A stretch of DNA of 64,000 nucleotides from contig NZ_JAEQBB010000004.1 of assembly GCF_018616375.1 (NCBI RefSeq), forward strand, positions 1 through 64,000, read 5' to 3'. Of the stretch, positions 1 to 64,000 are shown piece by piece (the stretch's first letter is position 1; each line of letters opens with the position of its first letter). Below the pieces are notes generated by a model, which ran no database searches, had not been told where the DNA came from, and saw only the letters and a list, made by a program, of their open reading frames with translations. The DNA is from Exiguobacterium sp. J17977 (GTDB lineage Bacteria; Bacillota; Bacilli; Exiguobacteriales; Exiguobacteriaceae). Position numbers and translations under genes: made by a program.

Positions 1-59
1 GCGGCTCCGGGATTGCCTGCGGAAAGCGTGGGCGCCGGAAGGACGAGCGATTCTATTGA
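1..59 (+). CDS. C-terminal end of an unidentified protein (partial)
   Basis: Frame 3 stays open from the window edge to a TGA at 57-59, giving a basic tail (GKRGRRKDERFY at the end). It is followed about 20 bases later by a good stem-loop with a T-rich run, which suggests that a real gene finishes here. Only about 18 residues are visible, so no family can be assigned; frames 1 and 2 also remain open over this short span. This is an inference from the terminator position. Confidence 0.35.
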   Translation, partial: GSGIACGKRGRRKDERFY

Positions 60-76
60 TGTTAGTCAACAAGCTG

Positions 77-110
77 AGACGACTCCGAGTGAGTCGTCTT
101 GTTTTCTTTT
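77..110 (+). terminator. Rho-independent terminator between convergent genes
   Basis: Nine-base arms AGACGACTC and GAGTCGTCT flank a 5-base loop, followed on the plus strand by TTGTTTTCTTTT. It ends the gene entering from the left and may also serve the ykoFEDC operon from the other side, although the minus-strand side lacks a long T run. Confidence 0.7.
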
Positions 111-846
111 ATATGCCAATCCATACGCTCGCTCCGAACAATAGAAGCAAGAGCGACGCCAACAGAAAGTCACTCCGCGTGATGGGGACAACTTCATACG
201 TAGCTCGCGGTTCGCCCGTGAACCCGCGTGCCTCCATCGAGAAGGCGATGCGTTCCGCTTGCCGAATCGATCCGGCAAGTAGTGGGATGATTACTTTCGG
301 TACGTGCCGAATGTGATCGAGTCGCGTCTCTAAACGAACGCCTCGTAACGCATGCGTTTCGTACAACTGCATCAGTTCATGCTTCAAAATCGGGAAGAAA
401 CGAAAACCGACGAAGACACTGTAAGCGATTTTTGGTGACAACTTCCCTTGTTGCATCAAGCTGTAGACGAACCGTTTGGGTTCCGTCGTTAGTGTGAATA
501 AGAGTGACAAGCCGGTGAATGCCAATACCCGTAAGGAGAGCGTCGCTGCGAGCGACACATTCTCGGCGGTGACGTCGTTGCCTAACAGGGTGAACATGAC
601 CTCCCCGCTCGTCTCTTTTCCAAAGACGAGCGTCGTCCACAATGTCCCGAGCGCGGTGAATAAAAATGGAATCATCAACAGCGCCCATCGTTTCCAGTTC
701 ACGTTAGAAAAAAGAATTTGAAGTATAAGCGTTCCGATGAATACAGCAAGCGGCGTCCATGGATTGTACATAAAAGCGAGTCCGAACATGAGCAACGTGA
801 CGGTCAGAAATTTAATCGTCGGGTTCATCTCTTGAAACGTCATCAC
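109..846 (-). CDS. ykoC: ECF transporter transmembrane component EcfT (YkoC-like), HMP/thiamine uptake
   Basis: A 245-residue membrane protein of the CbiQ/EcfT family. Hydrophobic segments fill the N-terminal half (residues about 10-60 and 85-125), the cytoplasmic coupling region with the A-R-G type motifs (HALRGVR, MEARGF) lies at about 160-220, and a last membrane segment ends the protein. It couples ATP hydrolysis by the YkoD ATPase to substrate movement through YkoE. Its ATG overlaps the ykoD stop by 4 bases (ATGA), so the two are translationally coupled. It is the last gene of the four-gene operon under the TPP riboswitch at 3415-3505. Assignment rests on family features plus operon order. 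Confidence 0.88.
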   Translation of the reverse strand: MMTFQEMNPTIKFLTVTLLMFGLAFMYNPWTPLAVFIGTLILQILFSNVNWKRWALLMIPFLFTALGTLWTTLVFGKETSGEVMFTLLGNDVTAENVSLAATLSLRVLAFTGLSLLFTLTTEPKRFVYSLMQQGKLSPKIAYSVFVGFRFFPILKHELMQLYETHALRGVRLETRLDHIRHVPKVIIPLLAGSIRQAERIAFSMEARGFTGEPRATYEVVPITRSDFLLASLLLLLFGASVWIGI

Positions 847-2171
847 GATTCCTCCAGCAATAGACCATGAGCTTCTAGTAATTCTGTCTCATCCCAGAGC
901 GATGCATCATATGGCCCACTCAAGTTACCTTCACGCATCAAGTAATATGTGTTCGCGATTCTGGCGAAACTAAGGTCGTGCGTCACAAACAGAACCGTCT
1001 GGCCGGCGCGGGTTCGTTCAACCATCAATTCATAGAGCGCACGAAGCGATATCTCATCCTGTCCAGCAGTTGGTTCATCGAAAGCGATGAGCCGTTTATT
1101 CGAGAGCATCATCACCCCGATGGCGAGCCTTCGTTTTTGACCGTGACTTAGCGAGAGTGGATGGTCGTTACGAAACGGTCCAAGCCCGAGCCGGTTCATG
1201 ATGTCCTCAATCGGACGATCATGGCCATATGCGAGTTCACGTGTCACATCACTCGTGATAAATAGATGAGCCGGAGATTGTGGGACGAGTCCGACTTCTT
1301 GATGTTCGCGGGCAAGGCTCTTGAGCCAACTCGATTTGCCACTGCCGTTTCGACCAAGTACGGCAATGAGATTACCGTCGGCGACGGTCAGTTCGCTCGC
1401 TGCTAGGTTGAATGTTTTTCGTTTCAATTGCGGTACGTGAAATAAAATAGTGTTTCCTTGTGTCACCTTAACCGGAGAGAACGTATAATCCGGGCGGGCA
1501 ACGAACGGTCCGTCATAGTTGATGCGTCCGTTCACGAGCTCCACTTCTCTATCGAAGAACCCGCGCCATAGGAAGGGTCGATGTTCGATGACGACAACAT
1601 TTACCGTCTGTGCGACGTTGTCGAGCCACTGAACGAAACGGGTTGAGGTCTCGGGATCAAGGTGCGCGAGCGGCTCATCGAGTAGTAGCCATTCCGGCTT
1701 CCCGATCAAAGCACAGGCGACAGCGATTTGCTGCTTTTCACCACCTGACAGGTCATGAATGACTCGGTCACGATAATCGGTCAACTGCAGTTCCGCTAAA
1801 ATCGTGGCCACACGCGCCATCATCTCGTCCCTCGCCACGGCAAAATTTTCAAGTGTGAAAATCAATTCCTCCTCGACCGTCTGCATGACGAATTGACTGT
1901 CAGGATCTTGAAACACTGTTCCAACACGACGATTCACCTCACCAGCTGCATACGTGTCGTAAGAGCGGTCAAACAAATGTAATCTGCCTGTCACGATGCC
2001 ATCGCAGTTATCCGGGTACAGACGATTCATCAAAGAGAACAATGTCGACTTTCCCGATCCGCTCGCCCCTGTGATGAGCGTCCTCCCAGCCGTTAATTGA
2101 AGCGTGATGTCTGTCAATACTTTGCGCTGTTTGTCCGGATAACGGAACGCCAGCTGTTCTGCCTCAACCAT
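843..2171 (-). CDS. ykoD: ECF transporter duplicated ATP-binding subunit (YkoD-like)
   Basis: Two complete ABC ATPase domains in one chain. The first has Walker A GASGSGKST, signature LSGGEKQQ and Walker B LLLDEPLAHLD; the second has Walker A GRNGSGKSS, a variant signature LSHGQKRR and Walker B IAFDEPTAGQD. Fused tandem ATPases are typical of YkoD/EcfA1A2 fusions. It energises HMP/thiamine import with YkoC and YkoE. An in-frame ATG lies upstream at 2213, but the ATG at 2171 (MVEAEQLAFRYP) has a spaced AAGGGA site and gives an 8-base overlap with ykoE like that between ykoE and ykoF, so I take it as the start (442 residues). Confidence 0.9.
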   Translation of the reverse strand: MVEAEQLAFRYPDKQRKVLTDITLQLTAGRTLITGASGSGKSTLFSLMNRLYPDNCDGIVTGRLHLFDRSYDTYAAGEVNRRVGTVFQDPDSQFVMQTVEEELIFTLENFAVARDEMMARVATILAELQLTDYRDRVIHDLSGGEKQQIAVACALIGKPEWLLLDEPLAHLDPETSTRFVQWLDNVAQTVNVVVIEHRPFLWRGFFDREVELVNGRINYDGPFVARPDYTFSPVKVTQGNTILFHVPQLKRKTFNLAASELTVADGNLIAVLGRNGSGKSSWLKSLAREHQEVGLVPQSPAHLFITSDVTRELAYGHDRPIEDIMNRLGLGPFRNDHPLSLSHGQKRRLAIGVMMLSNKRLIAFDEPTAGQDEISLRALYELMVERTRAGQTVLFVTHDLSFARIANTYYLMREGNLSGPYDASLWDETELLEAHGLLLEES

Positions 2172-2739
2172 GTACTCGTCCCTTACGCGCGAGGGCATAC
2201 CCTTCGAGCGCACCCGTCCGAAGCAACAAGTCGCTCAAAATTTTACCTCCCAGACCGGCAATGAGCATCCCGCTTGTCGCACGTAACGCGAACATCGTCG
2301 CCACGTATGTCGGACTGAGGGCAGCGAGTCCACCCATGACATACGTATACGCGAAACTTGTCGCAGCTGCACCAAATCCGGCCAGCATGAGCACCCAAAG
2401 GTCATATCGCTTGTAGCCCGTGACCGCAAACGCCGCTTCAGCACCAAGTCCTTGAATGATCCCGACTAAAATAATCCGAGGTCCAATCGCGTTACCAATC
2501 ATCATCTCAATCGTCGCCGCAAGCACTTCTGACAAAAATGCAGCGCCAGGTCGGCGAATGATATAAGCCGCAATAATCGAGACGATGAACCAAATCCCAA
2601 AAATCCATTCGTACGCGATTGGTCCAATCAAGCCTGCCCATAGATTCCCAACATGGACGAACGCCAAATAGACGACAGCGAATACGACCGATAAAATGGC
2701 CAACAAGATGATTTCTTTTAACTTCCACGACTTAAGCAT
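2164..2739 (-). CDS. ykoE: ECF transporter substrate-specificity component (YkoE-like, HMP/thiamine)
   Basis: A 191-residue, strongly hydrophobic protein with about five or six membrane segments, the size and pattern of an S component. B. subtilis YkoE is the predicted hydroxymethylpyrimidine/thiamine-specific subunit, and the neighbours here (duplicated ATPase, EcfT, YkoF) and the TPP riboswitch support the same role. The start ATG at 2739 has GAGGGA upstream and overlaps the ykoF end by 8 bases. The substrate is inferred from family and regulation, not from residues visible here. Confidence 0.88.
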   Translation of the reverse strand: MLKSWKLKEIILLAILSVVFAVVYLAFVHVGNLWAGLIGPIAYEWIFGIWFIVSIIAAYIIRRPGAAFLSEVLAATIEMMIGNAIGPRIILVGIIQGLGAEAAFAVTGYKRYDLWVLMLAGFGAAATSFAYTYVMGGLAALSPTYVATMFALRATSGMLIAGLGGKILSDLLLRTGALEGYALARKGRVHG

Positions 2740-3325
2740 GCTGCTGTCCCTCGTGTGACGGGCTGTTCACGCTGAACGTGACCGTCATGACGACATGGCT
2801 CGTCTTCGCACGGACGCGGTCGAACGTCTCCTCGTAAAATGAAAACACCGGTTCGATGTCGCCGTGAATACCCGAGGCATAATGCATCGAGTCATTGAAA
2901 ACGCCACGCTCTTTCGCAAACGCAATTTCTTCGTAGATGATGTCCATATACTTTGCGTCCCCGAGCGGATAGAGTGCAAATTGTGAAGATACGTACTGCG
3001 AGTCCGCCGTGCCATTCACCGGCTCAGTCGTCACGTCGAGCAAATTGTCTCCTGCCGTGTCGCCTGGGCAGCCGACCGAGAACGTCCCGCTCATCGACAC
3101 ATGTTCTCCTGTCTTCGTCGCATGTGACAGGACGGCTTTGGCCACATCGAACACATGCTCACTTCGTCCACGAATGACCGTCGAGACGTCGTCGGTATGT
3201 CGCCAGACGTTTTGCAAGTTCGTCTCCTTCAATGCCCCTTTGATGACACTCACAAAATCAGACGTCATTGGGCTCAGCGTAAAGCGGAATCCGACGAACG
3301 GACTCGTTCCACATTGATTGTTCAT
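2732..3325 (-). CDS. ykoF: YkoF-like thiamine/HMP-binding protein
   Basis: 197 residues built of two similar halves. Each half ends with a TFSV(G/N) strand (TFSVGCPG near residue 80, TFSVNSPS near the end), as in B. subtilis YkoF, whose duplicated domain binds thiamine. It is the first gene of ykoFEDC and probably supplies or senses substrate in the cytoplasm. The reading frame continues upstream to 3430, but that would run through the terminator and the riboswitch. The ATG at 3325 (MNNQCG) has an AAGGGGGAACAG ribosome site and is the sensible start. Confidence 0.88.
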   Translation of the reverse strand: MNNQCGTSPFVGFRFTLSPMTSDFVSVIKGALKETNLQNVWRHTDDVSTVIRGRSEHVFDVAKAVLSHATKTGEHVSMSGTFSVGCPGDTAGDNLLDVTTEPVNGTADSQYVSSQFALYPLGDAKYMDIIYEEIAFAKERGVFNDSMHYASGIHGDIEPVFSFYEETFDRVRAKTSHVVMTVTFSVNSPSHEGQQHA

Positions 3326-3353
3326 GTTCTGTTCCCCCTTATTGTATGTACAC

Positions 3354-3381
3354 AAAAAAGCCGCATCCATGAGAATGCGGC
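3354..3381 (-). terminator. ykoF: Terminator of the TPP riboswitch expression platform
   Basis: Read on the minus strand, arms GCCGCATT-like and GATGCGGC form a hairpin followed by six T, between the aptamer and the ykoF start. It should form when TPP is bound and stop transcription before the operon. Confidence 0.85.
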
Positions 3382-3414
3382 CACTCGTCCAATTTAAAAA
3401 TCCATTAGAAAAAG

Positions 3415-3505
3415 TGCCACACTTCCTCACGCCGGTATTACCCGGATCGAGTCATAAGGGATTGGAGCCATGCTCACATCTCAGCCGAAGCACCCCTAGT
3501 GTAGT
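3415..3505 (-). promoter_or_regulatory. TPP riboswitch (THI element)
   Basis: On the minus strand the conserved blocks occur in the right order. They are AGGGGTGCTTCGGCTGAGATG at the 5' side (here split: GGGGTGC, then GCTGAGATG), then GACTCGATCCGGGTAATACCGG-type sequence (key part CCGGGTAATACCGGCG), then GAGGAAGTGTGG. ACACT and AGTGT close stem P1. The aptamer lies between a strong sigma-A promoter and an intrinsic terminator ahead of ykoF, so TPP should switch the transporter operon off. Confidence 0.95.
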
Positions 3506-3535
3506 CCAATGTATGCGGTTGTCTATGCAACGAAA

Positions 3536-3564
3536 AGTATAGACGACCACTCCGGATTTGTAAA
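3536..3564 (-). promoter_or_regulatory. Sigma-A promoter of ykoFEDC
   Basis: Minus strand TTTACA, 17 bases, TATACT. The start would fall about 25-30 bases before the riboswitch P1 stem. The -35 box sits just after the stop of the yciC-like gene. Confidence 0.8.
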
Positions 3565-3568
3565 CGGT

Positions 3569-4762
3569 TTATGTGAAAGTTACGATACCGTTCCCCGGAA
3601 GCGTATCCTGCAACGTCGTCCAGTCCGACGCCATCTCCGCATCCGTCAACAGACACGCGTCAAGTCCGGCCTCGATGACCGCACGCTCCATCCGCTGACC
3701 GATCAAGACGAGCTCCGTCTGACGATCCCCGTACGGTTCGACGTAATCGGCGGCGAGCTCCGGTTCTGCTGTGAACATGAGACGACGTTCCTCTTCCGGC
3801 AGCGTCGCGAGCCAACGTCCCGCGTGTTCGAGCGTCGAGGCGTACCCAGCTTGCGAGAAGAGGCAAGCAAGGTCGTTCCGGGAGGCGATCCATAAGAACC
3901 CTTTGGCGCGGACGACTTGTTCCGGGAACGCCTCAATCCAGGCATGGAGCCGTTCCGGATGGAATGGCCGGCGCCGACGATAGACGAACGAGCTGATGCC
4001 GTACTCCTCTGTCTCCGGTGTATGTTCTTCCGCCTCAAGCTCTTGAATCCAGCCGGCGGCGTGCATCGCCTGCTCGAAATCGAACAGATTGACGTCGAGC
4101 AGCTCGGTCAATTCTACGTTCGCGTGGACCGACGTCAACAGTTTGGCGGTTGGGTTGAGCGCCTTTAACAGCCCGGCCATCTCGTCGAGTTCCGTCTCGG
4201 TCACGCGGTCCGCCTTGTTCAAGACGATGATGTCCGCGAACTCGATTTGGTCGACGAGCAGGTCGACGACTTCGCGGACGTCCGTCTCATCGATGGCCTG
4301 CTTGCGCTCATGGAGCGACTCGCCCGAGTTGAAGTCTTTCAAAAACCGATACGCATCGACGACGGTCACCATCGCATCGATATAGACGCGGCTCGTCAAA
4401 TCGATACCGAGGGCGTCATCGGCGTATGTAAACGTTTGGGCGACCGGAATCGGTTCTGAGATGCCGGATGACTCGATGATGATCCCGTCGAGCTCACGGT
4501 CGTTCGTGATTTCCTGCACCGCTTCGAGCAGATCCTCACGGAGCGTGCAACAGATGCAGCCGTTCGATAGCTCGACCAATTTTTCGTCCGTCCGCGAGAA
4601 GCCATTCTGCTCGATCAATCGTTCGTCGATATTCAACTCGCTCATGTCGTTGACGATGACCGCATATTTCTTGCCTGACCGATTGTTCAACAGATGATTC
4701 ATCAACGTCGTCTTGCCGCTCCCTAAATAACCGGACAGCACCGTGATTGGAATTCGTTTCAT
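3569..4762 (-). CDS. yciC: COG0523-family zinc GTPase metallochaperone (YciC/ZagA-like)
   Basis: 397 residues of the CobW/COG0523 family. The Walker A loop GYLGSGKTT is at residues 11-19, ESSGISEP at about 97-104 and NKAD at 182-185. The family CxCC metal-binding motif (NGCICC) is at 68-72. A CobW C-terminal domain fills the last third. B. subtilis YciC (ZagA) is a zinc-responsive GTPase that delivers zinc under deficiency. The gene stands alone behind a promoter with a Zur-box-like operator (4777-4797), which strongly favours zinc over cobalt or nitrile-hydratase relatives. ATG at 4762 has AGGAGTGGGG upstream. Confidence 0.88.
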   Translation of the reverse strand: MKRIPITVLSGYLGSGKTTLMNHLLNNRSGKKYAVIVNDMSELNIDERLIEQNGFSRTDEKLVELSNGCICCTLREDLLEAVQEITNDRELDGIIIESSGISEPIPVAQTFTYADDALGIDLTSRVYIDAMVTVVDAYRFLKDFNSGESLHERKQAIDETDVREVVDLLVDQIEFADIIVLNKADRVTETELDEMAGLLKALNPTAKLLTSVHANVELTELLDVNLFDFEQAMHAAGWIQELEAEEHTPETEEYGISSFVYRRRRPFHPERLHAWIEAFPEQVVRAKGFLWIASRNDLACLFSQAGYASTLEHAGRWLATLPEEERRLMFTAEPELAADYVEPYGDRQTELVLIGQRMERAVIEAGLDACLLTDAEMASDWTTLQDTLPGNGIVTFT

Positions 4763-4776
4763 ATATCCCCACTCCT

Positions 4777-4797
4777 AAATCGTAATCGTTACTTTTT
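4777..4797 (-). promoter_or_regulatory. Zur box
   Basis: The plus-strand sequence AAATCGTAATCGTTACTTTTT closely follows the Bacillus Zur operator, an imperfect palindrome with AAATCGTAAT as its left arm. It lies between the predicted -10 and the ribosome site of the yciC-like gene, so Zur bound with zinc should repress it. Confidence 0.8.
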
Positions 4798-4799
4798 AG

Positions 4800-4828
4800 A
4801 TGATGACGGCTCGCGTCTTTCTTGTCAA
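4800..4828 (-). promoter_or_regulatory. Sigma-A promoter of the yciC-like gene
   Basis: Minus strand TTGACA, 17 bases, CATCAT. The Zur box begins immediately downstream of the -10 hexamer. Confidence 0.6.
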
Positions 4829-4858
4829 GAAAAAAACACGCCCGTTTCCGGACGTGCT
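4829..4858 (-). terminator. Terminator after the SMP-30 / small protein operon
   Basis: Minus strand arms CACGTCCG and CGGGCGTG around GAAA-type loop, followed by eight T. It is packed directly against the yciC promoter. Confidence 0.8.
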
Positions 4859-4866
4859 TACTTCCC

Positions 4867-5130
4867 CTATTCTTCTAACGCCTTGCGTTCCGCCTCGGAG
4901 CGGGGGTATGCGTTCGCCTGCCATTCGGCCCGATATATCGAATCGAGCTGTGTCAAACCGACCTCATCCTCATCCTTATCGGCATCGACACTCGGGGCCT
5001 CATCCCAGCGCGGATTCAAATACGTGTGGTCGTCTTCCCGGTTCGCATCCAATAGTTTTTGGATTCCGACCCTGGCCACGGCCGCGAGTGCCAAACCGAT
5101 GCCTGCACGAACGAGCAATCGCTTCACCAT
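4867..5130 (-). CDS. Small membrane-anchored hypothetical protein
   Basis: 87 residues: a short basic start, one hydrophobic stretch (about residues 5-22), then a charged, acidic hydrophilic tail rich in D and E. I do not recognise the family. It begins 12 bases after the stop of the SMP-30 gene with a good AAGGAGG-type site, and a terminator follows it, so the two form a two-gene operon. It is probably a single-pass membrane protein with a cytoplasmic tail; nothing points to a function. Confidence 0.7.
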   Translation of the reverse strand: MVKRLLVRAGIGLALAAVARVGIQKLLDANREDDHTYLNPRWDEAPSVDADKDEDEVGLTQLDSIYRAEWQANAYPRSEAERKALEE

Positions 5131-5142
5131 CTCCTTACCTCC

Positions 5143-6024
5143 TTATCGTCCAAACCGATAGAGCGGCATTCCTTTCACGTCTGTCTCGATTTTGAAGACC
5201 GACCCTGCGTCCGGATGGGCTTCGAGCGCCTCGTCATCCATCCCCTCACGAGCCGTCGTGATGGCGAGTTGGTTCAAATCGTCGCCGACAAAACAGCACG
5301 ACGTGACGTTCGGGGCCGGCACGAGCACCTCGAGCACTTTTTCACCCGTCTTCGGGTCCCAGCGCGAGACGCGGCCGCCAGCAAAGTGCGCAATCCATAA
5401 AAACCCTTCCTCGTCGGACGTCATGCCGTCCGGGAATCCTTCCTCGACTGAAAAATCGATGATTGCCTCTCCTTCGCCGAGCGTTCCCGTCTTCAAGTCA
5501 AAGGCGTACTTACGGACCGTCTCGGTCGGTGTATCGATATGATAGAACGTCGAATGGTCGGGTGACCATGTCAGTCCGTTCGATAATGTCAATTCGCTCA
5601 ACATGACCTCGGTCGTGCCGTCGCGATTCAGGCGGTATAACGTCGCTTGATCCGCTTCATCTTCAAGATGGAGCGTGCCGGCGAAGATGCGGCCGTACGG
5701 GTCGGCTTTCCCGTCATTGAAGCGGAGTTTTCCTTCCGGGTCATCAAGTTCGACGATTTTATCGAGCTCTTTTGACGTCTCGTCCCACTCATAAATCCCG
5801 TCTTTCAAGCCGACGACGACGCCGTCCGTCACTTTCGGCACCGCAAACCCGATCTGTTGTCCCATATCGAACGACGACAGCTCATCTTCTTTCTCATCGT
5901 ACCACCAAAGTGTATGTCCCTCGATATCGACCCAATAGAAACGTTTCAGTTCCGCATCCCAACACGGGCCTTCCCCAAGCGTATTTCGAACTCGAATCCA
6001 TAACGCAGCGTTTACTGTCTCCAT
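5143..6024 (-). CDS. SMP-30/gluconolactonase/regucalcin family protein
   Basis: 293 residues, the usual length of the family. The metal ligands typical of these six-bladed propeller lactonases are visible: the glutamate in LGEGPCWD (about residue 19), the asparagine in LSNGLTWSPDH and the aspartate in FPDGMTSDEEGFLW. Family members hydrolyse sugar lactones such as gluconolactone in the cytoplasm. The substrate cannot be read from the sequence, and no sugar-acid pathway genes sit beside it. It is the first gene of a pair with the small protein at 4867-5130. Confidence 0.85.
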   Translation of the reverse strand: METVNAALWIRVRNTLGEGPCWDAELKRFYWVDIEGHTLWWYDEKEDELSSFDMGQQIGFAVPKVTDGVVVGLKDGIYEWDETSKELDKIVELDDPEGKLRFNDGKADPYGRIFAGTLHLEDEADQATLYRLNRDGTTEVMLSELTLSNGLTWSPDHSTFYHIDTPTETVRKYAFDLKTGTLGEGEAIIDFSVEEGFPDGMTSDEEGFLWIAHFAGGRVSRWDPKTGEKVLEVLVPAPNVTSCCFVGDDLNQLAITTAREGMDDEALEAHPDAGSVFKIETDVKGMPLYRFGR

Positions 6025-6147
6025 TGAATTGCCTCCACTCTCTACATTGATTTCAAGTGACTATTCCCTGAGGGGGCACTCTCTATTCAACATTTACCAA
6101 AATAGCAACCGCTCGGACGAAAAAAGTTGCCCGACCCGGATAAAAGA

Positions 6148-6184
6148 CAAAAAACCTCCTTGAATCACGAGATTCAAGGAGGTT
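6148..6184 (-). terminator. Terminator of rlmN
   Basis: Near-perfect hairpin: on the plus strand AACCTCCTTGAATC and GATTCAAGGAGGTT flank ACGA. On the minus strand it is followed by a T-rich stretch. Confidence 0.9.
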
Positions 6185-6187
6185 CTG

Positions 6188-7249
6188 TCATTTAGCGCCT
6201 TCGACATTCATATGTTTGCTGCGCAACTGGCCACAGGCCGCGTCGATATCGGTCCCGTGCTCGAGGCGGACCCCGGTATTGATGCCCCGTTTCTTCAAGA
6301 CGTCATAAAACGCCATGATGTCCTCGGACGTGCTCCGCTCATACTGGATATGCTCGTTGACCGGGTTGTACGGAATCAAGTTGACGTATGACTTATCTTT
6401 AATATCGTCAATCAAGTCGGCAAGTTCCTCGGCGTGCTCAGGCAAATCGTTCACTTTCGATAAGAGAATATATTCGAACGTGATCCGTTTGTTCGTCGTT
6501 TCGACGTAATAACGGATGGCCGGCATGAGCTTGTCGAGCGGGAACGCCCGGTTGATTTTCATGATTTGCGTCCGAAGCGCGTCGTTCGGCGCGTGGAGCG
6601 ACAGCGCCAAATTAATGCGCAAATCGAGGTCCGCGAACTTGTAAATCTTGTCGGCGAGTCCGCTCGTCGACACGTTGATTTTACGCGGTGCGATTGCGAG
6701 GCCGCGCTCGTCCTTGACGACACGAAGGAAGTCGACCAAGTTGTCGAAGTTATCGAACGGTTCCCCGATTCCCATGACAACGATATGGCTGACGCGGGCA
6801 CCTTCCCCGACCTCGTCCAAGTAGTGTTGCACGGTCATGATTTGTTCGACGACTTCACCGGCCGTCAAATCGCGTGTCTTCTTCAACAGACCACTCGCAC
6901 AGAAACTACAGCCGATATTGCAGCCGACCTGTGTCGTCACACAGACCGAACGTCCGTATTTGTGACGCATGAGCACCGTCTCGATATAGTGCCCGTCGTG
7001 TAATTTAAGTAAAAATTTGACCGTCCCGTCGCCCGCCTCTTGTTTGACGAACAGGTCTTGCGTCGAGATGACGTATTCGGCGGCGAGCGCCTCACGCACT
7101 TCAGCGCGAACCGAGATGTCCTCGATGTGCTTGACTCGGTCGATATAGAGTGAGTCCCAGATTTGTCTCGCGTGGAAGGCGCTGTATCCCCAAGCGACAC
7201 ATGCTTCCGTCAGCTGATCGAACGTCAGCCCGTATATAGATGGTTTCAT
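6188..7249 (-). CDS. rlmN: 23S rRNA A2503 / tRNA A37 C2-methyltransferase RlmN
   Basis: 353 residues, full length. The radical-SAM cluster motif CxxxCxxC is at Cys110, Cys114 and Cys117 ([14 protein letters not shown]). Other landmarks are GEPFDN in the GGEP-type SAM region and a C-terminal cysteine in ACGQLRS that acts as the methylated catalytic residue in the family. It methylates adenine 2503 of 23S rRNA. A chloramphenicol-florfenicol resistance (Cfr) enzyme is the close alternative, but the match in length and N-terminus is to housekeeping RlmN. A TTG start lies 21 bases upstream; the ATG at 7249 has GAAAGGA at a better distance. Confidence 0.95.
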
Positions 7250-7318
7250 TGCTATCTGTCCTTTCTTCAATCCGCATACGTACCATTGTAGCGGACGTGG
7301 ACGACGGGTGCAACGTTC

Positions 7319-8722
7319 TTATAACGGTGGGACGGGACGTGTCACGTGACGCTCGAACGCATAGGCGAGACGAATCAAGTCACGTTCGGCATAGCTCGTC
7401 CCGGTGAACGATAGACCGAACGGTGCCCCGCTCGCTTTCAAGCGATACGGGATCGTGACGGTCGGATGCCCGGCTTTTGCCGCCATGTCATAATTGTGGT
7501 CATGCGGCAAGACGAGGGCATGGAGTTCCTGCTCGGCCAACAATCGGTCGATGCCGTCCGTCTTGGCATGGTAGACGTCGTCGAGGCGGCGCGTCAAATA
7601 GGCGGCCTCAATCAAGCGCCCCGATTGTTCGTCCGCTTTCTCGAACGTCTTCTGTCCGTGTGGAATCGTCTCCGGATGGCTGTTGTTCCAGTCAATCAAA
7701 TCCGACAACGTCTCGTATGGGAGCGTCGTCGAGGCAAGGTACGCCTCGATTCCGAGTTTGAACTCATGATACAGAATATCGCCTTGGTCGAGTCCTGCTT
7801 TCGACGGCAGTTCGACGGTGACGACCTCGATGCCGCTCTGTTTCAGCAAGGCGATCGCTTCGTCGTAGAGCATCTGTTCTTCTTCCGACAGATCGGTCTT
7901 GACGATCCCGACCCGCATCCCGACCGCTTGGCGTTCATCGAGACACGTGCGATACGGCGGTCCGACCGGAAGGTGCGTCGTCGCCGGGTCTGCCAGGTCT
8001 TCCCCGACCATCGCCTCAAGGGCGAGCACCGCATCCCGGAGCGTCCGAGCCATCGGTCCGGCCGTGTCCTGCGACCGGGAGATCGGGATGATGCCGCTAC
8101 GGCTAATCAACCCGACGGTCGGTTTGATGCCGACGATTCCGTTATGGACGCTCGGATGGATAATCGAGCCGCTCGTCTCGCTGCCGACGGCGAGCAACGT
8201 CAAGTTGGCCGCGACCGCTGACGCCGACCCTGAGCTCGACCCGCCGACATCAAGTTTGTCCCCATACGGATTGAGCGTCTGGCCGCCGACCCCGCTCCAA
8301 CCGTTTGGCATGCCCTCGGTCAAAAAGTTGGCCCATTCGGATAAATTCGCTTTCCCGAGGATGACGGCACCGCTCGCGCGCAGACTTTGGACGAGGTGGG
8401 CATCTCGGCCGGCGAAATGATGCGCCAGGGCGACGGCCCCGGCCGTCGTCTTCATCAGTCCGGCCGTCTCGACATTGTCTTTAATCAGCACCGGGATGCC
8501 TAGCAACGGTAATCGTTCACCTCGTTGATAGGCGCGGTCCGCCGCTTCCGCCTCGAACAAGGCGTCCGGGTTCACTTGGATGACCGCTCTCAGCTTGTCG
8601 TTCAACTCGGCGATTCGGGTCAAATAATAGACCGTCACGTCGCGTGCCGTGAACGTTCCTTCTTTATATCCGCGCTGGGCGGTCTCGATATCAAGTTCGA
8701 AAAGTGTATGTGGATCAGTCAT
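7319..8722 (-). CDS. Amidase-signature family amidase
   Basis: 467 residues with the amidase-signature triad in order: Lys81 (VLIKDN), the cis-serine in GGSSSGSA (about 160-167) and the nucleophile Ser186 (SETSGSI). It hydrolyses a carboxylic amide in the cytoplasm. The sequence resembles the stand-alone amidases related to GatA rather than GatA itself, because gatC and gatB are absent and the C-terminus differs. The frame extends upstream to 8812, but AAAGGAGGAATCGAC immediately precedes the ATG at 8722. The natural substrate is unknown. Confidence 0.9.
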   Translation of the reverse strand: MTDPHTLFELDIETAQRGYKEGTFTARDVTVYYLTRIAELNDKLRAVIQVNPDALFEAEAADRAYQRGERLPLLGIPVLIKDNVETAGLMKTTAGAVALAHHFAGRDAHLVQSLRASGAVILGKANLSEWANFLTEGMPNGWSGVGGQTLNPYGDKLDVGGSSSGSASAVAANLTLLAVGSETSGSIIHPSVHNGIVGIKPTVGLISRSGIIPISRSQDTAGPMARTLRDAVLALEAMVGEDLADPATTHLPVGPPYRTCLDERQAVGMRVGIVKTDLSEEEQMLYDEAIALLKQSGIEVVTVELPSKAGLDQGDILYHEFKLGIEAYLASTTLPYETLSDLIDWNNSHPETIPHGQKTFEKADEQSGRLIEAAYLTRRLDDVYHAKTDGIDRLLAEQELHALVLPHDHNYDMAAKAGHPTVTIPYRLKASGAPFGLSFTGTSYAERDLIRLAYAFERHVTRPVPPL

Positions 8723-8833
8723 GTCGATTCCTCCTTTGGTCACTCGTTCGTATTCGCTATCGCTACGTGATTTCCTGTTTTCGTTCGCCAACGAATGTGT
8801 AACTTGGTACACTGAAAGAAAAGGGAGGATTCT

Positions 8834-8995
8834 ATGAACCGTTCATACGTACTCGTCTTACTGTCCGTCTTTGTACTGTTCTTCTTACAGCTCTATGCCG
8901 GGGACGCCCCGTATACGCTACCGCTCTCCATCGTCCTCGTCGTCTTGATTCTCGGTGCCACGCTGCTGCAATTGCGACGAAAATCAAATCGTTGA
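8834..8995 (+). CDS. Small two-span membrane protein
   Basis: 53 residues (MNRSYVLVLL to RRKSNR), made of two hydrophobic helices (about 5-21 and 29-46) around a short GDAP turn, with a basic C-terminus. AAGGGAGGATTCT precedes the ATG, which argues for real translation. It is divergent from the amidase. Its stop codon overlaps the -35 box of the promoter for the SAM riboswitch of msrA. I do not recognise a family; many Bacillales carry such small membrane proteins of unknown role. Confidence 0.65.
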   Translation: MNRSYVLVLLSVFVLFFLQLYAGDAPYTLPLSIVLVVLILGATLLQLRRKSNR

Positions 8996-9021
8996 CGCCG
9001 CTTCAAATCTGATGGTATGAT
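8992..9021 (+). promoter_or_regulatory. Sigma-A promoter of the msrA leader
   Basis: TTGACG, 18 bases, TATGAT. The start would fall near 9028, a few bases before stem P1 of the SAM riboswitch. The -35 box overlaps the stop codon of the small upstream gene. Confidence 0.75.
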
Positions 9022-9035
9022 GCTGTCACCAACTA

Positions 9036-9140
9036 CATATCGATATCTTGAGTGAACGAGAGACCTGGCTCTATGACTTCACAGCAACCTGCTTCGGCAA
9101 GGTGCTACTTCCAGCAAGGCAGTTTGCCTTGGCCGATATG
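9036..9140 (+). promoter_or_regulatory. SAM-I riboswitch (S-box) upstream of msrA
   Basis: S-box landmarks appear in order: ATCTTGAGTGAACGAGAGAC, then CTGGCTCTATGAC, then CAGCAACC, then GGTGCTACTTCCAGC. CATATCG (9036-9042) and CGATATG (9134-9140) close P1. It is followed at once by an intrinsic terminator, so bound SAM should stop transcription ahead of msrA. Low SAM, as under methionine starvation or oxidation, should switch it on. Confidence 0.9.
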
Positions 9141-9144
9141 ACAG

Positions 9145-9178
9145 AGCGCTCATGTCGATGACATGGGCGCTTTTTTTT
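9145..9178 (+). terminator. msrA: Terminator of the SAM riboswitch
   Basis: Twelve-base arms AGCGCTCATGTC and GACATGGGCGCT around GAT, followed by eight T. Confidence 0.92.
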
Positions 9179-9204
9179 GGAAATTGATTGAGGGGGACTT
9201 ATTA

Positions 9205-9717
9205 ATGGAAAAAGCAACATTCGCAGGCGGCTGTTTTTGGTGCATGGTGACGCCGTTCGAGGAACAACCTGGCATCGAGTCGATCGTATCCGGTTATACG
9301 GGAGGTCACGTCGACGACCCGACGTATGAACAAGTGAAGACCGGGACGACGGGACATTATGAGGTCGTCGAGATCACGTTCGACCCGACGCTATTCACGT
9401 ATGAGCGACTGCTCGAACTGTATTGGATTCAGACCGATCCGACCGATGACGGCGGCCAGTTCCAAGACCGCGGTAGCCAATATGCGCCGGCCATCTTCTA
9501 TCATACGGAGGAGCAGCGCATCGCGGCCGAAAAGAGCCGGGACGACCTCGCGGCGAGCGGACGCTTCAAACAGCCGATCGTCACGAAAATCTTGCCGGCT
9601 GACACGTTCTATCCGGCCGAAGAGTATCATCAAGACTTCCATAAAAAAAATCCGGCCCACTATAAAGAGGACCGGAAGAAATCTGGGCGCGACGCATTCA
9701 TCGAGCAAGCCTGGTAA
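9205..9717 (+). CDS. msrA: Peptide-methionine (S)-S-oxide reductase MsrA
   Basis: 170 residues. The MsrA active-site signature GCFWC is at residues 9-13 with catalytic Cys10, followed by [13 protein letters not shown] and a [16 protein letters not shown] block typical of the family. It reduces methionine-S-sulfoxide in proteins and free methionine, with thioredoxin as electron donor, in the cytoplasm. An in-frame ATG at 9163 lies inside the terminator stem and is rejected; the ATG at 9205 follows GAGGGGGACTT. The gene is single and controlled by the SAM riboswitch just upstream. Confidence 0.95.
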
Positions 9718-9722
9718 ACGAA

Positions 9723-9746
9723 AGACGGGTCGCCTGACCCGTCTTT
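9723..9746. terminator. Bidirectional terminator between msrA and glcU
   Basis: AAGACGGGTC and GACCCGTCTT around GCCT, followed by TT on the plus strand and preceded by A-rich sequence. It serves both convergent genes. Confidence 0.85.
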
Positions 9747-10609
9747 TAGCTTTTTGCAATCCCGAGCATGAACCCGGCCACGACGATGAGCCCGATGCCC
9801 ATAAAGACGAAGACCCGTTCTTTCGTCGTCTTCTCTTCTTTCAATAGATAAATCCCGCCAAGCGTCGCCACGACGACGTTCAATTGGGATAAGGCAAATG
9901 ACGTCGCGATGCCGACCTCACCGCTCGAGACGAACAGCCCGAAGTTCCCGATCCCCCAGGCAAGACCGGCCAAGATGTTTTTGAACGTCTTCGGATCGAA
10001 CTTCTTCACATCTTTCTCACGCAAGCTGAACAAGAGCGCCGCGATGAACATCCCGACCGACTGTGGCAAGATGGCCGTGATGCCGTCGACCTCGAAATAG
10101 TTCGTCAGGACGGCATACGTCACGTAACCGATACTCGACACGAGCAAGACGAGCAACCCTTTTTTCAAGGCGCCGCTGCTGTCGCTGTCTTTTTTCTGTT
10201 GATACGACGTCAGCGCCGCCCCGATGATAATTAACACGAGCGCGGAAAACCCGAGCCATAACTCGGTCGACGTCTGCCAATCACCGAGCACGATGACGCC
10301 GAACAAGGACGTCCCGACGAGTTGCATGCCGGTGCTGATCGGCATCGCTTTCGATACACTTAAAATTTGGAACGACTGGAACTGTAAATATTGTCCGAGT
10401 GCCCAGAACACACCGGAGATGAAACCGGTCACGAGCGCGAGCGTCGTGAACTCCGGACTGAAGACGAGCGCGATGATGACCGCCATCACCATCGCCCCAA
10501 TCGTCGTCCCGATTAACTGCTGAATCGGCTTACCACCGACTTTTGAGACGATGAGCGGGATACTCCCCCACATCAAGGCAGGTAAGAGTGCGAGTAAAAT
10601 CATTTCCAT
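9746..10609 (-). CDS. glcU: Glucose/sugar uptake permease, GRP family (GlcU-like)
   Basis: 287 residues with ten predicted membrane segments. It has the GRP/GlcU features: N-terminal ALLPALMWGSIPLIV, the motif GTTIGAMVMA and a FWALGQYLQFQSF block after the third span. GlcU-type carriers import glucose by proton symport. A GTG start 9 bases upstream is possible, but AGGTG is better spaced for the ATG at 10609. The gene is monocistronic. Ribose-uptake RbsU is the nearest alternative within the family. Confidence 0.85.
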   Translation of the reverse strand: MEMILLALLPALMWGSIPLIVSKVGGKPIQQLIGTTIGAMVMAVIIALVFSPEFTTLALVTGFISGVFWALGQYLQFQSFQILSVSKAMPISTGMQLVGTSLFGVIVLGDWQTSTELWLGFSALVLIIIGAALTSYQQKKDSDSSGALKKGLLVLLVSSIGYVTYAVLTNYFEVDGITAILPQSVGMFIAALLFSLREKDVKKFDPKTFKNILAGLAWGIGNFGLFVSSGEVGIATSFALSQLNVVVATLGGIYLLKEEKTTKERVFVFMGIGLIVVAGFMLGIAKS

Positions 10610-10702
10610 GGATGACACCTGCTTTCGTAGAATAATATTACCTATGATTTTCCCACGTTTACGCCCGATTAAACTTTGTTCAAAAAAATTTAAAAATACC
10701 CA

Positions 10703-10732
10703 TTGCCAAATGTTTTACTAGGATGATATAAT
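10703..10732 (+). promoter_or_regulatory. Promoter of tRNA-Ala
   Basis: TTGCCA, 18 bases, TATAAT, ending 11 bases before the mature tRNA. Confidence 0.8.
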
Positions 10733-10743
10733 AATTTTCGAAC

Positions 10744-10816
10744 GGGGCATTAGCTCAGCTGGGAGAGCGCCACGCTGGCAGCGTGGAGGTCAGCGGTTCG
10801 AGCCCGCTATGCTCCA
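10744..10816 (+). tRNA. tRNA-Ala (anticodon GGC)
   Basis: A 73-base cloverleaf. The acceptor arms GGGGCAT and ATGCTCC pair with discriminator A. The anticodon loop CTGGCAG carries GGC between the CCACG/CGTGG arms, and the T arm is AGCGG-TTCGAGC-CCGCT. CCA is not encoded. It stands alone with its own promoter and terminator. Confidence 0.95.
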
Positions 10817-10822
10817 TTATGG

Positions 10823-10855
10823 AAGTCACCACTCATTTGAGGGGTGACTTTTTTT
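10823..10855 (+). terminator. Terminator of tRNA-Ala
   Basis: AAGTCACC and GGGTGACTT hairpin followed by seven T. Confidence 0.9.
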
Positions 10856-10890
10856 GCGTCTCTGCCCGGTTTAAGTCACCTGGTAGCGGG

Positions 10891-10912
10891 TAATGATTGT
10901 AAGACATCATTA
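10891..10912. promoter_or_regulatory. Inverted repeat upstream of the Cys-rich protein gene (possible operator)
   Basis: TAATGAT and ATCATTA, 7-base arms around an 8-base centre, end 18 bases before the ATG of the cysteine-rich gene. The position suits a repressor site. It does not clearly match a CsoR or CopY consensus, so the regulator is unknown. Confidence 0.35.
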
Positions 10913-10930
10913 TTCTAAGGGGGACTTACT

Positions 10931-11263
10931 ATGGATCGTGTCTCTGTCGAAGAGACCGTTTTAGCCGTCATCGACTGCATGCGGGCAAGCAATCACTGTT
11001 TCTCAAAATGTTTACAAGAAGAGGATTTATTGATGGTCGCCGAATGCATCCGGCTCACGAAAGAATGCTCGGAGGTATGCGCCCTCGCCTTGAACGCGCT
11101 CGAGACGGATTCGGCTTTCATGAAACCGATCGGTGCGCTGTGCGCCCAGGTGTGTGACACGTGTGCCGTCGAATGTGGCCGGCACTTGCATGACCATTGC
11201 CAACGCTGCGCCGAGGCGTGCCTGCGCTGTGCCGAGGCGTGTCGCAACCTCGTGGCCGCATAA
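10931..11263 (+). CDS. Cysteine-rich four-helix-bundle protein, Csp-like copper storage
   Basis: 110 residues with 15 cysteines (16, 23, 27, 39, 46, 50, 71, 75, 78, 82, 90, 93, 97, 100, 104). Most are spaced three or four apart, so they would line the inside of amphipathic helices. This is the pattern of the DUF326/YhjQ family and of cytosolic copper storage protein Csp3, which holds many Cu(I) ions per bundle. There is no signal peptide, so it is cytosolic. AAGGGGGACTT precedes the ATG. It has its own terminator; no copper exporter or chaperone gene lies beside it. Confidence 0.85.
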   Translation: MDRVSVEETVLAVIDCMRASNHCFSKCLQEEDLLMVAECIRLTKECSEVCALALNALETDSAFMKPIGALCAQVCDTCAVECGRHLHDHCQRCAEACLRCAEACRNLVAA

Positions 11264-11272
11264 TCGCTTTTT

Positions 11273-11299
11273 AGTCTAACGATATGTTAGACTTTTTTT
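11273..11299 (+). terminator. Terminator of the Cys-rich protein gene
   Basis: AGTCTAAC and GTTAGACT around GATAT, followed by seven T. Confidence 0.88.
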
Positions 11300-11328
11300 A
11301 TACTTGTTTTATGAGAAAGGGACCGATT

Positions 11329-11895
11329 ATGTCACATTCCATCCTTGCCATCGATGTCGAGACGGCCAACCGCGATAGTCGCAGCATCTGCTCTGTCGGC
11401 TGGAGCCTGCTCGTCGACGGTGAAATCATCGAGACGAACCAATTGCTCGTCAATCCAGAAGAAGACTTCGACGCTGGTAATATCCGCGTCCACGGCATCC
11501 GGCCGAGTGACGTCTGGGATGCGCCGGCGTTACCTGAGGTGCTCGAACAGCTCTATCCAACGCTACGTGACGTCGACCTCGTCATGGCGCACAACGCTTC
11601 ATTCGATATGGGCGCTTTCAAAAAAGCGATCGCCAAATATGATTTATATACGTTCCCGACAATCGAGTACGGTTGTACCGTCAAGCTGTCGCGAAAACTA
11701 TACCCTGGACTTCCGAATCACAAGCTGAACACGATGGCGGAATATTTGAACGTCCCGTTCATCCACCACGATGCGGCTGAGGATGCCCGCGTCTGCGCCC
11801 TGCTCATGCGTGACATGATGCAGAAGACCGGCATTGATGACCCACGTGAGTTGCACCGGTATACGTCGGTCAAGCTCGGGAAGCTCGCCTATTAA
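11329..11895 (+). CDS. DEDDh 3'-5' exonuclease domain protein
   Basis: 188 residues of the DnaQ/RNase T superfamily. Exo I is LAIDVETAN (Asp9, Glu11), Exo II is AHNASFDMG, and Exo III is HHDAAEDA with the DEDDh histidine. It resembles the stand-alone exonuclease domain proteins of Firmicutes, related to the exonuclease domain of PolC. The substrate (DNA proofreading or RNA trimming) cannot be told. The frame opens earlier at 11284, but that is inside the upstream terminator; the ATG at 11329 has GAAAGGGACCG ahead of it. Confidence 0.82.
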   Translation: MSHSILAIDVETANRDSRSICSVGWSLLVDGEIIETNQLLVNPEEDFDAGNIRVHGIRPSDVWDAPALPEVLEQLYPTLRDVDLVMAHNASFDMGAFKKAIAKYDLYTFPTIEYGCTVKLSRKLYPGLPNHKLNTMAEYLNVPFIHHDAAEDARVCALLMRDMMQKTGIDDPRELHRYTSVKLGKLAY

Positions 11896-11910
11896 ACTAC
11901 ATGTACGTCA

Positions 11911-11940
11911 GACAGGCCAAGACGATCGTCTTGGCCTGTC
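11911..11940. repeat. 30-bp perfect inverted repeat between convergent genes
   Basis: Fifteen-base arms GACAGGCCAAGACGA and TCGTCTTGGCCTGTC abut with no loop. It overlaps the stop of the glycosyltransferase gene. It lies where a bidirectional terminator is expected but has no T run on either side. Confidence 0.7.
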
Positions 11941-13000
11941 ACCGTTTAAAGATCCATCTTTTTTGGACGTAATAACTGAGGACGAACAAGAGACTGTCGA
12001 CGAGCACTTTGATCCATACTTCCCCGTCCCGAATCACCAGGAACAATACATAGACGAGACCGGCCGACAATGCCATCTGTACGCCGACGAGCCCGAAATA
12101 CTTCGGCATCGCCCGTCTCGCTTTCGAGTGGAACACGACCTTTCGGTTCACCAAGTAATTGAATAAGGACGAGATGATGCGGGCCAATACCGTCGCAATC
12201 AAGACATGGGTCGTCTCGAACCACGGATTCAATAAAAAGATGAATAAGGCATAGGCACCGATGTCTAATAAAAATGAGGCGACCGAGGATAATGAATATG
12301 CCAAAAACATGCGATAAATCAGAATCGAGTCGATGACCGGACGAAAATGAGATGAGGCGTTCTCAGCCACATACACGGTTTGAATCGGAATCTGTTGAAT
12401 CGGAACTTGCCAACGTTTCGTGAACGTCAACATGTTCATCTCGAACTCATAGCGGTTCCCAGGTACGTCGAGCAACTGTTCCGCATAACGCAGCGGGACC
12501 GCCCGCAGACCGGTCTGGGTGTCTTTCAACCGGAGTCCGCTGCCGACGAGCATGACTCCTCGTGTCATTTGATTCCCGAATCGGCTCCGAAACGGGATGT
12601 GCGCCCCCGAGAAATCACGGCAACCCATGACCAGATGATGTGGCCGATGAAGCCCCGCCTCATATACATGGCGGACATCTTCCGGCAGGTGTTGTCCATC
12701 GGCATCGACGGTGATGACCCCGTGCGTGCCCGGGAACTGTTCGACGACGTGACGAATCCCCGTCTTCAATGCTGCGCCCTTGCCTTGATTCCGCTCATGG
12801 ACGAGGACGGACGTCACCCACTTCCCGACCTCCTCAAATACAGGCCGGGACGTCTCAACACTTCCATCGTTGACGACAATGACATGGACAAACCCGGTCG
12901 CTTTCAGCTCGCGGACAAGTGTGACGAGCGCTTGATCCGGATTATAGGCCGGAATCACGACGACATACTCATCTAGACGTTCCACAGAGTGCATTTGCAT
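11939..13000 (-). CDS. Family 2 glycosyltransferase fused to a GtrA-like membrane domain
   Basis: 353 residues. Residues 1-220 form a GT2 domain (VVVIPAYNPD, VVNDGS, the DxD-type VDADGQHLP) like polyprenyl-phosphate sugar transferases. Residues 230-353 carry four membrane segments of the GtrA family, which is proposed to move or organise lipid-linked sugars. Such fusions act in decorating teichoic acids or other wall polymers. GGAGGGGTGGCG precedes the ATG at 13000. It is not in a polysaccharide cluster. The sugar is unknown. Confidence 0.85.
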   Translation of the reverse strand: MQMHSVERLDEYVVVIPAYNPDQALVTLVRELKATGFVHVIVVNDGSVETSRPVFEEVGKWVTSVLVHERNQGKGAALKTGIRHVVEQFPGTHGVITVDADGQHLPEDVRHVYEAGLHRPHHLVMGCRDFSGAHIPFRSRFGNQMTRGVMLVGSGLRLKDTQTGLRAVPLRYAEQLLDVPGNRYEFEMNMLTFTKRWQVPIQQIPIQTVYVAENASSHFRPVIDSILIYRMFLAYSLSSVASFLLDIGAYALFIFLLNPWFETTHVLIATVLARIISSLFNYLVNRKVVFHSKARRAMPKYFGLVGVQMALSAGLVYVLFLVIRDGEVWIKVLVDSLLFVLSYYVQKRWIFKR

Positions 13001-13068
13001 CGCCACCCCTCCTTCCCTCCTTCTATACCCAAGACGATGAAAAGTGATTCCTCGAATCAAGGTAAACG

Positions 13069-13098
13069 AAAAACACGGTGTCTCGGAGGACACCGTGT
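13069..13098 (-). terminator. Terminator of the cation exchanger gene
   Basis: Minus strand arms CACGGTGTC and GACACCGTG around CTCCGA, followed by five T. Confidence 0.88.
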
Positions 13099-13102
13099 CA
13101 GA

Positions 13103-14104
13103 TTAACCGATGAAGATGAAGTAAGACGAAGCGAAGTAGACGAGCACGACGAGCACTGACGGCAAGATGTAACGCAGTTTCGACGTCACGTCTTTACGAA
13201 GGAGCGTATACATGACGAGCACCGACAAGATGGTAATCCCAATCGCTGTCACCAAGTGAGACGCCGACACGTCGGCCAGAATCGAACCGTTGCGGTAAAA
13301 CACGTCCGACATGGCGATGATGAGCATGTTAAAGATGTTGCTTCCTAAAATCGAACCGAACGCCAAGTTGACGTTTCCAAGCTTCAAGGCGACGAAGACG
13401 GCGACCGCTTCCGGGAGCGAGGTCGTCGCGGCAATCAAGAAGCTACCGACGAAGCTCGAACCGAGGCCCGTGACGACGGCGATTTGATCACCTAGCACCG
13501 AGAGCGCTGTCCCGGCCGCCATGATGACGATTGCGGCGATGATGAAGCCGATGACCGCACGTTTGACCGTAATCGAACTCGTCGCACTAGCGCCGACTTC
13601 TTGTACGGCCTCATGGGCAGCTTCGCGCTCAACGGCGGGTTGTTGCGGTCGTTTCCCGATATAGTAAATCCCGATTCCGTACAATGCCGCAATCAATAGG
13701 GCATCAATCCCGATGCCGAGAATCGTGAAATCGATGCGGACGATCAGTGCAATCATCGTGACGAGCGTCAACATGAGACCGAGACCGGCCGTATAGAGAT
13801 GATCTCGGTTTGCCTCATTGAACAAGCGTTTCTGACGATAGAAGAGATCGAACATCGCCAAGATGAAGATGTTGAACAAGTTCGACCCGAGCATGTTCCC
13901 GATGGCGATGTCCGGGTTGTTGATCATGACGGCCGAGACGCTTGTCGTCACTTCCGGAAGCGAGGTTGCACCGGCTAGTAACACGGTCCCGACGAGCATC
14001 CCGCTCATCGTCGACTTCTCACTGATGACGTCAGCGTAAGTCGAGAGTTTCATGGCGGCATACACGGTGATGGCAGCGGCCAAGATGAAATAAATAAATA
14101 CCAT
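13103..14104 (-). CDS. CaCA-family cation exchanger under a Mn2+ riboswitch
   Basis: 333 residues, about ten membrane segments in two inverted halves. The paired alpha-repeats are visible: GATSLPE (45-51) with GNMLGSNLFN (69-78), and ATTSLPE (226-232) with GSILGSNIFN (250-259). A charged loop (about 150-180) separates the halves. The family swaps Ca2+ for Na+ or H+ (YrbG-like). The yybP-ykoY riboswitch upstream (14171-14270) responds to Mn2+ in characterised cases and turns genes on. This paralogue therefore most likely exports Mn2+ or is used under Mn2+ stress. That last step is inference. It is monocistronic. Confidence 0.88.
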   Translation of the reverse strand: MVFIYFILAAAITVYAAMKLSTYADVISEKSTMSGMLVGTVLLAGATSLPEVTTSVSAVMINNPDIAIGNMLGSNLFNIFILAMFDLFYRQKRLFNEANRDHLYTAGLGLMLTLVTMIALIVRIDFTILGIGIDALLIAALYGIGIYYIGKRPQQPAVEREAAHEAVQEVGASATSSITVKRAVIGFIIAAIVIMAAGTALSVLGDQIAVVTGLGSSFVGSFLIAATTSLPEAVAVFVALKLGNVNLAFGSILGSNIFNMLIIAMSDVFYRNGSILADVSASHLVTAIGITILSVLVMYTLLRKDVTSKLRYILPSVLVVLVYFASSYFIFIG

Positions 14105-14133
14105 TTGAATAAATCTCCCCTTTTCGTGAATTC

Positions 14134-14180
14134 AAAAAGACCTTTTTATGGACGCCGAAAAAGCATCCATAAAAAGGTCT
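14134..14180 (-). terminator. Terminator of the Mn2+ riboswitch
   Basis: Very long minus-strand hairpin: AAGACCTTTTTATGGA and TCCATAAAAAGGTCTT arms, then TTT. Its first arm is the 3' end of the aptamer, so aptamer closure and terminator exclude each other. Confidence 0.9.
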
Positions 14181-14270
14181 TGCGGACTTGGTAAGAAGCT
14201 CGATGGACCGAGTGCGTTGCACCGTAATGACGACCCATCGACCACAGCTGTGGTCGCTACTCCCCCTCTT
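14171..14270 (-). promoter_or_regulatory. yybP-ykoY (manganese) riboswitch
   Basis: On the minus strand it opens with GAGGGGGAGTAGC, contains GGTCGTCATTAC, and closes with CCGCAAGACCTTTTT. These are the conserved blocks of the yybP-ykoY class, which senses Mn2+. The closing GCAAGACCTT overlaps the 5' arm of the terminator at 14134-14180. This gives an ON switch: metal binding holds the closing helix and prevents termination. Confidence 0.92.
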
Positions 14271-14282
14271 ATGTTCACGACG

Positions 14283-14311
14283 AATATATCACGTTACAAT
14301 TCATTTGACAA
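14283..14311 (-). promoter_or_regulatory. Sigma-A promoter of the exchanger leader
   Basis: Minus strand TTGTCA, 17 bases, TATATT. It lies directly after the stop of the HD-domain gene. Confidence 0.85.
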
Positions 14312-15166
14312 TCAATTGACCCTTAAATGGGCGACGACGTCATCGACTGGCATCGCCGTCCGGTAAGACAGTTCATCAATCGCTTGGAGTATCGGGAGCG
14401 GCAACGGTTTCCAAAGCCCCGCTTCTTTCAATTGTGCGGACAAGCCGTCGAGCTCCGGTTGATTGACGTCCGTGCCGTGGCGATAGCCTTCGCGCATTGC
14501 CTCGTGTAACTCATAGGCGGTCTGACAGAGCGTCGTCGTCTCTTGAAGCCAGTCCTCTTCGTGAAATCCGTGCTGTATGACATCAAACAATTTCCCGAGT
14601 TTCTCGAACCGCTCGTCGGCGACGCCGTAAAACAATAAGTTCAGCTCGGTCTCGAATGACTCGATGAGCGTCGTCGTCTGTCTAAACGGTCGGAACGCTT
14701 GGAGCAGTTCGTGATAATACCATGACTGGTCGCGGAGCGGTCGTCTGAACCGGTCCCACACTTGTCTCCCGGCAGACTCGACGTCGAGTCGAATCGAACG
14801 AAGGTTATGTAACTTGTCCGCCGCCAAGAGCGCCACTTCATCATACTGCATCGTCTGGACGTGTTGAACCGTCATCCGTTTCCGCTCTTCCCATGACAGG
14901 TGCTTCCCGGGTTCGGACACTGCTTCGACGAGTCGTCTCACTACGCTTCCGAATCGTTCCTCGATCTCTTCAGGTGTCGTCAACGTGTCTTCAAGCAAAT
15001 CGTGGAGCAGGCCGGCCGCCACGACCGGGACCGGTTGCCGGTCTTCAACGAGCAACATCGACACGGCGACGGGATGGGTCAAGTAGGGAATATTCGTTCC
15101 TTTTCGAAACTGTCCGTCGTGTCGGACGGCCGCGAATCGGAGTGCCTCTTCAATCAACTGGTGCAC
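14312..15166 (-). CDS. HD-domain protein, small alarmone hydrolase-like
   Basis: 284 residues. The N-terminal 150 residues match the RelA/SpoT hydrolase (HD) region: RHDGQFRKG, the PYLTHPVAV block with the first ligand, LLHDLLED with the HD pair, and LLAADKLHNL with the last aspartate. No synthetase, TGS or ACT domain follows; the C-terminal part is a helical region of unknown role. It may hydrolyse (p)ppGpp or another nucleotide. The start is GTG at 15166, preceded by GAAGGAGGAATCGCC; the upstream ATG at 15205 lacks such a site. Confidence 0.75.
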   Translation of the reverse strand: MHQLIEEALRFAAVRHDGQFRKGTNIPYLTHPVAVSMLLVEDRQPVPVVAAGLLHDLLEDTLTTPEEIEERFGSVVRRLVEAVSEPGKHLSWEERKRMTVQHVQTMQYDEVALLAADKLHNLRSIRLDVESAGRQVWDRFRRPLRDQSWYYHELLQAFRPFRQTTTLIESFETELNLLFYGVADERFEKLGKLFDVIQHGFHEEDWLQETTTLCQTAYELHEAMREGYRHGTDVNQPELDGLSAQLKEAGLWKPLPLPILQAIDELSYRTAMPVDDVVAHLRVN

Positions 15167-15278
15167 GGCGATTCCTCCTTCAATGGGTTGATAAAGCGTC
15201 CCCATCCTTTACCCGTGCCTAGTCCTATCTACTCACATCTGTTGTTAAAACATAGGGTAATGGTCCCGGTTAGACGAA

Positions 15279-15983
15279 TTACGGCTCATAAATCATCTTC
15301 TTCGTCATCCCGCCGTCAACGACGAGGTTATGCCCGTTGACGAAATCGTTCTGTTCATCAATCAAATAGGCGACCGCACGGACGATATCATCCGGTTTCC
15401 CGACCCGGCCCGACGGATGTTGCGCATGATCGATGTCACGGAGCGGCTCGTCCGACGTGTGGATCCAACCGGGACTGATCGCATTCACCGTGATCGGGCG
15501 ATCCACGAGCGAGACCGCCATCGAGTGGGTCAATGATACGATGCCGCCTTTTGACGCGCCGTACGCTTCCCAATCTGGTTCGTTTTGAAGGGAGCGCGTC
15601 GAGGCCAGGTTGATGATGCGGCCATATTCCGCTCCCTCGTTCAACGTTAAGAACGCCTTGGCACAAGCGAACGTCCCGACGAGGTTGACGTCAATCACCT
15701 GCTTGAACGTCTCGACGTCAAGTTCAGCCATCGGTTTGACGAGTGACGAGACGCCGCCATTATTGATGAGCACGTGAGCGATACCGACTTGGCGCTGAAT
15801 GTCAGTGAATACGCGAGCAATCGCCTCATGGTCGCCCAAATCCAGCTCGTGGAACGTCACTCCGTCCAGTTGCGGGTCGTCGCCTTTATCAAGTCCGATG
15901 ACGTGATACGTCTCGCGGAAATGACGTGCCAATTCATGTCCGATGCCTTGGCTGACACCTGTGATAATCATAACTTGTTTCAT
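15279..15983 (-). CDS. SDR-family NAD(P)-dependent oxidoreductase
   Basis: 234 residues. Classical short-chain dehydrogenase features: cofactor loop TGVSQGIGHE near the start, an NNGG block (INNGGVSS), catalytic YxxxK (YGASKGG) and a PG motif (ISPGWIH). The aspartate after the second strand (GLDKG) favours NAD(H). The substrate is unknown and the neighbours do not suggest one. A start ATG at 15989 sits too close to AGGAGGG; the one at 15983 is well placed. Confidence 0.88.
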   Translation of the reverse strand: MKQVMIITGVSQGIGHELARHFRETYHVIGLDKGDDPQLDGVTFHELDLGDHEAIARVFTDIQRQVGIAHVLINNGGVSSLVKPMAELDVETFKQVIDVNLVGTFACAKAFLTLNEGAEYGRIINLASTRSLQNEPDWEAYGASKGGIVSLTHSMAVSLVDRPITVNAISPGWIHTSDEPLRDIDHAQHPSGRVGKPDDIVRAVAYLIDEQNDFVNGHNLVVDGGMTKKMIYEP

Positions 15984-16032
15984 ATACATCCCTCCTGCAC
16001 ACTCACATACCCGGATTCGATGAATTTGAGTC

Positions 16033-16581
16033 CTAGCCGTTCGTCCAAAGCCGCTGGTCGGACGTCGTCACGACCGTCGCACCGGCCTCGAGGGCGGCCT
16101 CGACTTCCTCGGTCGACGAAATCAGTCCGCCGGCGAAGACCGGGATTCCGGTTTCCGCCTTCACGGCTCGGATATATTTCGGGACGAGACCCGGTAACAC
16201 TTCAATATAGTCCGGTTGCGTCCGCTTGATGAGACGATAGCTTCGCTCGAGCGAGCTCGAATCGATTAAAAACAAACGTTGGACCGTTTTGACCTGTTTT
16301 TGCTTCGCTTTTAAAATGACGCTTCCTTTCGTCGAGATGATGCCGTACGGACGATACGTCTGACAAATATACTCGGTCGCATACTCGTCTGCCTTCAATC
16401 CTTGAATCAAATCGAGATGAACGAAGACGTGTTTGTCGTGGGCCGCCAATAATTGAAACACGGCATCGAGCCGGGCGACGTGCACTTCGAGCAGGACACC
16501 GATGTTGAACGGGCCCGTCACAAACTTCTCGAGGTCACGCATATCACGCAAGGCGGGTAAAATCGTTTGACCTTCTATCAT
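16033..16581 (-). CDS. glpP: Glycerol-3-phosphate-responsive antiterminator GlpP
   Basis: 182 residues, full length for GlpP. It has the TIM-barrel-like blocks VHLDLIQGLKADEYATEYI, STKGS, and VLPGLVPKYI followed by GLISSTEEVEAALEAGA. In B. subtilis GlpP binds glycerol-3-phosphate and leader mRNA of glpFK, glpD and others to allow read-through. No glp gene lies within this window, so its targets must be elsewhere. AAGGACGTGTTCAT precedes the ATG. It may share transcription with the SDR gene downstream (49-base gap). Confidence 0.9.
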   Translation of the reverse strand: MIEGQTILPALRDMRDLEKFVTGPFNIGVLLEVHVARLDAVFQLLAAHDKHVFVHLDLIQGLKADEYATEYICQTYRPYGIISTKGSVILKAKQKQVKTVQRLFLIDSSSLERSYRLIKRTQPDYIEVLPGLVPKYIRAVKAETGIPVFAGGLISSTEEVEAALEAGATVVTTSDQRLWTNG

Positions 16582-16707
16582 ATGAACACGTCCTTTTTCT
16601 CATATCCTACTTTCATTATTTGAATAACGCGGACCGGAAATCAAGGTTTACCGATTCAATATAGCGGGAAAATAATTTTAACTTATGCACAGAGAGGAAG
16701 TAGCGAT

Positions 16708-17127
16708 ATGGTCAATGAAGTGGAAGTACGAATCGAGACACCGACACCGGAGGAACATCAGCGTCTTCGGGTCATCGCCGGGATGCCGAAACGTTCCGAC
16801 TCGGGGACGGTGAAAGGACTGGCCAATACGCTATATGGCGTCTGTCTGTATAAAGACGACCAGATGGTCGGGATGGGCCGTGTCGTCGGCGACGGCGGGA
16901 TGGTGTTCCACCTCGTCGATATCGTCGTCGACCCGGAGTGTCAGGGGCTCGGGCTCGGAAAATTGATTGTGGAGCAATTGATGGATTGGATTTTACAAGA
17001 AGCCGACGAGACGGCCATCATCAGTCTGATTGCGGACATCCCAGCCGACGGGCTGTATCGTCAATTCGGCTTTGATTATTCGCGCCCGGAATCAGTCGGG
17101 ATGGAATATCAATGGAACCGAGACTGA
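16708..17127 (+). CDS. GNAT-family N-acetyltransferase
   Basis: 139 residues. Motif A of the GNAT fold is clear (DIVVDPECQGLGLGKLIVEQLMDWI, key residues Q-x-x-G-x-G), followed by a strand and a YRQFGF block. Similar small Bacillales acetyltransferases are annotated as YjcF/Aac-like without known substrate. AGAGAGGAAGTAGCG precedes the ATG. It lies 40 bases ahead of the antiporter gene on the same strand and may be co-transcribed. Confidence 0.85.
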   Translation: MVNEVEVRIETPTPEEHQRLRVIAGMPKRSDSGTVKGLANTLYGVCLYKDDQMVGMGRVVGDGGMVFHLVDIVVDPECQGLGLGKLIVEQLMDWILQEADETAIISLIADIPADGLYRQFGFDYSRPESVGMEYQWNRD

Positions 17128-17167
17128 TTCGTTGCCCCGTACACCTATCTGATCGAGGGGGTGTCGT

Positions 17168-18343
17168 ATGGAACTGAACATGATCGTCCTGCTCGGTCTG
17201 GCGCTAGCCGTCATCTCCGTGCTCAGTCTCATCATCGAGCGATTATTCTTTCCAAGTATTCTTGCCTTTATCGCCATCGGTGTCGCCGTTGGCTTCTTTT
17301 GGGACGGAAACGAGGTCTTTAAAATCGCCGGCGAAATCGGGATTATCCTGTTATTCTTTTTACTCGGTTTAAAGTTTCCGCTCGGCGAGTTGATGAAGCG
17401 CCTCAAAAAGGTGTGGAAGGCAGGCGTTTTGGATATCTTGCTCGCCTTTGGCGTCACGATCGGGATTGCCATGCTGTTCGGACTTGATTTTTCACAATCT
17501 TTTTTAATCGGTGCCGTCTTGTTTGCGACGAGCTCGTCGATTTCGGCACGCATGCTCGAACGTCATGCCGATAAACATGAAGATGTGAAGGAGTTCGTCT
17601 TGGCGTTACTCATTTTCGAGGACATCTTCGCCCCGCTCATCCTGACCGTCGCACCGTTCATTATCCAAGATGAACCGATTGAAGTGTCCGATATCGGGAA
17701 AGTCTTAGCCGGGTTTCTCATCTTTGGCGTGTTGCTCTTTATCGGATCACGTTTCGTCAAAAAGCAACCGAAAATCGCCAAACATCTGCTGCGGCAAGAT
17801 GACGCGAGCATCGGTTTGATCGGCTTGATTCTATTTTTCGCCGGAATCGGAATGGTGTTCGGACTGTCCGAGATTCTCGGTGCGTTCATCGCCGGGATCA
17901 TGCTAGCGGGCATCCACGACGTCCGCCCGTTGAAACGGTTGACCGTCCCCGTGCGCGATTTGTTTTTACCGATTTTCTTCATCTCGTTCGGAATTTCAAT
18001 CAACCTGGAACAAGGCGTCATCGTCAACACGCTCTTCTTCGTCTTAATCGTCTGGGGTGTGTTATCGAAATGGATCGTCGGCCGCGTTGGGGGACGTCTG
18101 TATGGCTTGACACGTGTTCAAGCCAACGAGGCGGGTTTCTCGCTCGCTCCGCGCGGGGAGTTCTCGATTCTTTTCACGGCCCTATCGAACGGGGCGATCA
18201 ACCTGTTCGTCGGACTATATATTTTCGTCTCGGCTATCATCGGCATCGTCTTGTTCCGCTTCTCTGAGATTTTAGCCGCCAAAACGGAAGAAAAACTTGA
18301 AAGAGTCTTGCCCGACGAAAACAAGGATGATTCAAATCGATGA
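17168..18343 (+). CDS. CPA2-family monovalent cation:H+ antiporter
   Basis: 391 residues, about 12 membrane segments filling the chain. The Na+/H+-exchanger fold motifs include EIGIILLFFLLGLKFPLGEL, ATSSSISARML, the ion-site region LALLIFEDIFAPL and GAFIAGIMLAG. It ends with a short hydrophilic tail. It resembles the KefB/YhaU (KhtU) type of K+ or Na+ efflux protein but lacks fused TrkA-N and TrkA-C domains, and no separate KhtT-like subunit lies beside it. GATCGAGGGGGTGTC precedes the ATG. The transported ion cannot be read from the sequence. Confidence 0.85.
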   Translation: MELNMIVLLGLALAVISVLSLIIERLFFPSILAFIAIGVAVGFFWDGNEVFKIAGEIGIILLFFLLGLKFPLGELMKRLKKVWKAGVLDILLAFGVTIGIAMLFGLDFSQSFLIGAVLFATSSSISARMLERHADKHEDVKEFVLALLIFEDIFAPLILTVAPFIIQDEPIEVSDIGKVLAGFLIFGVLLFIGSRFVKKQPKIAKHLLRQDDASIGLIGLILFFAGIGMVFGLSEILGAFIAGIMLAGIHDVRPLKRLTVPVRDLFLPIFFISFGISINLEQGVIVNTLFFVLIVWGVLSKWIVGRVGGRLYGLTRVQANEAGFSLAPRGEFSILFTALSNGAINLFVGLYIFVSAIIGIVLFRFSEILAAKTEEKLERVLPDENKDDSNR

Positions 18344-18388
18344 AACGACAAGGACCGATCTTCGTATGAGGATCGGTCCTTGTCGTTT
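18343..18388. terminator. Bidirectional terminator, antiporter / dedA
   Basis: Arms of about 18 bases, starting AAACGACAAGGACCGATC, around a short loop. It overlaps the ends of both convergent genes. Confidence 0.9.
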
Positions 18389-19016
18389 AGAATGAAGAGG
18401 CCTGCTTGGCCTGTTTCTTCTTCCGCTTTTTGCGCCAAATGAAAAACACGATCAGCCCGACTGCCAAAAGGCCGTAAATGGCATACGAGTAGACATCCAA
18501 ATAACTTAAAATCGATTCCCAATTCTCACCGACGCGAATCCCGATATAGATGAGAATCGTATTCCAAATCACCGTCCCCGCCGTACTGAGCACTAAAAAT
18601 TTCAAGAACGGCATATTCGACATACCGGCCGGGATTGAAATCAAACTCCGCACGACAGGCATCAAGCGTCCAAAGAACACCATCCATCCTCCGTATTTAT
18701 CGAACCAGGCGTCGGCACGATGCACGTCGGCGATGTCGAGCCGAATCCATTTGCCATACCGTTTCGTCCACTTCTCAATCTGCTCGACGTCCAAATATAG
18801 ACCGATGCCGTACAATAGGACCGCACCTAGGATGGCGCCTGCCGTCGCTGCGAAGATGACGAGCGGGACGATCAAATCGGTCTTCACGGCGAAAAAACCG
18901 CCGAATAAGAGCACGACCTCCGAAGGAATCGGTGGGAATACGTTCTCAATGAAAATCATGAACGCGATGCCAAAGTAACCGAACTGTTCAATGACCTGGA
19001 TCATCCAGTCTCTCAT
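18387..19016 (-). CDS. DedA-family membrane protein
   Basis: 209 residues of the SNARE-associated/DedA family. The N-terminal block FIENVFPPIPSEVVLLFGG and the later FGRLMPVVRSLISIPAGMSNMP are the family signatures; the conserved acidic residue (E in PSE) and arginines are present. DedA proteins flip lipids such as undecaprenyl phosphate or phosphatidylethanolamine across the membrane. The C-terminus is very basic (KKRKKKQ). GGAGGGTGAAGCAA precedes the ATG at 19016; the longer frame is rejected. Confidence 0.9.
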   Translation of the reverse strand: MRDWMIQVIEQFGYFGIAFMIFIENVFPPIPSEVVLLFGGFFAVKTDLIVPLVIFAATAGAILGAVLLYGIGLYLDVEQIEKWTKRYGKWIRLDIADVHRADAWFDKYGGWMVFFGRLMPVVRSLISIPAGMSNMPFLKFLVLSTAGTVIWNTILIYIGIRVGENWESILSYLDVYSYAIYGLLAVGLIVFFIWRKKRKKKQAKQASSF

Positions 19017-19117
19017 TTGCTTCACCCTCCAATAGTTCCTACTATACCCGTCACGCCCGGTCAAAAACCGCTGCAACATGTTAAAATGAAGTACTTGAAG
19101 GAAAGCGAGGACATGAT

Positions 19118-19675
19118 ATGACTGAAGTTACACGTTGCCCATGGTGCGGCACTGACCCGTTGTACGTTCGTTATCACGACGAAGAATGGGGCAAGCCCGT
19201 CCATGATGATTTAAAGCATTTCGAATGTTTGACGCTCGAGAGCGCTCAGGCCGGTCTCAGCTGGATCACCATCTTACGTAAACGCGAGCATTACCGAGAC
19301 GCCTATGCCAATTTTGATGTCGTGACCGTCGCCTCGTTCGATGAGTCGGATGTGGAACGATTGATGACCAATCCAGGTCTGGTCCGAAACCGTCGTAAAA
19401 TCGAGGCGTCCATCAATAACGCCAAGCGTTTCATCGAGATTCAACAAGAGTTCGGGACGTTCGATGCCTACATTTGGTCGTTCGTCGACAACACGGTGAT
19501 TCGCAACGAGTGGGAATCGACCGACGACATCCCTGCCTCGACCGAATTGTCTCAGCAAGTGAGCAAAGACTTGAAGCGTCGCGGGTTCAAATTTTTAGGC
19601 CCGACGACCGTCTATGCCCATCTGCAAGCGACGGGTCTCATCAACGACCATCTCACATCTTGCTTCGCTAAATAA
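19118..19675 (+). CDS. tag: DNA-3-methyladenine glycosylase I
   Basis: 185 residues. CPWCGTDPLYVRYHDEEWG opens the protein, with zinc-ligand candidates Cys10 and His20 near the start and His178 and Cys182 at the end (NDHLTSC), as in E. coli Tag. The helical core carries LTLESAQAGLSW and the lesion-binding region. It removes 3-methyladenine from alkylated DNA. GGAAAGCGAGGAC precedes the ATG. Monocistronic. Confidence 0.93.
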   Translation: MTEVTRCPWCGTDPLYVRYHDEEWGKPVHDDLKHFECLTLESAQAGLSWITILRKREHYRDAYANFDVVTVASFDESDVERLMTNPGLVRNRRKIEASINNAKRFIEIQQEFGTFDAYIWSFVDNTVIRNEWESTDDIPASTELSQQVSKDLKRRGFKFLGPTTVYAHLQATGLINDHLTSCFAK

Positions 19676-19727
19676 TTTGATTATTTGGTCAATCGTCAAA
19701 CAAAATCGTGCACTTCATTCATTTTTG

Positions 19728-19743
19728 TGACAAAATTTTGTCA
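19728..19743. promoter_or_regulatory. 16-bp perfect palindrome upstream of putP
   Basis: TGACAAAATTTTGTCA lies 56 bases before the putP start and 18 bases ahead of the cre site. It is likely an operator for a dimeric repressor or activator. I cannot assign it to a known regulator. Confidence 0.5.
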
Positions 19744-19761
19744 TGGTGCAATCCATAAGGT

Positions 19762-19776
19762 TTGAAAGCGTTTTCA
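19762..19776. promoter_or_regulatory. cre site (CcpA operator) of putP
   Basis: TTGAAAGCGTTTTCA fits the full WTGNAANCGNWNNCW consensus. It lies 22 bases before the putP start codon, a position where CcpA would block transcription when preferred sugars are present. Confidence 0.8.
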
Positions 19777-19798
19777 TAATGAATGAGGGGGATGTTGT

Positions 19799-21286
19799 AT
19801 GAACGGTGTATTGATTTCGATTACAGTGTATATGGCGCTCATGGTGTTACTCGGTGTCATCGCCTATCGGCGGACTGAGAGCATCGGCGACTATATGCTA
19901 GGAGGACGCGGCCTTGGTCCGGCCGTGGCTGCCTTATCAGCCGGTGCTTCCGATATGAGTGGTTGGCTATTGATGGGATTGCCGGGGGCGATGTTCGCGA
20001 CCGGACTCTCGAGCGGATGGATCGTCATCGGGTTGACGATCGGTGCTTACTTGAACTGGTTGCTCGTCGCACCTCGCTTGCGGACATATTCGTATTTGTC
20101 CGAGGATGCCATCACGATTCCAGATTTCTTTGAGAAACGATTTAAAGACTCACGTGGGACGCTCCGGACGTTCTCAGCGGCCGTGACACTCGTATTCTTC
20201 ACGCTTTATGCCACGAGCGGGTTCGTGGCCGGCGGCCGCTTGTTCGAAGCCGTCTTTGACATCAATTTCGGGACTGGTGTCGTCATTTTGGCTTCGATTA
20301 TCATTTTGTATACGTTCATCGGCGGCTTTTTGGCCGTCAGTTGGACCGACTTCGTCCAAGGACTCATCATGTTGTTCGCGCTCATCCTCGTACCGGCCAT
20401 CGCCATCACGGCGACCGATGGCGTGAGTGCCGCGTTCCAGACGATCGGTGATATCGATGAGGCGCTACTTGATCCATTGACGGGTCAATCGCTCATCGGC
20501 ATCGTCTCGCTATTCGCTTGGGGACTCGGTTATTTCGGACAACCGCATATCATTGTCCGTTTTATGGCCATCGAAAAGTTGCAGGATATCAAGAAGGCAC
20601 GACGAATCGGCATCTCGTGGATGTTGTTCACCGTCGTCGGGGCGATGGCGACCGGACTGTTCGGCCTCGCCTACTATACCCAGCGCGGGCTTGAAATCGA
20701 TAACCCGGAAAATGTTTTCATCAATTTATCTGATTTGTTGTTTGTCGATCTCATCACCGGCGTGTTACTCGCAGCCTTGCTCGCTGCCATCATGTCGACG
20801 ATCTCGTCACAGCTCCTCGTCTCATCGAGTGCCGCGACGACCGATTTCTATCAGAAGTTCTTCCGAAAAGACGCCGGCGACCGCGAACTCGTCATGGTTG
20901 GCCGAATCACGGTCATCCTCGTCTCGTTGATTTCGATTTGGCTCGCGTTCGGGGCGGATGACACGATTTTGAACTTGGTCGGCTATGCTTGGGCCGGGTT
21001 CGGCTCGTCATTCGGGCCACTCATCTTGTTCAGCCTGTTCTGGAAACGGACGACGCGTCAAGGCGCACTGGCCGGCATGTTGACCGGTGCGTTCATCGTC
21101 ATCGTCTGGAAAAACTTTGCTGCCGATTGGTTCGGGACCTTCGGTGAGCTATATGAGATGATTCCAGCATTCTTATTGTCGAGCCTCGCCATCTATGTCG
21201 TCAGTTTGATGACACCACCGCCGAGCACGACCATCACGAACGAGTTCGAGGAGATGGAACACATCTTGAAGACAGAACGAATTTAA
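19799..21286 (+). CDS. putP: Sodium/proline symporter PutP
   Basis: 495 residues, 13 predicted membrane segments, of the sodium:solute symporter family. The PutP-type blocks are GGRGLGPAVAALSAGASDMSGWLLMGLPGA, GGRLFEAVFD and QLLVSSSAATTDFYQKFF. It imports proline with Na+, for nutrition or osmoprotection. AATGAGGGGGATGTT precedes the ATG. A cre site and an unassigned palindrome lie upstream, but no putB/putC catabolic genes follow, so osmotic use or a distant catabolic operon is possible. Confidence 0.9.
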   Translation: MNGVLISITVYMALMVLLGVIAYRRTESIGDYMLGGRGLGPAVAALSAGASDMSGWLLMGLPGAMFATGLSSGWIVIGLTIGAYLNWLLVAPRLRTYSYLSEDAITIPDFFEKRFKDSRGTLRTFSAAVTLVFFTLYATSGFVAGGRLFEAVFDINFGTGVVILASIIILYTFIGGFLAVSWTDFVQGLIMLFALILVPAIAITATDGVSAAFQTIGDIDEALLDPLTGQSLIGIVSLFAWGLGYFGQPHIIVRFMAIEKLQDIKKARRIGISWMLFTVVGAMATGLFGLAYYTQRGLEIDNPENVFINLSDLLFVDLITGVLLAALLAAIMSTISSQLLVSSSAATTDFYQKFFRKDAGDRELVMVGRITVILVSLISIWLAFGADDTILNLVGYAWAGFGSSFGPLILFSLFWKRTTRQGALAGMLTGAFIVIVWKNFAADWFGTFGELYEMIPAFLLSSLAIYVVSLMTPPPSTTITNEFEEMEHILKTERI

Positions 21287-21293
21287 GACTCAG

Positions 21294-21325
21294 AGTGCCA
21301 TGCTACTATAGCCTGGCACTTTTTT
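21294..21325 (+). terminator. Terminator of putP
   Basis: AGTGCCA and TGGCACT arms around a 13-base loop, followed by six T. Confidence 0.82.
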
Positions 21326-21385
21326 CTTGTGCCCTGACAAGGATATTCTTCACCCATGGCGAATGAATGGAGTAGTCCAGTTTGA

Positions 21386-22561
21386 ATGACACGAAAGGAA
21401 GTGACTCGTCCGTTGAAACAAGTAATCCCGTATAAACAAGCGATGTTGACCTTGCCCCTCCTCCTTCTGTTCGGCTGCGCGACCGCCGACGTCGAGACGT
21501 CTCCAGAGCAAACGGAGACCCCGGCTCCAGAGACCGAGGCGGAAGCCCCGGCACCCGTTCCGGAAGAACCAGAACCCGTCGTGACGACGACGTCGCTCTA
21601 TGCAATCGGCGACATCTTGTTACATGACAGCGTGTATAACGCCGCCAAGAGCGGAGACGGCTATGATTTCACCGCCGCCTTCGAACCGATCGCCCCGATT
21701 TTGACCGAGGCCGATATCGCCATCGCCAACCAGGAGAGCATGATCGGCGGCAGTGGGATCGGGTTATCGAGTTATCCCGCCTTCAACAGTCCGTATGAAG
21801 TCGGCGACGCGCTCCAAGACGCTGGAGTCGACTTGGTGACGACGGCAAACAACCATACGCTCGACCGAGGAGTCACGGCCATCGAGAACTCGATCGCGCA
21901 CTGGAACGAGATTGGCATGCCGTACACTGGCTCCTTCTTATCGGAGGCGGATAAGGCCGAGTTGCGGACGTTGACTGAGAATGACATCTCATTTGCCTTC
22001 CTTGCCTATACGTACGGCACGAACGGTGTCGTCCCGAAGCAACCCTATCACGTCAATTATATCGATCTCGAGGCGATGACCCCTGAAATCGAAGCGGCCG
22101 AACAAGCGGCCGATATCACGGTCGTCTCGCTTCATTTCGGGAACGAATATGAGACGCTCCCGAACGAGGCGCAACAGACGCTCGTCCAACAACTGTCCGA
22201 CCTCGGGGTCGACCTCATCATCGGCCATCATCCGCACGTCCTCCAACCGGTGGCCTGGGTGAATGGCGCTGAAGGGAATCGGACGTTCGTTGCCTACTCG
22301 CTCGGCAACTTCCTGTCCGGCCAACAAGGGGACGACCGGAATACGGGTGGCATCGTCGGCATCGACGTCGTCAAGACGGTCGAGGACGATAAGGAGACGA
22401 TTGAACTCGCCAACCCGATGTTTTATCCGACGTTCACTCGTCGCTCTAGCGTGGAAGGTCCGTTCGAGGTCGTACCGCTCCAGACCGGCAAGCCGGAGCT
22501 GTTCGAGGCCACGAGCCAACACATGTCCCAATGGATGCCCGAGCTCGAAATCGTCCAATGA
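21386..22561 (+). CDS. CapA-family lipoprotein (PGA_cap metallophosphatase-like)
   Basis: 391 residues. A lipoprotein signal ends with a lipobox LLFGC near residue 31, then a low-complexity linker rich in E, P, T and A. The rest (about 65-390) is the CapA/poly-gamma-glutamate synthesis domain with AIGDILLHD, NQES, TANNHTLDRG, SLHFGNEYE and GHHPHVLQP. The fold is calcineurin-like, and the role is probably on wall-associated or capsule polymers outside the cell. The start is uncertain: the ATG at 21386 lacks a ribosome site, while a TTG at 21413 lies after AAAGGAAGTG. No other cap/pgs gene is near. Confidence 0.88.
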   Translation: MTRKEVTRPLKQVIPYKQAMLTLPLLLLFGCATADVETSPEQTETPAPETEAEAPAPVPEEPEPVVTTTSLYAIGDILLHDSVYNAAKSGDGYDFTAAFEPIAPILTEADIAIANQESMIGGSGIGLSSYPAFNSPYEVGDALQDAGVDLVTTANNHTLDRGVTAIENSIAHWNEIGMPYTGSFLSEADKAELRTLTENDISFAFLAYTYGTNGVVPKQPYHVNYIDLEAMTPEIEAAEQAADITVVSLHFGNEYETLPNEAQQTLVQQLSDLGVDLIIGHHPHVLQPVAWVNGAEGNRTFVAYSLGNFLSGQQGDDRNTGGIVGIDVVKTVEDDKETIELANPMFYPTFTRRSSVEGPFEVVPLQTGKPELFEATSQHMSQWMPELEIVQ

Positions 22562-22562
22562 A

Positions 22563-22594
22563 GGATCACTTTTCACAAGTGATTCTTTTTTTTT
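22563..22594 (+). terminator. Terminator of the CapA-family gene
   Basis: GATCACTT and AAGTGATTC hairpin followed by a run of nine T. Confidence 0.88.
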
Positions 22595-22604
22595 GCCAAA
22601 AAGG

Positions 22605-22633
22605 TTGCTTTACGGAGAAGCATACGTTAGAGT
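22605..22633 (+). promoter_or_regulatory. Promoter of argGH
   Basis: TTGCTT, 17 bases, TAGAGT, directly followed by two ARG-box-like elements. Confidence 0.7.
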
Positions 22634-22638
22634 AATTC

Positions 22639-22672
22639 GTATATTTATAAATACAGATGAATAATTATGTAT
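22639..22672. promoter_or_regulatory. Tandem ARG boxes (ArgR/AhrC operator) of argGH
   Basis: Two AT-rich imperfect palindromes two bases apart: GTATATTTATAAATAC (22639-22654) and ATGAATAATTATGTAT (22657-22672). Both resemble the TGAATAAAAATTCA-type ArgR box and sit over the transcription start, where arginine-bound ArgR would repress. Confidence 0.65.
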
Positions 22673-22687
22673 AAGGGGTGTAAGGAA

Positions 22688-23899
22688 ATGAAACAAAAAC
22701 TCGTATTAGCTTATTCAGGTGGACTTGATACATCGGTCGCAATCAAATGGTTGGATGAACAAGGGTATGACGTCATCGCCTGCTGTTTGAACGTCGGCGA
22801 AGGAAAAGACTTGGAGCGCATCCAACAGAAGGCACTCAAAGTCGGGGCCATCAAATCGGTCGTCATCGATGCGGTCGATGAGTTCGTCAACGATTTCGCC
22901 CGTTACTCGATGCAGGCCCATACGATGTATGAGGGCGTCTACCCGCTCGTCTCAGCCCTATCGCGCCCGCTCATCTCGAAAAAGCTAGTCGAGGTCGCTC
23001 AAGCCGAAGGCGCCATCGCCGTCGCCCACGGATGCACGGGGAAAGGGAACGACCAAGTCCGGTTCGAAGTGTCGATTCATGCGCTCGACCCGTCGCTTGA
23101 AATCATCGCGCCGGTCCGGGAGTGGAAATGGTCACGGGAAGAAGAAATCGCCTATGCGGCCGAACACGGTATTCCAATCCCGATCGTCCAAGAAGAACCG
23201 TTCTCGATCGATCAAAACATCTGGGGCCGGGCCGTCGAATGTGGCATCCTTGAGGATCCTTGGGCCGCTCCACCTGCGAGCGCCTATGAATTGACGGCGC
23301 AACTCGAAGACACACCGAACGAACCGACGTATGTCGAAATCGAATTTAACGCTGGAATCCCGGTCGCCATGAATGGACAAGCGGCGACGTTCACATCGAT
23401 TCTCGAGCAGTTGAATATCGTTGCCGGGGCGCACGGTATCGGGAAAATAGACCACATCGAGAACCGGGTCGTCGGCATCAAATCGCGGGAAGTGTATGAG
23501 GCACCTGGTGCGATGACGCTCATCACGGCACACCAAGCACTCGAGGCGCTCACGCTCGTTCGGGAAGTCGCCCATTTCAAACCGATTGTCGAACAAAAGT
23601 TGACAGAGACGATTTATAACGGTCTCTGGTACTCACCGCTCACGAAGGCACTCCTCGCCTTCATCGACGAGACACAACAGACGGTGACGGGTACGGTCCG
23701 GATGAAGCTGTTCAAAGGACAGGCCATCGTCGACGGGCGGAAATCACCGATCTCGCTCTATGACGAGCATCTTGCGACATATACGTCAGCCGACACGTTC
23801 GACCAACAAGCGGCCGTCGGCTTCATCAAACTTTGGGGACTGCCGACGAAAGTCCAGGCGGAAGTGATCGCCGAGAAAGGAACGATGGTGCATGAGTAA
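22688..23899 (+). CDS. argG: Argininosuccinate synthase
   Basis: 403 residues. The ATP pyrophosphatase loop [10 protein letters not shown] is at residues 7-16. Other blocks are [20 protein letters not shown] and [12 protein letters not shown]. It joins citrulline and aspartate with ATP to form argininosuccinate, the seventh step of arginine synthesis. GGGGTGTAAGGAA precedes the ATG at 22688. It overlaps argH by 8 bases. Confidence 0.96.
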
Positions 23900-25274
23900 A
23901 CTATGGGGCGGCCGGTTCGAACAGACGGCCAGTGAATGGGTCGATGAGTTCGGCGCCTCGATTCATTTCGACGCCCAGCTCGTGTTAGAAGATATCGAAG
24001 GGAGCATCGCCCACGTGACGATGCTCGGGGAGCAACACATTTTGACGACGGACGAAGTCGCGCAAATCGTCGCGGGTTTGAAGACGCTAGCCAAGAAGGC
24101 GCAAGCGAACGAATTGACGTTCAACGTCTTCCATGAAGATATCCATATGAACCTCGAGGCGTTGTTGCATGAAGAGATTGGTCCGGTCGCTGGCAAGATG
24201 CACACGGCCCGTAGCCGGAACGATCAGGTCGCGACCGATATGCACCTCTATTTGAAACGCCGTGTCCTTGAAACGATTGAAGGGATTGAGGCCGTGCAGA
24301 CGGCGCTCTATGACCACGCCGCTAAGAACGTCGAATCGATCATGCCAGGCTATACGCATTTGCAACGGGCCCAGCCGGTCTCGCTCGCCCATCACTTGCT
24401 CGCCTACTTCTGGATGCTCGAGCGTGACAAGGAGCGCTTCAGTGACAGCTTGAAACGAATTGACATGAGCCCGCTCGGTGCCGGGGCACTCGCGGGGACG
24501 ACGTTCCCGATCGACCGCCACCGTTCGGCCGAACTGCTCGGCTTCGCCAACGTGTATCCGAACAGCTTGGACGCCGTCAGCGACCGTGATTTCATCTTGG
24601 AATTTTTATCGAACGCATCGCTCCTCATGATGCACTTGTCCCGGTTTTGTGAGGAGTTGATTCTTTGGAGCAGCGAAGAGTATCGATTCATCACGATCTC
24701 TGACGTGTTCTCGACCGGGTCGAGCATGATGCCGCAGAAGAAAAATCCGGACATGGCCGAACTCGTCCGCGGGAAGTCGGGACGGGTCGTCGGCAATCTG
24801 ATGGGACTGCTCACTATCATGAAAGGCTTGCCGCTCGCCTATAACAAAGATTTACAAGAAGACAAAGAGGGCATGTTTGACACCGTCAAGACGGTCCAAG
24901 GCAGCCTCAGTATCATGGCTGGCATGATTCAAGACATGACGTTCCATACCGATACGATGAAACAAGCGACCGAGCGCGATTTCTCGAACGCGACCGAGCT
25001 CGCCGACTATTTGACGGCGAAAGGGATGCCGTTCCGGGAGGCGCACGAAGTGACGGGGACACTCGTCCGTTACTGTATCGACCATCGGCTGTATTTGGCG
25101 GAGCTCCCGCTTGAGACGTATCAAGCCCACTCTGGATTGATTGAACAGGACGTCTACGAGGCACTCTCACCGGTGACGGCCGTCAAACGCCGCAACAGCT
25201 ACGGCGGGACGGGCTTCGACTCGGTTCGGACCCAACTAAACGAGGCGGCAGGAAAACTGCCACAGCGCGCTTGA
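23892..25274 (+). CDS. argH: Argininosuccinate lyase
   Basis: 460 residues of the fumarase/aspartase superfamily. It has N-terminal [38 protein letters not shown] and the flexible signature loop [12 protein letters not shown] with the catalytic serine. It splits argininosuccinate into arginine and fumarate. It is translationally coupled to argG by an 8-base overlap, and a strong terminator follows. Confidence 0.96.
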
Positions 25275-25277
25275 ATA

Positions 25278-25316
25278 AATGAGCACTTGGTCACTTAAGA
25301 CCAGGTGCTCATTTTA
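25278..25316 (+). terminator. Terminator of argGH
   Basis: AATGAGCACTTGGTC and GACCAGGTGCTCATT arms around ACTTAA, then TTATG. Confidence 0.88.
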
Positions 25317-25340
25317 TGCTTGTCAACCTTACCCAATGAT

Positions 25341-25367
25341 GTTAACCTTATTTTAGTTAACGTTAAC
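25341..25367. promoter_or_regulatory. BirA-type operator of bioY
   Basis: Three GTTAAC half-sites are present: 25341-25346, 25356-25361 and 25362-25367. The outer pair is 15 bases apart, the arrangement of the Firmicutes BirA operator. A TTGTCA-17-TAACCT promoter (25320-25348) overlaps the first half-site, so biotin-loaded BirA should repress. Confidence 0.7.
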
Positions 25368-25385
25368 GGAAAAGGGGTTTACATA

Positions 25386-25916
25386 ATGAAGATTCATGAT
25401 TTAACGCAAATCGCTATCGGCGCCGCCCTGCTCGCGAGCATCGGTTCAATCGCTATCCCAATCGGCCCTGTGCCAATCACACTGCAAATGCTCGGCATCA
25501 TGACCGTCGCTTCGATCCTTGGGGCCAAAAAAGGTGGACTCGCTGTCGTCGTCTATCTCTTGCTCGGTTTAATCGGATTACCGGTGTTGAGCGGTTCGGG
25601 CGGACTTGCGCCGTTCGTCGGTCCGACGGTCGGCTATCTGCTTTCCTTCCCGATTGCGGCCTTTTTGATTGGATGGTTATCGAAACGTCATCGTTCGTTC
25701 CCTGCCCTCGTCGTTTATAACGTCTTAGTCGGACTCGGACTCGTCTATTTGCTCGGCAGTCTCGGCCTTCAAGCCGTGTTCGGCATGACGTTCATCGATG
25801 CGCTCAAAGTGAATATTCCGTTCATCGTCGGTGATTTGATCAAAGCGATTTTAGCGGCAGCCATCGCCTATAAAGTCTCGACCAACCCGCAAATACGTCG
25901 AACCCTCGCTTCTTGA
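25386..25916 (+). CDS. bioY: Biotin transporter substrate-binding component BioY
   Basis: 176 residues, six membrane segments, with the BioY blocks IPIGPVPITLQMLGIM, GAKKGGLAVVVYLLLGLIGLPV and the glycine-rich FVGPTVGYLLSFP. It captures biotin as the S component of a group II ECF transporter; the shared EcfT and ATPases must be encoded elsewhere, since the ECF set at the left end is of YkoCD type. The longer frame from 25305 is rejected because AAAAGGGGTTTAC precedes the ATG at 25386. BirA-like boxes lie upstream. Confidence 0.93.
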   Translation: MKIHDLTQIAIGAALLASIGSIAIPIGPVPITLQMLGIMTVASILGAKKGGLAVVVYLLLGLIGLPVLSGSGGLAPFVGPTVGYLLSFPIAAFLIGWLSKRHRSFPALVVYNVLVGLGLVYLLGSLGLQAVFGMTFIDALKVNIPFIVGDLIKAILAAAIAYKVSTNPQIRRTLAS

Positions 25917-25979
25917 AGGTTCAAACGTTTCATCGGAAAGTAGAGGTGGAACGTATATAGTATGGAAGGGGGTGTCCTT

Positions 25980-26174
25980 ATGAGCGATTCAACGTTTCGC
26001 AAGCGATTGGTCAAAGCGACCCATCTCCATCGCTCGCCGAAAGGACAACGCCACGGGGAAGACAAACCGCGGCGTGAAAAACGCGACATCGAGGCGTTCG
26101 AAGAACGTCTCCGTGAAGCGAAGAGCAAAGTCGGAGAGATTCAGGAAAACATTGACCATATTGCTAGACGTTAG
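25980..26174 (+). CDS. Small basic/charged hypothetical protein
   Basis: 64 residues from the ATG at 25980, which follows GGAAGGGGGTG. The chain is strongly charged: a basic half (KRLVKATHLHRSPKGQRHG, KPRREKRD) and a predicted helix or short coiled coil (EAFEERLREAKSKVGEIQENIDHI). There is no membrane segment. A terminator follows. I recognise no family. Confidence 0.7.
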   Translation: MSDSTFRKRLVKATHLHRSPKGQRHGEDKPRREKRDIEAFEERLREAKSKVGEIQENIDHIARR

Positions 26175-26176
26175 AA

Positions 26177-26200
26177 CCTCGTCCTCGGACGGGGTTTTTT
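26177..26200 (+). terminator. Terminator after the small charged protein gene
   Basis: CCTCGTC and GACGGGG hairpin followed by six T. Confidence 0.85.
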
Positions 26201-26273
26201 ATTGTACTGAACGAATAACTAAGGCCCGGTATGTTGCTTCAGTCTGATTGGGATATCGTAGCCTCGTCTCCAC

Positions 26274-26304
26274 AAACAAACCCCCGTCCATAGACGAGGG
26301 TTTA
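26274..26304 (-). terminator. Terminator of the TauE-like gene
   Basis: Minus strand AAACCCTCGTC and GACGGGGGTTT around TATG, followed by GTTTG. Confidence 0.82.
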
Positions 26305-26307
26305 CCT

Positions 26308-27156
26308 TTACTTCGACCGCGGTCGGATGAACAGCGCGACGATGAATGAGAGCGCGAGCACGACGAGCAGTCCGAGTGAAATGTCATTATAGCCGAGCAA
26401 ATTGAGAGCAACACTGATGGCGACGGCGACATAGAAGCCACCGAGCGCCTTTTTGACGAGTTGCGAACTGAACCGCTGCAACTGCTTCGCCCCAATCGGC
26501 GAACCAATCATCGCCCCGGCGATTAAGGCGATACCATGCCAATAATTCACATCAGCGCCGGCGACAGCATAGTTGATCACACCCGAGACGACGATGAGGA
26601 ACGCCGCGGCGATGCTCGTCCCGACGGCCCGTTTCATCTCGGTGTTGAGCAATTTGACTTGAAGCGGTGTCAACACGAAGCCACCACTGACACCCATGAG
26701 TGATGAGATGAATCCGCCGAACAATCCAATGAAGCCAAGGCGCGGGACCGACTCCGAACCGACGCTGCCCTCCTCATGCTGTTTCGAACGGAAGAACGAG
26801 ACGGCGAAATACGTCAACAGCGCGATATAGGCCAGCGAGATGACCGGTTTCGCCCCGTCGAGCGTCTCGAGATATAACACGAGCGGAGTCGCCACCCACG
26901 TGCCGGCGACCCCAAACGCACCGATCAAGAGGGCATGTTTCGGGTTGACGTTTTTTAATTTGATGTGGGAGATTGTGCCGGCCGTCGTCGATCCGAGCGT
27001 GAGCATGAGACTGAGCGCGATGGCCGCACTCGCCTCGTATCCGAAGACGAGCAGGAGAGGCGTGAGTAAAATTCCGCCGCCGATGCCGAAGAATCCGCTC
27101 AATATCCCGATGAGCGTTCCGAGCAACAGAAACGATAGTAATGCTGTGACGTCCAT
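26308..27156 (-). CDS. TauE/SafE-family sulfite/organosulfonate permease (YfcA-like)
   Basis: 282 residues, eight or nine membrane segments. The family repeat is visible twice: SGFFGIGGGILLTPLLL near the start and ISSLMGVSGGFVLTPLQV in the middle, both with the G-x-G-G-G core. Members export sulfite, sulfonates or related anions. The substrate is unknown here, since no sulfur genes adjoin it. The ATG at 27156 is the first of the frame. Monocistronic, with its own terminator. Confidence 0.87.
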   Translation of the reverse strand: MDVTALLSFLLLGTLIGILSGFFGIGGGILLTPLLLVFGYEASAAIALSLMLTLGSTTAGTISHIKLKNVNPKHALLIGAFGVAGTWVATPLVLYLETLDGAKPVISLAYIALLTYFAVSFFRSKQHEEGSVGSESVPRLGFIGLFGGFISSLMGVSGGFVLTPLQVKLLNTEMKRAVGTSIAAAFLIVVSGVINYAVAGADVNYWHGIALIAGAMIGSPIGAKQLQRFSSQLVKKALGGFYVAVAISVALNLLGYNDISLGLLVVLALSFIVALFIRPRSK

Positions 27157-27197
27157 GGAAAAACCTTCTTTCTTTCCTTTTCATAACTAATCATAAC

Positions 27198-27225
27198 AAA
27201 AAAGGAGCGCATGTTGCGCCCCTTA
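27198..27225 (-). terminator. Terminator of the three-gene orphan cluster
   Basis: Minus strand AAGGGGCGC and GCGCTCCTT around AACAT, followed by six T. Confidence 0.85.
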
Positions 27226-27243
27226 AAATCAATTTTGTATCCG

Positions 27244-27600
27244 TCACGGGTACAAGTCTTCCTCTTGCAAGTAGCCAATGAAGGAATCTTGCAGTTCCCC
27301 TTCTGTGTCCACATCATCGAGCAATAATGTCGCTTCAATGTCTGAATCAATTAGTCCCGAGCTACCGTCGATCAATCCGAAGACGTGAGAGACCGTATCC
27401 ACCATCACGACTTCAATGATATGCATCATCAACTTTTGTTGTTCTGGATTCATCTGTTGATACATGTGAATCGCATGACTGTACAGGTCGGTATCTGATA
27501 GCGATACTTCTTCTACATACATATCCTTATAGCCTGAAAGGGCATCTTGTACGACAGTCGCGTATACATCTTTTACAAATTGTTCTATTTTTTCTTCCAT
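27244..27600 (-). CDS. Unrecognised acidic protein (orphan cluster, last gene)
   Basis: 118 residues from the ATG at 27600, which follows GAAGGAGCGACTGAA; the frame extends upstream inside the previous gene's end. The chain is acidic, mostly helical to about residue 70, then VFGLIDGSSGL and a C-terminal GELQDSFIGYLQEEDLY. The pattern of a short strand with IDGSS followed by LQDxF is seen in some toxin-immunity and SMI1-like small proteins, but I cannot name a family. It begins 19 bases after the stop of the upstream gene, so the two are in one operon. Base composition is lower in GC than the surroundings. Confidence 0.75.
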   Translation of the reverse strand: MEEKIEQFVKDVYATVVQDALSGYKDMYVEEVSLSDTDLYSHAIHMYQQMNPEQQKLMMHIIEVVMVDTVSHVFGLIDGSSGLIDSDIEATLLLDDVDTEGELQDSFIGYLQEEDLYP

Positions 27601-27619
27601 TTCAGTCGCTCCTTCTACC

Positions 27620-28375
27620 TCAAATGTCATCGAGCGAGAAGTCAGTAGAACGTAGCCGCTCCGCTTCTAGCATCAAGTCCTCATCTATCACTTTTTTCAA
27701 TAATACGCCGGGTCCGATATGCGTCCTGGCCGCTTCGCGTCTTGCCACGAAGTATAGGTCGTCGAAAGCTTCGGTCAATTGAAAGTACGCTCCATCCGCT
27801 CCAAAATCAACCGCTACCCAATCAAACGCTTCAACCGTTTCGATGTGTCCATGCTCTAGTAAGGCGTGACTCCAATAGTTAATCCAACTCACCTCACGCA
27901 CTTTTAAGAACCAGAAATCATCCCGTTCATGCGTCCAGAACATCGTCTCGTTTAAAAGTTGGTCTGTATCGACAAAAACGTCCCGATCCAAATCTAGTTC
28001 AATCGATGCCCGATAAGGTCTCCACGTCTCACATACAAAACGAAACAAGTCTGTCCATTTGGTTTGTTCTAACTGAAATTGCTGTTTACTGATTGCAAAG
28101 TGAAAGCCTGCACTGCCTGGCAATCCGCCTCGAGGGTAAATATTCATGTAGCTCTTCCGCTTCTCTAATCTGCCGATAAAACTATAAGTATCCTCGAGTC
28201 CTTCAATCCACATTTCCTTAAATATTTCTTTAGTGAACGATTGCTTGACCGGCTCGAAAAATCCAACTCTTGATAGTTGTACCTCGAACTGATTCAACAA
28301 TTCCAAAAAGTTCTCTGCGTGACTTCTTGTCCCAATGTCCTCTTCAAAACAGAACCTTAACGAAATCGTCTCCAT
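27620..28375 (-). CDS. Unrecognised protein, possibly immunity-like (orphan cluster)
   Basis: 251 residues from the ATG at 28375 (METISLRF), preceded by GGAGTGAAAGGT; upstream in-frame starts lack such a site. It is a soluble mixed alpha/beta protein, with aromatic-rich blocks (GSAGFHFAISKQQF, WTDLFRFVCETWRP, FWFLKVREVSWINYW). The arrangement faintly recalls polymorphic-toxin immunity proteins of the Imm52 type, but that is a weak impression. GC is visibly below that of flanking housekeeping genes, which hints at transfer. It is the middle gene of three. Confidence 0.75.
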   Translation of the reverse strand: METISLRFCFEEDIGTRSHAENFLELLNQFEVQLSRVGFFEPVKQSFTKEIFKEMWIEGLEDTYSFIGRLEKRKSYMNIYPRGGLPGSAGFHFAISKQQFQLEQTKWTDLFRFVCETWRPYRASIELDLDRDVFVDTDQLLNETMFWTHERDDFWFLKVREVSWINYWSHALLEHGHIETVEAFDWVAVDFGADGAYFQLTEAFDDLYFVARREAARTHIGPGVLLKKVIDEDLMLEAERLRSTDFSLDDI

Positions 28376-28459
28376 ACCTTTCACTCCAATATTCATTAGT
28401 TCCAGCAAATTTATCGAATATGTGACTGGTTCCTAATTGTTTACTTGTCTCAACGTGAG

Positions 28460-28870
28460 TCAAGGTAGAAACGGTGGCGGCAAGATTTCAGTCATCTCTT
28501 GCTCCAAATGTTTACAGAACCGCTCCATCTCCTCTTTCGGGAAGAAGAATGCATCCACCCGCTTCGGTCCAGTCCTCGCCCAAAACGTCCACTTATATGA
28601 TTCATCCGCCTTCCGCTCAATCCTCAAGACGAAATACGGTTCGATCGGATCGAGTAGATACTTGTCCGAGGTGCCATCTAGCAGCGTTCTCATATGAAAC
28701 AAAAGATCTTGGAACTCCGATTCAAGGAGCAACGACCCGTAAAACTTGAAGATGAATAGCTGTTCTACTTCGATTGTGAACAAAGAAGCGATGAACACGT
28801 CTTCCCCTGTTTCTGAATATTTTCTTGGGAACAGTTCAATCGTTACGTCCTTATGTTGAATCTTCGCCAT
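28460..28870 (-). CDS. Unrecognised protein (orphan cluster, first gene)
   Basis: 136 residues. The ATG at 28870 follows GGAGTGGGC. It is soluble, with alternating strands and a helix at the end (KEEMERFCKHLEQEM) followed by a proline-rich tail (ILPPPFLP). Many phenylalanines and leucines (IEVEQLFIFKFYGSLLLE) suggest a compact beta-rich core. No family is recognised. It lies 84 bases upstream of the 251-residue gene on the same strand, and base composition is AT-rich like its neighbours, so the three likely arrived together. Confidence 0.72.
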   Translation of the reverse strand: MAKIQHKDVTIELFPRKYSETGEDVFIASLFTIEVEQLFIFKFYGSLLLESEFQDLLFHMRTLLDGTSDKYLLDPIEPYFVLRIERKADESYKWTFWARTGPKRVDAFFFPKEEMERFCKHLEQEMTEILPPPFLP

Positions 28871-28930
28871 ATGCCCACTCCAATCGGTTTCACTTTACTG
28901 ATTGACGCCGAACCGATGACGCTTCTCACG

Positions 28931-28956
28931 AAAAGAGTCCAGGTTTCCCCAGACTC
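28931..28956 (-). terminator. Terminator of the alpha/beta hydrolase gene
   Basis: Minus strand GAGTCTGG and CCTGGACTC hairpin followed by four T. Confidence 0.75.
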
Positions 28957-28961
28957 CTCGT

Positions 28962-29849
28962 TCACAACACACGCTCTAAAAACTCGAATACCGTCTGTCG
29001 ATATTCGGTTTGGAACGAGCGATGCGACTGCACGTGCCCGTCATTCTCGGTCACCCACAGCTCGACATCCTCGCCGGCCGCGGCCAATTGCTCGCTCTCG
29101 CTTACGGGAATTGCATCATCACCTTGACTATGAATCAATAACACCGGTGCCTCGATTTGAGCCATATCGTCAATCGGCTTCACTAAATCCGCATCGAGCC
29201 CCGTGAACCAAGGCGTCACCGTCATGATGACCGGCGTGAACGGGAAATTCGGCAAATCGCTCCACACCGGAAGATTCGTCTCGAGATAACCACGGAGGTC
29301 ACTGAACGGGCTATCGGCGATGACGGCGGCCACATCCGTGTCGTCAGCTGTCGCGAGCGCCGTGGCGGCACCCATCGAGACGCCGAACAGGACGATCGGC
29401 CCGTCCGAGCGCTCTTTCGCATAGGCGATGGCGGCAGCGAGGTCGGATTGTTCCTTCGCCCCGACCGTCACGCGGTCCCCTTCTGAAATACCGGAGCCAC
29501 GAAAATCGAACGTCAAAAACTGATACCCTTGCTCATGGAATTCCGGAATCAATTCTTTGAGCGGCAAATCAGTTTGTTCCCGGTTCTTCCCGTAGCCATG
29601 CGCGAAGACAATAGTCGCGCGCGGCGTCGGGTGTGGAATCCACCAGCCGTATAAATCTTGTTGATCTTCTGATTCAATCGTGATGTTCTCATACTTGACG
29701 CCTAACGTCTTCGGGGTGAACGTCAACGTCTCTCGTTCAGGTGACGTCAATTGATCCCCGATATGGGCCGAGATGCCCACAACGGCAAGAAACGCGACGA
29801 GAACCAACACCCCGACAGCGATTCCCACATATTTGACCCAGCGATTCAT
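28962..29849 (-). CDS. Membrane-anchored alpha/beta hydrolase
   Basis: 295 residues. An N-terminal hydrophobic anchor (about 7-29) is followed by an alpha/beta-hydrolase domain: the oxyanion region FAHGYGKNR, nucleophile elbow GVSMG with Ser158, an acid in LLIHSQGDDAIP, and histidine in NDGHVQSH. It resembles the BEM46/serine-aminopeptidase-like group (YqkD/YfhR type), which act as esterases of unknown substrate. The catalytic domain probably faces outward. GAGAGGGGCACTGCG precedes the ATG. Confidence 0.87.
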   Translation of the reverse strand: MNRWVKYVGIAVGVLVLVAFLAVVGISAHIGDQLTSPERETLTFTPKTLGVKYENITIESEDQQDLYGWWIPHPTPRATIVFAHGYGKNREQTDLPLKELIPEFHEQGYQFLTFDFRGSGISEGDRVTVGAKEQSDLAAAIAYAKERSDGPIVLFGVSMGAATALATADDTDVAAVIADSPFSDLRGYLETNLPVWSDLPNFPFTPVIMTVTPWFTGLDADLVKPIDDMAQIEAPVLLIHSQGDDAIPVSESEQLAAAGEDVELWVTENDGHVQSHRSFQTEYRQTVFEFLERVL

Positions 29850-29889
29850 CGCAGTGCCCCTCTCCTAAGTATAGTTCGCATCAGCCGTC

Positions 29890-30672
29890 TCACCGGAGCC
29901 AGCTCCGCAAGGCGACAAGCGCATGTTGTACCGGCTCCCACGTGTCCGACGGAATGATGTAACACGTCGCCTCGTGAATCGTGAACGTCTTGACGTCCGC
30001 CCGCTTGACGATATTTTCGCCGATGGGACCGAACGGGTCACTGTTGACGTCAGTATGCTCGAACGACTTCCACACCCGTTGACCGTTCTCCATTAATGCA
30101 CATTCGAACGGCTTCACAGGCCCATCAATCCCGTATTCGGCATAATGCCACAGCGTCGTCGCATCAAGCGGCGAACCGAGATGGACGATCTTTGCATCGC
30201 GCTCAATCATCCGTTCGAGCGGCGAACCTGGACCGAAACCGACGTCGAGCGTATGTCCGGCCACGATTTGTTCGGCGTCCCGTCCCCATGCGGCGACCGA
30301 CCACATCGGATGGTCGCTTCGGAACACATCAGGATATGAGCGGAACAGCTCTGGGACTCGACCCATCCCTCGGGTCGCTGTCTTCGCCGGGTCATACGCT
30401 GGCATCTCGTCACGGATGGTCTGCCACCATTCGACGGGGACCGGCGGGGCTTCCCATTCAGCTGGATTTGAATTGTCCCCGCTCTGGGTCGCCATCATGA
30501 TGAGCCCGTCCGGTCCGACCGCTTCTTGGAGCGCTTCGATGACCGTTTGGGGACCGCCGCACACCCAACCGAGTTTTGATAACGACGTGTGGACGAACAG
30601 TGCGTCCCCTCGTCGGATACCCGCCTCTTGCAGGTGGGTCACTAGCGTTGTTTTCGTTTCCATATGTTTCAT
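29890..30672 (-). CDS. Aminoglycoside 3-N-acetyltransferase family protein (AAC(3)/YokD-like)
   Basis: 260 residues. The antibiotic_NAT family blocks are LFVHTSLSKLGWVCGGPQTVIEAL, MMATQS, DHPMWSVAAWG and the catalytic-region H in TLWHYAEY. Members move acetyl from acetyl-CoA to the 3-amino group of aminoglycosides; chromosomal relatives such as YokD/YkuR-neighbour types often show no resistance. The ATG at 30672 overlaps the sbcC 3' end: GGAG of the last sbcC codons acts as its ribosome site. It therefore ends the sbcDC operon. Actual drug activity cannot be inferred. Confidence 0.88.
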   Translation of the reverse strand: MKHMETKTTLVTHLQEAGIRRGDALFVHTSLSKLGWVCGGPQTVIEALQEAVGPDGLIMMATQSGDNSNPAEWEAPPVPVEWWQTIRDEMPAYDPAKTATRGMGRVPELFRSYPDVFRSDHPMWSVAAWGRDAEQIVAGHTLDVGFGPGSPLERMIERDAKIVHLGSPLDATTLWHYAEYGIDGPVKPFECALMENGQRVWKSFEHTDVNSDPFGPIGENIVKRADVKTFTIHEATCYIIPSDTWEPVQHALVALRSWLR

Positions 30673-30677
30673 CGGTC

Positions 30678-33600
30678 TCACTCCACGATGAGCTGGATCG
30701 TTGACCCGCTCCTTGATTTCTTGACTTCGATCCGGGCATCGACCCGGTCTTTCAATTCTTGGACGTGGCTGATGACCCCGACGAGCCGGCCGCTCGATTG
30801 TAGCGACATGAGCAGTTCAATCGCTTGATCGAGCGATTCGGCGTCGAGCGTCCCGAAGCCTTCATCGATTAGCATCGTCTCGAGACTGACCCCGCCACTC
30901 AACTGCTGGACGACCTCGGCCAATCCGAGGGCGAGCGAAAGCGATGCCTTGAACCCTTCGCCACCCGATAAGTTTTGCACCCGGCGTGACTGTCCGGTAT
31001 AGGCGTCAAAGACTAATAATTCGAGACCGGACTTGGCATTTCCTTTCGCCGTCTCGATTTTTCGTTCCAATTGGAACTGTCCGCTCGTCATTTGATCAAG
31101 ATGGACGTTGGCCGCATGGAGAATTTGATCGAAGAACGCCGTCTGCACGTACGTCTCGAACGTCAACTTTTGCGGATTCAGTCCGCGTCCGGTGTCGGCA
31201 ATCAATTTGACAGTCTCCAGATTCCGTTGATCCTCATCCGTCTTCTCCCGGAGCATATTCCATTCGGTGACGATATGGCGATGGCGTTTCAATTGCCCGT
31301 CCGCTGTGACGAGTTGTTCGGACAGCGCTTCGAACGAACGAATCGCTTCGTTCAATCGCTCTTGGAGCTGTTCTAGATTTGGCCGCGGACGGTCCCCGAT
31401 TTTCTCGTTCAGCGCCTTGACGGCGTGTTCGAGTCGGACACCTTCCTCAAGCTCGGTCGCTTGGCGCTCGCGTAGTTCGGGCAGTTGCTCGACGCGCGCG
31501 CGATACTCTTTGAACACGTCTTCAGTCAACTCGACCTTCTCGAGAGCGGCTTCCAGTTCAGCCGTCGCTTCGGATAAGCGCACGTGCTCGAACTCGAGTT
31601 GTTCCCCGAGGAGACGGAGTCGCTCCGCTTCCCCCCACTTCAATCGATTCAATTCTTCAAGCCGACGTTCATACGCCGTCACATCTCGTTCAATGTGGGC
31701 GAGTCGTGTCGCGAGCTGATTCCGCTCGGTCTGTAACATCTCTAACGTCGTCCCATCAGGTTGACGCATCGACTGGAGCTTCTCTTGGACGGTTTGGAGC
31801 TGTTCAAACAGCTGTTGCCGTTTCTCCGCCTGCTCACGCTTGGCAGTCTCAAGTTGTTTCAATTCGGTCGTGGTCGCGCGCAAGTGACGCTCCATCCGTA
31901 GTCGTTCTTCAGTCTGTTGCCGCAACTGTCGGACGCGGGCGTCTTGGTGTTGCATCGCAGTGTCGACTGCACCGTCGAGCTTCAACTCGAGCCGAGCGAG
32001 ATCGCGTTCACGAATCAGCTCATCGAGTTGGCGTTTGAGCGCCCGATAATCCGCCCGAGCTTCATGCAGGTCGGCCTCGATCCGCTTCAGCGTCTCGACC
32101 GCTGAGCGATGACCCGCTTGGTCGATGGACGTCTCGGTTCGCTCGACATGTCCGTGGGTCAATGAACCGCAGACTGGGCAAGGTTCCCCCGCTTCGAGTC
32201 GCTCGCGCAGCGTGTCGGCCATGCGCGCATGCTCGGCCTCGACGAATTGGTCGACCCGTTCCGTCTGGGCCGCGAATTGCCGTTGGACGTCCTTCCCGTT
32301 CCGTTCACAGGCGGTGAGTCGTTCCATGACCTCTGCCACTTTCGCCTCGAGTCGAGCTTGCTGTTGGAGTTGACTATACAGTCGTTCGGCCTCGACGAGC
32401 TGGTCTGGTGCCGGTGCGTTCTCGAGCTTGGCCGTAAGATTGCCCTCGGTCGCTTGAAGCTCCTTGAGACGCGCTTCATCTGAAAACAGACCGAGCGGCT
32501 CCAACTGGCGTTTCAAGTCATCTCGACGTCTCGTCATGCGGTGCCATTCATCGACGTATGGCAACATCTCGTCAATCGCATGGACGCGACTTGTGGCCCG
32601 TTCCGCTTCTTGGCGCATGGTCGTGATGGCTTCTGCTTCTGCCTGCAACTCCTCCAACTGTTTCGTGTAGACCTCATCGCGTTGACGGGATACATTTCGT
32701 TCACGGGTCAACCGTTCGATATCGTGACGCACCGTTTCAGTACGTTGATAGAGCGGGCTGACGCTCGCCACTTGTTCAAGTCGCAAGATGAGCGCCTGGC
32801 GTTGTTCGCGTACCTCTGCCGCTTGGCGGAACGTCTCGAGCGCGGTCGCGCGCACGTCCCGCTCTTCCATCAACTCGGCGAGCGCGGTCGCCTGATTCAC
32901 GTCTCGGCGCAGCGCCTCGAGCCGTTCCTCACCCGTCCGGCGCTGTGCCTGTAGCGTGTCCCGCGCCGCCAAGAGCCGCTCTTCCCGGGCGTTGAGCCAC
33001 GTCACGATGTCAGGCAAGTTGCGGGTCGACATGTCCTCGACGGCCTCGTCTTCGAGTTCTAACAGTTTCAAACGCGTCGTCTCGACCGCCCATTCGACCC
33101 GTTTTCGGTACTTGCCGTAACGTTCGATCCAATCTTCCTGAAAGGCGCGGTACGCCTCCGTCTTGAAAATCGATTGCAAAATCTGTTGCTTCTTCGTCGA
33201 ATCGGAATCGAGGAGCTGACGGAACTGGTTCTGTGGCAACAGCAAGATTTGACTGAACTGCTCATAGCTCAGCTGCAACAATGATTCAATCGTCTGCTCG
33301 ACGTCGTTCACTTTCGTCGCGAGCGGCTTCCAGGCGTCCTTCCATTCATAGAGCACCGCTTCGTGCGGAATCGGTGTCTTGTTTTTCGGATGCGGTTGTT
33401 GCGGCTGACGGACGATGCGATACCGTTCATCACGAATCGTGAACGAGAAGTCGATTTCGGTCTTCCGTTCCGGGTCCGCATATTGGCTTCGAAAGTCGCT
33501 GGCGTTCCGGAGCGCCCCGCTGGCCCGACCATAGAGTGCGAACGTCATCGCGTCAAAAATCGTCGTCTTGCCGGCACCGGTCCGGCCGCTGATGACGAAC

Positions 33601-33689
33601 ATCGAACGGCCCTCGAGCTGCGTGAAATCGATTTGTTCCGTCTCGGCATAAGGACCGAAGGCGGTGATGGTCAAGTGTTCCGGTCTCAA
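30678..33689 (-). CDS. sbcC: Exonuclease subunit SbcC (Rad50-like)
   Basis: 1003 residues. Walker A is SGRTGAGKTTIFDAM near residue 35. Long coiled coils rich in E, Q and R run from about 180 to 870, with the zinc hook CPVC at about residue 500 in the middle. The ABC signature NLSGGEGFKASLSLALGL is near 905 and Walker B LIDEGFGTLD near 940. With SbcD it opens DNA hairpins and processes blocked ends. Its start overlaps the sbcD end by 4 bases. Confidence 0.95.
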   Translation of the reverse strand: MRPEHLTITAFGPYAETEQIDFTQLEGRSMFVISGRTGAGKTTIFDAMTFALYGRASGALRNASDFRSQYADPERKTEIDFSFTIRDERYRIVRQPQQPHPKNKTPIPHEAVLYEWKDAWKPLATKVNDVEQTIESLLQLSYEQFSQILLLPQNQFRQLLDSDSTKKQQILQSIFKTEAYRAFQEDWIERYGKYRKRVEWAVETTRLKLLELEDEAVEDMSTRNLPDIVTWLNAREERLLAARDTLQAQRRTGEERLEALRRDVNQATALAELMEERDVRATALETFRQAAEVREQRQALILRLEQVASVSPLYQRTETVRHDIERLTRERNVSRQRDEVYTKQLEELQAEAEAITTMRQEAERATSRVHAIDEMLPYVDEWHRMTRRRDDLKRQLEPLGLFSDEARLKELQATEGNLTAKLENAPAPDQLVEAERLYSQLQQQARLEAKVAEVMERLTACERNGKDVQRQFAAQTERVDQFVEAEHARMADTLRERLEAGEPCPVCGSLTHGHVERTETSIDQAGHRSAVETLKRIEADLHEARADYRALKRQLDELIRERDLARLELKLDGAVDTAMQHQDARVRQLRQQTEERLRMERHLRATTTELKQLETAKREQAEKRQQLFEQLQTVQEKLQSMRQPDGTTLEMLQTERNQLATRLAHIERDVTAYERRLEELNRLKWGEAERLRLLGEQLEFEHVRLSEATAELEAALEKVELTEDVFKEYRARVEQLPELRERQATELEEGVRLEHAVKALNEKIGDRPRPNLEQLQERLNEAIRSFEALSEQLVTADGQLKRHRHIVTEWNMLREKTDEDQRNLETVKLIADTGRGLNPQKLTFETYVQTAFFDQILHAANVHLDQMTSGQFQLERKIETAKGNAKSGLELLVFDAYTGQSRRVQNLSGGEGFKASLSLALGLAEVVQQLSGGVSLETMLIDEGFGTLDAESLDQAIELLMSLQSSGRLVGVISHVQELKDRVDARIEVKKSRSGSTIQLIVE

Positions 33690-34792
33690 ATCGATTCCTC
33701 CCCTTCTAAGAAACGTTGCACCGTCACATCGGCATCGCGGCCGTGGACGGCTTTAAAGAAGTCCATGTATACATCCTCGACCGATTGCCGTTCGAGCTTC
33801 TCACGTTCGAAACGGGACGTCTGGTCTTGGCGACGCAACAACTCGAGTTCGAGGTGTAAGATGTTCGGATAGACGGTCCGTAACTTCGCCATCGGGTCGA
33901 ATAACGCACGGTCATCGGTCAAGACGATTTTCAAATAGTCGTCTACAGCCTCGTCTTGATAAAACGACGGGTCGAGCAGCTCGTTCAGCGTACCGGTCAA
34001 GATGCGCAAGTCACGGCGTGCTGTGAGCGGACGCCGACGTCGTGTCCATGTCCCGTCCCACTCGATGATGTCGACCGATTTCACATGGGCCGCCTCGGAG
34101 AATGAATATTTCATGAGCGACCCGCTGTATGCGATCCGGTCGTCGCAGATGGCGTCGCGGTTATGCAAGTGTCCGAGCGCCGTATATCCGAACGGGGCGT
34201 ATAGTCCTTTCGCGACTTGCCCGGCCGTCCCGACGGACAGTTGTCGCTCGGAATCGGTCTCGAGTCCGCCGGCGACGAAACTGTGACCGACTGCGACCGC
34301 TCGTGCATCGATTACCCCATAAGCGTCAACGACTGCGGCGAGCGCGTCATGATGGGTCCGAATCGACTCGTCGCCGAACGCGTAACGGATACGTGCCGGC
34401 TCGAGGAACGGCATCAAATAGAATGGGATTTCGTTCACGACGATTGGTCCAGCACTCGGATCATATTTTCCGACGATATGGAGACCGACTTTCGTCAACA
34501 GCTTGGAGCTGTATTGGAGCCGCTCGGCCGAATCGTGATTGCCGGCGATGGCGAGTACCGGGATGCCTCGCTCGAGGACGAGCGCACGCCACATCTCATC
34601 GAGCAAGTCGACGGCCTCGACGGGCGGCACGGCCCGGTCATATAAATCACCGGCGACGACGATGGCATCAGGTTTCTCCTCATCGACAATCTGTAAGAAT
34701 GATTCAAATAAAATAATTTGTTGTTCTTCTGTCATATGGCGGCCGTGGACGATTTTACCTAAATGCCAATCGGCCGTATGAATCCATTTCAT
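33686..34792 (-). CDS. sbcD: Exonuclease subunit SbcD (Mre11-like)
   Basis: 368 residues. Calcineurin-like phosphoesterase motifs are in order: HTADWHLGK, VVAGDLYDRAVPP, IAGNHDSAERL, VAVGHSFVAGG and ALGHLHNRD. It is the Mn2+-dependent nuclease partner of SbcC. The first gene of sbcD-sbcC-AAC(3)-like; the ATG follows GAGGTGAAGTCGC. It is divergent from the ABC exporter at 34898. Confidence 0.95.
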   Translation of the reverse strand: MKWIHTADWHLGKIVHGRHMTEEQQIILFESFLQIVDEEKPDAIVVAGDLYDRAVPPVEAVDLLDEMWRALVLERGIPVLAIAGNHDSAERLQYSSKLLTKVGLHIVGKYDPSAGPIVVNEIPFYLMPFLEPARIRYAFGDESIRTHHDALAAVVDAYGVIDARAVAVGHSFVAGGLETDSERQLSVGTAGQVAKGLYAPFGYTALGHLHNRDAICDDRIAYSGSLMKYSFSEAAHVKSVDIIEWDGTWTRRRRPLTARRDLRILTGTLNELLDPSFYQDEAVDDYLKIVLTDDRALFDPMAKLRTVYPNILHLELELLRRQDQTSRFEREKLERQSVEDVYMDFFKAVHGRDADVTVQRFLEGEESI

Positions 34793-34897
34793 GCGACTTC
34801 ACCTCTGTTTCCATTCTAGCATTATTCCGGTGTACGATTCGACGTCTTGACACTTGTTTTCGAAACAGCGAAAGTTAATAGGAAAGGGGGACGTATC

Positions 34898-36631
34898 ATG
34901 GAGTCCACATCCACATGGCAAGCGTTTTTGAGCTTGTTCCGTGTCGCTCGACCACCGAAAGGTCTATTTATCGGTGCCGTATTGATTTCATTGCTTCAAG
35001 CGATGGCGTCACTCGCCATCCCGCTCATCTTGCAACGCGTCGTCGACAATTGGAGCGAGGCCGCGCTCGACGCCCGCCTCGTCGCCATTTTTATTGCGGC
35101 GTTTCTCATTCAAGTCGTCTCGAGCGCGATTTCGATTTACTGGTTACATATCGTTGGACAACGGGTCGTCGCTAATTTGCGGACGACGTTATGGGAGCAT
35201 CTTGTCGCCCTGCCGATCCCGTTCTACGATGGCGTCAAATCAGGGGATCTCGTCTCGCGGTTAAACAACGATACGACGACGTTGCAGCAGCTCTTGTCCG
35301 AACAGAGCGTTCGTCTCTTGACGTCGTTCGTCTCGGTCATCGGCGCCGTCGGCATCTTGTTCACGCTCGATTGGCAGATGACGCTCGTCATCTTGTTCTC
35401 GGTGCCAACGACGCTCCTCATCGTCATCCCGCTCGGACGTAAACTTCGGAAAATCGCCAAGGCGACGCAACATGAACTCGGCGATTTGTCAGGGTTCTTC
35501 GCTGAACTGCTCGGCGAGATCCGGCTCGTCAAATCACAGGCGACCGAATCCGTCGAGGTAGCAGAAGGAAAACGCCGGATTGAACGTCTTTTCGGTCTCG
35601 GTGTGCGCGAGGGACGGATTCAAGCGATTCTGATTCCGCTCTTGAACGTCACGTTGACGGCGATGCTGATCGCCATTCTCGGCTTCGGGGCTTACCGGGT
35701 CTCGACCGGCGCCTTGTCGACCGGCTCGTTGCTCGCGTTCATGCTGTACTTGTTCCAAATCATCACGCCGCTCATCACGATGACGGAGTTTATCACTCGG
35801 CTCCAGAAAGCACGTGGGGCAACGGAACGAATCTCGGAGCTGCTCGCCGTCGAGCCGGAACCGTATACCGATGAACCGTCGACGATTCGACAGTCGTCGC
35901 TCTCATTCGAGGACCTCACGTTCCGTTATGGTGACCAACCTGTCATTGACGACGTGTCGCTCACCGTCCCGTTCGGTGCCACGACGGCCATCGTCGGGCG
36001 CAGCGGTGCCGGAAAAACGACACTGTTCGCCCTCGTCGAGCAGTTCTACCTCCCGTCGAGCGGTCTCATCCGTTATGGGGACCGGGACATCGCCACATAT
36101 GGCCGAAATGAATGGCGACAAGTCATCGGCTACGTCGCCCAAGATTCACCCGTCCTATCCGGGACGGTGCGGCAAAATATCCTATACGGCTTGACCCGGA
36201 CCGCGACCGAGGATGAGATTCGTCACGCCTGTGATATGGCCAACGCCTGGTCGTTCATCGAGGCGATGCCGGACGGACTCGACACGGAAATCGGCGAGCG
36301 CGGCGTCCGCCTATCGGGCGGACAACGTCAACGGCTCGCCATCGCCAGGGCGCTGTTACGTGACCCGCAAATCTTACTGCTCGACGAGGCGACGTCTAGC
36401 CTGGACTCGGAATCCGAGCGCGTCGTCCAAGAGGCGCTCGACCGGCTCATGACAGGACGGACGACACTCGTCATCGCTCACCGGCTCTCGACCGTCCAAC
36501 ATGCCGACCAAATCGTCGTGCTCGAGGACGGCGGCATCAGCGGGCTTGGAACGCATCAAGAGTTGCTTCGAGACAACGCGCTCTATGAACGACTCGTGAA
36601 ACAACAACTTTTAGGAGGCAATCAACTATGA
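34898..36631 (+). CDS. ABC-type multidrug/lipid exporter (fused permease-ATPase)
   Basis: 577 residues. Six membrane segments fill residues about 25-310. The ATPase domain has Walker A IVGRSGAGKTT, Q-loop AQDSPVL, signature VRLSGGQRQRL, Walker B ILLLDEATSSLD and H-loop IAHRLST. It would work as a homodimer exporting drugs or lipids (BmrA/YvcC-like). The start is the ATG at 34898, after GGAAAGGGGGACG; the upstream frame has no such site. Its stop overlaps the next gene by 4 bases. Confidence 0.88.
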   Translation: MESTSTWQAFLSLFRVARPPKGLFIGAVLISLLQAMASLAIPLILQRVVDNWSEAALDARLVAIFIAAFLIQVVSSAISIYWLHIVGQRVVANLRTTLWEHLVALPIPFYDGVKSGDLVSRLNNDTTTLQQLLSEQSVRLLTSFVSVIGAVGILFTLDWQMTLVILFSVPTTLLIVIPLGRKLRKIAKATQHELGDLSGFFAELLGEIRLVKSQATESVEVAEGKRRIERLFGLGVREGRIQAILIPLLNVTLTAMLIAILGFGAYRVSTGALSTGSLLAFMLYLFQIITPLITMTEFITRLQKARGATERISELLAVEPEPYTDEPSTIRQSSLSFEDLTFRYGDQPVIDDVSLTVPFGATTAIVGRSGAGKTTLFALVEQFYLPSSGLIRYGDRDIATYGRNEWRQVIGYVAQDSPVLSGTVRQNILYGLTRTATEDEIRHACDMANAWSFIEAMPDGLDTEIGERGVRLSGGQRQRLAIARALLRDPQILLLDEATSSLDSESERVVQEALDRLMTGRTTLVIAHRLSTVQHADQIVVLEDGGISGLGTHQELLRDNALYERLVKQQLLGGNQL

Positions 36632-37500
36632 AGACAGTCGGATTTATCGGACTCGGTGTGATGGGTCAATCGATGGTCAGAAACTTAATGAAGGCAGGAT
36701 TCGAAGTCCAAGCATATACGCGGACGAAAGAGAAAGCGGCTGATTTATTGGCGGAAGGTGTCCGTTGGTGTGATTCGGTCGAAGCCGTCTGTCATAACGC
36801 CGATGCTGTCATCACCATCGTCGGTTACCCGTCTGATGTCGAGAGCCTTTATTTCGGCGACGGGATGATTTTGCAATCGGCCGAACCGGGAACGCTCGTC
36901 ATCGATATGACGACGTCTTCGCCGCTCTTGGCCGAACGGATCGCCGAGGCCGCAATCGATCGCAGCTTGCTCCCGCTCGACGCACCGGTCACGGGCGGTG
37001 ACGTCGGTGCCAAGAACGGGACGTTGTCGATTCTCGTCGGCGGCGGCGAATACGCCTTCACGAAGGCACGACCGCTGTTCGAGGCGATGGGCCAATCGAT
37101 TGAACGGATGGGCTATGCCGGCAGCGGCCAATACGGGAAACTTGCCAATCAGATTGCCATCGCCGGTATCATGATGGGCAACGCCGAGATGCTCGCCTTC
37201 ACGAAACGGGCCGGGCTCAACCCCGATCAACTGCGCCAGACGATTCGGGGCGGTGCCGCCGGTAGCTGGACGCTCGAGAATTTGGTTCCCCGGATGATTG
37301 TCGAGGACTATGCCCCTGGGTTCTTCATCAAGCATTTCCTGAAGGACATGAAACTCGCCCTCGAGAGCGCCGAACAATTGAACATCAAACTGCCGAGCCT
37401 CGAGTTGGCGTATAAACTGTACTCCATCCTCGAAGAGAACGGCTACGGCGAGAATGGGACCCAGGCGCTCATCGAATACTACATGCATCAAGACGTTTGA
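36628..37500 (+). CDS. NAD(P)-dependent beta-hydroxyacid dehydrogenase (3-hydroxyisobutyrate dehydrogenase-like)
   Basis: 290 residues. The Rossmann loop GFIGLGVMGQSM is at residues 5-16, the substrate-binding block APVTGGDVGAKNGTLSILVGG follows, and the catalytic lysine lies in GQYGKLANQI. It is close to the YkwC branch of the family. The acceptor (hydroxyisobutyrate, tartronate semialdehyde or other) is not determined. It is coupled to the exporter (ATGA overlap) with TAGGAGGCAATC ahead, an odd pairing that may only reflect shared transcription. Confidence 0.88.
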   Translation: MKTVGFIGLGVMGQSMVRNLMKAGFEVQAYTRTKEKAADLLAEGVRWCDSVEAVCHNADAVITIVGYPSDVESLYFGDGMILQSAEPGTLVIDMTTSSPLLAERIAEAAIDRSLLPLDAPVTGGDVGAKNGTLSILVGGGEYAFTKARPLFEAMGQSIERMGYAGSGQYGKLANQIAIAGIMMGNAEMLAFTKRAGLNPDQLRQTIRGGAAGSWTLENLVPRMIVEDYAPGFFIKHFLKDMKLALESAEQLNIKLPSLELAYKLYSILEENGYGENGTQALIEYYMHQDV

Positions 37501-37546
37501 ATCGTCCCGCTCGTGGAATTAGTAGTACAGAAGGGAGCGATGACAG

Positions 37547-37780
37547 ATGCCATGGAATATGAAAGACTATCCGGAATCACTGAAAAATTTCGACCCACTC
37601 GTCAAAAAGAAAGCCATCGATATCGCCAACGCCTTGCTCGCCCAAGGATACTCCGATCAAAAGGCGATTCCGATCGCCACGGAACAAGCGAAGAAATGGC
37701 ATGAACATGCCTCAAAAGAAGAAAAATCTGAGTTCCGCGCCGCCCCCGACCCACAAAAGTCGGATCGGCACGGCACATAA
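37547..37780 (+). CDS. Small conserved hydrophilic protein (YdaT-like)
   Basis: 77 residues opening MPWNMKDYPESLKNF, then a helical KKKAIDIANALL...YSDQKAIPIATEQAKKW block, with a charged tail. B. subtilis YdaT and many Bacillales small proteins share this beginning; their function is unknown, perhaps stress related. GAAGGGAGCGATGACAG precedes the ATG. It lies 46 bases after the dehydrogenase and before a strong terminator. Confidence 0.75.
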   Translation: MPWNMKDYPESLKNFDPLVKKKAIDIANALLAQGYSDQKAIPIATEQAKKWHEHASKEEKSEFRAAPDPQKSDRHGT

Positions 37781-37781
37781 A

Positions 37782-37815
37782 AACAACCGGTCGGCTCATG
37801 AGCCGACCGGTTGTT
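37782..37815. terminator. Bidirectional terminator
   Basis: Seventeen-base perfect arms beginning AACAACCGGTCGGCTCA, with T on both sides. It covers the end of the DUF975 gene on the other strand. Confidence 0.9.
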
Positions 37816-38446
37816 CGTTTGCATCTGTCTGTGCCTTGATTTCGAGATATAACCCGGCGAGCGCCGTACTGATATAAGGCTGTACGAAGATATAGGCCAA
37901 TCCGCCCGTGAACATGACGAGGACGTACCAGCCGATGAAACTCGCATACAAGCGCAACATCGTCCGTTTATGGCCGCGCATGAGACGCTGGCTTTCCCGC
38001 ATCGCTTGAAACGCAGACAGTTCCGGTTGGTCCCGTAACACGAACGGGACCATGCGATACGTCAAATAGAACCAGACACCAGGGACGATCAAGAACAGCA
38101 TGAGCACGTTCAACCCGAGATAAAAGACGGCATAATACGTGACGGACCGAACGTAATCTTTAAGCGAACCGAACGCATCGAACAAGAGCCCGAACGATGG
38201 CTTCTCGGCTTTGGCGATATCGAGGAACACCCAGTTGCGTCCCAGTTCGAGCGGCGCGAGCAAGACGGTCGCCGCGTACAGCAGGCCGATTGACACGAAC
38301 AGGACGCTCGGGTCGGTCGATTCCAAATCGAGCTGCGTCGTGATGACCGCCTGAACGAGCATCGTCGCAACGACCGCGAGGAGCGAGATGCCCCAGTTAC
38401 CGGACAACATTCGGAGCGCAAATTGTTTATAGACTGATGATTGCAT
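37796..38446 (-). CDS. DUF975-family membrane protein
   Basis: 216 residues with about five or six membrane segments. The DUF975 core is present: LGRNWVFLDIAKAEKPSFGLLFDAF, then a hydrophobic block ending VPGVWFYLTYRMVPFVL, and AFQAMRESQRLMRGHKRTMLRLYASFIGW. The role of the family is unknown. TAGGTGAAGTC precedes the ATG. Confidence 0.85.
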   Translation of the reverse strand: MQSSVYKQFALRMLSGNWGISLLAVVATMLVQAVITTQLDLESTDPSVLFVSIGLLYAATVLLAPLELGRNWVFLDIAKAEKPSFGLLFDAFGSLKDYVRSVTYYAVFYLGLNVLMLFLIVPGVWFYLTYRMVPFVLRDQPELSAFQAMRESQRLMRGHKRTMLRLYASFIGWYVLVMFTGGLAYIFVQPYISTALAGLYLEIKAQTDANEQPVGS

Positions 38447-38485
38447 GACTTCACCTACAGTATCGTTTTCTTCATTATAGCAAAA

Positions 38486-38505
38486 AAACAGTCAGACGAC
38501 TGTTT
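38486..38505 (-). terminator. Terminator of the deoR-cutC operon
   Basis: Minus strand AAACAGTC and GACTGTTT around GT, followed by further T. Confidence 0.8.
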
Positions 38506-39168
38506 TTAGCGTACCATCTGTTGTTTGATCGCCTTGAACTTGTGCTCATCCAAGCGGCCGTCAGTGCGCACACCGCTCCCGACATGGACGAAATCAACGC
38601 CGAGCCGGTCAATCAGCTGCGCCACATTGTCGGCCGTGATGCCGGCACCCGGGAGGATGTTGATCTCCGCCACCTCATGCATCGCACTTAATCGGTCTAT
38701 GCCTTCAAGTGCCGTCGCTTGCCCGCCGGACGTCAGGACGTGGTCGACTTCCGGAAAGTCGTTCAACACCGTGATCGCGTCCATCAAATCGGCCGCGTCG
38801 TCGATGGCGCGATGGAACGTGAGTGCCATCTCGCCCTTATGTTTAATCACTTCTCCGAGCAGCGCCTCATCGATGCGACCCTCGCTCGTCAACGCCCCGA
38901 AGACGATGCCATCGGCCCCGAGCTCACGGCACAGTCCGATATCTGCCAAAATCGTCTCCGCATCTTCCTCGTTATAGACGAATGAATCCGCATGGGGGCG
39001 AATCATGACGTGAACGGGAATCGTCGCCTGTTCGAGCACGTTCCGAATCGTCCCGAAACTCGGGGTCGTCCCGCCGGCCGGAATGTCGGCAATCAATTCG
39101 AGCCGATCCGCCCCGAACCGTTCAGCCGTCTTGGCTTCGGTCAACGTTGTCACAATCACTTCAATCAT
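38506..39168 (-). CDS. cutC: CutC-family protein (copper homeostasis / TIM barrel)
   Basis: 220 residues. The CutC signature is visible: GADRLELIADIPAGGTTPS, HVMIRPHADSFVYNEED, GALTSEGRID, FHRAIDD and LTSGGQATALEG. CutC is a TIM-barrel protein named for copper tolerance; its biochemical role is unsettled, and some view it as an enzyme of sugar or phosphate metabolism. The ATG at 39168 follows GAGGAGGGATTTC. It lies 14 bases after the DeoR-type regulator gene, which is unusual for a pure copper gene. Confidence 0.9.
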   Translation of the reverse strand: MIEVIVTTLTEAKTAERFGADRLELIADIPAGGTTPSFGTIRNVLEQATIPVHVMIRPHADSFVYNEEDAETILADIGLCRELGADGIVFGALTSEGRIDEALLGEVIKHKGEMALTFHRAIDDAADLMDAITVLNDFPEVDHVLTSGGQATALEGIDRLSAMHEVAEINILPGAGITADNVAQLIDRLGVDFVHVGSGVRTDGRLDEHKFKAIKQQMVR

Positions 39169-39182
39169 GAAATCCCTCCTCG

Positions 39183-39953
39183 TTATGGTGCGAAGCGCCA
39201 CTCGACCTCATGTTCCGCCAAGGCGCGCTTCCAATCCGTCGGTTCCGGAAAATCAGAGATGATGGTCGTCACCTTTGAAAAGTCGGAGACCCGATAGCGT
39301 TTTTGTTGATTGAACTGCGTATGGTCGGCGAGCAAGTAACATTGACGCGTTTGATCGAGTACCGCCTGCGTCACAGTCGAGAGACCATGGGCATCACACG
39401 TCAAACCGAGCGAGGCATCGACGCCCTCGACAGACAGAATGGCCATATCAAACACGTACGCCTTCAGTTGCTGCAGGACGTGCTCGCCGACGGTGACGAG
39501 ATGTTTCGGGTCGATCGTCCCGCCGAGCAATTGAATATCGCCAGTAAATACGCCCTTGGCCCGTTGCTCAAAGAGCGCCTTGGCGACCATGAGCGACGGA
39601 GTGACGACGGTCAAATTCCGTCCGCGCAGTCTGGCCGCGACTTGCTCCGGGGCGACACCGTGTCCGATATAGAGCAACATGTCGTCCTCGACGAGCTGAA
39701 ACGCCGTATAGGCGATGCGACGTATCCCGTCCATGTTCGAAATCATCATCGGTTGGAACGAGACGCTCTGATGGAGCACCGCCCCGCCATACACCCGCTT
39801 GATGCGATGCTCTTTCTCAAGCTCTTCTAAGTAGCGGCGAATCGACTCCCCCGAGACGTTCAACCGTTCAATCAACTCACTTGTTTTCACTTTGCCTTCC
39901 CGCTCAATCCATTCAACAATCTTTTGTTTACGTTCTTCTCCAATTAAAGACAC
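39183..39953 (-). CDS. DeoR/GlpR-family transcriptional regulator
   Basis: 256 residues. The N-terminal winged helix is GKVKTSELIERLNVSGESIRRYLEELEKEHRIKRVYGGAVL (about 20-60), followed by a sugar-phosphate-sensing DeoRC domain with GHGVAPEQVA and the ISVEG-like LSVEGVDASLGL. It usually represses sugar catabolic genes. The start is GTG at 39953 after GGAGGCAGGGAA; the longer frame to 40079 has no site. It is followed by cutC in the same operon. Confidence 0.9.
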   Translation of the reverse strand: MSLIGEERKQKIVEWIEREGKVKTSELIERLNVSGESIRRYLEELEKEHRIKRVYGGAVLHQSVSFQPMMISNMDGIRRIAYTAFQLVEDDMLLYIGHGVAPEQVAARLRGRNLTVVTPSLMVAKALFEQRAKGVFTGDIQLLGGTIDPKHLVTVGEHVLQQLKAYVFDMAILSVEGVDASLGLTCDAHGLSTVTQAVLDQTRQCYLLADHTQFNQQKRYRVSDFSKVTTIISDFPEPTDWKRALAEHEVEWRFAP

Positions 39954-40114
39954 TTCCCTGCCTCCTCCGCAAATATCGCTTCCTTTTTCAGTGTAGCGAA
40001 CGGATGTAAATTTAACGTAAACAGAAAGTAAAGAACGGGCAAATCCAACAATTTTTTTGGACTTTTCGGCAAAAATCAACGGAAATCCACAACAATCATC
40101 TAATTGCGGATGTG

Positions 40115-40912
40115 TTATTGCTCAAATTGTTTCTGTAACTCACGAAACTGTTGTTCCACTTTTCGCAAGCGCGCTTGATCTGACACGCTGTTCAGGAATG
40201 GTTTTCGTTTACCGACCACCATTACATCTTTTCCATCAAATGGTTGCTCGAGCCGAACGAACGGGACGAACAAGTCGCATGTCACGTTCGGCAACTTGAC
40301 TGACAACATGGCGAATTCTTCTGTTTTGAATTGATTTGAGATACTTAGTGTCCGTAGCGACTCAAGGTCAGTCAACGGTTCAAGTGATTCGTCTAAGACT
40401 CGGATGTTCGACATATATAATTCTTGTAGGTTCTTCAAAGAACGAATCGGTTCCAATGTCTCGATTTTTAATGTGTTCCATATCCCGCCTGAAAGATCCA
40501 AATACTCGAGCGACGTACAACTCGCCAGATTCGCAATCGAACGCAACTTCGAAAAATCATGGAGTACAACTTGCTTTAGTTGTGACTGGTTAGACAAATC
40601 CCAAAGCTCAGTGGCTTTCGTATTCCATTGAAGGACGAGTGTCTCAAGCTCCGTTTGTGACTCGAGCGCAGATAAATCCGCCACCCGGAGACCATACACC
40701 CATAAAGACTTAAACTTGAACTCGGTCATCAACAAATCAAATTGTTTCTGGTTTACGACACGTGCATACAAATGATCAACTTGATTAAAATTCGTTAACA
40801 ACTCCAGGTTTTTTGTTTCTCCACTGATGTACAACGTCTTTATATCTGACTTCACGTCACGTAAATCCTCGATATAGTTTAACTCACTTATAGCATCTAA
40901 CCAATCTAACAT
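40115..40912 (-). CDS. Cytosolic leucine-rich-repeat protein, function unknown
   Basis: 265 residues without signal peptide or membrane segment. Irregular leucine-rich repeats run from about residue 20 to 210 (units such as LETLVLQW, LEYLDLSGG, LQELYMSNIRVL, LRTLSISNQ), with a short charged helical tail. Base composition is lower in GC than its neighbours plsY and the DeoR gene. Such LRR proteins bind other proteins; partners are unknown. GAGGAACAG precedes the ATG. Confidence 0.8.
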   Translation of the reverse strand: MLDWLDAISELNYIEDLRDVKSDIKTLYISGETKNLELLTNFNQVDHLYARVVNQKQFDLLMTEFKFKSLWVYGLRVADLSALESQTELETLVLQWNTKATELWDLSNQSQLKQVVLHDFSKLRSIANLASCTSLEYLDLSGGIWNTLKIETLEPIRSLKNLQELYMSNIRVLDESLEPLTDLESLRTLSISNQFKTEEFAMLSVKLPNVTCDLFVPFVRLEQPFDGKDVMVVGKRKPFLNSVSDQARLRKVEQQFRELQKQFEQ

Positions 40913-40931
40913 GTCTGTTCCTCCTCAAATA

Positions 40932-40975
40932 AAGACCACCTCCTTACCCACGTTCAGAGGGTGATGAGGTGGTCC
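40932..40975 (-). terminator. Terminator-like stem-loop after plsY
   Basis: Minus strand GACCACCTC and GAGGTGGTC arms with a long loop, followed by TTTATTT. Confidence 0.7.
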
Positions 40976-40981
40976 GAATCA

Positions 40982-41599
40982 TTAGCCTTTTCGCTTTTGA
41001 AACAGCGGCACTTTCGGTTCCGTGCCCGCACGAATTCGTTGCCAGTTCGAGCGGTGCTTGATGATGATGAACAAGGCGAGCGGGACGATGACGATGAGCG
41101 GCAACCAGTCTTTGGCGATGATGCCATAAGCGACGACGGTCACGAGTCCGACGACCGAGGCGGCCATCGACGAGAGCGACACCATCTTTGAGACGAGCAA
41201 CGTCACGATGAACGTGCCGACGACGACGACGAAAAACCACGGGAACGCCGCAAGCAGAACTCCCGCGCTCGTCGCCACCGATTTTCCGCCCTTAAATTTG
41301 GCGAAAATGGGATAGGAGTGGCCGATGATGGCCGGAATTCCGGCGAGGAGCAGGCTCATCTCGCTCCCGAATAGGAGCGGCAATAACGCCGCGACCAAAC
41401 CTTTCCCCATATCGCCTAATAGGACGATCGTACCGGCTTTCTTCCCGAGCACGCGAAACGTGTTCGTCGTGCCCAAGTTCCCGCTCCCGTGCTCGCGGAC
41501 ATCGACTTTATAGCCGAGCTTTCCGACGAGGAGGGCGAATGGGATTGAACCGAGCAGATAGCTGATGATGATAATGATGATTTCTGTCAAATAAGGCAT
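40982..41599 (-). CDS. plsY: Acyl-phosphate:glycerol-3-phosphate acyltransferase PlsY
   Basis: 205 residues, five or six membrane segments. The three PlsY motifs are present: SYLLGSIPF with GSGNLGTTN, DMGKGLVA, and GHSYPIFAKFKGGKSVATSAGV. It makes lysophosphatidic acid from acyl-phosphate at the membrane. GGGGAATCGCG precedes the ATG. The downstream VanY-like gene lies upstream on the same strand by 11 bases, so they may share a transcript. Confidence 0.96.
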   Translation of the reverse strand: MPYLTEIIIIIISYLLGSIPFALLVGKLGYKVDVREHGSGNLGTTNTFRVLGKKAGTIVLLGDMGKGLVAALLPLLFGSEMSLLLAGIPAIIGHSYPIFAKFKGGKSVATSAGVLLAAFPWFFVVVVGTFIVTLLVSKMVSLSSMAASVVGLVTVVAYGIIAKDWLPLIVIVPLALFIIIKHRSNWQRIRAGTEPKVPLFQKRKG

Positions 41600-41610
41600 C
41601 GCGATTCCCC

Positions 41611-42525
41611 TTAATTCATTAATTGCTCGAGGTAGCGTTCGAACGGGACGTTCGTCTTATGAACGGTCGTCGCATGCTCCACCCCGATATAGCGTAAGTG
41701 CCACGGTTCAAACATATAACCCGTCTGCCCCTCGTAGGCGCGTTGATAGCGAACGATGAACCCATATTTATGGGCGTTGTCAGCCAACCACTTGCCTTCT
41801 TTAGTCTGCTCAAGGCTCTGCGTCAATTGATACCCGACCGAGGCGCTCGAGACATCGATGGCGAGTCCCGTCTGATGTTCAGAATGGCCCGGTGGCGCCG
41901 AATACTTCATTGCTTGTTCTTTCCCGTCTTTGGCGACGTAGGCGTTGAACAATTGTACTTGATAGTCGTATGAGCGGAATGCGCTCGTCCCTTTCAAATC
42001 GATTCCGGCCGTTTTCGCACCGGCCATCAACTTCTCAATCGCTTGTGCCGCTTCTTTACGGAGCATTCTCCGCTCCCCGGTCGCCGTGTCGACAAAGTCG
42101 ACGTTCGCCGTCACGAGGTCGTTCGGTTTGTAACCGGCCGGCAAGGCGATTTGTTTGTTCACAAGGATGAGCGTGTCGAGGTTCACGTTCGCGGTCCCGT
42201 TCTGCTCGAGCGGCTCGCTCGGCGTTTGGGCCGGTTCTTCTGCAGGCGGTGCCTCCACGACAGGTGCTTCTTCGGCCTCAGGCTCGTCTGCCGCCGGTTC
42301 TTCCGCAGGCTTGTCTTCAGCCGGTGGCTCGGCTTCAGTCGCCGGAGCTTCTTCAACCACTTCGTCTTCTGTATCCGTCGGCGCAGCGGCCGGAGTTTCT
42401 GTTTGTTGTTCGGTTTCAGCCGGTTTGTTATCGGCTTCTTCCGTTTCGTTTTGGTTGCTCGTGTTACAGCCCACCAACGTGAGCGTCAAGGCGCAGCATA
42501 CCATCAACAGAGATGGTTTTCGCAT
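41611..42525 (-). CDS. M15-family D-Ala-D-Ala carboxypeptidase lipoprotein (VanY-like)
   Basis: 304 residues. Lipoprotein signal with lipobox LTLVGC (Cys near 20), then an 80-residue linker rich in E, A and P, then a VanY peptidase domain with zinc-ligand blocks SAFRSYDYQ, GHSEHQTGLAIDV and FEPWHLRYIG. It trims peptidoglycan stem peptides outside the cell. The ATG at 42525 follows GAAAGGGGAAGATC. The acidic linker resembles that of the CapA lipoprotein at 21386, so both probably reach across the wall. Confidence 0.9.
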   Translation of the reverse strand: MRKPSLLMVCCALTLTLVGCNTSNQNETEEADNKPAETEQQTETPAAAPTDTEDEVVEEAPATEAEPPAEDKPAEEPAADEPEAEEAPVVEAPPAEEPAQTPSEPLEQNGTANVNLDTLILVNKQIALPAGYKPNDLVTANVDFVDTATGERRMLRKEAAQAIEKLMAGAKTAGIDLKGTSAFRSYDYQVQLFNAYVAKDGKEQAMKYSAPPGHSEHQTGLAIDVSSASVGYQLTQSLEQTKEGKWLADNAHKYGFIVRYQRAYEGQTGYMFEPWHLRYIGVEHATTVHKTNVPFERYLEQLMN

Positions 42526-42548
42526 GCGATCTTCCCCTTTCGTTGTAC

Positions 42549-42586
42549 AAAAAATACCGTCAAGATATGATACCATACTGACGGTA
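42549..42586 (-). terminator. Terminator of the thioesterase gene
   Basis: Minus strand ACCGTCA and TGACGGT arms followed by ATTTTTTG. The loop contains the promoter-like TATGGTATCATATC. Confidence 0.6.
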
Positions 42587-42600
42587 CAAAAGAACCACTG

Positions 42601-43020
42601 TTATGTGACGGGACTCATGACACGCATATACATGTCATGCCACTCTGGAAACTCGCGGTCGAGACGGACCGGCTTGAAATCGCCCTGTTTGACGACGACG
42701 TGGGTCGTCTTTGCCGAACCGACGAGATGTCCGTCTTGATCAGTCAACTCATAGCCATAGACCGTCCGAATCTTCGAATAGCTGTCGACCCATACCCGGA
42801 CGTGGACCGTGTCGCCGAACGTGACGCTCTTTTTATAGTCGACCGAGACGTTCGTCACCGGAGAGACGAAGCCCGCCTGTTCCATGTCTTTATACTCAAC
42901 TCCAAGCTCGCGCAATAACTCAGTGCGAGCGATTTCGAGATAGACTAAATAGTTCGCATGATAGACGATGCCCATCATGTCGGTCTCTTGGTAGCGGACC
43001 GGAATCTGAATCGTATGCAT
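42601..43020 (-). CDS. Hotdog-fold acyl-CoA thioesterase (YbgC/FadM-like)
   Basis: 139 residues. The 4-hydroxybenzoyl-CoA-thioesterase signature VRYQETDMMGIVYHANYLVYLEIART has the catalytic aspartate. The remainder is the usual hotdog strand pattern. Substrate acyl-CoA is not determined. GCGAGGACG precedes the ATG. It stands between the AAA+ ATPase gene and the VanY-like gene. Confidence 0.88.
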   Translation of the reverse strand: MHTIQIPVRYQETDMMGIVYHANYLVYLEIARTELLRELGVEYKDMEQAGFVSPVTNVSVDYKKSVTFGDTVHVRVWVDSYSKIRTVYGYELTDQDGHLVGSAKTTHVVVKQGDFKPVRLDREFPEWHDMYMRVMSPVT

Positions 43021-43050
43021 TGAATCGTCCTCGCTTTCAAGGTCATTATA

Positions 43051-45312
43051 TTATAACTTGGTCTTAATATCTACTACTAAAATATGATTCAGGTCGTCAG
43101 TCTCAGCCTGTTCTTCAATCAAACGGTATGACTGTCTCGCGATGGCTTCGTCAATCAACGACAGCGCCGTCCGTGCATTCGGTCGCTCGATGCCGGACAG
43201 TCGCTCTTTGAGCGCTTGCTCTACCGTCTCGTCATACGTATAGCCAAATTTCGCGGCATACGTCTTGGCGATCTCGACGAGTTGGTCGGTCGAATAATCC
43301 TCGAACTGAATGGTGCGCTTGATTCGACTGTTCAGTCCCGGGTTAGACTCGATCAATCGTCGCATCGGCGCCTCGTATCCCGCCATGACGACGACGAGGT
43401 TGTCCCCGTGCTTCGGCATCTCGTCGACGAGCGTATCGATGGCTTCGCGCCCGTAGTCGTTCGGTCCACCGTTCAAACTGTATGCCTCGTCAATCAACAG
43501 CACGCCGCCGAGCGCATCGCGGATAGCCGCCTTCGTCTTCTGTGCCGTCTGGCCGACATAACCGCTGACGAGATCGGCCCGGCTGACGACTTTCAAGTGT
43601 CCGCGTTTCAAGTAGCCGGTTTTCTTCAACAGCTGGGCATACAGGTGAGCGAACGTCGTCTTCCCTGTCCCGCTGTTGCCGACGAGTGCGGCATGGAGTT
43701 GAACCGGTGCCGTCTTTAATCCAAGTTCGCGGCGTCGTCTTTGAATCGTGACGAGCGCCTCGATTTCACGCAGTTGCCGTTTCGCCTCGTCCATCCCGAC
43801 CAAGTCGTCGAGCGTCGGGGCTGACGTGTCCTCGGCCGCATCCATCTCGAAATCGACTTCCGTCAATAAGGCCATCTCGTCGAGCGGGGCATCGGCACCG
43901 AAGCGGGACCCTTTTTTGAACATGGCGTCGAGCAAAATGTTATGCACCGTGCGCGCGTTCCCGAACGTGGCGTCGACCCGTTCCCGGTCGATGCGCGCAA
44001 TCAAGGCGCGCTTCGCCTCGACCGTCAGGACGTAATTGTTCTCCGCGGCCACTTTTTCGCCGATGGCGACGAGTTCGTCATCACTGTAGTTCGGCAACTC
44101 GTAATGGTTTGATTCGGGGAAGCGCGAACGAAGTCCCGGATTGGCCAACAGGAAATGACGCATCTCTTCCGGATAACCGGCGAGGATGACGACAAATTTT
44201 CCAGCGTACTCACCACTCGTCATCGCGGCGACGAGCGTATCGATGGCTGCCTGTCCGTAGTCGCTTCCGCTCGCGTCCTGCCGTTTGAGCGCATATGCCT
44301 CATCGATGAACAGGACGCCGCCTTCGGCTTCTTTCACTTTGTTCATGACTTGCTCTTCCGTCTGTCCGACGAACGCGCCGACGAGACTTGAACGATCCGC
44401 CTCGACGACGTCTGGACGGGCGAGCAGACCAAGCTCAAAATAAATCTCGGCCATGAGACGCGCGAGCGTCGTCTTGCCAGTGCCTGGGTTTCCCGTAAAC
44501 ACGAGATGGAGCGAAGGTTGATGTTTGGACGAGAAACCTGCCTTTTCCCGTTCTTTTTGGAATAACAGGAAGCGATACCACGCTTTGACGCGTTGCTTCA
44601 CGTCGGTGAGCCCGATCATCGCCTCGAGTGATTCAATCGCGCTCGACCGCACCTGTTCCGTCTGTTCCGGCAAGTGTTCGACAATCGTGGCGAGTCGCTG
44701 TTTGACGAGCCCGACTTGCTCACCGAAACGGTGAAACGCCTCACGGCTGAAGTAATTGCCTTGCATCGAAGCCAAGAGCGAGGCCGTGTCATCTTCGAGT
44801 GCGGCCACTTCTTGCATCGCGTCAATCACGACGAGGAATAAGCGCTCGAGCTGTCCTTTGAACTCCGAGTCGCGAAGGTCGGATTTGGCACGGTCAATCT
44901 CGTCGTGAAGCTGCTCAAGTTGCTCGAGCAGTTCCGACGTCTTCGCTTCGTATTCGGTCAAAATTTGAACTTTCATCGACGCGTAATCCGTCTCCCGTAA
45001 TTTCGGCCATTCGACGTGCAAATGTTGTTTATGGCGTCGCAACACTTCGTATAATTGACTGACGCGGAGCGCTGGCGGCAATGCATTGAGCGACTCCAAT
45101 TCCTTGACCCAACGATGTAACAATGGGTCGATGGACTGGCGTGCTTCGAACCGTCTCGTCGCGAGGAGTGTCAAGGTGCGAATCAACTCTTGACGGTGTC
45201 CGGTCGCGCGGGACCAATGGGCGTAAGACAATAACGCAGCTTCCTCGATTCGTCCGCCCGCTTCCCACGCCGTCAAGTCCGATTGCACTTGATCCAAGGT
45301 GATCTGTTTCAT
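43051..45312 (-). CDS. Tandem AAA+ ATPase, SpoVK/CbbX/EccA-like
   Basis: 753 residues. A helical N-terminal region (about 1-240, no clear domain) precedes two AAA+ modules. The first Walker A is GNPGTGKTTLARLM at about 277, with Walker B GGVLFIDEAYAL; the second Walker A is GNSGTGKTTFAHL at about 549, with Walker B GGVLLIDEAYSL. Both have the ELPNYSDDE/QFEDYSTDQ-type spacers of the CbxX/CfqX group. Relatives include SpoVK, Rubisco activase CbbX and type VII secretion EccA. No spore, Rubisco or ESX genes adjoin it, so its client is unknown. AAAAGGAGAATACT precedes the ATG at 45312. Confidence 0.87.
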   Translation of the reverse strand: MKQITLDQVQSDLTAWEAGGRIEEAALLSYAHWSRATGHRQELIRTLTLLATRRFEARQSIDPLLHRWVKELESLNALPPALRVSQLYEVLRRHKQHLHVEWPKLRETDYASMKVQILTEYEAKTSELLEQLEQLHDEIDRAKSDLRDSEFKGQLERLFLVVIDAMQEVAALEDDTASLLASMQGNYFSREAFHRFGEQVGLVKQRLATIVEHLPEQTEQVRSSAIESLEAMIGLTDVKQRVKAWYRFLLFQKEREKAGFSSKHQPSLHLVFTGNPGTGKTTLARLMAEIYFELGLLARPDVVEADRSSLVGAFVGQTEEQVMNKVKEAEGGVLFIDEAYALKRQDASGSDYGQAAIDTLVAAMTSGEYAGKFVVILAGYPEEMRHFLLANPGLRSRFPESNHYELPNYSDDELVAIGEKVAAENNYVLTVEAKRALIARIDRERVDATFGNARTVHNILLDAMFKKGSRFGADAPLDEMALLTEVDFEMDAAEDTSAPTLDDLVGMDEAKRQLREIEALVTIQRRRRELGLKTAPVQLHAALVGNSGTGKTTFAHLYAQLLKKTGYLKRGHLKVVSRADLVSGYVGQTAQKTKAAIRDALGGVLLIDEAYSLNGGPNDYGREAIDTLVDEMPKHGDNLVVVMAGYEAPMRRLIESNPGLNSRIKRTIQFEDYSTDQLVEIAKTYAAKFGYTYDETVEQALKERLSGIERPNARTALSLIDEAIARQSYRLIEEQAETDDLNHILVVDIKTKL

Positions 45313-45331
45313 AGTATTCTCCTTTTTAGAC

Positions 45332-45360
45332 GACAAAGGAGCCGACGTTTCAGTCTGCTC
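45332..45360 (-). terminator. Stem-loop between the anchored protein gene and the AAA+ gene
   Basis: Minus strand GGAGCAGAC and GTCGGCTCC around TGAAAC, followed by TTTGTC. It may terminate the upstream gene only partly. Confidence 0.55.
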
Positions 45361-45369
45361 CTCGCCGGA

Positions 45370-46053
45370 TTATCGTGATTCAAAAGAAGTCATCCGAATC
45401 GAATGGAACAACTTCCCGTTGTTGCGTGATTCGGCAGCGAGCAAAATGCGCTCGTTCACATCAACGTAATACGTGACGGCCTCTTCATTCTCATCTTCAC
45501 TGAAAATCGATGGATACTTTTCGACCCACTCTGCCGGCACGGCCTCGGGGGACTCTTTCTTGACGAACGCTTGCGCGGTCCGCCCGATGATATCGACGTC
45601 ACCTTCGCTTGAACCGAGCGTCCCATCGTCGAGCCATTTGCGAATCTGTTCATTCGTCGCGCGCGACAAGAATGGGTGTGGAGCCACTGCGCCTGAGCTC
45701 GTCTCTTGACTGTTCGTCTCCTCGCCCTCAGGGTTAAACTCGCGATAAACGGTACCATCCCATTCGGCTCGGGCACCAACGTTAGGGCCCTCTACGACCT
45801 CGGACACGAAGTGACCGTCCTCATCGTATGTCACTTCATATTCACGAACTTCCAACGTCTCACCGTTTTCCGGCAATTTTTGCTCTTCGTAACCAATCAC
45901 GACGGATGTATAGAACGGTTCGGCCCGGTTGACGCGGCCCTCGTCGTCATTCAAGTTCATGATTGAGTAAAAGTTATAGGCGAGCAGGGCGCCGACAATG
46001 AGGATTCCGACAAAAATCACCCAACTCAATCGCTTTTTAACATGTTGTTTCAT
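45370..46053 (-). CDS. Membrane-anchored hypothetical protein
   Basis: 227 residues. A basic N-terminus (MKQHVKKRLS) and one membrane segment (about 11-31) suggest an outward-facing protein anchored by an uncleaved signal. The extracellular part is acidic (many E and D) with no domain I recognise. GGGAGGGCATTCT precedes the ATG at 46053. It lies just upstream of the AAA+ ATPase gene on the same strand, separated by a modest stem-loop. Confidence 0.78.
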   Translation of the reverse strand: MKQHVKKRLSWVIFVGILIVGALLAYNFYSIMNLNDDEGRVNRAEPFYTSVVIGYEEQKLPENGETLEVREYEVTYDEDGHFVSEVVEGPNVGARAEWDGTVYREFNPEGEETNSQETSSGAVAPHPFLSRATNEQIRKWLDDGTLGSSEGDVDIIGRTAQAFVKKESPEAVPAEWVEKYPSIFSEDENEEAVTYYVDVNERILLAAESRNNGKLFHSIRMTSFESR

Positions 46054-46125
46054 AGAATGCCCTCCCAATCTTCTTCACTTACTATCCTACACTAGCGAGA
46101 GGGTCCTGCAAAACATTTACAACCA

Positions 46126-46152
46126 AAAAAGGGCCTCAACCGAGACCCTTTC
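46126..46152 (-). terminator. Terminator of the BCCT transporter gene
   Basis: Minus strand AAAGGGTCTCGG and TGAGGCCCTTT arms followed by six T in total. Confidence 0.85.
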
Positions 46153-46155
46153 CGT

Positions 46156-47724
46156 TTATCCAAGCTTATCTTCTTCTTCCTGCTTATACGCTTCAATATA
46201 CTTGTCCCGTTCGTCCGGTTCATCGGACAAATCTTTGAACAAGGCGACAATCATCAGGATTAACACGAAGATGAACGGGAACGCGACCAGGATTGCGACC
46301 GCTTGTAGCGCCCCGAGTCCACCGACGTATAAGAGCACGGCGGCGATGGAAGACTGAATGAAGCCCCAGACGAGCTTGATTCGCATCGGCGGAACAAGTT
46401 TCCCGTTCGTCGACAACATGCCGAGCACGTATGTCGCCGAGTCCGCTGACGTAATGAAGAAGACAGAGACCAAGAAGATGGCGACGATACTAAGGATTGT
46501 CCCAAACCCACCAAACGTCTCGAACAAGGCGAACAGGCCGACTTCAGTGCCGATCTCGTTGACCGTGGCAATCAAGTTTGCCCCACCGTTCAAGTCGGCC
46601 CAGATGGCCGCACCGCCGAAGACGGAGAACCAGAGCAGACCAAACGAGGTCGGAACAAGCAAGATGCCGATAATAAATTCACGAATCGTACGTCCTTTCG
46701 AGACACGGGCGATGAACGTCCCGACGAACGGTGACCATGAAATCCACCAAGCCCAATAGAAGATTGTCCATCCGTTAATCCATTCGCGTTCCGCCGGCTC
46801 AAACGCGGCCGTCCGGAAACTCATTGACGGTAACTGTTGCAAATACGTCCCAATCGTCTGCGTGAACAGATCAAGGATGAACGCGCTCGGTCCGGCAATG
46901 AGTGTCGCGAATAAGAGGACGATGGCGAGAAAGATATTCGTATTACTTAAGATTCGAATTCCTTTCTCGAGTCCTGTCGAGGCACTGATCATATAGAGTA
47001 CGGTCACGACGGCGATAATAATCAATTGGGTCGAGAATGCGTTCGGTACGTTCGGAATCAAGAAGTGAATCCCTCCGGCAATTTGCTGGGCCCCGAAGCC
47101 GAGCGAAGTCGCCACACCGAACGCGGTCGCGATGATGGCCAACACGTCGACCGTCCGCTTGACCGGTCGTTCATAGCGGTCATTGACGAGCGAGCCGATC
47201 GTCTCGCCAATCGTCGCCGGGCGACCTTTCCGGAACGTCGAGTAAGCGATGGCGAGCGCGATTATCGCATAGATGGCCCAAGGATGCAAGCCCCAGTGAA
47301 AGAACGAATAGCGCATCGCGGTACGCGCATCGCCTTCAGGTGAGCCCGACTCGAATGGCGGCGCGTGAAAATGAGACAACGGCTCCGCTGCCCCCCAGAA
47401 CACGAGCCCGATTCCCATCCCGGCGCTGAACAACATGGCGAACCATGACAGATAGCCGAACTCCGGGCGATCGGTATCTTTTCCGAGCCGAATCGAACCG
47501 AACCGTGAAAAGATCAAAAAGATGGCGACGAGTAGAATCCCGGTCGCACTGAGTAAATAAAACCAGCCAAAGCCGTTGGAGAGCCAGCCTTGCAGTAAAG
47601 TCGTCACGTTCAAGAGACTGGCGTTACCGAGGACGCTCTCTGGGATGACACCCCAAATCGTGAATAAGACCGTAATGATGGCTGAAACGAGAAAAACGGT
47701 CGTCACTTTGCTTTTCCTTTCCAT
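46156..47724 (-). CDS. BCCT-family betaine/choline/carnitine transporter
   Basis: 522 residues, 12 membrane segments. The BCCT signature region is SMSFRTAAFEPAEREWINGWTIFYWAWWISWSPFVG, with tryptophan-rich substrate box, plus GMGIGLVFWGAAEPLSHF, which marks the Na+-coupled glycine-betaine group. It is most like OpuD, an osmoprotectant carrier. The acidic-basic C-tail (DEPDERDKYIEAYKQEEEDK) may sense osmotic strain. ATAGGAGTGAGATT precedes the ATG at 47724; the longer frame is rejected. Confidence 0.93.
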   Translation of the reverse strand: MERKSKVTTVFLVSAIITVLFTIWGVIPESVLGNASLLNVTTLLQGWLSNGFGWFYLLSATGILLVAIFLIFSRFGSIRLGKDTDRPEFGYLSWFAMLFSAGMGIGLVFWGAAEPLSHFHAPPFESGSPEGDARTAMRYSFFHWGLHPWAIYAIIALAIAYSTFRKGRPATIGETIGSLVNDRYERPVKRTVDVLAIIATAFGVATSLGFGAQQIAGGIHFLIPNVPNAFSTQLIIIAVVTVLYMISASTGLEKGIRILSNTNIFLAIVLLFATLIAGPSAFILDLFTQTIGTYLQQLPSMSFRTAAFEPAEREWINGWTIFYWAWWISWSPFVGTFIARVSKGRTIREFIIGILLVPTSFGLLWFSVFGGAAIWADLNGGANLIATVNEIGTEVGLFALFETFGGFGTILSIVAIFLVSVFFITSADSATYVLGMLSTNGKLVPPMRIKLVWGFIQSSIAAVLLYVGGLGALQAVAILVAFPFIFVLILMIVALFKDLSDEPDERDKYIEAYKQEEEDKLG

Positions 47725-47826
47725 AATCTCACTCCTATTCAATTTTCTTATTTTCATATACGTTTTCCACCGTAACATAGTTTGTAAACACGACTCAAGC
47801 TTGCGACATGTTTGACCGGCCATGTC

Positions 47827-47855
47827 AAAAAAAGTGACGATGGCATGTCGTCACT
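47827..47855 (-). terminator. Terminator of the DUF3939-like gene
   Basis: Minus strand AGTGACG and CGTCACT arms followed by seven T; it overlaps the stop codon. Confidence 0.82.
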
Positions 47856-48339
47856 CCGGCGGTTTCGGTTCCAATGACACGATTAACGTCTCGTCAACGA
47901 CGTAATAGGGCCGTTTTGGCAACACTTTCAAGTAGCCGCCCTCGCGTAATCGAGTCAAATCCAATTGCAGTGTCTGTTGAAATTTTCGAAACGGTATTTT
48001 TTTTTCTTGTTCAAAGTATAAATCGAGCGCCCGCTGCACTTGATCCATCTCATACACCAATTCCCGCTCGTCCTCGGGGACGATATGAAACGTCTCTTTC
48101 GACATATAAAACCGCTGTCTCGGTTTTCCGGGCAAGTGTTTCTTCAGTCGAGCCAAATCGATTTCTTGCGCCTCGTCGAGCAAGACCGTGCGATTGACGC
48201 CTTTCGGCAACGTCTGCTCATATTCATGGATGGCTTCGCGCAACTGCGGAAGCGTGAGGTCGATTTCTTCCTCCGTCACTTCCTCTTTTTGCGTCAGCCG
48301 TTGCCACCAGTTTTTACCTGATTTCGTCTGTCGTTCCAT
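47851..48339 (-). CDS. DUF3939-like cytosolic protein
   Basis: 162 residues, no membrane segment. The blocks LPQLREAIHEYEQTLPKGVNRTVL, LARLKKHLPGKPRQRFYMSKETFHIVPED and a final LPKRPYYVVDETLIV agree with what I recall of DUF3939 of Bacillus. Function unknown. GAGGGGGGAGTGT precedes the ATG. Own terminator downstream. Confidence 0.72.
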   Translation of the reverse strand: MERQTKSGKNWWQRLTQKEEVTEEEIDLTLPQLREAIHEYEQTLPKGVNRTVLLDEAQEIDLARLKKHLPGKPRQRFYMSKETFHIVPEDERELVYEMDQVQRALDLYFEQEKKIPFRKFQQTLQLDLTRLREGGYLKVLPKRPYYVVDETLIVSLEPKPPE

Positions 48340-48410
48340 ACACTCCCCCCTCTCCTCATTCTGTTCCCGATATGAGTCATCCTCTCACCTCATATTCGCA
48401 CATTCACAAA

Positions 48411-48440
48411 AAAAACCTTCCTTTTTGCAAAGGAAGGTCA
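48411..48440 (-). terminator. Terminator of the aconitase gene
   Basis: Minus strand ACCTTCCTTTGC and AAAAGGAAGGT-type hairpin followed by eight T. Confidence 0.9.
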
Positions 48441-48445
48441 TTGGC

Positions 48446-51160
48446 TTACTTCAATTTGTTGCGGAGAACCATCTGCAAGATGCCGCCGTGACGGTAGTAA
48501 TCGATTTCGACTTCAGAATCGAAGCGAGCGACGACTTTGAACTCGGTCACAGTACCGTTCTCATGTGTTGCTTTGACGTTCAGGATATCACGTGGGCGGA
48601 CTGATTCGTCGACTTGGATGTCGATCGCTTCTTCGCCTGTGAGTCCGAGTGAGTCAGCTGACTCCCCGTCCATGAACTGGAGTGGCAACACGCCCATCAT
48701 GACGAGGTTCGAGCGGTGAATGCGTTCGAAGCTCTGCGCGATGACGGCACGGATGCCGAGAAGATTCGTTCCTTTGGCTGCCCAGTCACGCGACGAGCCC
48801 ATACCGTAGTCGTTTCCTGCGAAGACGACGAGGCCTGTGCCTTGCTCTTTGTACTTCATGGCTGCATCATACATCGGCATGATTTCGCCAGTCGGCCAGT
48901 ACGTTGTAAAGCCGCCTTCAGTGCCTGGTGCGACTTGGTTACGGATGCGAATGTTCGCGAACGTACCGCGCATCATGACTTCGTGGTTCCCACGACGTGA
49001 GCCGTACGAGTTGAAGTCGAGCGGTGCGACGCCCTTCGACTGAAGGTACTGTCCAGCTGGTGTCGTCTTCGAGAACGCACCGGCTGGTGAGATGTGGTCG
49101 GTCGTGACCGAGTCGGCAAACTTCCCGATGACGCGGAGGCCGTTCAACGCATGGACTTCTCCAGCCTCTGGCTCGAGGTTTTCGAAGAACGGTGGGTTTT
49201 GGATATACGTCGAGTCGTCTGAGAAGTCATACAAGTTGCCTTCTGGGACGTCAAGCGCGTTCCAACGTTCATTGCCCGTGAACACCGTGTCGTACTCTTT
49301 GCGGAACGCTTCCGGTGAGACGACGTCTTGAACGACCATCTTGATTTCATCGTTCGATGGCCAGATGTCTTTGAAGAAGACTTCATTGCCATCTTTGTCC
49401 GTTCCGAACGACTCGTTCATGATGTCGAAGTTGACCGATCCAGCGAGCGCGTAAGCGACGACGAGTGGCGGTGACGCCAAGAAGTTCGCTTTGACGAGCG
49501 GGTGGACGCGACCTTCGAAGTTACGGTTCCCCGAGAGGACCGACGAGACGAGCAGATCGTTCGATGTGATTGCTTCTTCGACTTCGCGGTCGAGTGGACC
49601 CGAGTTTCCGATACATGTCGTACATCCGTAACCGACGGTGTTGAAACCGAGTTGGTCGAGGTACGTCGTGAGACCGGCTTTGTCGAGGTAGTCAGTAACG
49701 ACTTTCGAGCCTGGTGCGAGCGACGTTTTCACGAATTTTGGAACCGTGAGACCGCGTTCGACGGCTTTCTTCGCGACAAGTCCTGCCCCCACCATGACGT
49801 ATGGGTTAGACGTGTTCGTACAGCTTGTGATGGCTGCGATCGCGACGTCACCCGTGCGCATGTCGACAGCACCGTCTGTATAGTTGACCGCCGCCGTCTT
49901 CTCAAGCTCAGCTTTTTCAAGACCGAAACCGCTGTGTCCGGCTGGTGCCGTCACACTGTCGACGAATGCCGACTGAAGGTCTGATAAGTTGATGCGGTCT
50001 TGCGGACGTTTTGGTCCCGCAAGCGACGGTTGCACTTTCGACAAGTCGAGCGTGAGCGTCTTCGTGAACGATGGGTCCGCTTGATCTGGTGTATAGAACA
50101 AGTCGTTCGCTTTCGAGTAGGCTTCGACGAGGTCAATCAACTCTTCTGGGCGACCTGTCGTGCGCATGTAGTTGAGCGTCTCTGTATCGACTGGGAAGAA
50201 GCCACAAGTCGCACCATATTCAGGCGCCATGTTTGCAATCGTGGCCCGGTCTGAGAGTGGCATCGTGTGAAGCGATGGACCGAAGAACTCGACGAACTTG
50301 CCGACGACTTTCTCGTTACGGAGCATCTCAGTTACGACGAGCGCGACGTCTGTCGCCGTGACACCCGGATTGACTTCACCAATGATTTTGACGCCGACGA
50401 CGTCTGGTACCGGGAAGTAAGACGGTTGACCGAGCATGCTCGCCTCGGCTTCGATTCCACCGACACCCCATCCGAGGACGCCGAGACCGTTGATCATCGT
50501 CGTGTGCGAGTCCGTTCCGACGAGCGAGTCTGGATAGGCGACGTTGCCCGTTCCGTCATTCTTCTCGAGGACGACCGACGCCAAGTACTCCAAGTTGACT
50601 TGGTGAACGATTCCTGTCGCAGGTGGGACGGCACGATAGTTGTCGAACGCCGTTTGAGCCCAACGCAAGAATTTGTAACGCTCTTCGTTACGTTCGAACT
50701 CGATGTCCATGTTTTTCATGAGTGCGCCGGCAAAACCATACGCATCGACTTGGACCGAGTGGTCGACGACGAGGTCGACCGGGATTTCAGGATTGATTTT
50801 GTTCGGGTCTCCACCAAGGTCAGCCATCGCCTTACGAAGTGAAGCGAGGTCAACGACCGTCGGCACACCCGTAAAGTCTTGAAGGACGACACGAGCCGGT
50901 TTAAACGGAACATCGATATCTTTCGAAACTTCGGCAGTACCCCATTTAGCCAAGTTCTCGACATGTTCTTTCGTGATGGCGCGGCCATCTTGTTGACGAA
51001 GTACAGATTCGAGCAATACGCGAATCGAGTACGGGAGTCGACTAAGTTCCGTCACCCCTTCTTCTTCAAGCTTTTTGAGCCGGTAAAAATCGTACGCTTG
51101 TCCATTGACCTCGAACTGTGTCCGAGACTTGAAAGCGTCTAATACGTTCGTCTGTTCCAT
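48446..51160 (-). CDS. acnA: Aconitate hydratase (CitB/AcnA)
   Basis: 904 residues of the AcnA/IRP1 type. The 4Fe-4S ligands are Cys at about 445 (TSCTNTSNP) and the pair at about 508 and 511 ([11 protein letters not shown]). The substrate-binding blocks include [23 protein letters not shown] and [14 protein letters not shown]. It isomerises citrate to isocitrate in the TCA cycle and, as an apo-protein, can bind mRNA. AAAGGGGGATATCGT precedes the ATG. A CcpC-type site lies at about -66 from the predicted transcription start. Confidence 0.96.
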
Positions 51161-51227
51161 ACGATATCCCCCTTTTTGAAAGCGGCGATGCCGGCACGTG
51201 CCGTAATCGCTTACTTATCACATGTTT

Positions 51228-51256
51228 ATCATAATACAACTATAGCGTGACGTAAA
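51228..51256 (-). promoter_or_regulatory. Promoter of the aconitase gene
   Basis: Minus strand TTTACG, 17 bases, TATGAT; start expected near 51221. Confidence 0.75.
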
Positions 51257-51279
51257 ATACATTCCGTCACAAATTAGTC

Positions 51280-51294
51280 ATAAGTAAAACTTAT
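51280..51294. promoter_or_regulatory. CcpC box
   Basis: ATAAGTAAAACTTAT fits the ATAA-N7-TTAT dyad bound by the LysR-type regulator CcpC at B. subtilis citB. Its centre (51287) is 66 bases ahead of the predicted start, the same distance as in that gene. CcpC makes expression depend on citrate. Confidence 0.75.
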
Positions 51295-51322
51295 CAACGG
51301 CGCCAGACTCACTGAAACAAGA

Positions 51323-51351
51323 AAAGACGGCCCTCGGACAAGGGCCGTCAT
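51323..51351 (-). terminator. Terminator of prfC
   Basis: Minus strand GACGGCCCT and AGGGCCGTC around TGTCCG, followed by TTTTC. Confidence 0.9.
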
Positions 51352-51357
51352 CCATCA

Positions 51358-52953
51358 TTATTCTGCGCCAATCTCGACGTTGACGTCGAGGGCGTCGACG
51401 AGCGTGAGCTCATCTTCATACCGTTCTTTGAAGCGGTCGAACGTGAACTCGTTGGCGAACAAGAACACGGGACGCTCCCAACGATCCGTCACGAGCATGT
51501 TGCGTGAGTCCTGGAACGGCTTGAGCGCCTTCAATTCCTTGTCCTTCACCCAACGCGCAACGCTGTACGAGACCGGCTCCATGCGGATGTCGACGCCGTA
51601 TTCGTTGTTCAAGCGATACTCGAACACTTCGAATTGGAGTTGACCGACCGCACCGAGATAAATCTCGTTATATTCGTTGCGATACACTTGAATCGCTCCT
51701 TCTTGGGCGAGCTGCTCCACACCTTTGTGGAAATGCTTCGACTTAAGGGAGTTGATTGGCGAGACGCGCATGAACAATTCAGGCGGGAACGTCGGCAACG
51801 CCTCGAATGCGATTTTCTGTTTTGACGTCGTGATCGTGTCGCCGATTTGGTACGTCCCCGAATCGTAAATCCCAATCACGTCCCCAGCGAATGCCTGATC
51901 GACTGTTTCTCGGTCGTTGGCCATGAGTTGCGTCGATTGACTCAACTTGATTTTCTTCCCTGTCCGCGTGAGCGTGACGTCCATGCCACGCTCGAACACG
52001 CCCGAACAGATGCGGACGAAAGCGATGCGGTCACGGTGGGCCGGGTTCATGTTCGCTTGAATCTTGAAGACGAAGCCGCTGAACTCTTCTGATGTCGGGT
52101 CGATTGGACCGACATTCGACTTACGAGCCTCAGGGGCCGGTGACATGGCGAGATAGTGGTTCAAGAACGATGTCACGCCGAAGTCGACGAGGGCCGTCCC
52201 GAAAAAGACCGGAGTCAGTTTCCCGTGCTGAATCGCATCGACTTCGATTTCATTGCCGGCACCGTCGAGCAAATCGATTTCATCCCGAAGGTTCGTCAAG
52301 TTCTCTTCCGTCAAATAATCGGCGAGAATCGGGTCATTGACACCGTCCTCGTTCAACGTGAGCGTCCCTTTCTCGCCGCGGAACAAGTGGACTTCATTCT
52401 TCAAGCGGTCGTACACCCCTTCGAACTGCATCCCGCTCCCAATTGGCCACGTGACGGCGACCGAAGGCATGCCGAGCACTTCTTCGAGCTCTTCCATGAG
52501 TTCGAGCGGGTCTCTCGCTTGGCGGTCCAATTTGTTCATGAACGTGAAGATTGGAATCCCCCGCATCCGACAGACTTGGAACAGTTTCTTCGTCTGCGTC
52601 TCAATCCCTTTGGCCGCATCGATGACCATGACGGCGCTATCGACCGATGTCAACACGCGGTACGTATCTTCTCCAAAATCATTGTGTCCAGGCGTGTCCA
52701 TAATCGAGACGACTTTGTCTTGATAGACGAACTGCATGACCGACGAGGTGACCGAGATTCCACGTTGTTTCTCGATTTCCATCCAGTCCGACTTGGCATG
52801 CTTGGAATTTTTGCGGGCTTTGACCGTCCCCGCCTCACGGATGGCGCCCCCGTGAAGGAGCAACTTCTCCGTCAGCGTCGTCTTACCGGCATCCGGGTGC
52901 GAGATGATGCCGAAAATACGACGCTTCTCAACTTCTTGTTTTAATTGATTCAT
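51358..52953 (-). CDS. prfC: Peptide chain release factor 3
   Basis: 531 residues. The GTPase domain has G1 [24 protein letters not shown] in switch I, DTPGH and NKLD in order, followed by the RF3 C-terminal domains (FNEYEL-like [11 protein letters not shown], then a RW motif). RF3 recycles RF1/RF2 after peptide release. The start at 52953 (MNQLKQEV) follows AAAGGAAAG; the longer frame is rejected. Next to aconitase but on its own terminator. Confidence 0.95.
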
Positions 52954-53146
52954 GTATGGTTCTTTCCTTTCTGGACAATACGATTTATACGATGTCTTGC
53001 TCATTGCAACGCTATCTATTCTAACGAAACCGGCCCGTTTCGTCCATCTTTATAGTAGTGAACGGATAGCTGTAGCTTTTGTATCGCGTCCCTTTTTTGT
53101 ATACTTAGCTTGAATGATCGTGAAATGACAGAACGGGGGAAAGACG

Positions 53147-53578
53147 ATGCCAGAAAACTTGATGATGTATTTCATTGTCTTCTGGGGATTCGTGATGATC
53201 GGGTTAATGTCGATCGGCGGTTACTTTATGTTCCGTAAATTTTTGAAACGAATGCCAAAAGAAGATGGACGCTCACTTCTCGACATTGAGGATGACTACA
53301 TCGACAAGACACGCCACTTATGGACGCCGGAGACGCGAACGCTGCTCGACCGCCTCGTCACACCGGTGCCTGAGCTGTTCCGCGACGTCGCCATACGAAA
53401 GATTGCCGGTAAGATCGGACAGTTCGCCCTTGAGACACGAGCCCGTGAAATGACGACCGAGCTCGTCGTCAAAGGCTATATCGCCGCGACACCGAAGCGG
53501 GATCATAAGTTTTTAAAGAAGGCGCTTGAAGAAGAGAAAATCGACTGGAAAGTGTATCAACGTTACTTCCAACAATGA
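53147..53578 (+). CDS. DUF2621-like membrane-anchored protein
   Basis: 143 residues. One N-terminal membrane segment (about 6-30) precedes a soluble helical region with KEDGRSLLDIEDDYIDKTRHLWTPETRTLLDRLVTPVPELFRD and a basic C-terminus. The pattern agrees with DUF2621, which in B. subtilis is (as I recall) YneK of the same yne-citB region, so synteny supports it. AACGGGGGAAAGACG precedes the ATG. Function unknown. Confidence 0.78.
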   Translation: MPENLMMYFIVFWGFVMIGLMSIGGYFMFRKFLKRMPKEDGRSLLDIEDDYIDKTRHLWTPETRTLLDRLVTPVPELFRDVAIRKIAGKIGQFALETRAREMTTELVVKGYIAATPKRDHKFLKKALEEEKIDWKVYQRYFQQ

Positions 53579-53583
53579 GACGA

Positions 53584-53613
53584 GACGTCAGGACAGTGGC
53601 CTGGCGTCTTTTT
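53584..53613 (+). terminator. Terminator of the DUF2621-like gene
   Basis: GACGTCAGG and CCTGGCGTC hairpin followed by five T. Confidence 0.88.
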
Positions 53614-53888
53614 ATTAATTTCTTGATGCCGACTTAATTAGCCGACTCATTATGTGTCCTGCTCTCGAAAATGTGCCATACGACTAGTAGGTCAAAAGTA
53701 CCTTTTTCAAGTGGAATAACTATTCAAAAATAACGTTCATGATATAGACAATATTGAAAACGCTTACATTAAAGTGGTATGACCAATATCAGTATAACAA
53801 ATTCATTTTGCACAATAAAAAATGGATAGCTTTTCCTTTATTTACATTTCTATAATGTACGTATCTTGATACCGAAGGAGGGTTTTAT
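53614..53888 (+). promoter_or_regulatory. AT-rich control region of the acetate-uptake operon
   Basis: About 275 bases without a coding frame. It holds a 7-base direct repeat GCCGACT near 53629-53648, the cre site at 53754-53768, a possible TTGAAA-18-TATGAC promoter overlapping the cre, and a TATAAT at 53851-53856 with a poor -35. GTATCTTGATAC forms a small palindrome just before the ribosome site. The low GC contrasts with the coding DNA on both sides. Confidence 0.6.
53754..53768. promoter_or_regulatory. cre site (CcpA operator) of the acetate-uptake operon
   Basis: TTGAAAACGCTTACA matches the WTGNAANCGNWNNCW consensus throughout. It suggests carbon catabolite repression of acetate uptake. 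Confidence 0.8.
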
Positions 53889-54221
53889 ATGCATGATGTC
53901 ACGCACGTCACGCAAACCGACAGCACCCGCTCCGCTGAAGCGATTGTCGAGAGCCAGACGTTCCACAAACTGATGCGAGAAAAGAATCGGTTCATTATTC
54001 CGTCCATCATCTTCTCCCTCATCTTTTATTTCACGTTACCGATTTCGACTAGTTACTTCAGCTTTTTGAATATCCCCGTCGCCGGGGACATCACATGGGC
54101 TTGGGTGCTCGCCTTCGCCCAATTCTTCATGACTTGGACGTTCTGTGTCATGTATAGCCGCCGGGCCCGTCGGTTTGACGAACTCGTCACCGCCATCAAA
54201 CAAGAGGAGGACGACCGATGA
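53889..54221 (+). CDS. DUF485-family membrane protein (YjcH-like)
   Basis: 110 residues: hydrophilic N-terminus, then ESQTFHKLMREKNRFIIPSIIFSLIFYFTLPI with the DUF485 signature and two membrane segments, and a charged C-tail. In many bacteria this small protein is encoded just upstream of the acetate carrier ActP and may assist it. GAAGGAGGG precedes the ATG; the stop overlaps the actP start by 4 bases. Confidence 0.9.
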   Translation: MHDVTHVTQTDSTRSAEAIVESQTFHKLMREKNRFIIPSIIFSLIFYFTLPISTSYFSFLNIPVAGDITWAWVLAFAQFFMTWTFCVMYSRRARRFDELVTAIKQEEDDR

Positions 54222-55780
54222 ACTGGACCGCGATTCTATTATTCCTCGCGATTGTCGGGCTCACGCTCGTCATCACGTTCTTTGCTGCCCGGAAGACGAA
54301 GACTGCAAGTGACTTTTATACGGCCGATGGAGGGTTGACCGGGTTCCAAAACGGGCTCGCCATCGCAGGGGACTACATGTCGGCCGCTTCATTCCTCGGG
54401 ATTGCCGGGATGATTGCTCTCGCCGGATTTGACGGTTTCTTCTATTCAATCGGTTTCTTGGTGGCTTATCTCGTCGTGCTCTATCTCGTCGCCGAGCCGC
54501 TCCGTAACCTCGGGAAGTATACGATGGCCGATATGATTGCGGCTCGATTCAACAAACCACGCGTCCGTGGCGTCGCCGCCATGAACGCCATCGTCATCTC
54601 GATTTTCTATATGATCGCCCAGCTCGTCGGTGCCGGCGCGCTCATCGAGCTGTTGCTCGGCATTCCGTACACGACGAGTGTCGTCGTCGTCGGCATCTTG
54701 ATGACCGTATACGTCGTCTTCGGGGGAATGACCGCGACGTCATGGGTCCAGATCACGAAAGCTGTCCTATTGATGATCGGGACCGCCATTATCTCGTTTC
54801 TTGTGTTCGCTCGCTTTGACTTCTCTGTCTTCACCATGTTCTCGGAAGTGAGCAAGGCGACACCGCTCGGCGACAGTTTCTTGGACCCGGGCAACAAGTT
54901 CAAGCTTCCGCTCGACACGATCTCGCTAAACTTGGCGCTCGTCCTCGGGACGGCCGGTCTGCCCCACATCCTCATCCGTTTCTTCACGGTCAAGGATGCG
55001 CCGACGGCACGCCAATCCGTCGTCTATGCGACATGGGTCATCGGTGCGTTCTACATATTGACGATTTTCCTCGGATTCGGGGCGGCCGCATTCGTCGGCT
55101 CGGATGCCATCATCGCAGCCAACCCGGCCGGCAACATGGCCGCACCGCTTCTGGCCCAAGTGCTCGGCGGCGACTTGTTGTTCGCCTTTGTCGCGGCGAT
55201 CGCCTTTGCCACGATCCTTGCCGTCGTCGCCGGACTCGTCCTTTCGGCCGCCTCGGCATTCGCCCACGATTTCTATGGACATATCGTCCGTAAAGGGGAA
55301 GCGACAGAGAAAGAGCAAGTCACGGCGGCCCGCATCGCTTCGATTGCTGTCGCCCTCGTCTCGATGGGACTCGCGTTTTTCGCCCAATCGATGAACGTCG
55401 CTTTCCTCGTCTCGCTCGCGTTTGCCGTGGCCGCCAGTGCGAACTTGCCGGTCATCTTGTTCACGATTTACTGGAGACGGTTCAACACCGGAGGAGCCGT
55501 ATTCGGCATGATCGTCGGCTTGTTCTCGTCGCTCTTCCTCGTCGCTATCAGTCCGAACGTATGGGCGCCGGATGGTTCTGCCATCTTTATCGGCGAGGCG
55601 CTGTTCCCGCTCACGAACCCGGGCATCGTGTCAATCCCGCTCGGTTTCCTCGCTGCCATCGTCGGCACGTACTTGACGAAGTCGGATGAAGTCGCCGGAA
55701 ACTTCGAACGGATTCTCGTCAAGGCGAACACCGGAATCGATGCCGAGACCGAGGCAGCCCTGACCAAAAAATCTTCTTGA
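54218..55780 (+). CDS. actP: Cation/acetate symporter ActP-like (sodium:solute symporter)
   Basis: 520 residues, 13 predicted membrane segments. ADGGLTGFQNGLAIAGDYMSAASFLGIAGMIA, the SSS-family signature, and AGLPHILIRFFTVKDAPTARQSV, typical of the acetate/short-chain acid branch. It imports acetate or a related monocarboxylate with Na+. The DUF485 partner gene and the cre site support an acetate role. AGAGGAGGACGACCG precedes the ATG. Confidence 0.9.
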   Translation: MNWTAILLFLAIVGLTLVITFFAARKTKTASDFYTADGGLTGFQNGLAIAGDYMSAASFLGIAGMIALAGFDGFFYSIGFLVAYLVVLYLVAEPLRNLGKYTMADMIAARFNKPRVRGVAAMNAIVISIFYMIAQLVGAGALIELLLGIPYTTSVVVVGILMTVYVVFGGMTATSWVQITKAVLLMIGTAIISFLVFARFDFSVFTMFSEVSKATPLGDSFLDPGNKFKLPLDTISLNLALVLGTAGLPHILIRFFTVKDAPTARQSVVYATWVIGAFYILTIFLGFGAAAFVGSDAIIAANPAGNMAAPLLAQVLGGDLLFAFVAAIAFATILAVVAGLVLSAASAFAHDFYGHIVRKGEATEKEQVTAARIASIAVALVSMGLAFFAQSMNVAFLVSLAFAVAASANLPVILFTIYWRRFNTGGAVFGMIVGLFSSLFLVAISPNVWAPDGSAIFIGEALFPLTNPGIVSIPLGFLAAIVGTYLTKSDEVAGNFERILVKANTGIDAETEAALTKKSS

Positions 55781-55786
55781 TCGACA

Positions 55787-55818
55787 AAAACGGCGTCCCT
55801 TGCGAGGGACGCCGTTTA
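55787..55818. terminator. Bidirectional terminator, actP / ccdC
   Basis: AAACGGCGTCCCT and AGGGACGCCGTTT around TGCG, with A and T runs on both sides. Confidence 0.9.
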
Positions 55819-56274
55819 TGATGCCACGATTTGTTTGTACTTTTGATACATGGCGATGCGCCACGGGACAATCATACCCCAGGCAATCAAGTAGAACAGG
55901 CCGCCTGTCGCGAATATGTTGACCTCGTCCCCGAGGAACGCCTTCATGACCGTCCGGATGGCCAATAAGACAAACACGACGATAAAGAACGCTTTCGAAC
56001 GGGACAAGTACACCTCTCCGTCACGTTTCTCGAAATTCGACGTCTTGATTAAAAACACGCTGAAAATCAATCCGACAAGCAGCGCCTCTCCGACCTCGAG
56101 CCAAGTCAACCGAAACGCCGGGACGAGAAATTGTAACATGCCCGTCGACATCGCGAGCGGCGGAATCAAAATCTTTTTCGCATTCGTCGGACGTGCTGAC
56201 GCTTTGACGCGAACAAAGCTCGCAATCAAGCCCATCATCAGTGCGACGAGGGTCGATCCCCAAAATATCGACAT
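55816..56274 (-). CDS. ccdC: CcdC-like cytochrome c biogenesis protein
   Basis: 152 residues, about four membrane segments, with RPTNAKKILIPPLAMSTGMLQFLVP and the YLSRSKAFF block, as in B. subtilis CcdC (YneJ). The exact role is unknown; it accompanies CcdA. It begins 13 bases after the ccdA stop in one operon. No ccdB (YneI) lies between them. Confidence 0.88.
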   Translation of the reverse strand: MSIFWGSTLVALMMGLIASFVRVKASARPTNAKKILIPPLAMSTGMLQFLVPAFRLTWLEVGEALLVGLIFSVFLIKTSNFEKRDGEVYLSRSKAFFIVVFVLLAIRTVMKAFLGDEVNIFATGGLFYLIAWGMIVPWRIAMYQKYKQIVAS

Positions 56275-56287
56275 TCGGTCAACCCCT

Positions 56288-56986
56288 TTAAAATCCGGTG
56301 AATCCTACTAATTCGCTCATCCAAGCAGCGAAGCGGTTCATGCCATCAAAATATAATACGACGCCGAAAGCCATCATCAAATAGCCTCCGAATCTTGCTA
56401 CCTTGGCACTGTTACGTGCCAAATACTTGATTTTGCCAACAAATCCGGCCATGACGAGGAACGGGATGGCAAAACCGATAACGTATGCCAACATATAACC
56501 CATGCCCTGACTCGGGTTTGAGGCAGCAAGGGCGATGACGCCAGCAAGAATCGGTCCCGTGCAAGGGGTCCACCCTGCAGCGAACCCAATTCCGATGAGG
56601 GCCGTCCCAAAATAGCCGCTCTTGCGTTCTCCTAATGCGAGTTTTTTCTCGCGCATCATGAAGCGTGGTTGCCAGAGACCTGCCAAGAAGACACCGAATA
56701 CGAAGATAAGGATGGCACCGAACATGCGCAAGCTATCTTTGTATTGAATGAATACGTCGGCGATCAGCGAGGTCGACAAACCAAGCACGAGAAAGACAAT
56801 GGAGAAACCGAAGAGGAATGAGAACGTATGAAACCATGCCGTGCGCTGCCGTAGTCCCTCACTCTTTAAGTCAGAGACAGAGACTCCTGTAATATACGAT
56901 AAAAAGACTGGATACAACGGTAGCGTGCACGGAGACAAAAATGACAAGACGCCCGCCCCAAATGCGAGCCAAAGGGTAACTTCCAT
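56288..56986 (-). CDS. ccdA: Thiol-disulfide reductant carrier CcdA
   Basis: 232 residues, six membrane segments. The two redox cysteines are in LSPCTLPLYP (first span) and GWTPCTGPILAG (fourth span), the DsbD-beta/CcdA signature. It moves reducing power across the membrane to keep apocytochrome c cysteines reduced, with ResA or a similar thioredoxin. The start is the ATG at 56986 after AGGTGGAAGATC. Confidence 0.94.
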   Translation of the reverse strand: MEVTLWLAFGAGVLSFLSPCTLPLYPVFLSYITGVSVSDLKSEGLRQRTAWFHTFSFLFGFSIVFLVLGLSTSLIADVFIQYKDSLRMFGAILIFVFGVFLAGLWQPRFMMREKKLALGERKSGYFGTALIGIGFAAGWTPCTGPILAGVIALAASNPSQGMGYMLAYVIGFAIPFLVMAGFVGKIKYLARNSAKVARFGGYLMMAFGVVLYFDGMNRFAAWMSELVGFTGF

Positions 56987-57098
56987 GCGATCTTCCACCT
57001 TTCAGCCCCATTATAGCGAAAACCTTTTCAAAATGCTCGCATCTTTTTCTACAACGATTGTTTGAGTGAAATTGTAATCTTTGAAATGGAAATGAAAC

Positions 57099-57127
57099 TT
57101 GTAAACAGTAGTGTTAGATGCTAAGAT
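57099..57127 (+). promoter_or_regulatory. Promoter of the Spo0E-like gene
   Basis: TTGTAA, 17 bases, TAAGAT, followed about 50 bases on by the GTG start. Confidence 0.6.
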
Positions 57128-57178
57128 TTGGATATTCCTAAGAAACAGTTTTGACTTTATAACGATGGGGGAAATACC

Positions 57179-57361
57179 GTGGCGGTCATCACAGCTGAAA
57201 ACTTACATTATGCCATTGAACAGAAACGCGATGAACTGTACGAAATCGCTTCGCAGCACAGTTGGACGTCTCCCGAAGTGATTCACGTCAGTCAAGAGTT
57301 AGACAAGCTGATCACACGTCACGTCCTGGCAATACACGCTTCAGAACCTTTAACCTTTTAA
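57179..57361 (+). CDS. Spo0E-like aspartyl-phosphate phosphatase
   Basis: 60 residues. Two helices in the Spo0E-family pattern, with the active motif SQELDKLI at residues 38-45. B. subtilis members (Spo0E, YisI, YnzD) remove phosphate from Spo0A~P. The start is GTG with GATGGGGGAAATACC upstream. The location beside ccdA fits the YnzD ortholog as I recall its map position. Whether a Spo0A exists here is not known from this window. Its own strong terminator follows. Confidence 0.85.
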   Translation: MAVITAENLHYAIEQKRDELYEIASQHSWTSPEVIHVSQELDKLITRHVLAIHASEPLTF

Positions 57362-57367
57362 CTGACC

Positions 57368-57400
57368 GGCTCTCCACATCTCATTAGTGGAGAGCCTTTT
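57368..57400 (+). terminator. Terminator of the Spo0E-like gene
   Basis: GGCTCTCCAC and GTGGAGAGCC arms followed by TTTT. Confidence 0.88.
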
Positions 57401-57406
57401 CCATGG

Positions 57407-57437
57407 AAAAAAGACGCCGATTCCGGCGTCTTTTTTT
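57407..57437. terminator. Terminator of the ABC exporter pair
   Basis: AAAAAAGACGCCG and CGGCGTCTTTTTT palindrome around ATTC, symmetrical, so it works on both strands. Confidence 0.9.
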
Positions 57438-57442
57438 GTAAT

Positions 57443-59206
57443 TTATGACATCAGACGTTGACCTGATTGCAGTTCATACATCTTTTTATAGAGCCCGTCT
57501 TGTTTCAACAACGATTGATGATTGCCCCGTTCGACGATTTCCCCGCGATGGAGCACAAGAATCAAATCAGCATCTTGAATCGTCGACAACCGGTGGGCGA
57601 TGGCGATTGTCGTCCGACCGCGCCGCATCCGGTCGAGGGCGAGCTGGACGCGCTCCTCGGTCTCGGTATCAATCGAACTCGTCGCCTCATCCAAAATCAA
57701 GATTTTCGGATCGCGGGCGACCGTCCGGGCGAATGCGAGCAATTGCCGTTCTCCGCTCGAGAACGTCGCTCCCCGTTCCCCGACCGTGTGACCGTAGCCG
57801 GCTTCAAGTTTCTCGACGAACGTGTGGGCTTGGACGAACTCGGCCGCTTCTCGGACTTTGTCCGAGTCGATTGTCGGGTTGAACAGTTTCAAGTTGTCCT
57901 CAATCGTCCCCGTGAACAAGAACGGGTCTTGGAGCACGAGCCCGACTTTGGCCCGGAGTTCCGCTTCCTCGAACTGCTCAATCGGATGGCCATCGATGGT
58001 GATTTGTCCTGATTGATACGGATAGAACCGGGTCAACAAGTTGATGATTGAGCTCTTCCCGCTCCCGGTATGACCGACAAGTGCGACCGTCTCGCCCGGC
58101 TTGGCGACGAACGAAATGTGTTTCAACACGTCGACTTCGCCGTCGTAGCTGAACGTGACGTTTTCGAACCGCACTTCCCCAGAGCCAATTTCAGCCGTTC
58201 CCTCCAGGCTCTTCCCTGGGGCCGGCTCATCGGTGTCCAAGATTTTGAAGACGCGGTCCGCCGAGACGACCGCCTGTTGGAACTCGCTTAAACGTTGCAT
58301 GATATCGAGCACCGGACGGAAAATACGCTCGATATAGCTGATGAACGCGTAGACGACGCCGACCTGTACTTGTTCGGTCGTCGACAAGACACCGTAATAA
58401 CCGAGTAACCCGATGATGGAGAAAGCGAGCAACAATTCGATAATCGGCCGCAAGAGCATACTGTCGAGCTTCAAGTTCCGATAGCGCGCCTGTTGATGTG
58501 CCTCGTTCGTCTCTTCGAATTGGCGGACAAGCCGCTCTTCTTGACGGAACTGTTGAACGATTCCCATCCCGTTTATCGATTCATTCAATTGTCCGTTCAA
58601 TTGCGACAACAAGTCACGCACTTGGGCGAAGTACTTCGTCGAGTAGCGACGGTACACCCAGATGATGAGCCAGAACAATGGCACGAGCACGAGCCCCATC
58701 GTCGCAAGCGTAGGTTCGAGGATGTAGAGGAAAATATACGTCCCAAGCAGCTGGACGGCCGACTGGACGAACGTACTCATCACCCCGACGTACAGCTCCT
58801 TGACCGCCTCGGTGTCGTTCGTGATGCGCGAGACGAGCACACCCGCCGGCGTCCGGTCGAAATAGGCGAGCCGCATGCCCATGACATGTCGGAAAATATC
58901 CATCCGAATGTTTTGAACGATTTTCAAGGCAATCTTTTGGAATGAAATCGACTGCAGATAGTCGAAGATGATTGCCGACACATGCAACACCAAATAAACG
59001 ACGAGCAGTGTGACGACCCAGTTCGTCGGATAGACGCCTGGCGTCACGAACTCATCAATGAAGACTTTGATCAAAAATGGTCCGGCGAGCTTCGCGCCGG
59101 TGGCAAGCAACAAGAACACGAAGGCGAGACCGAGTGGACGCGCGTAACGATTCGTATACGCCAATAGACGTTTGATGACCGGCCATTCCTGAACGTCATG
59201 CTTCAT
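57443..59206 (-). CDS. ABC exporter half-transporter, subunit 2 (YheH/LmrD-like)
   Basis: 587 residues. Six membrane segments (about 20-310), then the ATPase domain with Walker A LVGHTGSGKSS, a variant signature TFSSGERQLLAFAR, Walker B ILILDEATSSID and H-loop IAHRLST. The signature has F-S-S-G-E rather than L-S-G-G-Q, as in heterodimeric exporters with asymmetrical sites. The ATG at 59206 follows GGGGGTGGCCACC and overlaps the partner's stop by 11 bases, so the two are translationally coupled. Confidence 0.9.
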   Translation of the reverse strand: MKHDVQEWPVIKRLLAYTNRYARPLGLAFVFLLLATGAKLAGPFLIKVFIDEFVTPGVYPTNWVVTLLVVYLVLHVSAIIFDYLQSISFQKIALKIVQNIRMDIFRHVMGMRLAYFDRTPAGVLVSRITNDTEAVKELYVGVMSTFVQSAVQLLGTYIFLYILEPTLATMGLVLVPLFWLIIWVYRRYSTKYFAQVRDLLSQLNGQLNESINGMGIVQQFRQEERLVRQFEETNEAHQQARYRNLKLDSMLLRPIIELLLAFSIIGLLGYYGVLSTTEQVQVGVVYAFISYIERIFRPVLDIMQRLSEFQQAVVSADRVFKILDTDEPAPGKSLEGTAEIGSGEVRFENVTFSYDGEVDVLKHISFVAKPGETVALVGHTGSGKSSIINLLTRFYPYQSGQITIDGHPIEQFEEAELRAKVGLVLQDPFLFTGTIEDNLKLFNPTIDSDKVREAAEFVQAHTFVEKLEAGYGHTVGERGATFSSGERQLLAFARTVARDPKILILDEATSSIDTETEERVQLALDRMRRGRTTIAIAHRLSTIQDADLILVLHRGEIVERGNHQSLLKQDGLYKKMYELQSGQRLMS

Positions 59207-60959
59207 GGTGGCCACCCCCTTCTACGATTGCTTCGAGCTGTTGACGATCATACGTGTCTTTGTACCATCCCGGTTCGCGAATCAAATCCTGATGCCGGCC
59301 CCGTTGGATGATGCGACCGTCTTCGAGGACGAGAATCTCGTCGGCATGCTCGACCGCGGACAGTCGATGCGCGACAATCAACCGAGATTGATCGGGATTC
59401 CCGGCCCGGAAATGCTCGATGATCGCTTCTTCCGTCTTCGCATCGACGGCGGAGAGAGCATCGTCTAGAATCAACACATCCGCCTCAATCATGAGGGCAC
59501 GTGCAATCGAAATCCGTTGTTTTTGACCGCCCGATAGCGTCACGCCTCGTTCGCCGACGAGCGTGGCGTATCCTTCCGGTAACCGCATGATGTCTTCATG
59601 CACTTCAGCGATTTTGGCCGCTTCCATAATCTCGTCGAGTTTTGCTTCCGGTTTGCCGAACGCGATATTGTTCGCAATCGAGTCGCTGAACAAGAAGTGG
59701 TCCTGTGGCACGACGGCGACCTTGTCGAGCAGAAGTGACTTTTTCACTTGGCGGATGTTGATACCCCCGATTTTGATGGTGCCGTCATGGACGTCATATT
59801 CCCGCGTCAACAATCGAACGATCGTCGTTTTTCCGGAACCGGTCCGCCCGACGATACCGAGCGTACGACCGCGTTCAATCCGGAACGTGACGTCCTGCAA
59901 GACAGGCGTCTCATCATAACGGAACGCACGGATGTCCGCCTCAATCTCCGAATGCGCGAGTTTCGTCGCCGCCATCGGGTCATCTTGAATCTCAGGCTTG
60001 ACGGCGAGCATCCGCTCGATCCGGTCATACGAGGCACGTCCGCGTTCGACGATATTGAACAGCCAGCCGAACGCGAGCATCGGCCAAGTGAGCAAACTGA
60101 GATACGCCGTGAAACTGACGATTTGACCAATCGTCAGCTCGCCTTGTTCAATCAAATAGGCCCCATAGCCGATTGACAGGATATACGAGAGGCCGACGAT
60201 TCCAAAGATGGTCGGGTCGTACAAGGCATCGATTTTGGCGACGCGGACGTTCTTCGCCATGACCTCGTCCGATAACTTCTCAAACGAGTCGACGTCGCGG
60301 CCGACTTCTCCGGTCGATTTTAAAACGCGGACGCCGCTGACACTCTCTTGGACTTTGTCATTCAGTTCGGAGAATGCCGCCTGGGCGACCCCGAACCGGT
60401 TATGTAATAGTTTGCCGTATCGCGTCGTCAACGCGACCATGATTGGTAGTGGCAACAGTGCCACGACCGTCAACTTCCAACTGATCGTCGTCACCATCGT
60501 GATGATGACGAACGTCCCCATCGTAATGCTGTCGACGAGTGTCAAAATCCCCGCACCCGCCGTCGTCGAGACGGCTTGGACATCGTTCGTCGCATGGGCC
60601 ATCAAATCCCCGACCCGCGACTTCTTGTAAAAGCGTTGATCTAAATCGGTGAAGTGTCGATAGAGTTGACTCCGCAACATCCGACCGAGCCGAATCGAAG
60701 CACCGAAGATGAAGTACCGCCAAAAGAAGCGGGCCACGTAGTTCCCGATTCCGACGGCCGCGAGCCCGCCGAGCAACATCCACAATAAATCTGTTTCGAG
60801 CGATTCTCGGTTAATCTCATCGACGATTCGGCCGATGATGCGTGGCGGCACGAGCTCGAGCGCCGCGACGAACATGAGTAGGACGATCCCGAGCGCATAC
60901 GTCCGCCATTCGAGCTTGAAGAACCAAGCCAATTGTTTAAATACACGAATCTGAAACAC
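59196..60959 (-). CDS. ABC exporter half-transporter, subunit 1 (YheI/LmrC-like)
   Basis: 587 residues with six membrane segments and ATPase motifs: Walker A IVGRTGSGKTT, signature VTLSGGQKQRI, Walker B VLILDDALSAVD and H-loop IVAHRLS. The aspartate in place of the catalytic glutamate in LILDDAL is typical of the degenerate site of these heterodimers. Together with the following gene it forms a multidrug exporter like BmrCD or LmrCD. The start is GTG at 60959 with GGGGG very close to it, so the true start may lie a little further in. Confidence 0.88.
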   Translation of the reverse strand: MFQIRVFKQLAWFFKLEWRTYALGIVLLMFVAALELVPPRIIGRIVDEINRESLETDLLWMLLGGLAAVGIGNYVARFFWRYFIFGASIRLGRMLRSQLYRHFTDLDQRFYKKSRVGDLMAHATNDVQAVSTTAGAGILTLVDSITMGTFVIITMVTTISWKLTVVALLPLPIMVALTTRYGKLLHNRFGVAQAAFSELNDKVQESVSGVRVLKSTGEVGRDVDSFEKLSDEVMAKNVRVAKIDALYDPTIFGIVGLSYILSIGYGAYLIEQGELTIGQIVSFTAYLSLLTWPMLAFGWLFNIVERGRASYDRIERMLAVKPEIQDDPMAATKLAHSEIEADIRAFRYDETPVLQDVTFRIERGRTLGIVGRTGSGKTTIVRLLTREYDVHDGTIKIGGINIRQVKKSLLLDKVAVVPQDHFLFSDSIANNIAFGKPEAKLDEIMEAAKIAEVHEDIMRLPEGYATLVGERGVTLSGGQKQRISIARALMIEADVLILDDALSAVDAKTEEAIIEHFRAGNPDQSRLIVAHRLSAVEHADEILVLEDGRIIQRGRHQDLIREPGWYKDTYDRQQLEAIVEGGGHHEA

Positions 60960-61036
60960 CCCCTATGTTGTCTTGAATTCAGACTATTCTTTTAGATTAG
61001 CGAAAGTTTGTTCGATTGTCTAACAAAAAATGGATG

Positions 61037-61065
61037 CAAAAAGCACTTTGCGGGCGCAAAGTGCT
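61037..61065 (-). terminator. Terminator of yneF
   Basis: Minus strand AAGCACTTTGC and GCAAAGTGCTT around GCCC, followed by TTTG. Confidence 0.88.
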
Positions 61066-61079
61066 TCGGTCAATCAGTT

Positions 61080-61310
61080 TTATTTCTTTTCGTTTTTCAT
61101 TTGAACGTTCATGGCGCGCATCACTTGGTTGACTTTCTTCTGTGACGGCTTTTGACCCATTTGCATCATCAATGTACGAATCATATCTTCGTTGATCGGC
61201 GGGTTCTGTTCGAGGTAGTTCATCATGTATTTACGAGCGATAAAGAAACCGATCGCAATACCCCCGATTAGTGCTGCCACGATCAGAAGAATCCAGAATA
61301 ATGTACTCAA
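61080..61310 (-). CDS. yneF: UPF0154 small membrane protein YneF
   Basis: 76 residues. One N-terminal membrane segment (about 3-24), then [46 protein letters not shown], the UPF0154 signature. The start is TTG with a strong GAGGAGG 7 bases ahead. The order tkt-yneF matches B. subtilis. Function unknown. Confidence 0.92.
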
Positions 61311-61383
61311 GGCTTAACCTCCTCTACCATATGAAACATCGTTTTTTACTATACACTATATTACGCTAATTCGCTAGTCGTCT

Positions 61384-61421
61384 GTAAAAAAAGTGGTGAC
61401 CCAAAACGATGGGCCACCACT
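61384..61421 (-). terminator. Terminator of tkt
   Basis: Minus strand AGTGGTG and CACCACT arms, extended by CCCA/TGGG, followed by seven T. Confidence 0.88.
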
Positions 61422-61433
61422 GATAGCAAGCGA

Positions 61434-63416
61434 TTAAAGTGACTTGACAGCCGCGACGACGTTATCGACCGACATGCCATATTCTTTCATGAGGAGATCT
61501 CCAGGGGCAGAAGCACCGAACTTGTCGATTCCGAGTACTTTACCGCCGAATCCGACGTATTTGTACCAGCCGAGTGTCGCGCCCGCTTCAAGCGACACAC
61601 GCTTCGTGATTGACGAAGGAAGGACCGACTCTTTGTATGCTGCCGACTGGGCTTCGAACAATTCCCATGAAGGCATCGAGACGACAGCCGCGTTCACGCC
61701 ATCAGCCGCGAGTGCTTCGCGAGCTTCGACGAGGACGTGGACTTCAGAACCTGTACCGAGAAGGAGGACATCCGCCTCGCTCGAGTTACCGGCGACGACG
61801 TAGCCACCTTTGGCCGCGTCTTCAATCGACGTGCCTTCGAGTTCTGGCAACGCTTGACGCGTCAAGACGAGAAGCGATGGTGACGATTTCGTCGTGATCG
61901 CTTGCTTCCAAGCCGCAATCGTCTCTTTTCCGTCAGCTGGACGGAGTACAGACAAGTTTGGCATCGCACGGAAGCTCATCAAGTGCTCGACCGGTTCGTG
62001 TGTCGGGCCGTCTTCGCCGACCGCGATCGAATCGTGCGTCAAGACGAACGTCGATGGGATTCCCATGAGGGCCGCGAGTCGTACCGCTGGACGCAAGTAG
62101 TCTGAGAAGACGAAGAAAGTCGCACCGTAAGGAAGGACTCCACCGTGGAGTGCCATACCGTTGACGGCAGCTGCCATTGCGAATTCACGGACACCGAACC
62201 AGATGTTGCGGCCTGCTGGATCTTCATCGAAGTCCGCAGCACCTTTAATCATCGTGTTGTTCGATCCGGCGAGGTCAGCCGAGCCACCGAAGAGTGTCGG
62301 CACTGCTTTGGCGATCGCGTTCAATACTTCACCGCTCGTTTGACGTGTTGCTTTCTTCGAACCGATTTCGAACGTCGGCAACTCGCTGTCCCAACCTTCT
62401 GGGAGCTCGTTGTTCACTGCACGCTCGAATTGGGCACCGAGTTCAGGGTGTGACGACTTATAAGCCGCGACGAGTTCGTTCCAGTCCGCTTCCGCTTTAG
62501 CGCCTGGCTCAACGACTTTCTCGTTGAACAAGTCGTACACTTCGGTCGGTACGTAGAAGTTCTCGCCTTCCCACTTGTAGAACTGCTTCGTGAGCTCGAT
62601 TTCAGCTTCGCCGAGCGGCGCGCCGTGTGAGGCCGATTTCCCTGACTTGTTCGGTGAACCGAAACCGATGACCGTCTTCACTTCGATGAGGGTCGGTTTC
62701 GACGTTTCCGCCTTCGCTTCGTCGATTGCTTTCGCGATTGTATCGATGTCCGTGCCATCTTCAACGCGAATCACTTGCCAGCCGTAAGCGTTGAAACGAT
62801 CTTCGACGCTTTCTGAGAACGACTTGTGAAGGTCGCCATCGAGTGAGATGTCGTTTGAATCATAAAGGACGACAAGCTTTCCGAGTTTCAAGTGACCAGC
62901 GAGTGAGGCAGCTTCTGCCGACACGCCTTCCATCAAGTCACCGTCTCCACAAATCCCGTATGTGAAGTGGTCAACCACTTTAAACTCATCACGGTTGTAT
63001 GTCGCTTCCAAATGCTTCTCAGCCATCGCCATACCGACTGCCATGGCAATCCCTTGGCCAAGTGGTCCAGTCGTCGCGTCGACACCAGCCGTGTGACGGT
63101 ACTCTGGGTGTCCAGGCGTCTTCGAATCCATTTGACGGAACGATTTGAGATCGTCGAGTGAAAGGTCGTAACCAGATAAGTGAAGAAGCGAGTACAAGAG
63201 CATCGAACCGTGTCCCGCTGAAAGAACGAACCGATCGCGGTTGAACCAGTTCGGGTTTTTCGGGTTGTGACGCATCTTATCCGTCCAAAGTGTGAACGCC
63301 ATCGGAGCCGCACCCATCGGCATCCCCGGGTGACCAGAGTTCGCTTTTTGGACCGCATCAATCGAGAGCGTCCGAATCGAGTTAATCGCTAATAATTCTT
63401 TAGTAGTTGTTTCCAC
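61434..63416 (-). CDS. tkt: Transketolase
   Basis: 660 residues. The TPP-binding blocks are present: [26 protein letters not shown]-type [23 protein letters not shown], and in the pyrimidine domain [13 protein letters not shown]. It moves two-carbon units in the pentose phosphate pathway. I take GTG at 63416 as start because AGAGAGG lies 9 bases ahead; the ATG at 63425 immediately abuts that site. A clear promoter lies upstream. Confidence 0.95.
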
Positions 63417-63458
63417 TAATTTCATCCTCTCTGTTGTTACAAAGTTTCTACCCGTCAT

Positions 63459-63487
63459 ATTTTAGCACACTCATTCGTGTGTCACAA
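63459..63487 (-). promoter_or_regulatory. Promoter of tkt
   Basis: Minus strand TTGTGA, 17 bases, TAAAAT. Confidence 0.8.
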
Positions 63488-63586
63488 CTAATTAATTAGT
63501 ATAACACATTGAATGGAATCGTTTACTTCCTTTCGTTCAAAATCAGTCCAATAAGTCCCCCTGATCCCCGTTCGCGTATAACAAAC

Positions 63587-63617
63587 ATGCACACCCTATA
63601 TGAAATAGGATGTGCAT
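63587..63617 (-). terminator. Stem-loop after ynzC, probable terminator
   Basis: Minus strand TGCACATCCTAT and ATAGGGTGTGCA around TTCAT, followed by TGTTTGTT. The T run is broken, so it may be weak. Confidence 0.6.
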
Positions 63618-63623
63618 TCGTGG

Positions 63624-63857
63624 TCACTCAGAGCGATGTCGTTTCTGCTCGTCTTTCAATTTTTCAGGCGTTACGTCGTTCCCGTCCGGATCGACGACCT
63701 TCATTCCCATCATCTGTGATTTGAATGATTGGCGGAACGCTTGCAAATATTGTTGACGCAGCGCTTGCTGCTCGTCCATCTCTTGTGGTGACAGTCCATC
63801 TGTCTTGGCTTTGTTGGCGAGAAAATTGATTCGCTCCAACTGTTCAGGTGCTAGCAT
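63624..63857 (-). CDS. ynzC: DUF896/UPF0291 protein YnzC
   Basis: 77 residues: RINFLANKAKTDGLSPQEMDEQQALRQQYLQAFRQSFKSQMMGMKVVDPDGNDVTPEKLK carries the family signature of a two-helix bundle. B. subtilis ynzC lies in the SOS-linked lexA-yneA-yneB-ynzC block. AGAGGGGGCGAGC precedes the ATG. Function is unknown. Confidence 0.92.
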   Translation of the reverse strand: MLAPEQLERINFLANKAKTDGLSPQEMDEQQALRQQYLQAFRQSFKSQMMGMKVVDPDGNDVTPEKLKDEQKRHRSE

Positions 63858-63917
63858 CAGGCTCGCCCCCTCTCTACTGAATTTGTTCTTCTACTGTACA
63901 AAATCAGCGAGCAGGAA

Positions 63918-64000
63918 TCAAGTTTCTGGTACTGACACGTGCTCCAAATAGCGGCGGTTCACAGTCGCTTTTGACACCTCGTAGCCAAAACCACGGAGCG
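63918..64000 (-). CDS. C-terminal end of a probable YneB-like recombinase (partial)
   Basis: A minus-strand frame enters from the right edge and ends in TGA at 63918-63920, coding about 27 residues (LRGFGYEVSKATVNRRYLEH, then VSVPET). The GYEVSKATVNR piece looks like the last helix-turn-helix of resolvases. The position, just upstream of ynzC, is where B. subtilis has yneB. The call rests on synteny and this short match. Confidence 0.5.
   Translation of the reverse strand, partial: LRGFGYEVSKATVNRRYLEHVSVPET

Follow-up and report, generated by a model that had tools for sequence, protein, structure and literature searches.

We found that a gene for a two-repeat CaCA cation exchanger, in a 64-kb stretch of Exiguobacterium DNA (the whole stretch that was analyzed, hereafter the window), lies behind a genuine yybP-ykoY riboswitch aptamer, and we propose that this Mn2+-responsive transcriptional ON switch controls an exchanger which is a candidate for exporting Mn2+, a reading to which we give a probability of roughly three in four. 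The class of the aptamer, its overlap with a terminator, the conservation of the arrangement and the identity of the gene were each established by computation. Mn2+ as the ligand and the ON direction are what the riboswitch class leads one to expect, and Mn2+ as the substrate and export as the direction of transport are suggested by the regulation together with a precedent from Bordetella. The family is commonly annotated as Ca2+/Na+ antiporter, and the leader says that the relevant ion is probably Mn2+; this probable role covers Exiguobacterium and many salt- or alkali-loving Bacillota.

Promoter, leader and terminator of the exchanger gene

On the minus strand, the locus consists of a promoter, the aptamer, an intrinsic terminator, a purine-rich ribosome-binding region, the 333-aa ORF and a terminator-like hairpin (Table 1). 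Given the hairpin 3' of the gene, the transcription unit looks monocistronic. The preliminary description of this DNA had called the promoter perfect, which was overstated: it matches the consensus at 10 of 12 positions and is near-consensus, and 0.9 sites of equal quality would be expected by chance within the 1.4 kb scanned. The same promoter (TTGTCA-17-TATA(T/G)T) nonetheless precedes the aptamer in 19/19 Exiguobacterium genomes.

Table 1 Features of the exchanger locus within the 64-kb window
Feature	Position	Strand	Evidence or description
Promoter	14283..14311	-	-35 TTGTCA (14311-14306), 17-nt spacer, -10 TATATT (14288-14283), TG ahead of -10
yybP-ykoY (Mn2+) riboswitch aptamer, CaCA-linked subtype	14172..14269	-	R1 covariance model, covariation, L3
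Intrinsic terminator (expression platform)	14137..14181	-	20 pairs then U-run; 5' arm overlaps P1 3' strand
CaCA exchanger gene, 333 aa, candidate Mn2+ exporter	13103..14104	-	PF01699, two repeats, AlphaFold2/Foldseek
Terminator-like hairpin 3' of gene	13072..13099	-	11 pairs, U-run

The ORF downstream of the exchanger encodes a glycosyltransferase. The gene directly upstream (14312-15205, minus strand), whose end abuts the exchanger promoter, encodes an HD_4-domain protein (PF13328) which resembles the hydrolase half of RelA/SpoT. Elsewhere in the window there is a SAM riboswitch (9040-9141, plus strand, 67.1 bits) just 5' of an ORF (9163-9717, plus strand) that looks by eye like the methionine sulfoxide reductase MsrA, and a TPP riboswitch (3407-3507, minus strand, 66.2 bits).

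We assigned the leader to its class by taking advantage of a covariance model (R1) built from 21 RF00080 aptamers of other Bacilli, 19 of them above the cut-off and 2 just below it. No CaCA locus was included in this training set, whose downstream ORFs look TerC-like or P-type ATPase-like. The canonical set comprised 30 loci, 28 of which gave an aptamer by a pattern demanding the L1 core and the end of P1 (L041 and L050 were dropped); the canonical alignment contained 21 of these 28, with 7 near-copies or long ones left out. By eye, and with Pfam for 3 of them, 26 of the 28 canonical switches precede a TerC-like gene and 2 a P-type ATPase-like gene. R1 scored the window leader at 44 bits (a rough E of 1.1e-10), and the next best score in the 64 kb was 9.5 bits. 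The leader was also the only match of R1 at E<=1 in its own genome, where scoring covered 150 of 579 first-look candidates. Thus, the earlier assignment to the yybP-ykoY class is borne out by a model that had seen no CaCA-linked aptamer, as well as by covariation and by loop L3. A second model (R2), trained on the window aptamer plus 34 of the 37 aptamer-bearing CaCA loci described below, gave the window 100.3 bits at 14168-14271, the window being part of its training set.

Covariation was assessed in 35 CaCA-linked aptamers from 12 genera, as named in their records. In these, 97.2% of the cells were paired versus 91.7% in shuffles, and 74 cells were changed on both sides versus 19.9 in shuffles; both-side changes fell in 12 of 33 pairs, and 0/500 shuffles reached as high. 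Four of the five measures were reached by 0/500 shuffles, and the fifth, further pair types, was reached by 72/500, which counts against our reading. None of the slid versions of the structure came close in the same 35 sequences. Chance origin of the leader, which we considered as well, is ruled out by its conservation in 19/19 genomes of the genus together with the both-side pair changes across genera.

The loops in P1 and P3 are described as forming the metal pocket of the class (PMC9495176). Both metal-site loops of the class, L1 (GGAGUA) and L3 (CGUCA...), were present, with L3 here starting UCA. L3, which was not demanded by any extraction pattern, is 7 nt long and starts with UCA in 56/56 aptamers (21 canonical plus 35 CaCA-linked), and it reads UCAUUAC or UCAUGAC in 16/21 canonical and 31/35 CaCA-linked aptamers, the window having UCAUUAC. 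L1 is GGAGUA in 56/56 aptamers; it formed part of the extraction patterns, and R1, which makes no demand for L1, arrived at the identical set of 37 among the 80 loci. The two sets differ in P3, in P4 and in the pairs adjoining the GACC strand. We conclude that the leader is confirmed as a genuine yybP-ykoY aptamer, of a CaCA-linked subtype.

Rfam's own model for the class gave a different picture. The preliminary description had named the lack of an RF00080 match above threshold as grounds for rejecting its proposal, and taken literally this is the outcome that we obtained: RF00080 had no match at its gathering score in the 64-kb window, none at E<=10 on the 361-nt leader stretch and none at E<=0.001 across the window's own genome. 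In 9 of the 38 genomes of the order there were sub-threshold matches (E 1.5e-8 to 9.3e-5); all nine genomes are Exiguobacterium, and the coordinates put every match immediately 5' of the CaCA gene. The gathering score was reached by 0/38 genomes, though 19 carry the leader. Among 299 Bacilli, 144 genomes had an RF00080 match at E<=0.001, with 24 of the 144 above the cut-off. We read the miss as poor sensitivity of the 177-position model for the CaCA-linked subtype, whose low score probably arises because P3 and P4 have drifted in sequence; R1 and the sub-threshold RF00080 matches both identify the leader as a homologue, by sequence and by structure, of true members of the class. The Rfam gathering score therefore hides a whole aptamer subtype. 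As for other Rfam families, there were seven weak matches, to four microRNA and three bacterial sRNA models, none anywhere near its cut-off; six of them fall inside the terminator hairpin (14121-14187) and the seventh covers 14132-14258.

The second claim to hold up was that the terminator shares its 5' arm with the closing strand of the aptamer. The 5' arm, AAGACCUUUUU..., includes the 3' strand of helix P1, so that the P1 3' strand is common to the aptamer and its expression platform, as in the class at large, and leader plus terminator fold better than 200/200 shuffles (z -4.4). The double use of the strand GACCUUUUUAU, as closing strand of the aptamer and 5' arm of the terminator, recurs in the riboswitch-bearing leaders: with the window included, 33 of 38 have the overlap by pattern and the remaining 5 by eye, which amounts to 37/37 of the other riboswitch-bearing named loci (32 by pattern and 5, with G-U or one-base variants, by eye).

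From this architecture, a mechanism can be proposed. At low Mn2+, the nascent strand AAGACCUUUUUAUGGAUGC would leave the closing helix P1 and pair into the 20-pair terminator, and transcription would halt before the gene. At high Mn2+, the ion would dock at loops L1 (GGAGUA) and L3 (UCAUUAC) and keep P1 closed, which would block the terminator and allow the exchanger to be made; the exchanger would then expel Mn2+, driven by Na+ or H+. In Lactococcus lactis, a P1.1 strand is reported to be common to the switch and its terminator (PMC11087558), and the Halalkalibacterium halodurans ykoY switch is reported to give Mn2+-dependent read-through in vitro (PMC10898510). Against the ON direction, a review on Clostridioides difficile describes these riboswitches as OFF switches (PMC11477304).

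Distribution of the leader among CaCA genes

In 19/19 Exiguobacterium genomes, the leader stands upstream of the CaCA gene, with its core lying 151-165 nt ahead of the start codon. In the sister genus, PF01699 had a match in 0/19 genomes and RF00080 likewise in 0/19, the latter a weak test since RF00080 also misses 10/19 leaders of Exiguobacterium; the 13 sister-genus genomes among those listed had no R2 match.

Beyond these genera, we examined a named set consisting of the best 80 of 506 loci. Of these 80, 37 carried an aptamer recognized by R1, each time immediately 5' of the gene and in the same orientation, a fraction which thus applies to close relatives only; there was no further R1 match at E<=1 in the 548,634 bases of these loci. 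One more locus (L071), where R1 scored weakly 5' of the gene (14.5 bits, E 0.16), was left uncounted. The 12 riboswitch-bearing genera, all Bacillota, are Exiguobacterium, Jeotgalibacillus, Halalkalibacter, Alkalihalobacillus, Alkalihalophilus, Alkalihalobacterium, Bacillus, Chryseomicrobium, Tetzosporium, Sediminibacillus, Alteribacillus and Salibacterium. In the same 80-locus set, the loci from Planococcus, Bhargavaea, Lentibacillus, Oceanobacillus and Marinococcus were without the aptamer. That 43 of the 80 loci are without it means that the exchanger also works under other control, which speaks against our preferred reading. Among the 299 Bacilli, at least 19 of 35 subfamily genes (E<=1e-50, a gene in two pieces being counted once) had an R2 match just upstream, judged by coordinates and among the matches listed. 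As for a single or a multiple origin of the pairing within the subfamily, a quick tree needs at least nine label changes, of which well-supported branches force only two.

Jeotgalibacillus offers variations on the arrangement. In Jeotgalibacillus soli, two tandem CaCA genes, which we infer to form one operon, stand behind one aptamer. At five Jeotgalibacillus loci (L096, L102, L107, L114 and L115), aptamer-free CaCA copies stand behind an ORF of 440-445 aa whose C terminus looks by eye like that of a CorC/CNNM-type metal exporter.

The pairing also occurs outside the subfamily. In another Bacilli genome (L173:915-2074), a CaCA protein 28% identical to the window's, identified as such in a Pfam run, has a canonical aptamer directly 5' (R1, 77.3 bits), so that aptamer and CaCA gene came together, or stayed together, in more than one branch. 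As possible proteobacterial counterparts for comparison with the Bordetella gene discussed below, ten plasmid-borne records hold relatives with 28.8-40.0% identity to the window protein; in the 6 of them that we examined, neither Rfam at E<=0.1 nor R1 gave a match.

The same searches brought up aptamers next to genes of other kinds. At L176:1050-2900, a canonical aptamer (R1, 74.6 bits) has a distant CaCA gene on one side and a PAP2-family gene on the other, and it is the PAP2 gene that it would control. At L200, L201, L202, L206 and L208, an aptamer near locus position 1500 (R2, 59.6-66.1 bits) precedes an ORF of 229-275 aa, conserved within one genus and kinase-like by eye, which is not a usual Mn-transport target; the L201 ORF had no Pfam match at 0.001. 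At L207:1500-2356, an aptamer (R2, 59.4 bits) precedes a putative neutral zinc metallopeptidase gene (PF04298, E 4e-86).

The exchanger and its probable ion

That the gene encodes a two-repeat CaCA exchanger, as had been stated at the outset, was verified on several counts. Pfam Na_Ca_ex (PF01699) matches the ORF in two stretches (E 3.2e-33), and the alpha-repeats read GATSLPE...GSNLFN and TTSLPE...GSNIFN, i.e., the (T)SLPE and GSNxxN signatures of CaCA proteins. An AlphaFold2 model (pLDDT 83.2) had NCX_Mj as its best Foldseek match, and all 18 PDB matches at E<=0.001 were to NCX_Mj, CAX, VCX1 or YfkE; as modeled, the protein has the CaCA fold. It scored 101.7 bits against the NCBIfam model for calcium/sodium antiporters, TIGR00367, whose cut-off is 179.65, and is a relative rather than a member of that hypothetical equivalog. 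The protein is 97% identical to that of strain TNDT2 and 96% identical to that of E. chiriqhucha RW-2.

NCX_Mj, from Methanocaldococcus jannaschii (PDB 3v5u, 5hxr and others), has the CaCA fold in common with the window protein at ∼20% identity. Of the ten positions that we take to be the ion site of NCX_Mj, compared by residue and spacing, nine are kept: Thr, Ser, Glu, Ser and Asn in repeat 1, and Thr, Ser, Glu and Ser in repeat 2. The tenth, Asp240 of repeat 2, corresponds to Asn259. With nine of ten sites kept, nothing in the protein points to Mn2+ over Ca2+, which also weighs against our preferred reading. We considered Asn in place of Asp240 as a marker and ruled it out; it was present in 86/86 subfamily proteins compared, with or without the leader (L123 was dropped as too short), and is shared by both distant Bacilli proteins compared. 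No alignment column separated riboswitch-linked from unlinked exchangers among the 86 proteins. Because no column separates them and the Asn is universal, selectivity is unreadable from the protein sequence.

The case for an Mn2+ exporter therefore comes from elsewhere: the regulation, the lack of any match to the Mn2+ exporter family MntP (PF02659) in 38/38 genomes of the order, and BP3410 of Bordetella pertussis together suggest this role. BP3410 is reported to be a CaCA protein induced by Mn2+ through a yybP-ykoY riboswitch, Ca2+ having no effect on its expression (given there as "data not shown"), and B. pertussis with a nonfunctional or deleted BP3410 is reported to contain ∼five-fold more Mn than with a functional copy (PMC8546581). 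TerC genes were present in 38/38 genomes of the order; the window's own genome has two, neither near its single R1 match. It also encodes three CDF proteins, which could be alternative Mn2+ exporters and to that extent count against the proposal.

The strongest competing explanation holds that the exchanger acts mainly as a Ca2+/Na+ (or Ca2+/H+) antiporter and that the switch, answering to Mn2+ or also to Ca2+, turns the gene on so as to adjust Ca2+ or Na+ and not to expel Mn2+. The conserved ion-site residues and the structural matches to NCX_Mj, CAX, VCX1 and YfkE would fit this explanation, as would the 43 loci without an aptamer and the many hosts which, judged by their names, are salt- or alkali-loving. 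It also has a parallel within the riboswitch class: the Streptococcus mgtA switch is reported to bind Ca2+ more tightly than Mn2+ in vitro, with Mn2+ activating more, and to control a Mn2+/Ca2+ ATPase tied to Ca2+ efflux (PMC9495176), an example that goes against our reading. We nonetheless consider a chiefly Ca2+-directed role unlikely, as the Bordetella CaCA protein lowers cellular Mn and is described as not induced by Ca2+ (PMC8546581), the 28 canonical switches precede, by eye, TerC-like or P-type ATPase-like genes, and the order has no MntP match.

Two further alternatives are less likely. Export could serve supply and not detoxification, with Mn2+ delivered through the membrane for the metalation of secreted enzymes; MeeY, a TerC protein of Bacillus subtilis under this riboswitch, is reported to act in this way (PMC12096827), and YkoY is reported to support secretion in H. 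halodurans (PMC10898510). We regard this as improbable here, given that TerC homologues stand alongside in all 38 genomes of the order and that the adjacent HD-domain and glycosyltransferase ORFs give no link to secretion. More improbable still is that the CaCA-linked aptamers are a specificity variant preferring another divalent ion. A review has suggested that ligand-changed variants of the class exist and may sense other ions (PMC7266159), and the CaCA-linked aptamers do depart from the canonical set in P3, in P4 and beside the GACC strand, where the adjoining pairs differ; L3, however, is 7 nt long in both sets and mostly identical in its bases, and L1 is GGAGUA in both. The candidate Mn2+ exporter thus stays our best reading, as it had been in the preliminary description, which did not name the Bordetella precedent.

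On a wider view, CaCA exchangers may have been recruited several times as Mn2+ exporters, in the Bacillota subfamily, in the L173 branch and in the line of the Bordetella protein, a proposal on which we hold the odds to be even. If true, the name "Ca2+/Na+ antiporter" would mislabel entire branches of the CaCA superfamily, and the RNA leader would be a tool to tell Mn2+ from Ca2+ exporters. Closely related CaCA proteins, some behind the leader and some not, provide natural pairs for work on ion selectivity.

Comparison with known systems

The pairing of a yybP-ykoY switch with a CaCA gene is less novel than the preliminary description implied. The kind of system is already known from BP3410, the CaCA Mn exporter described under a yybP-ykoY riboswitch (PMC8546581). 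In full-text searches, apart from the Bordetella case, we came across no report that places a CaCA gene of Exiguobacterium or of any other Bacillota behind this switch, and the gene lists of the founding papers on the riboswitch, Dambach 2015 and Price 2015, may mention CaCA proteins; the genome paper on E. chiriqhucha discusses other riboswitches, its main text containing neither "manganese" nor "yybP" (PMC5399880). New here are an aptamer subtype that stays under the Rfam threshold, the spread of this subtype among Bacillota, and the occurrence of the same switch at a second CaCA branch that is only distantly related.

According to its published description, by which we compare it, BP3410 resembles the window's system in having two Na_Ca_ex domains, one promoter and a yybP-ykoY leader (PMC8546581). 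It differs in belonging to a Betaproteobacterium and in having a leader that is found by Rfam (E 8.5e-15; PMC8546581), whereas the Bacillota subtype falls below the RF00080 cut-off. The switches of L. lactis and H. halodurans, as described, have the same aptamer class, a P1 strand within an intrinsic terminator and an expected Mn2+ ON response (PMC11087558, PMC10898510); the H. halodurans ykoY gene encodes a TerC protein (PMC10898510) and the gene here a CaCA protein. Relative to the canonical Bacilli set, the window aptamer has different P3 and P4 sequences and a P1 that is richer in A and U (AAGAGG with CCUUUUU).
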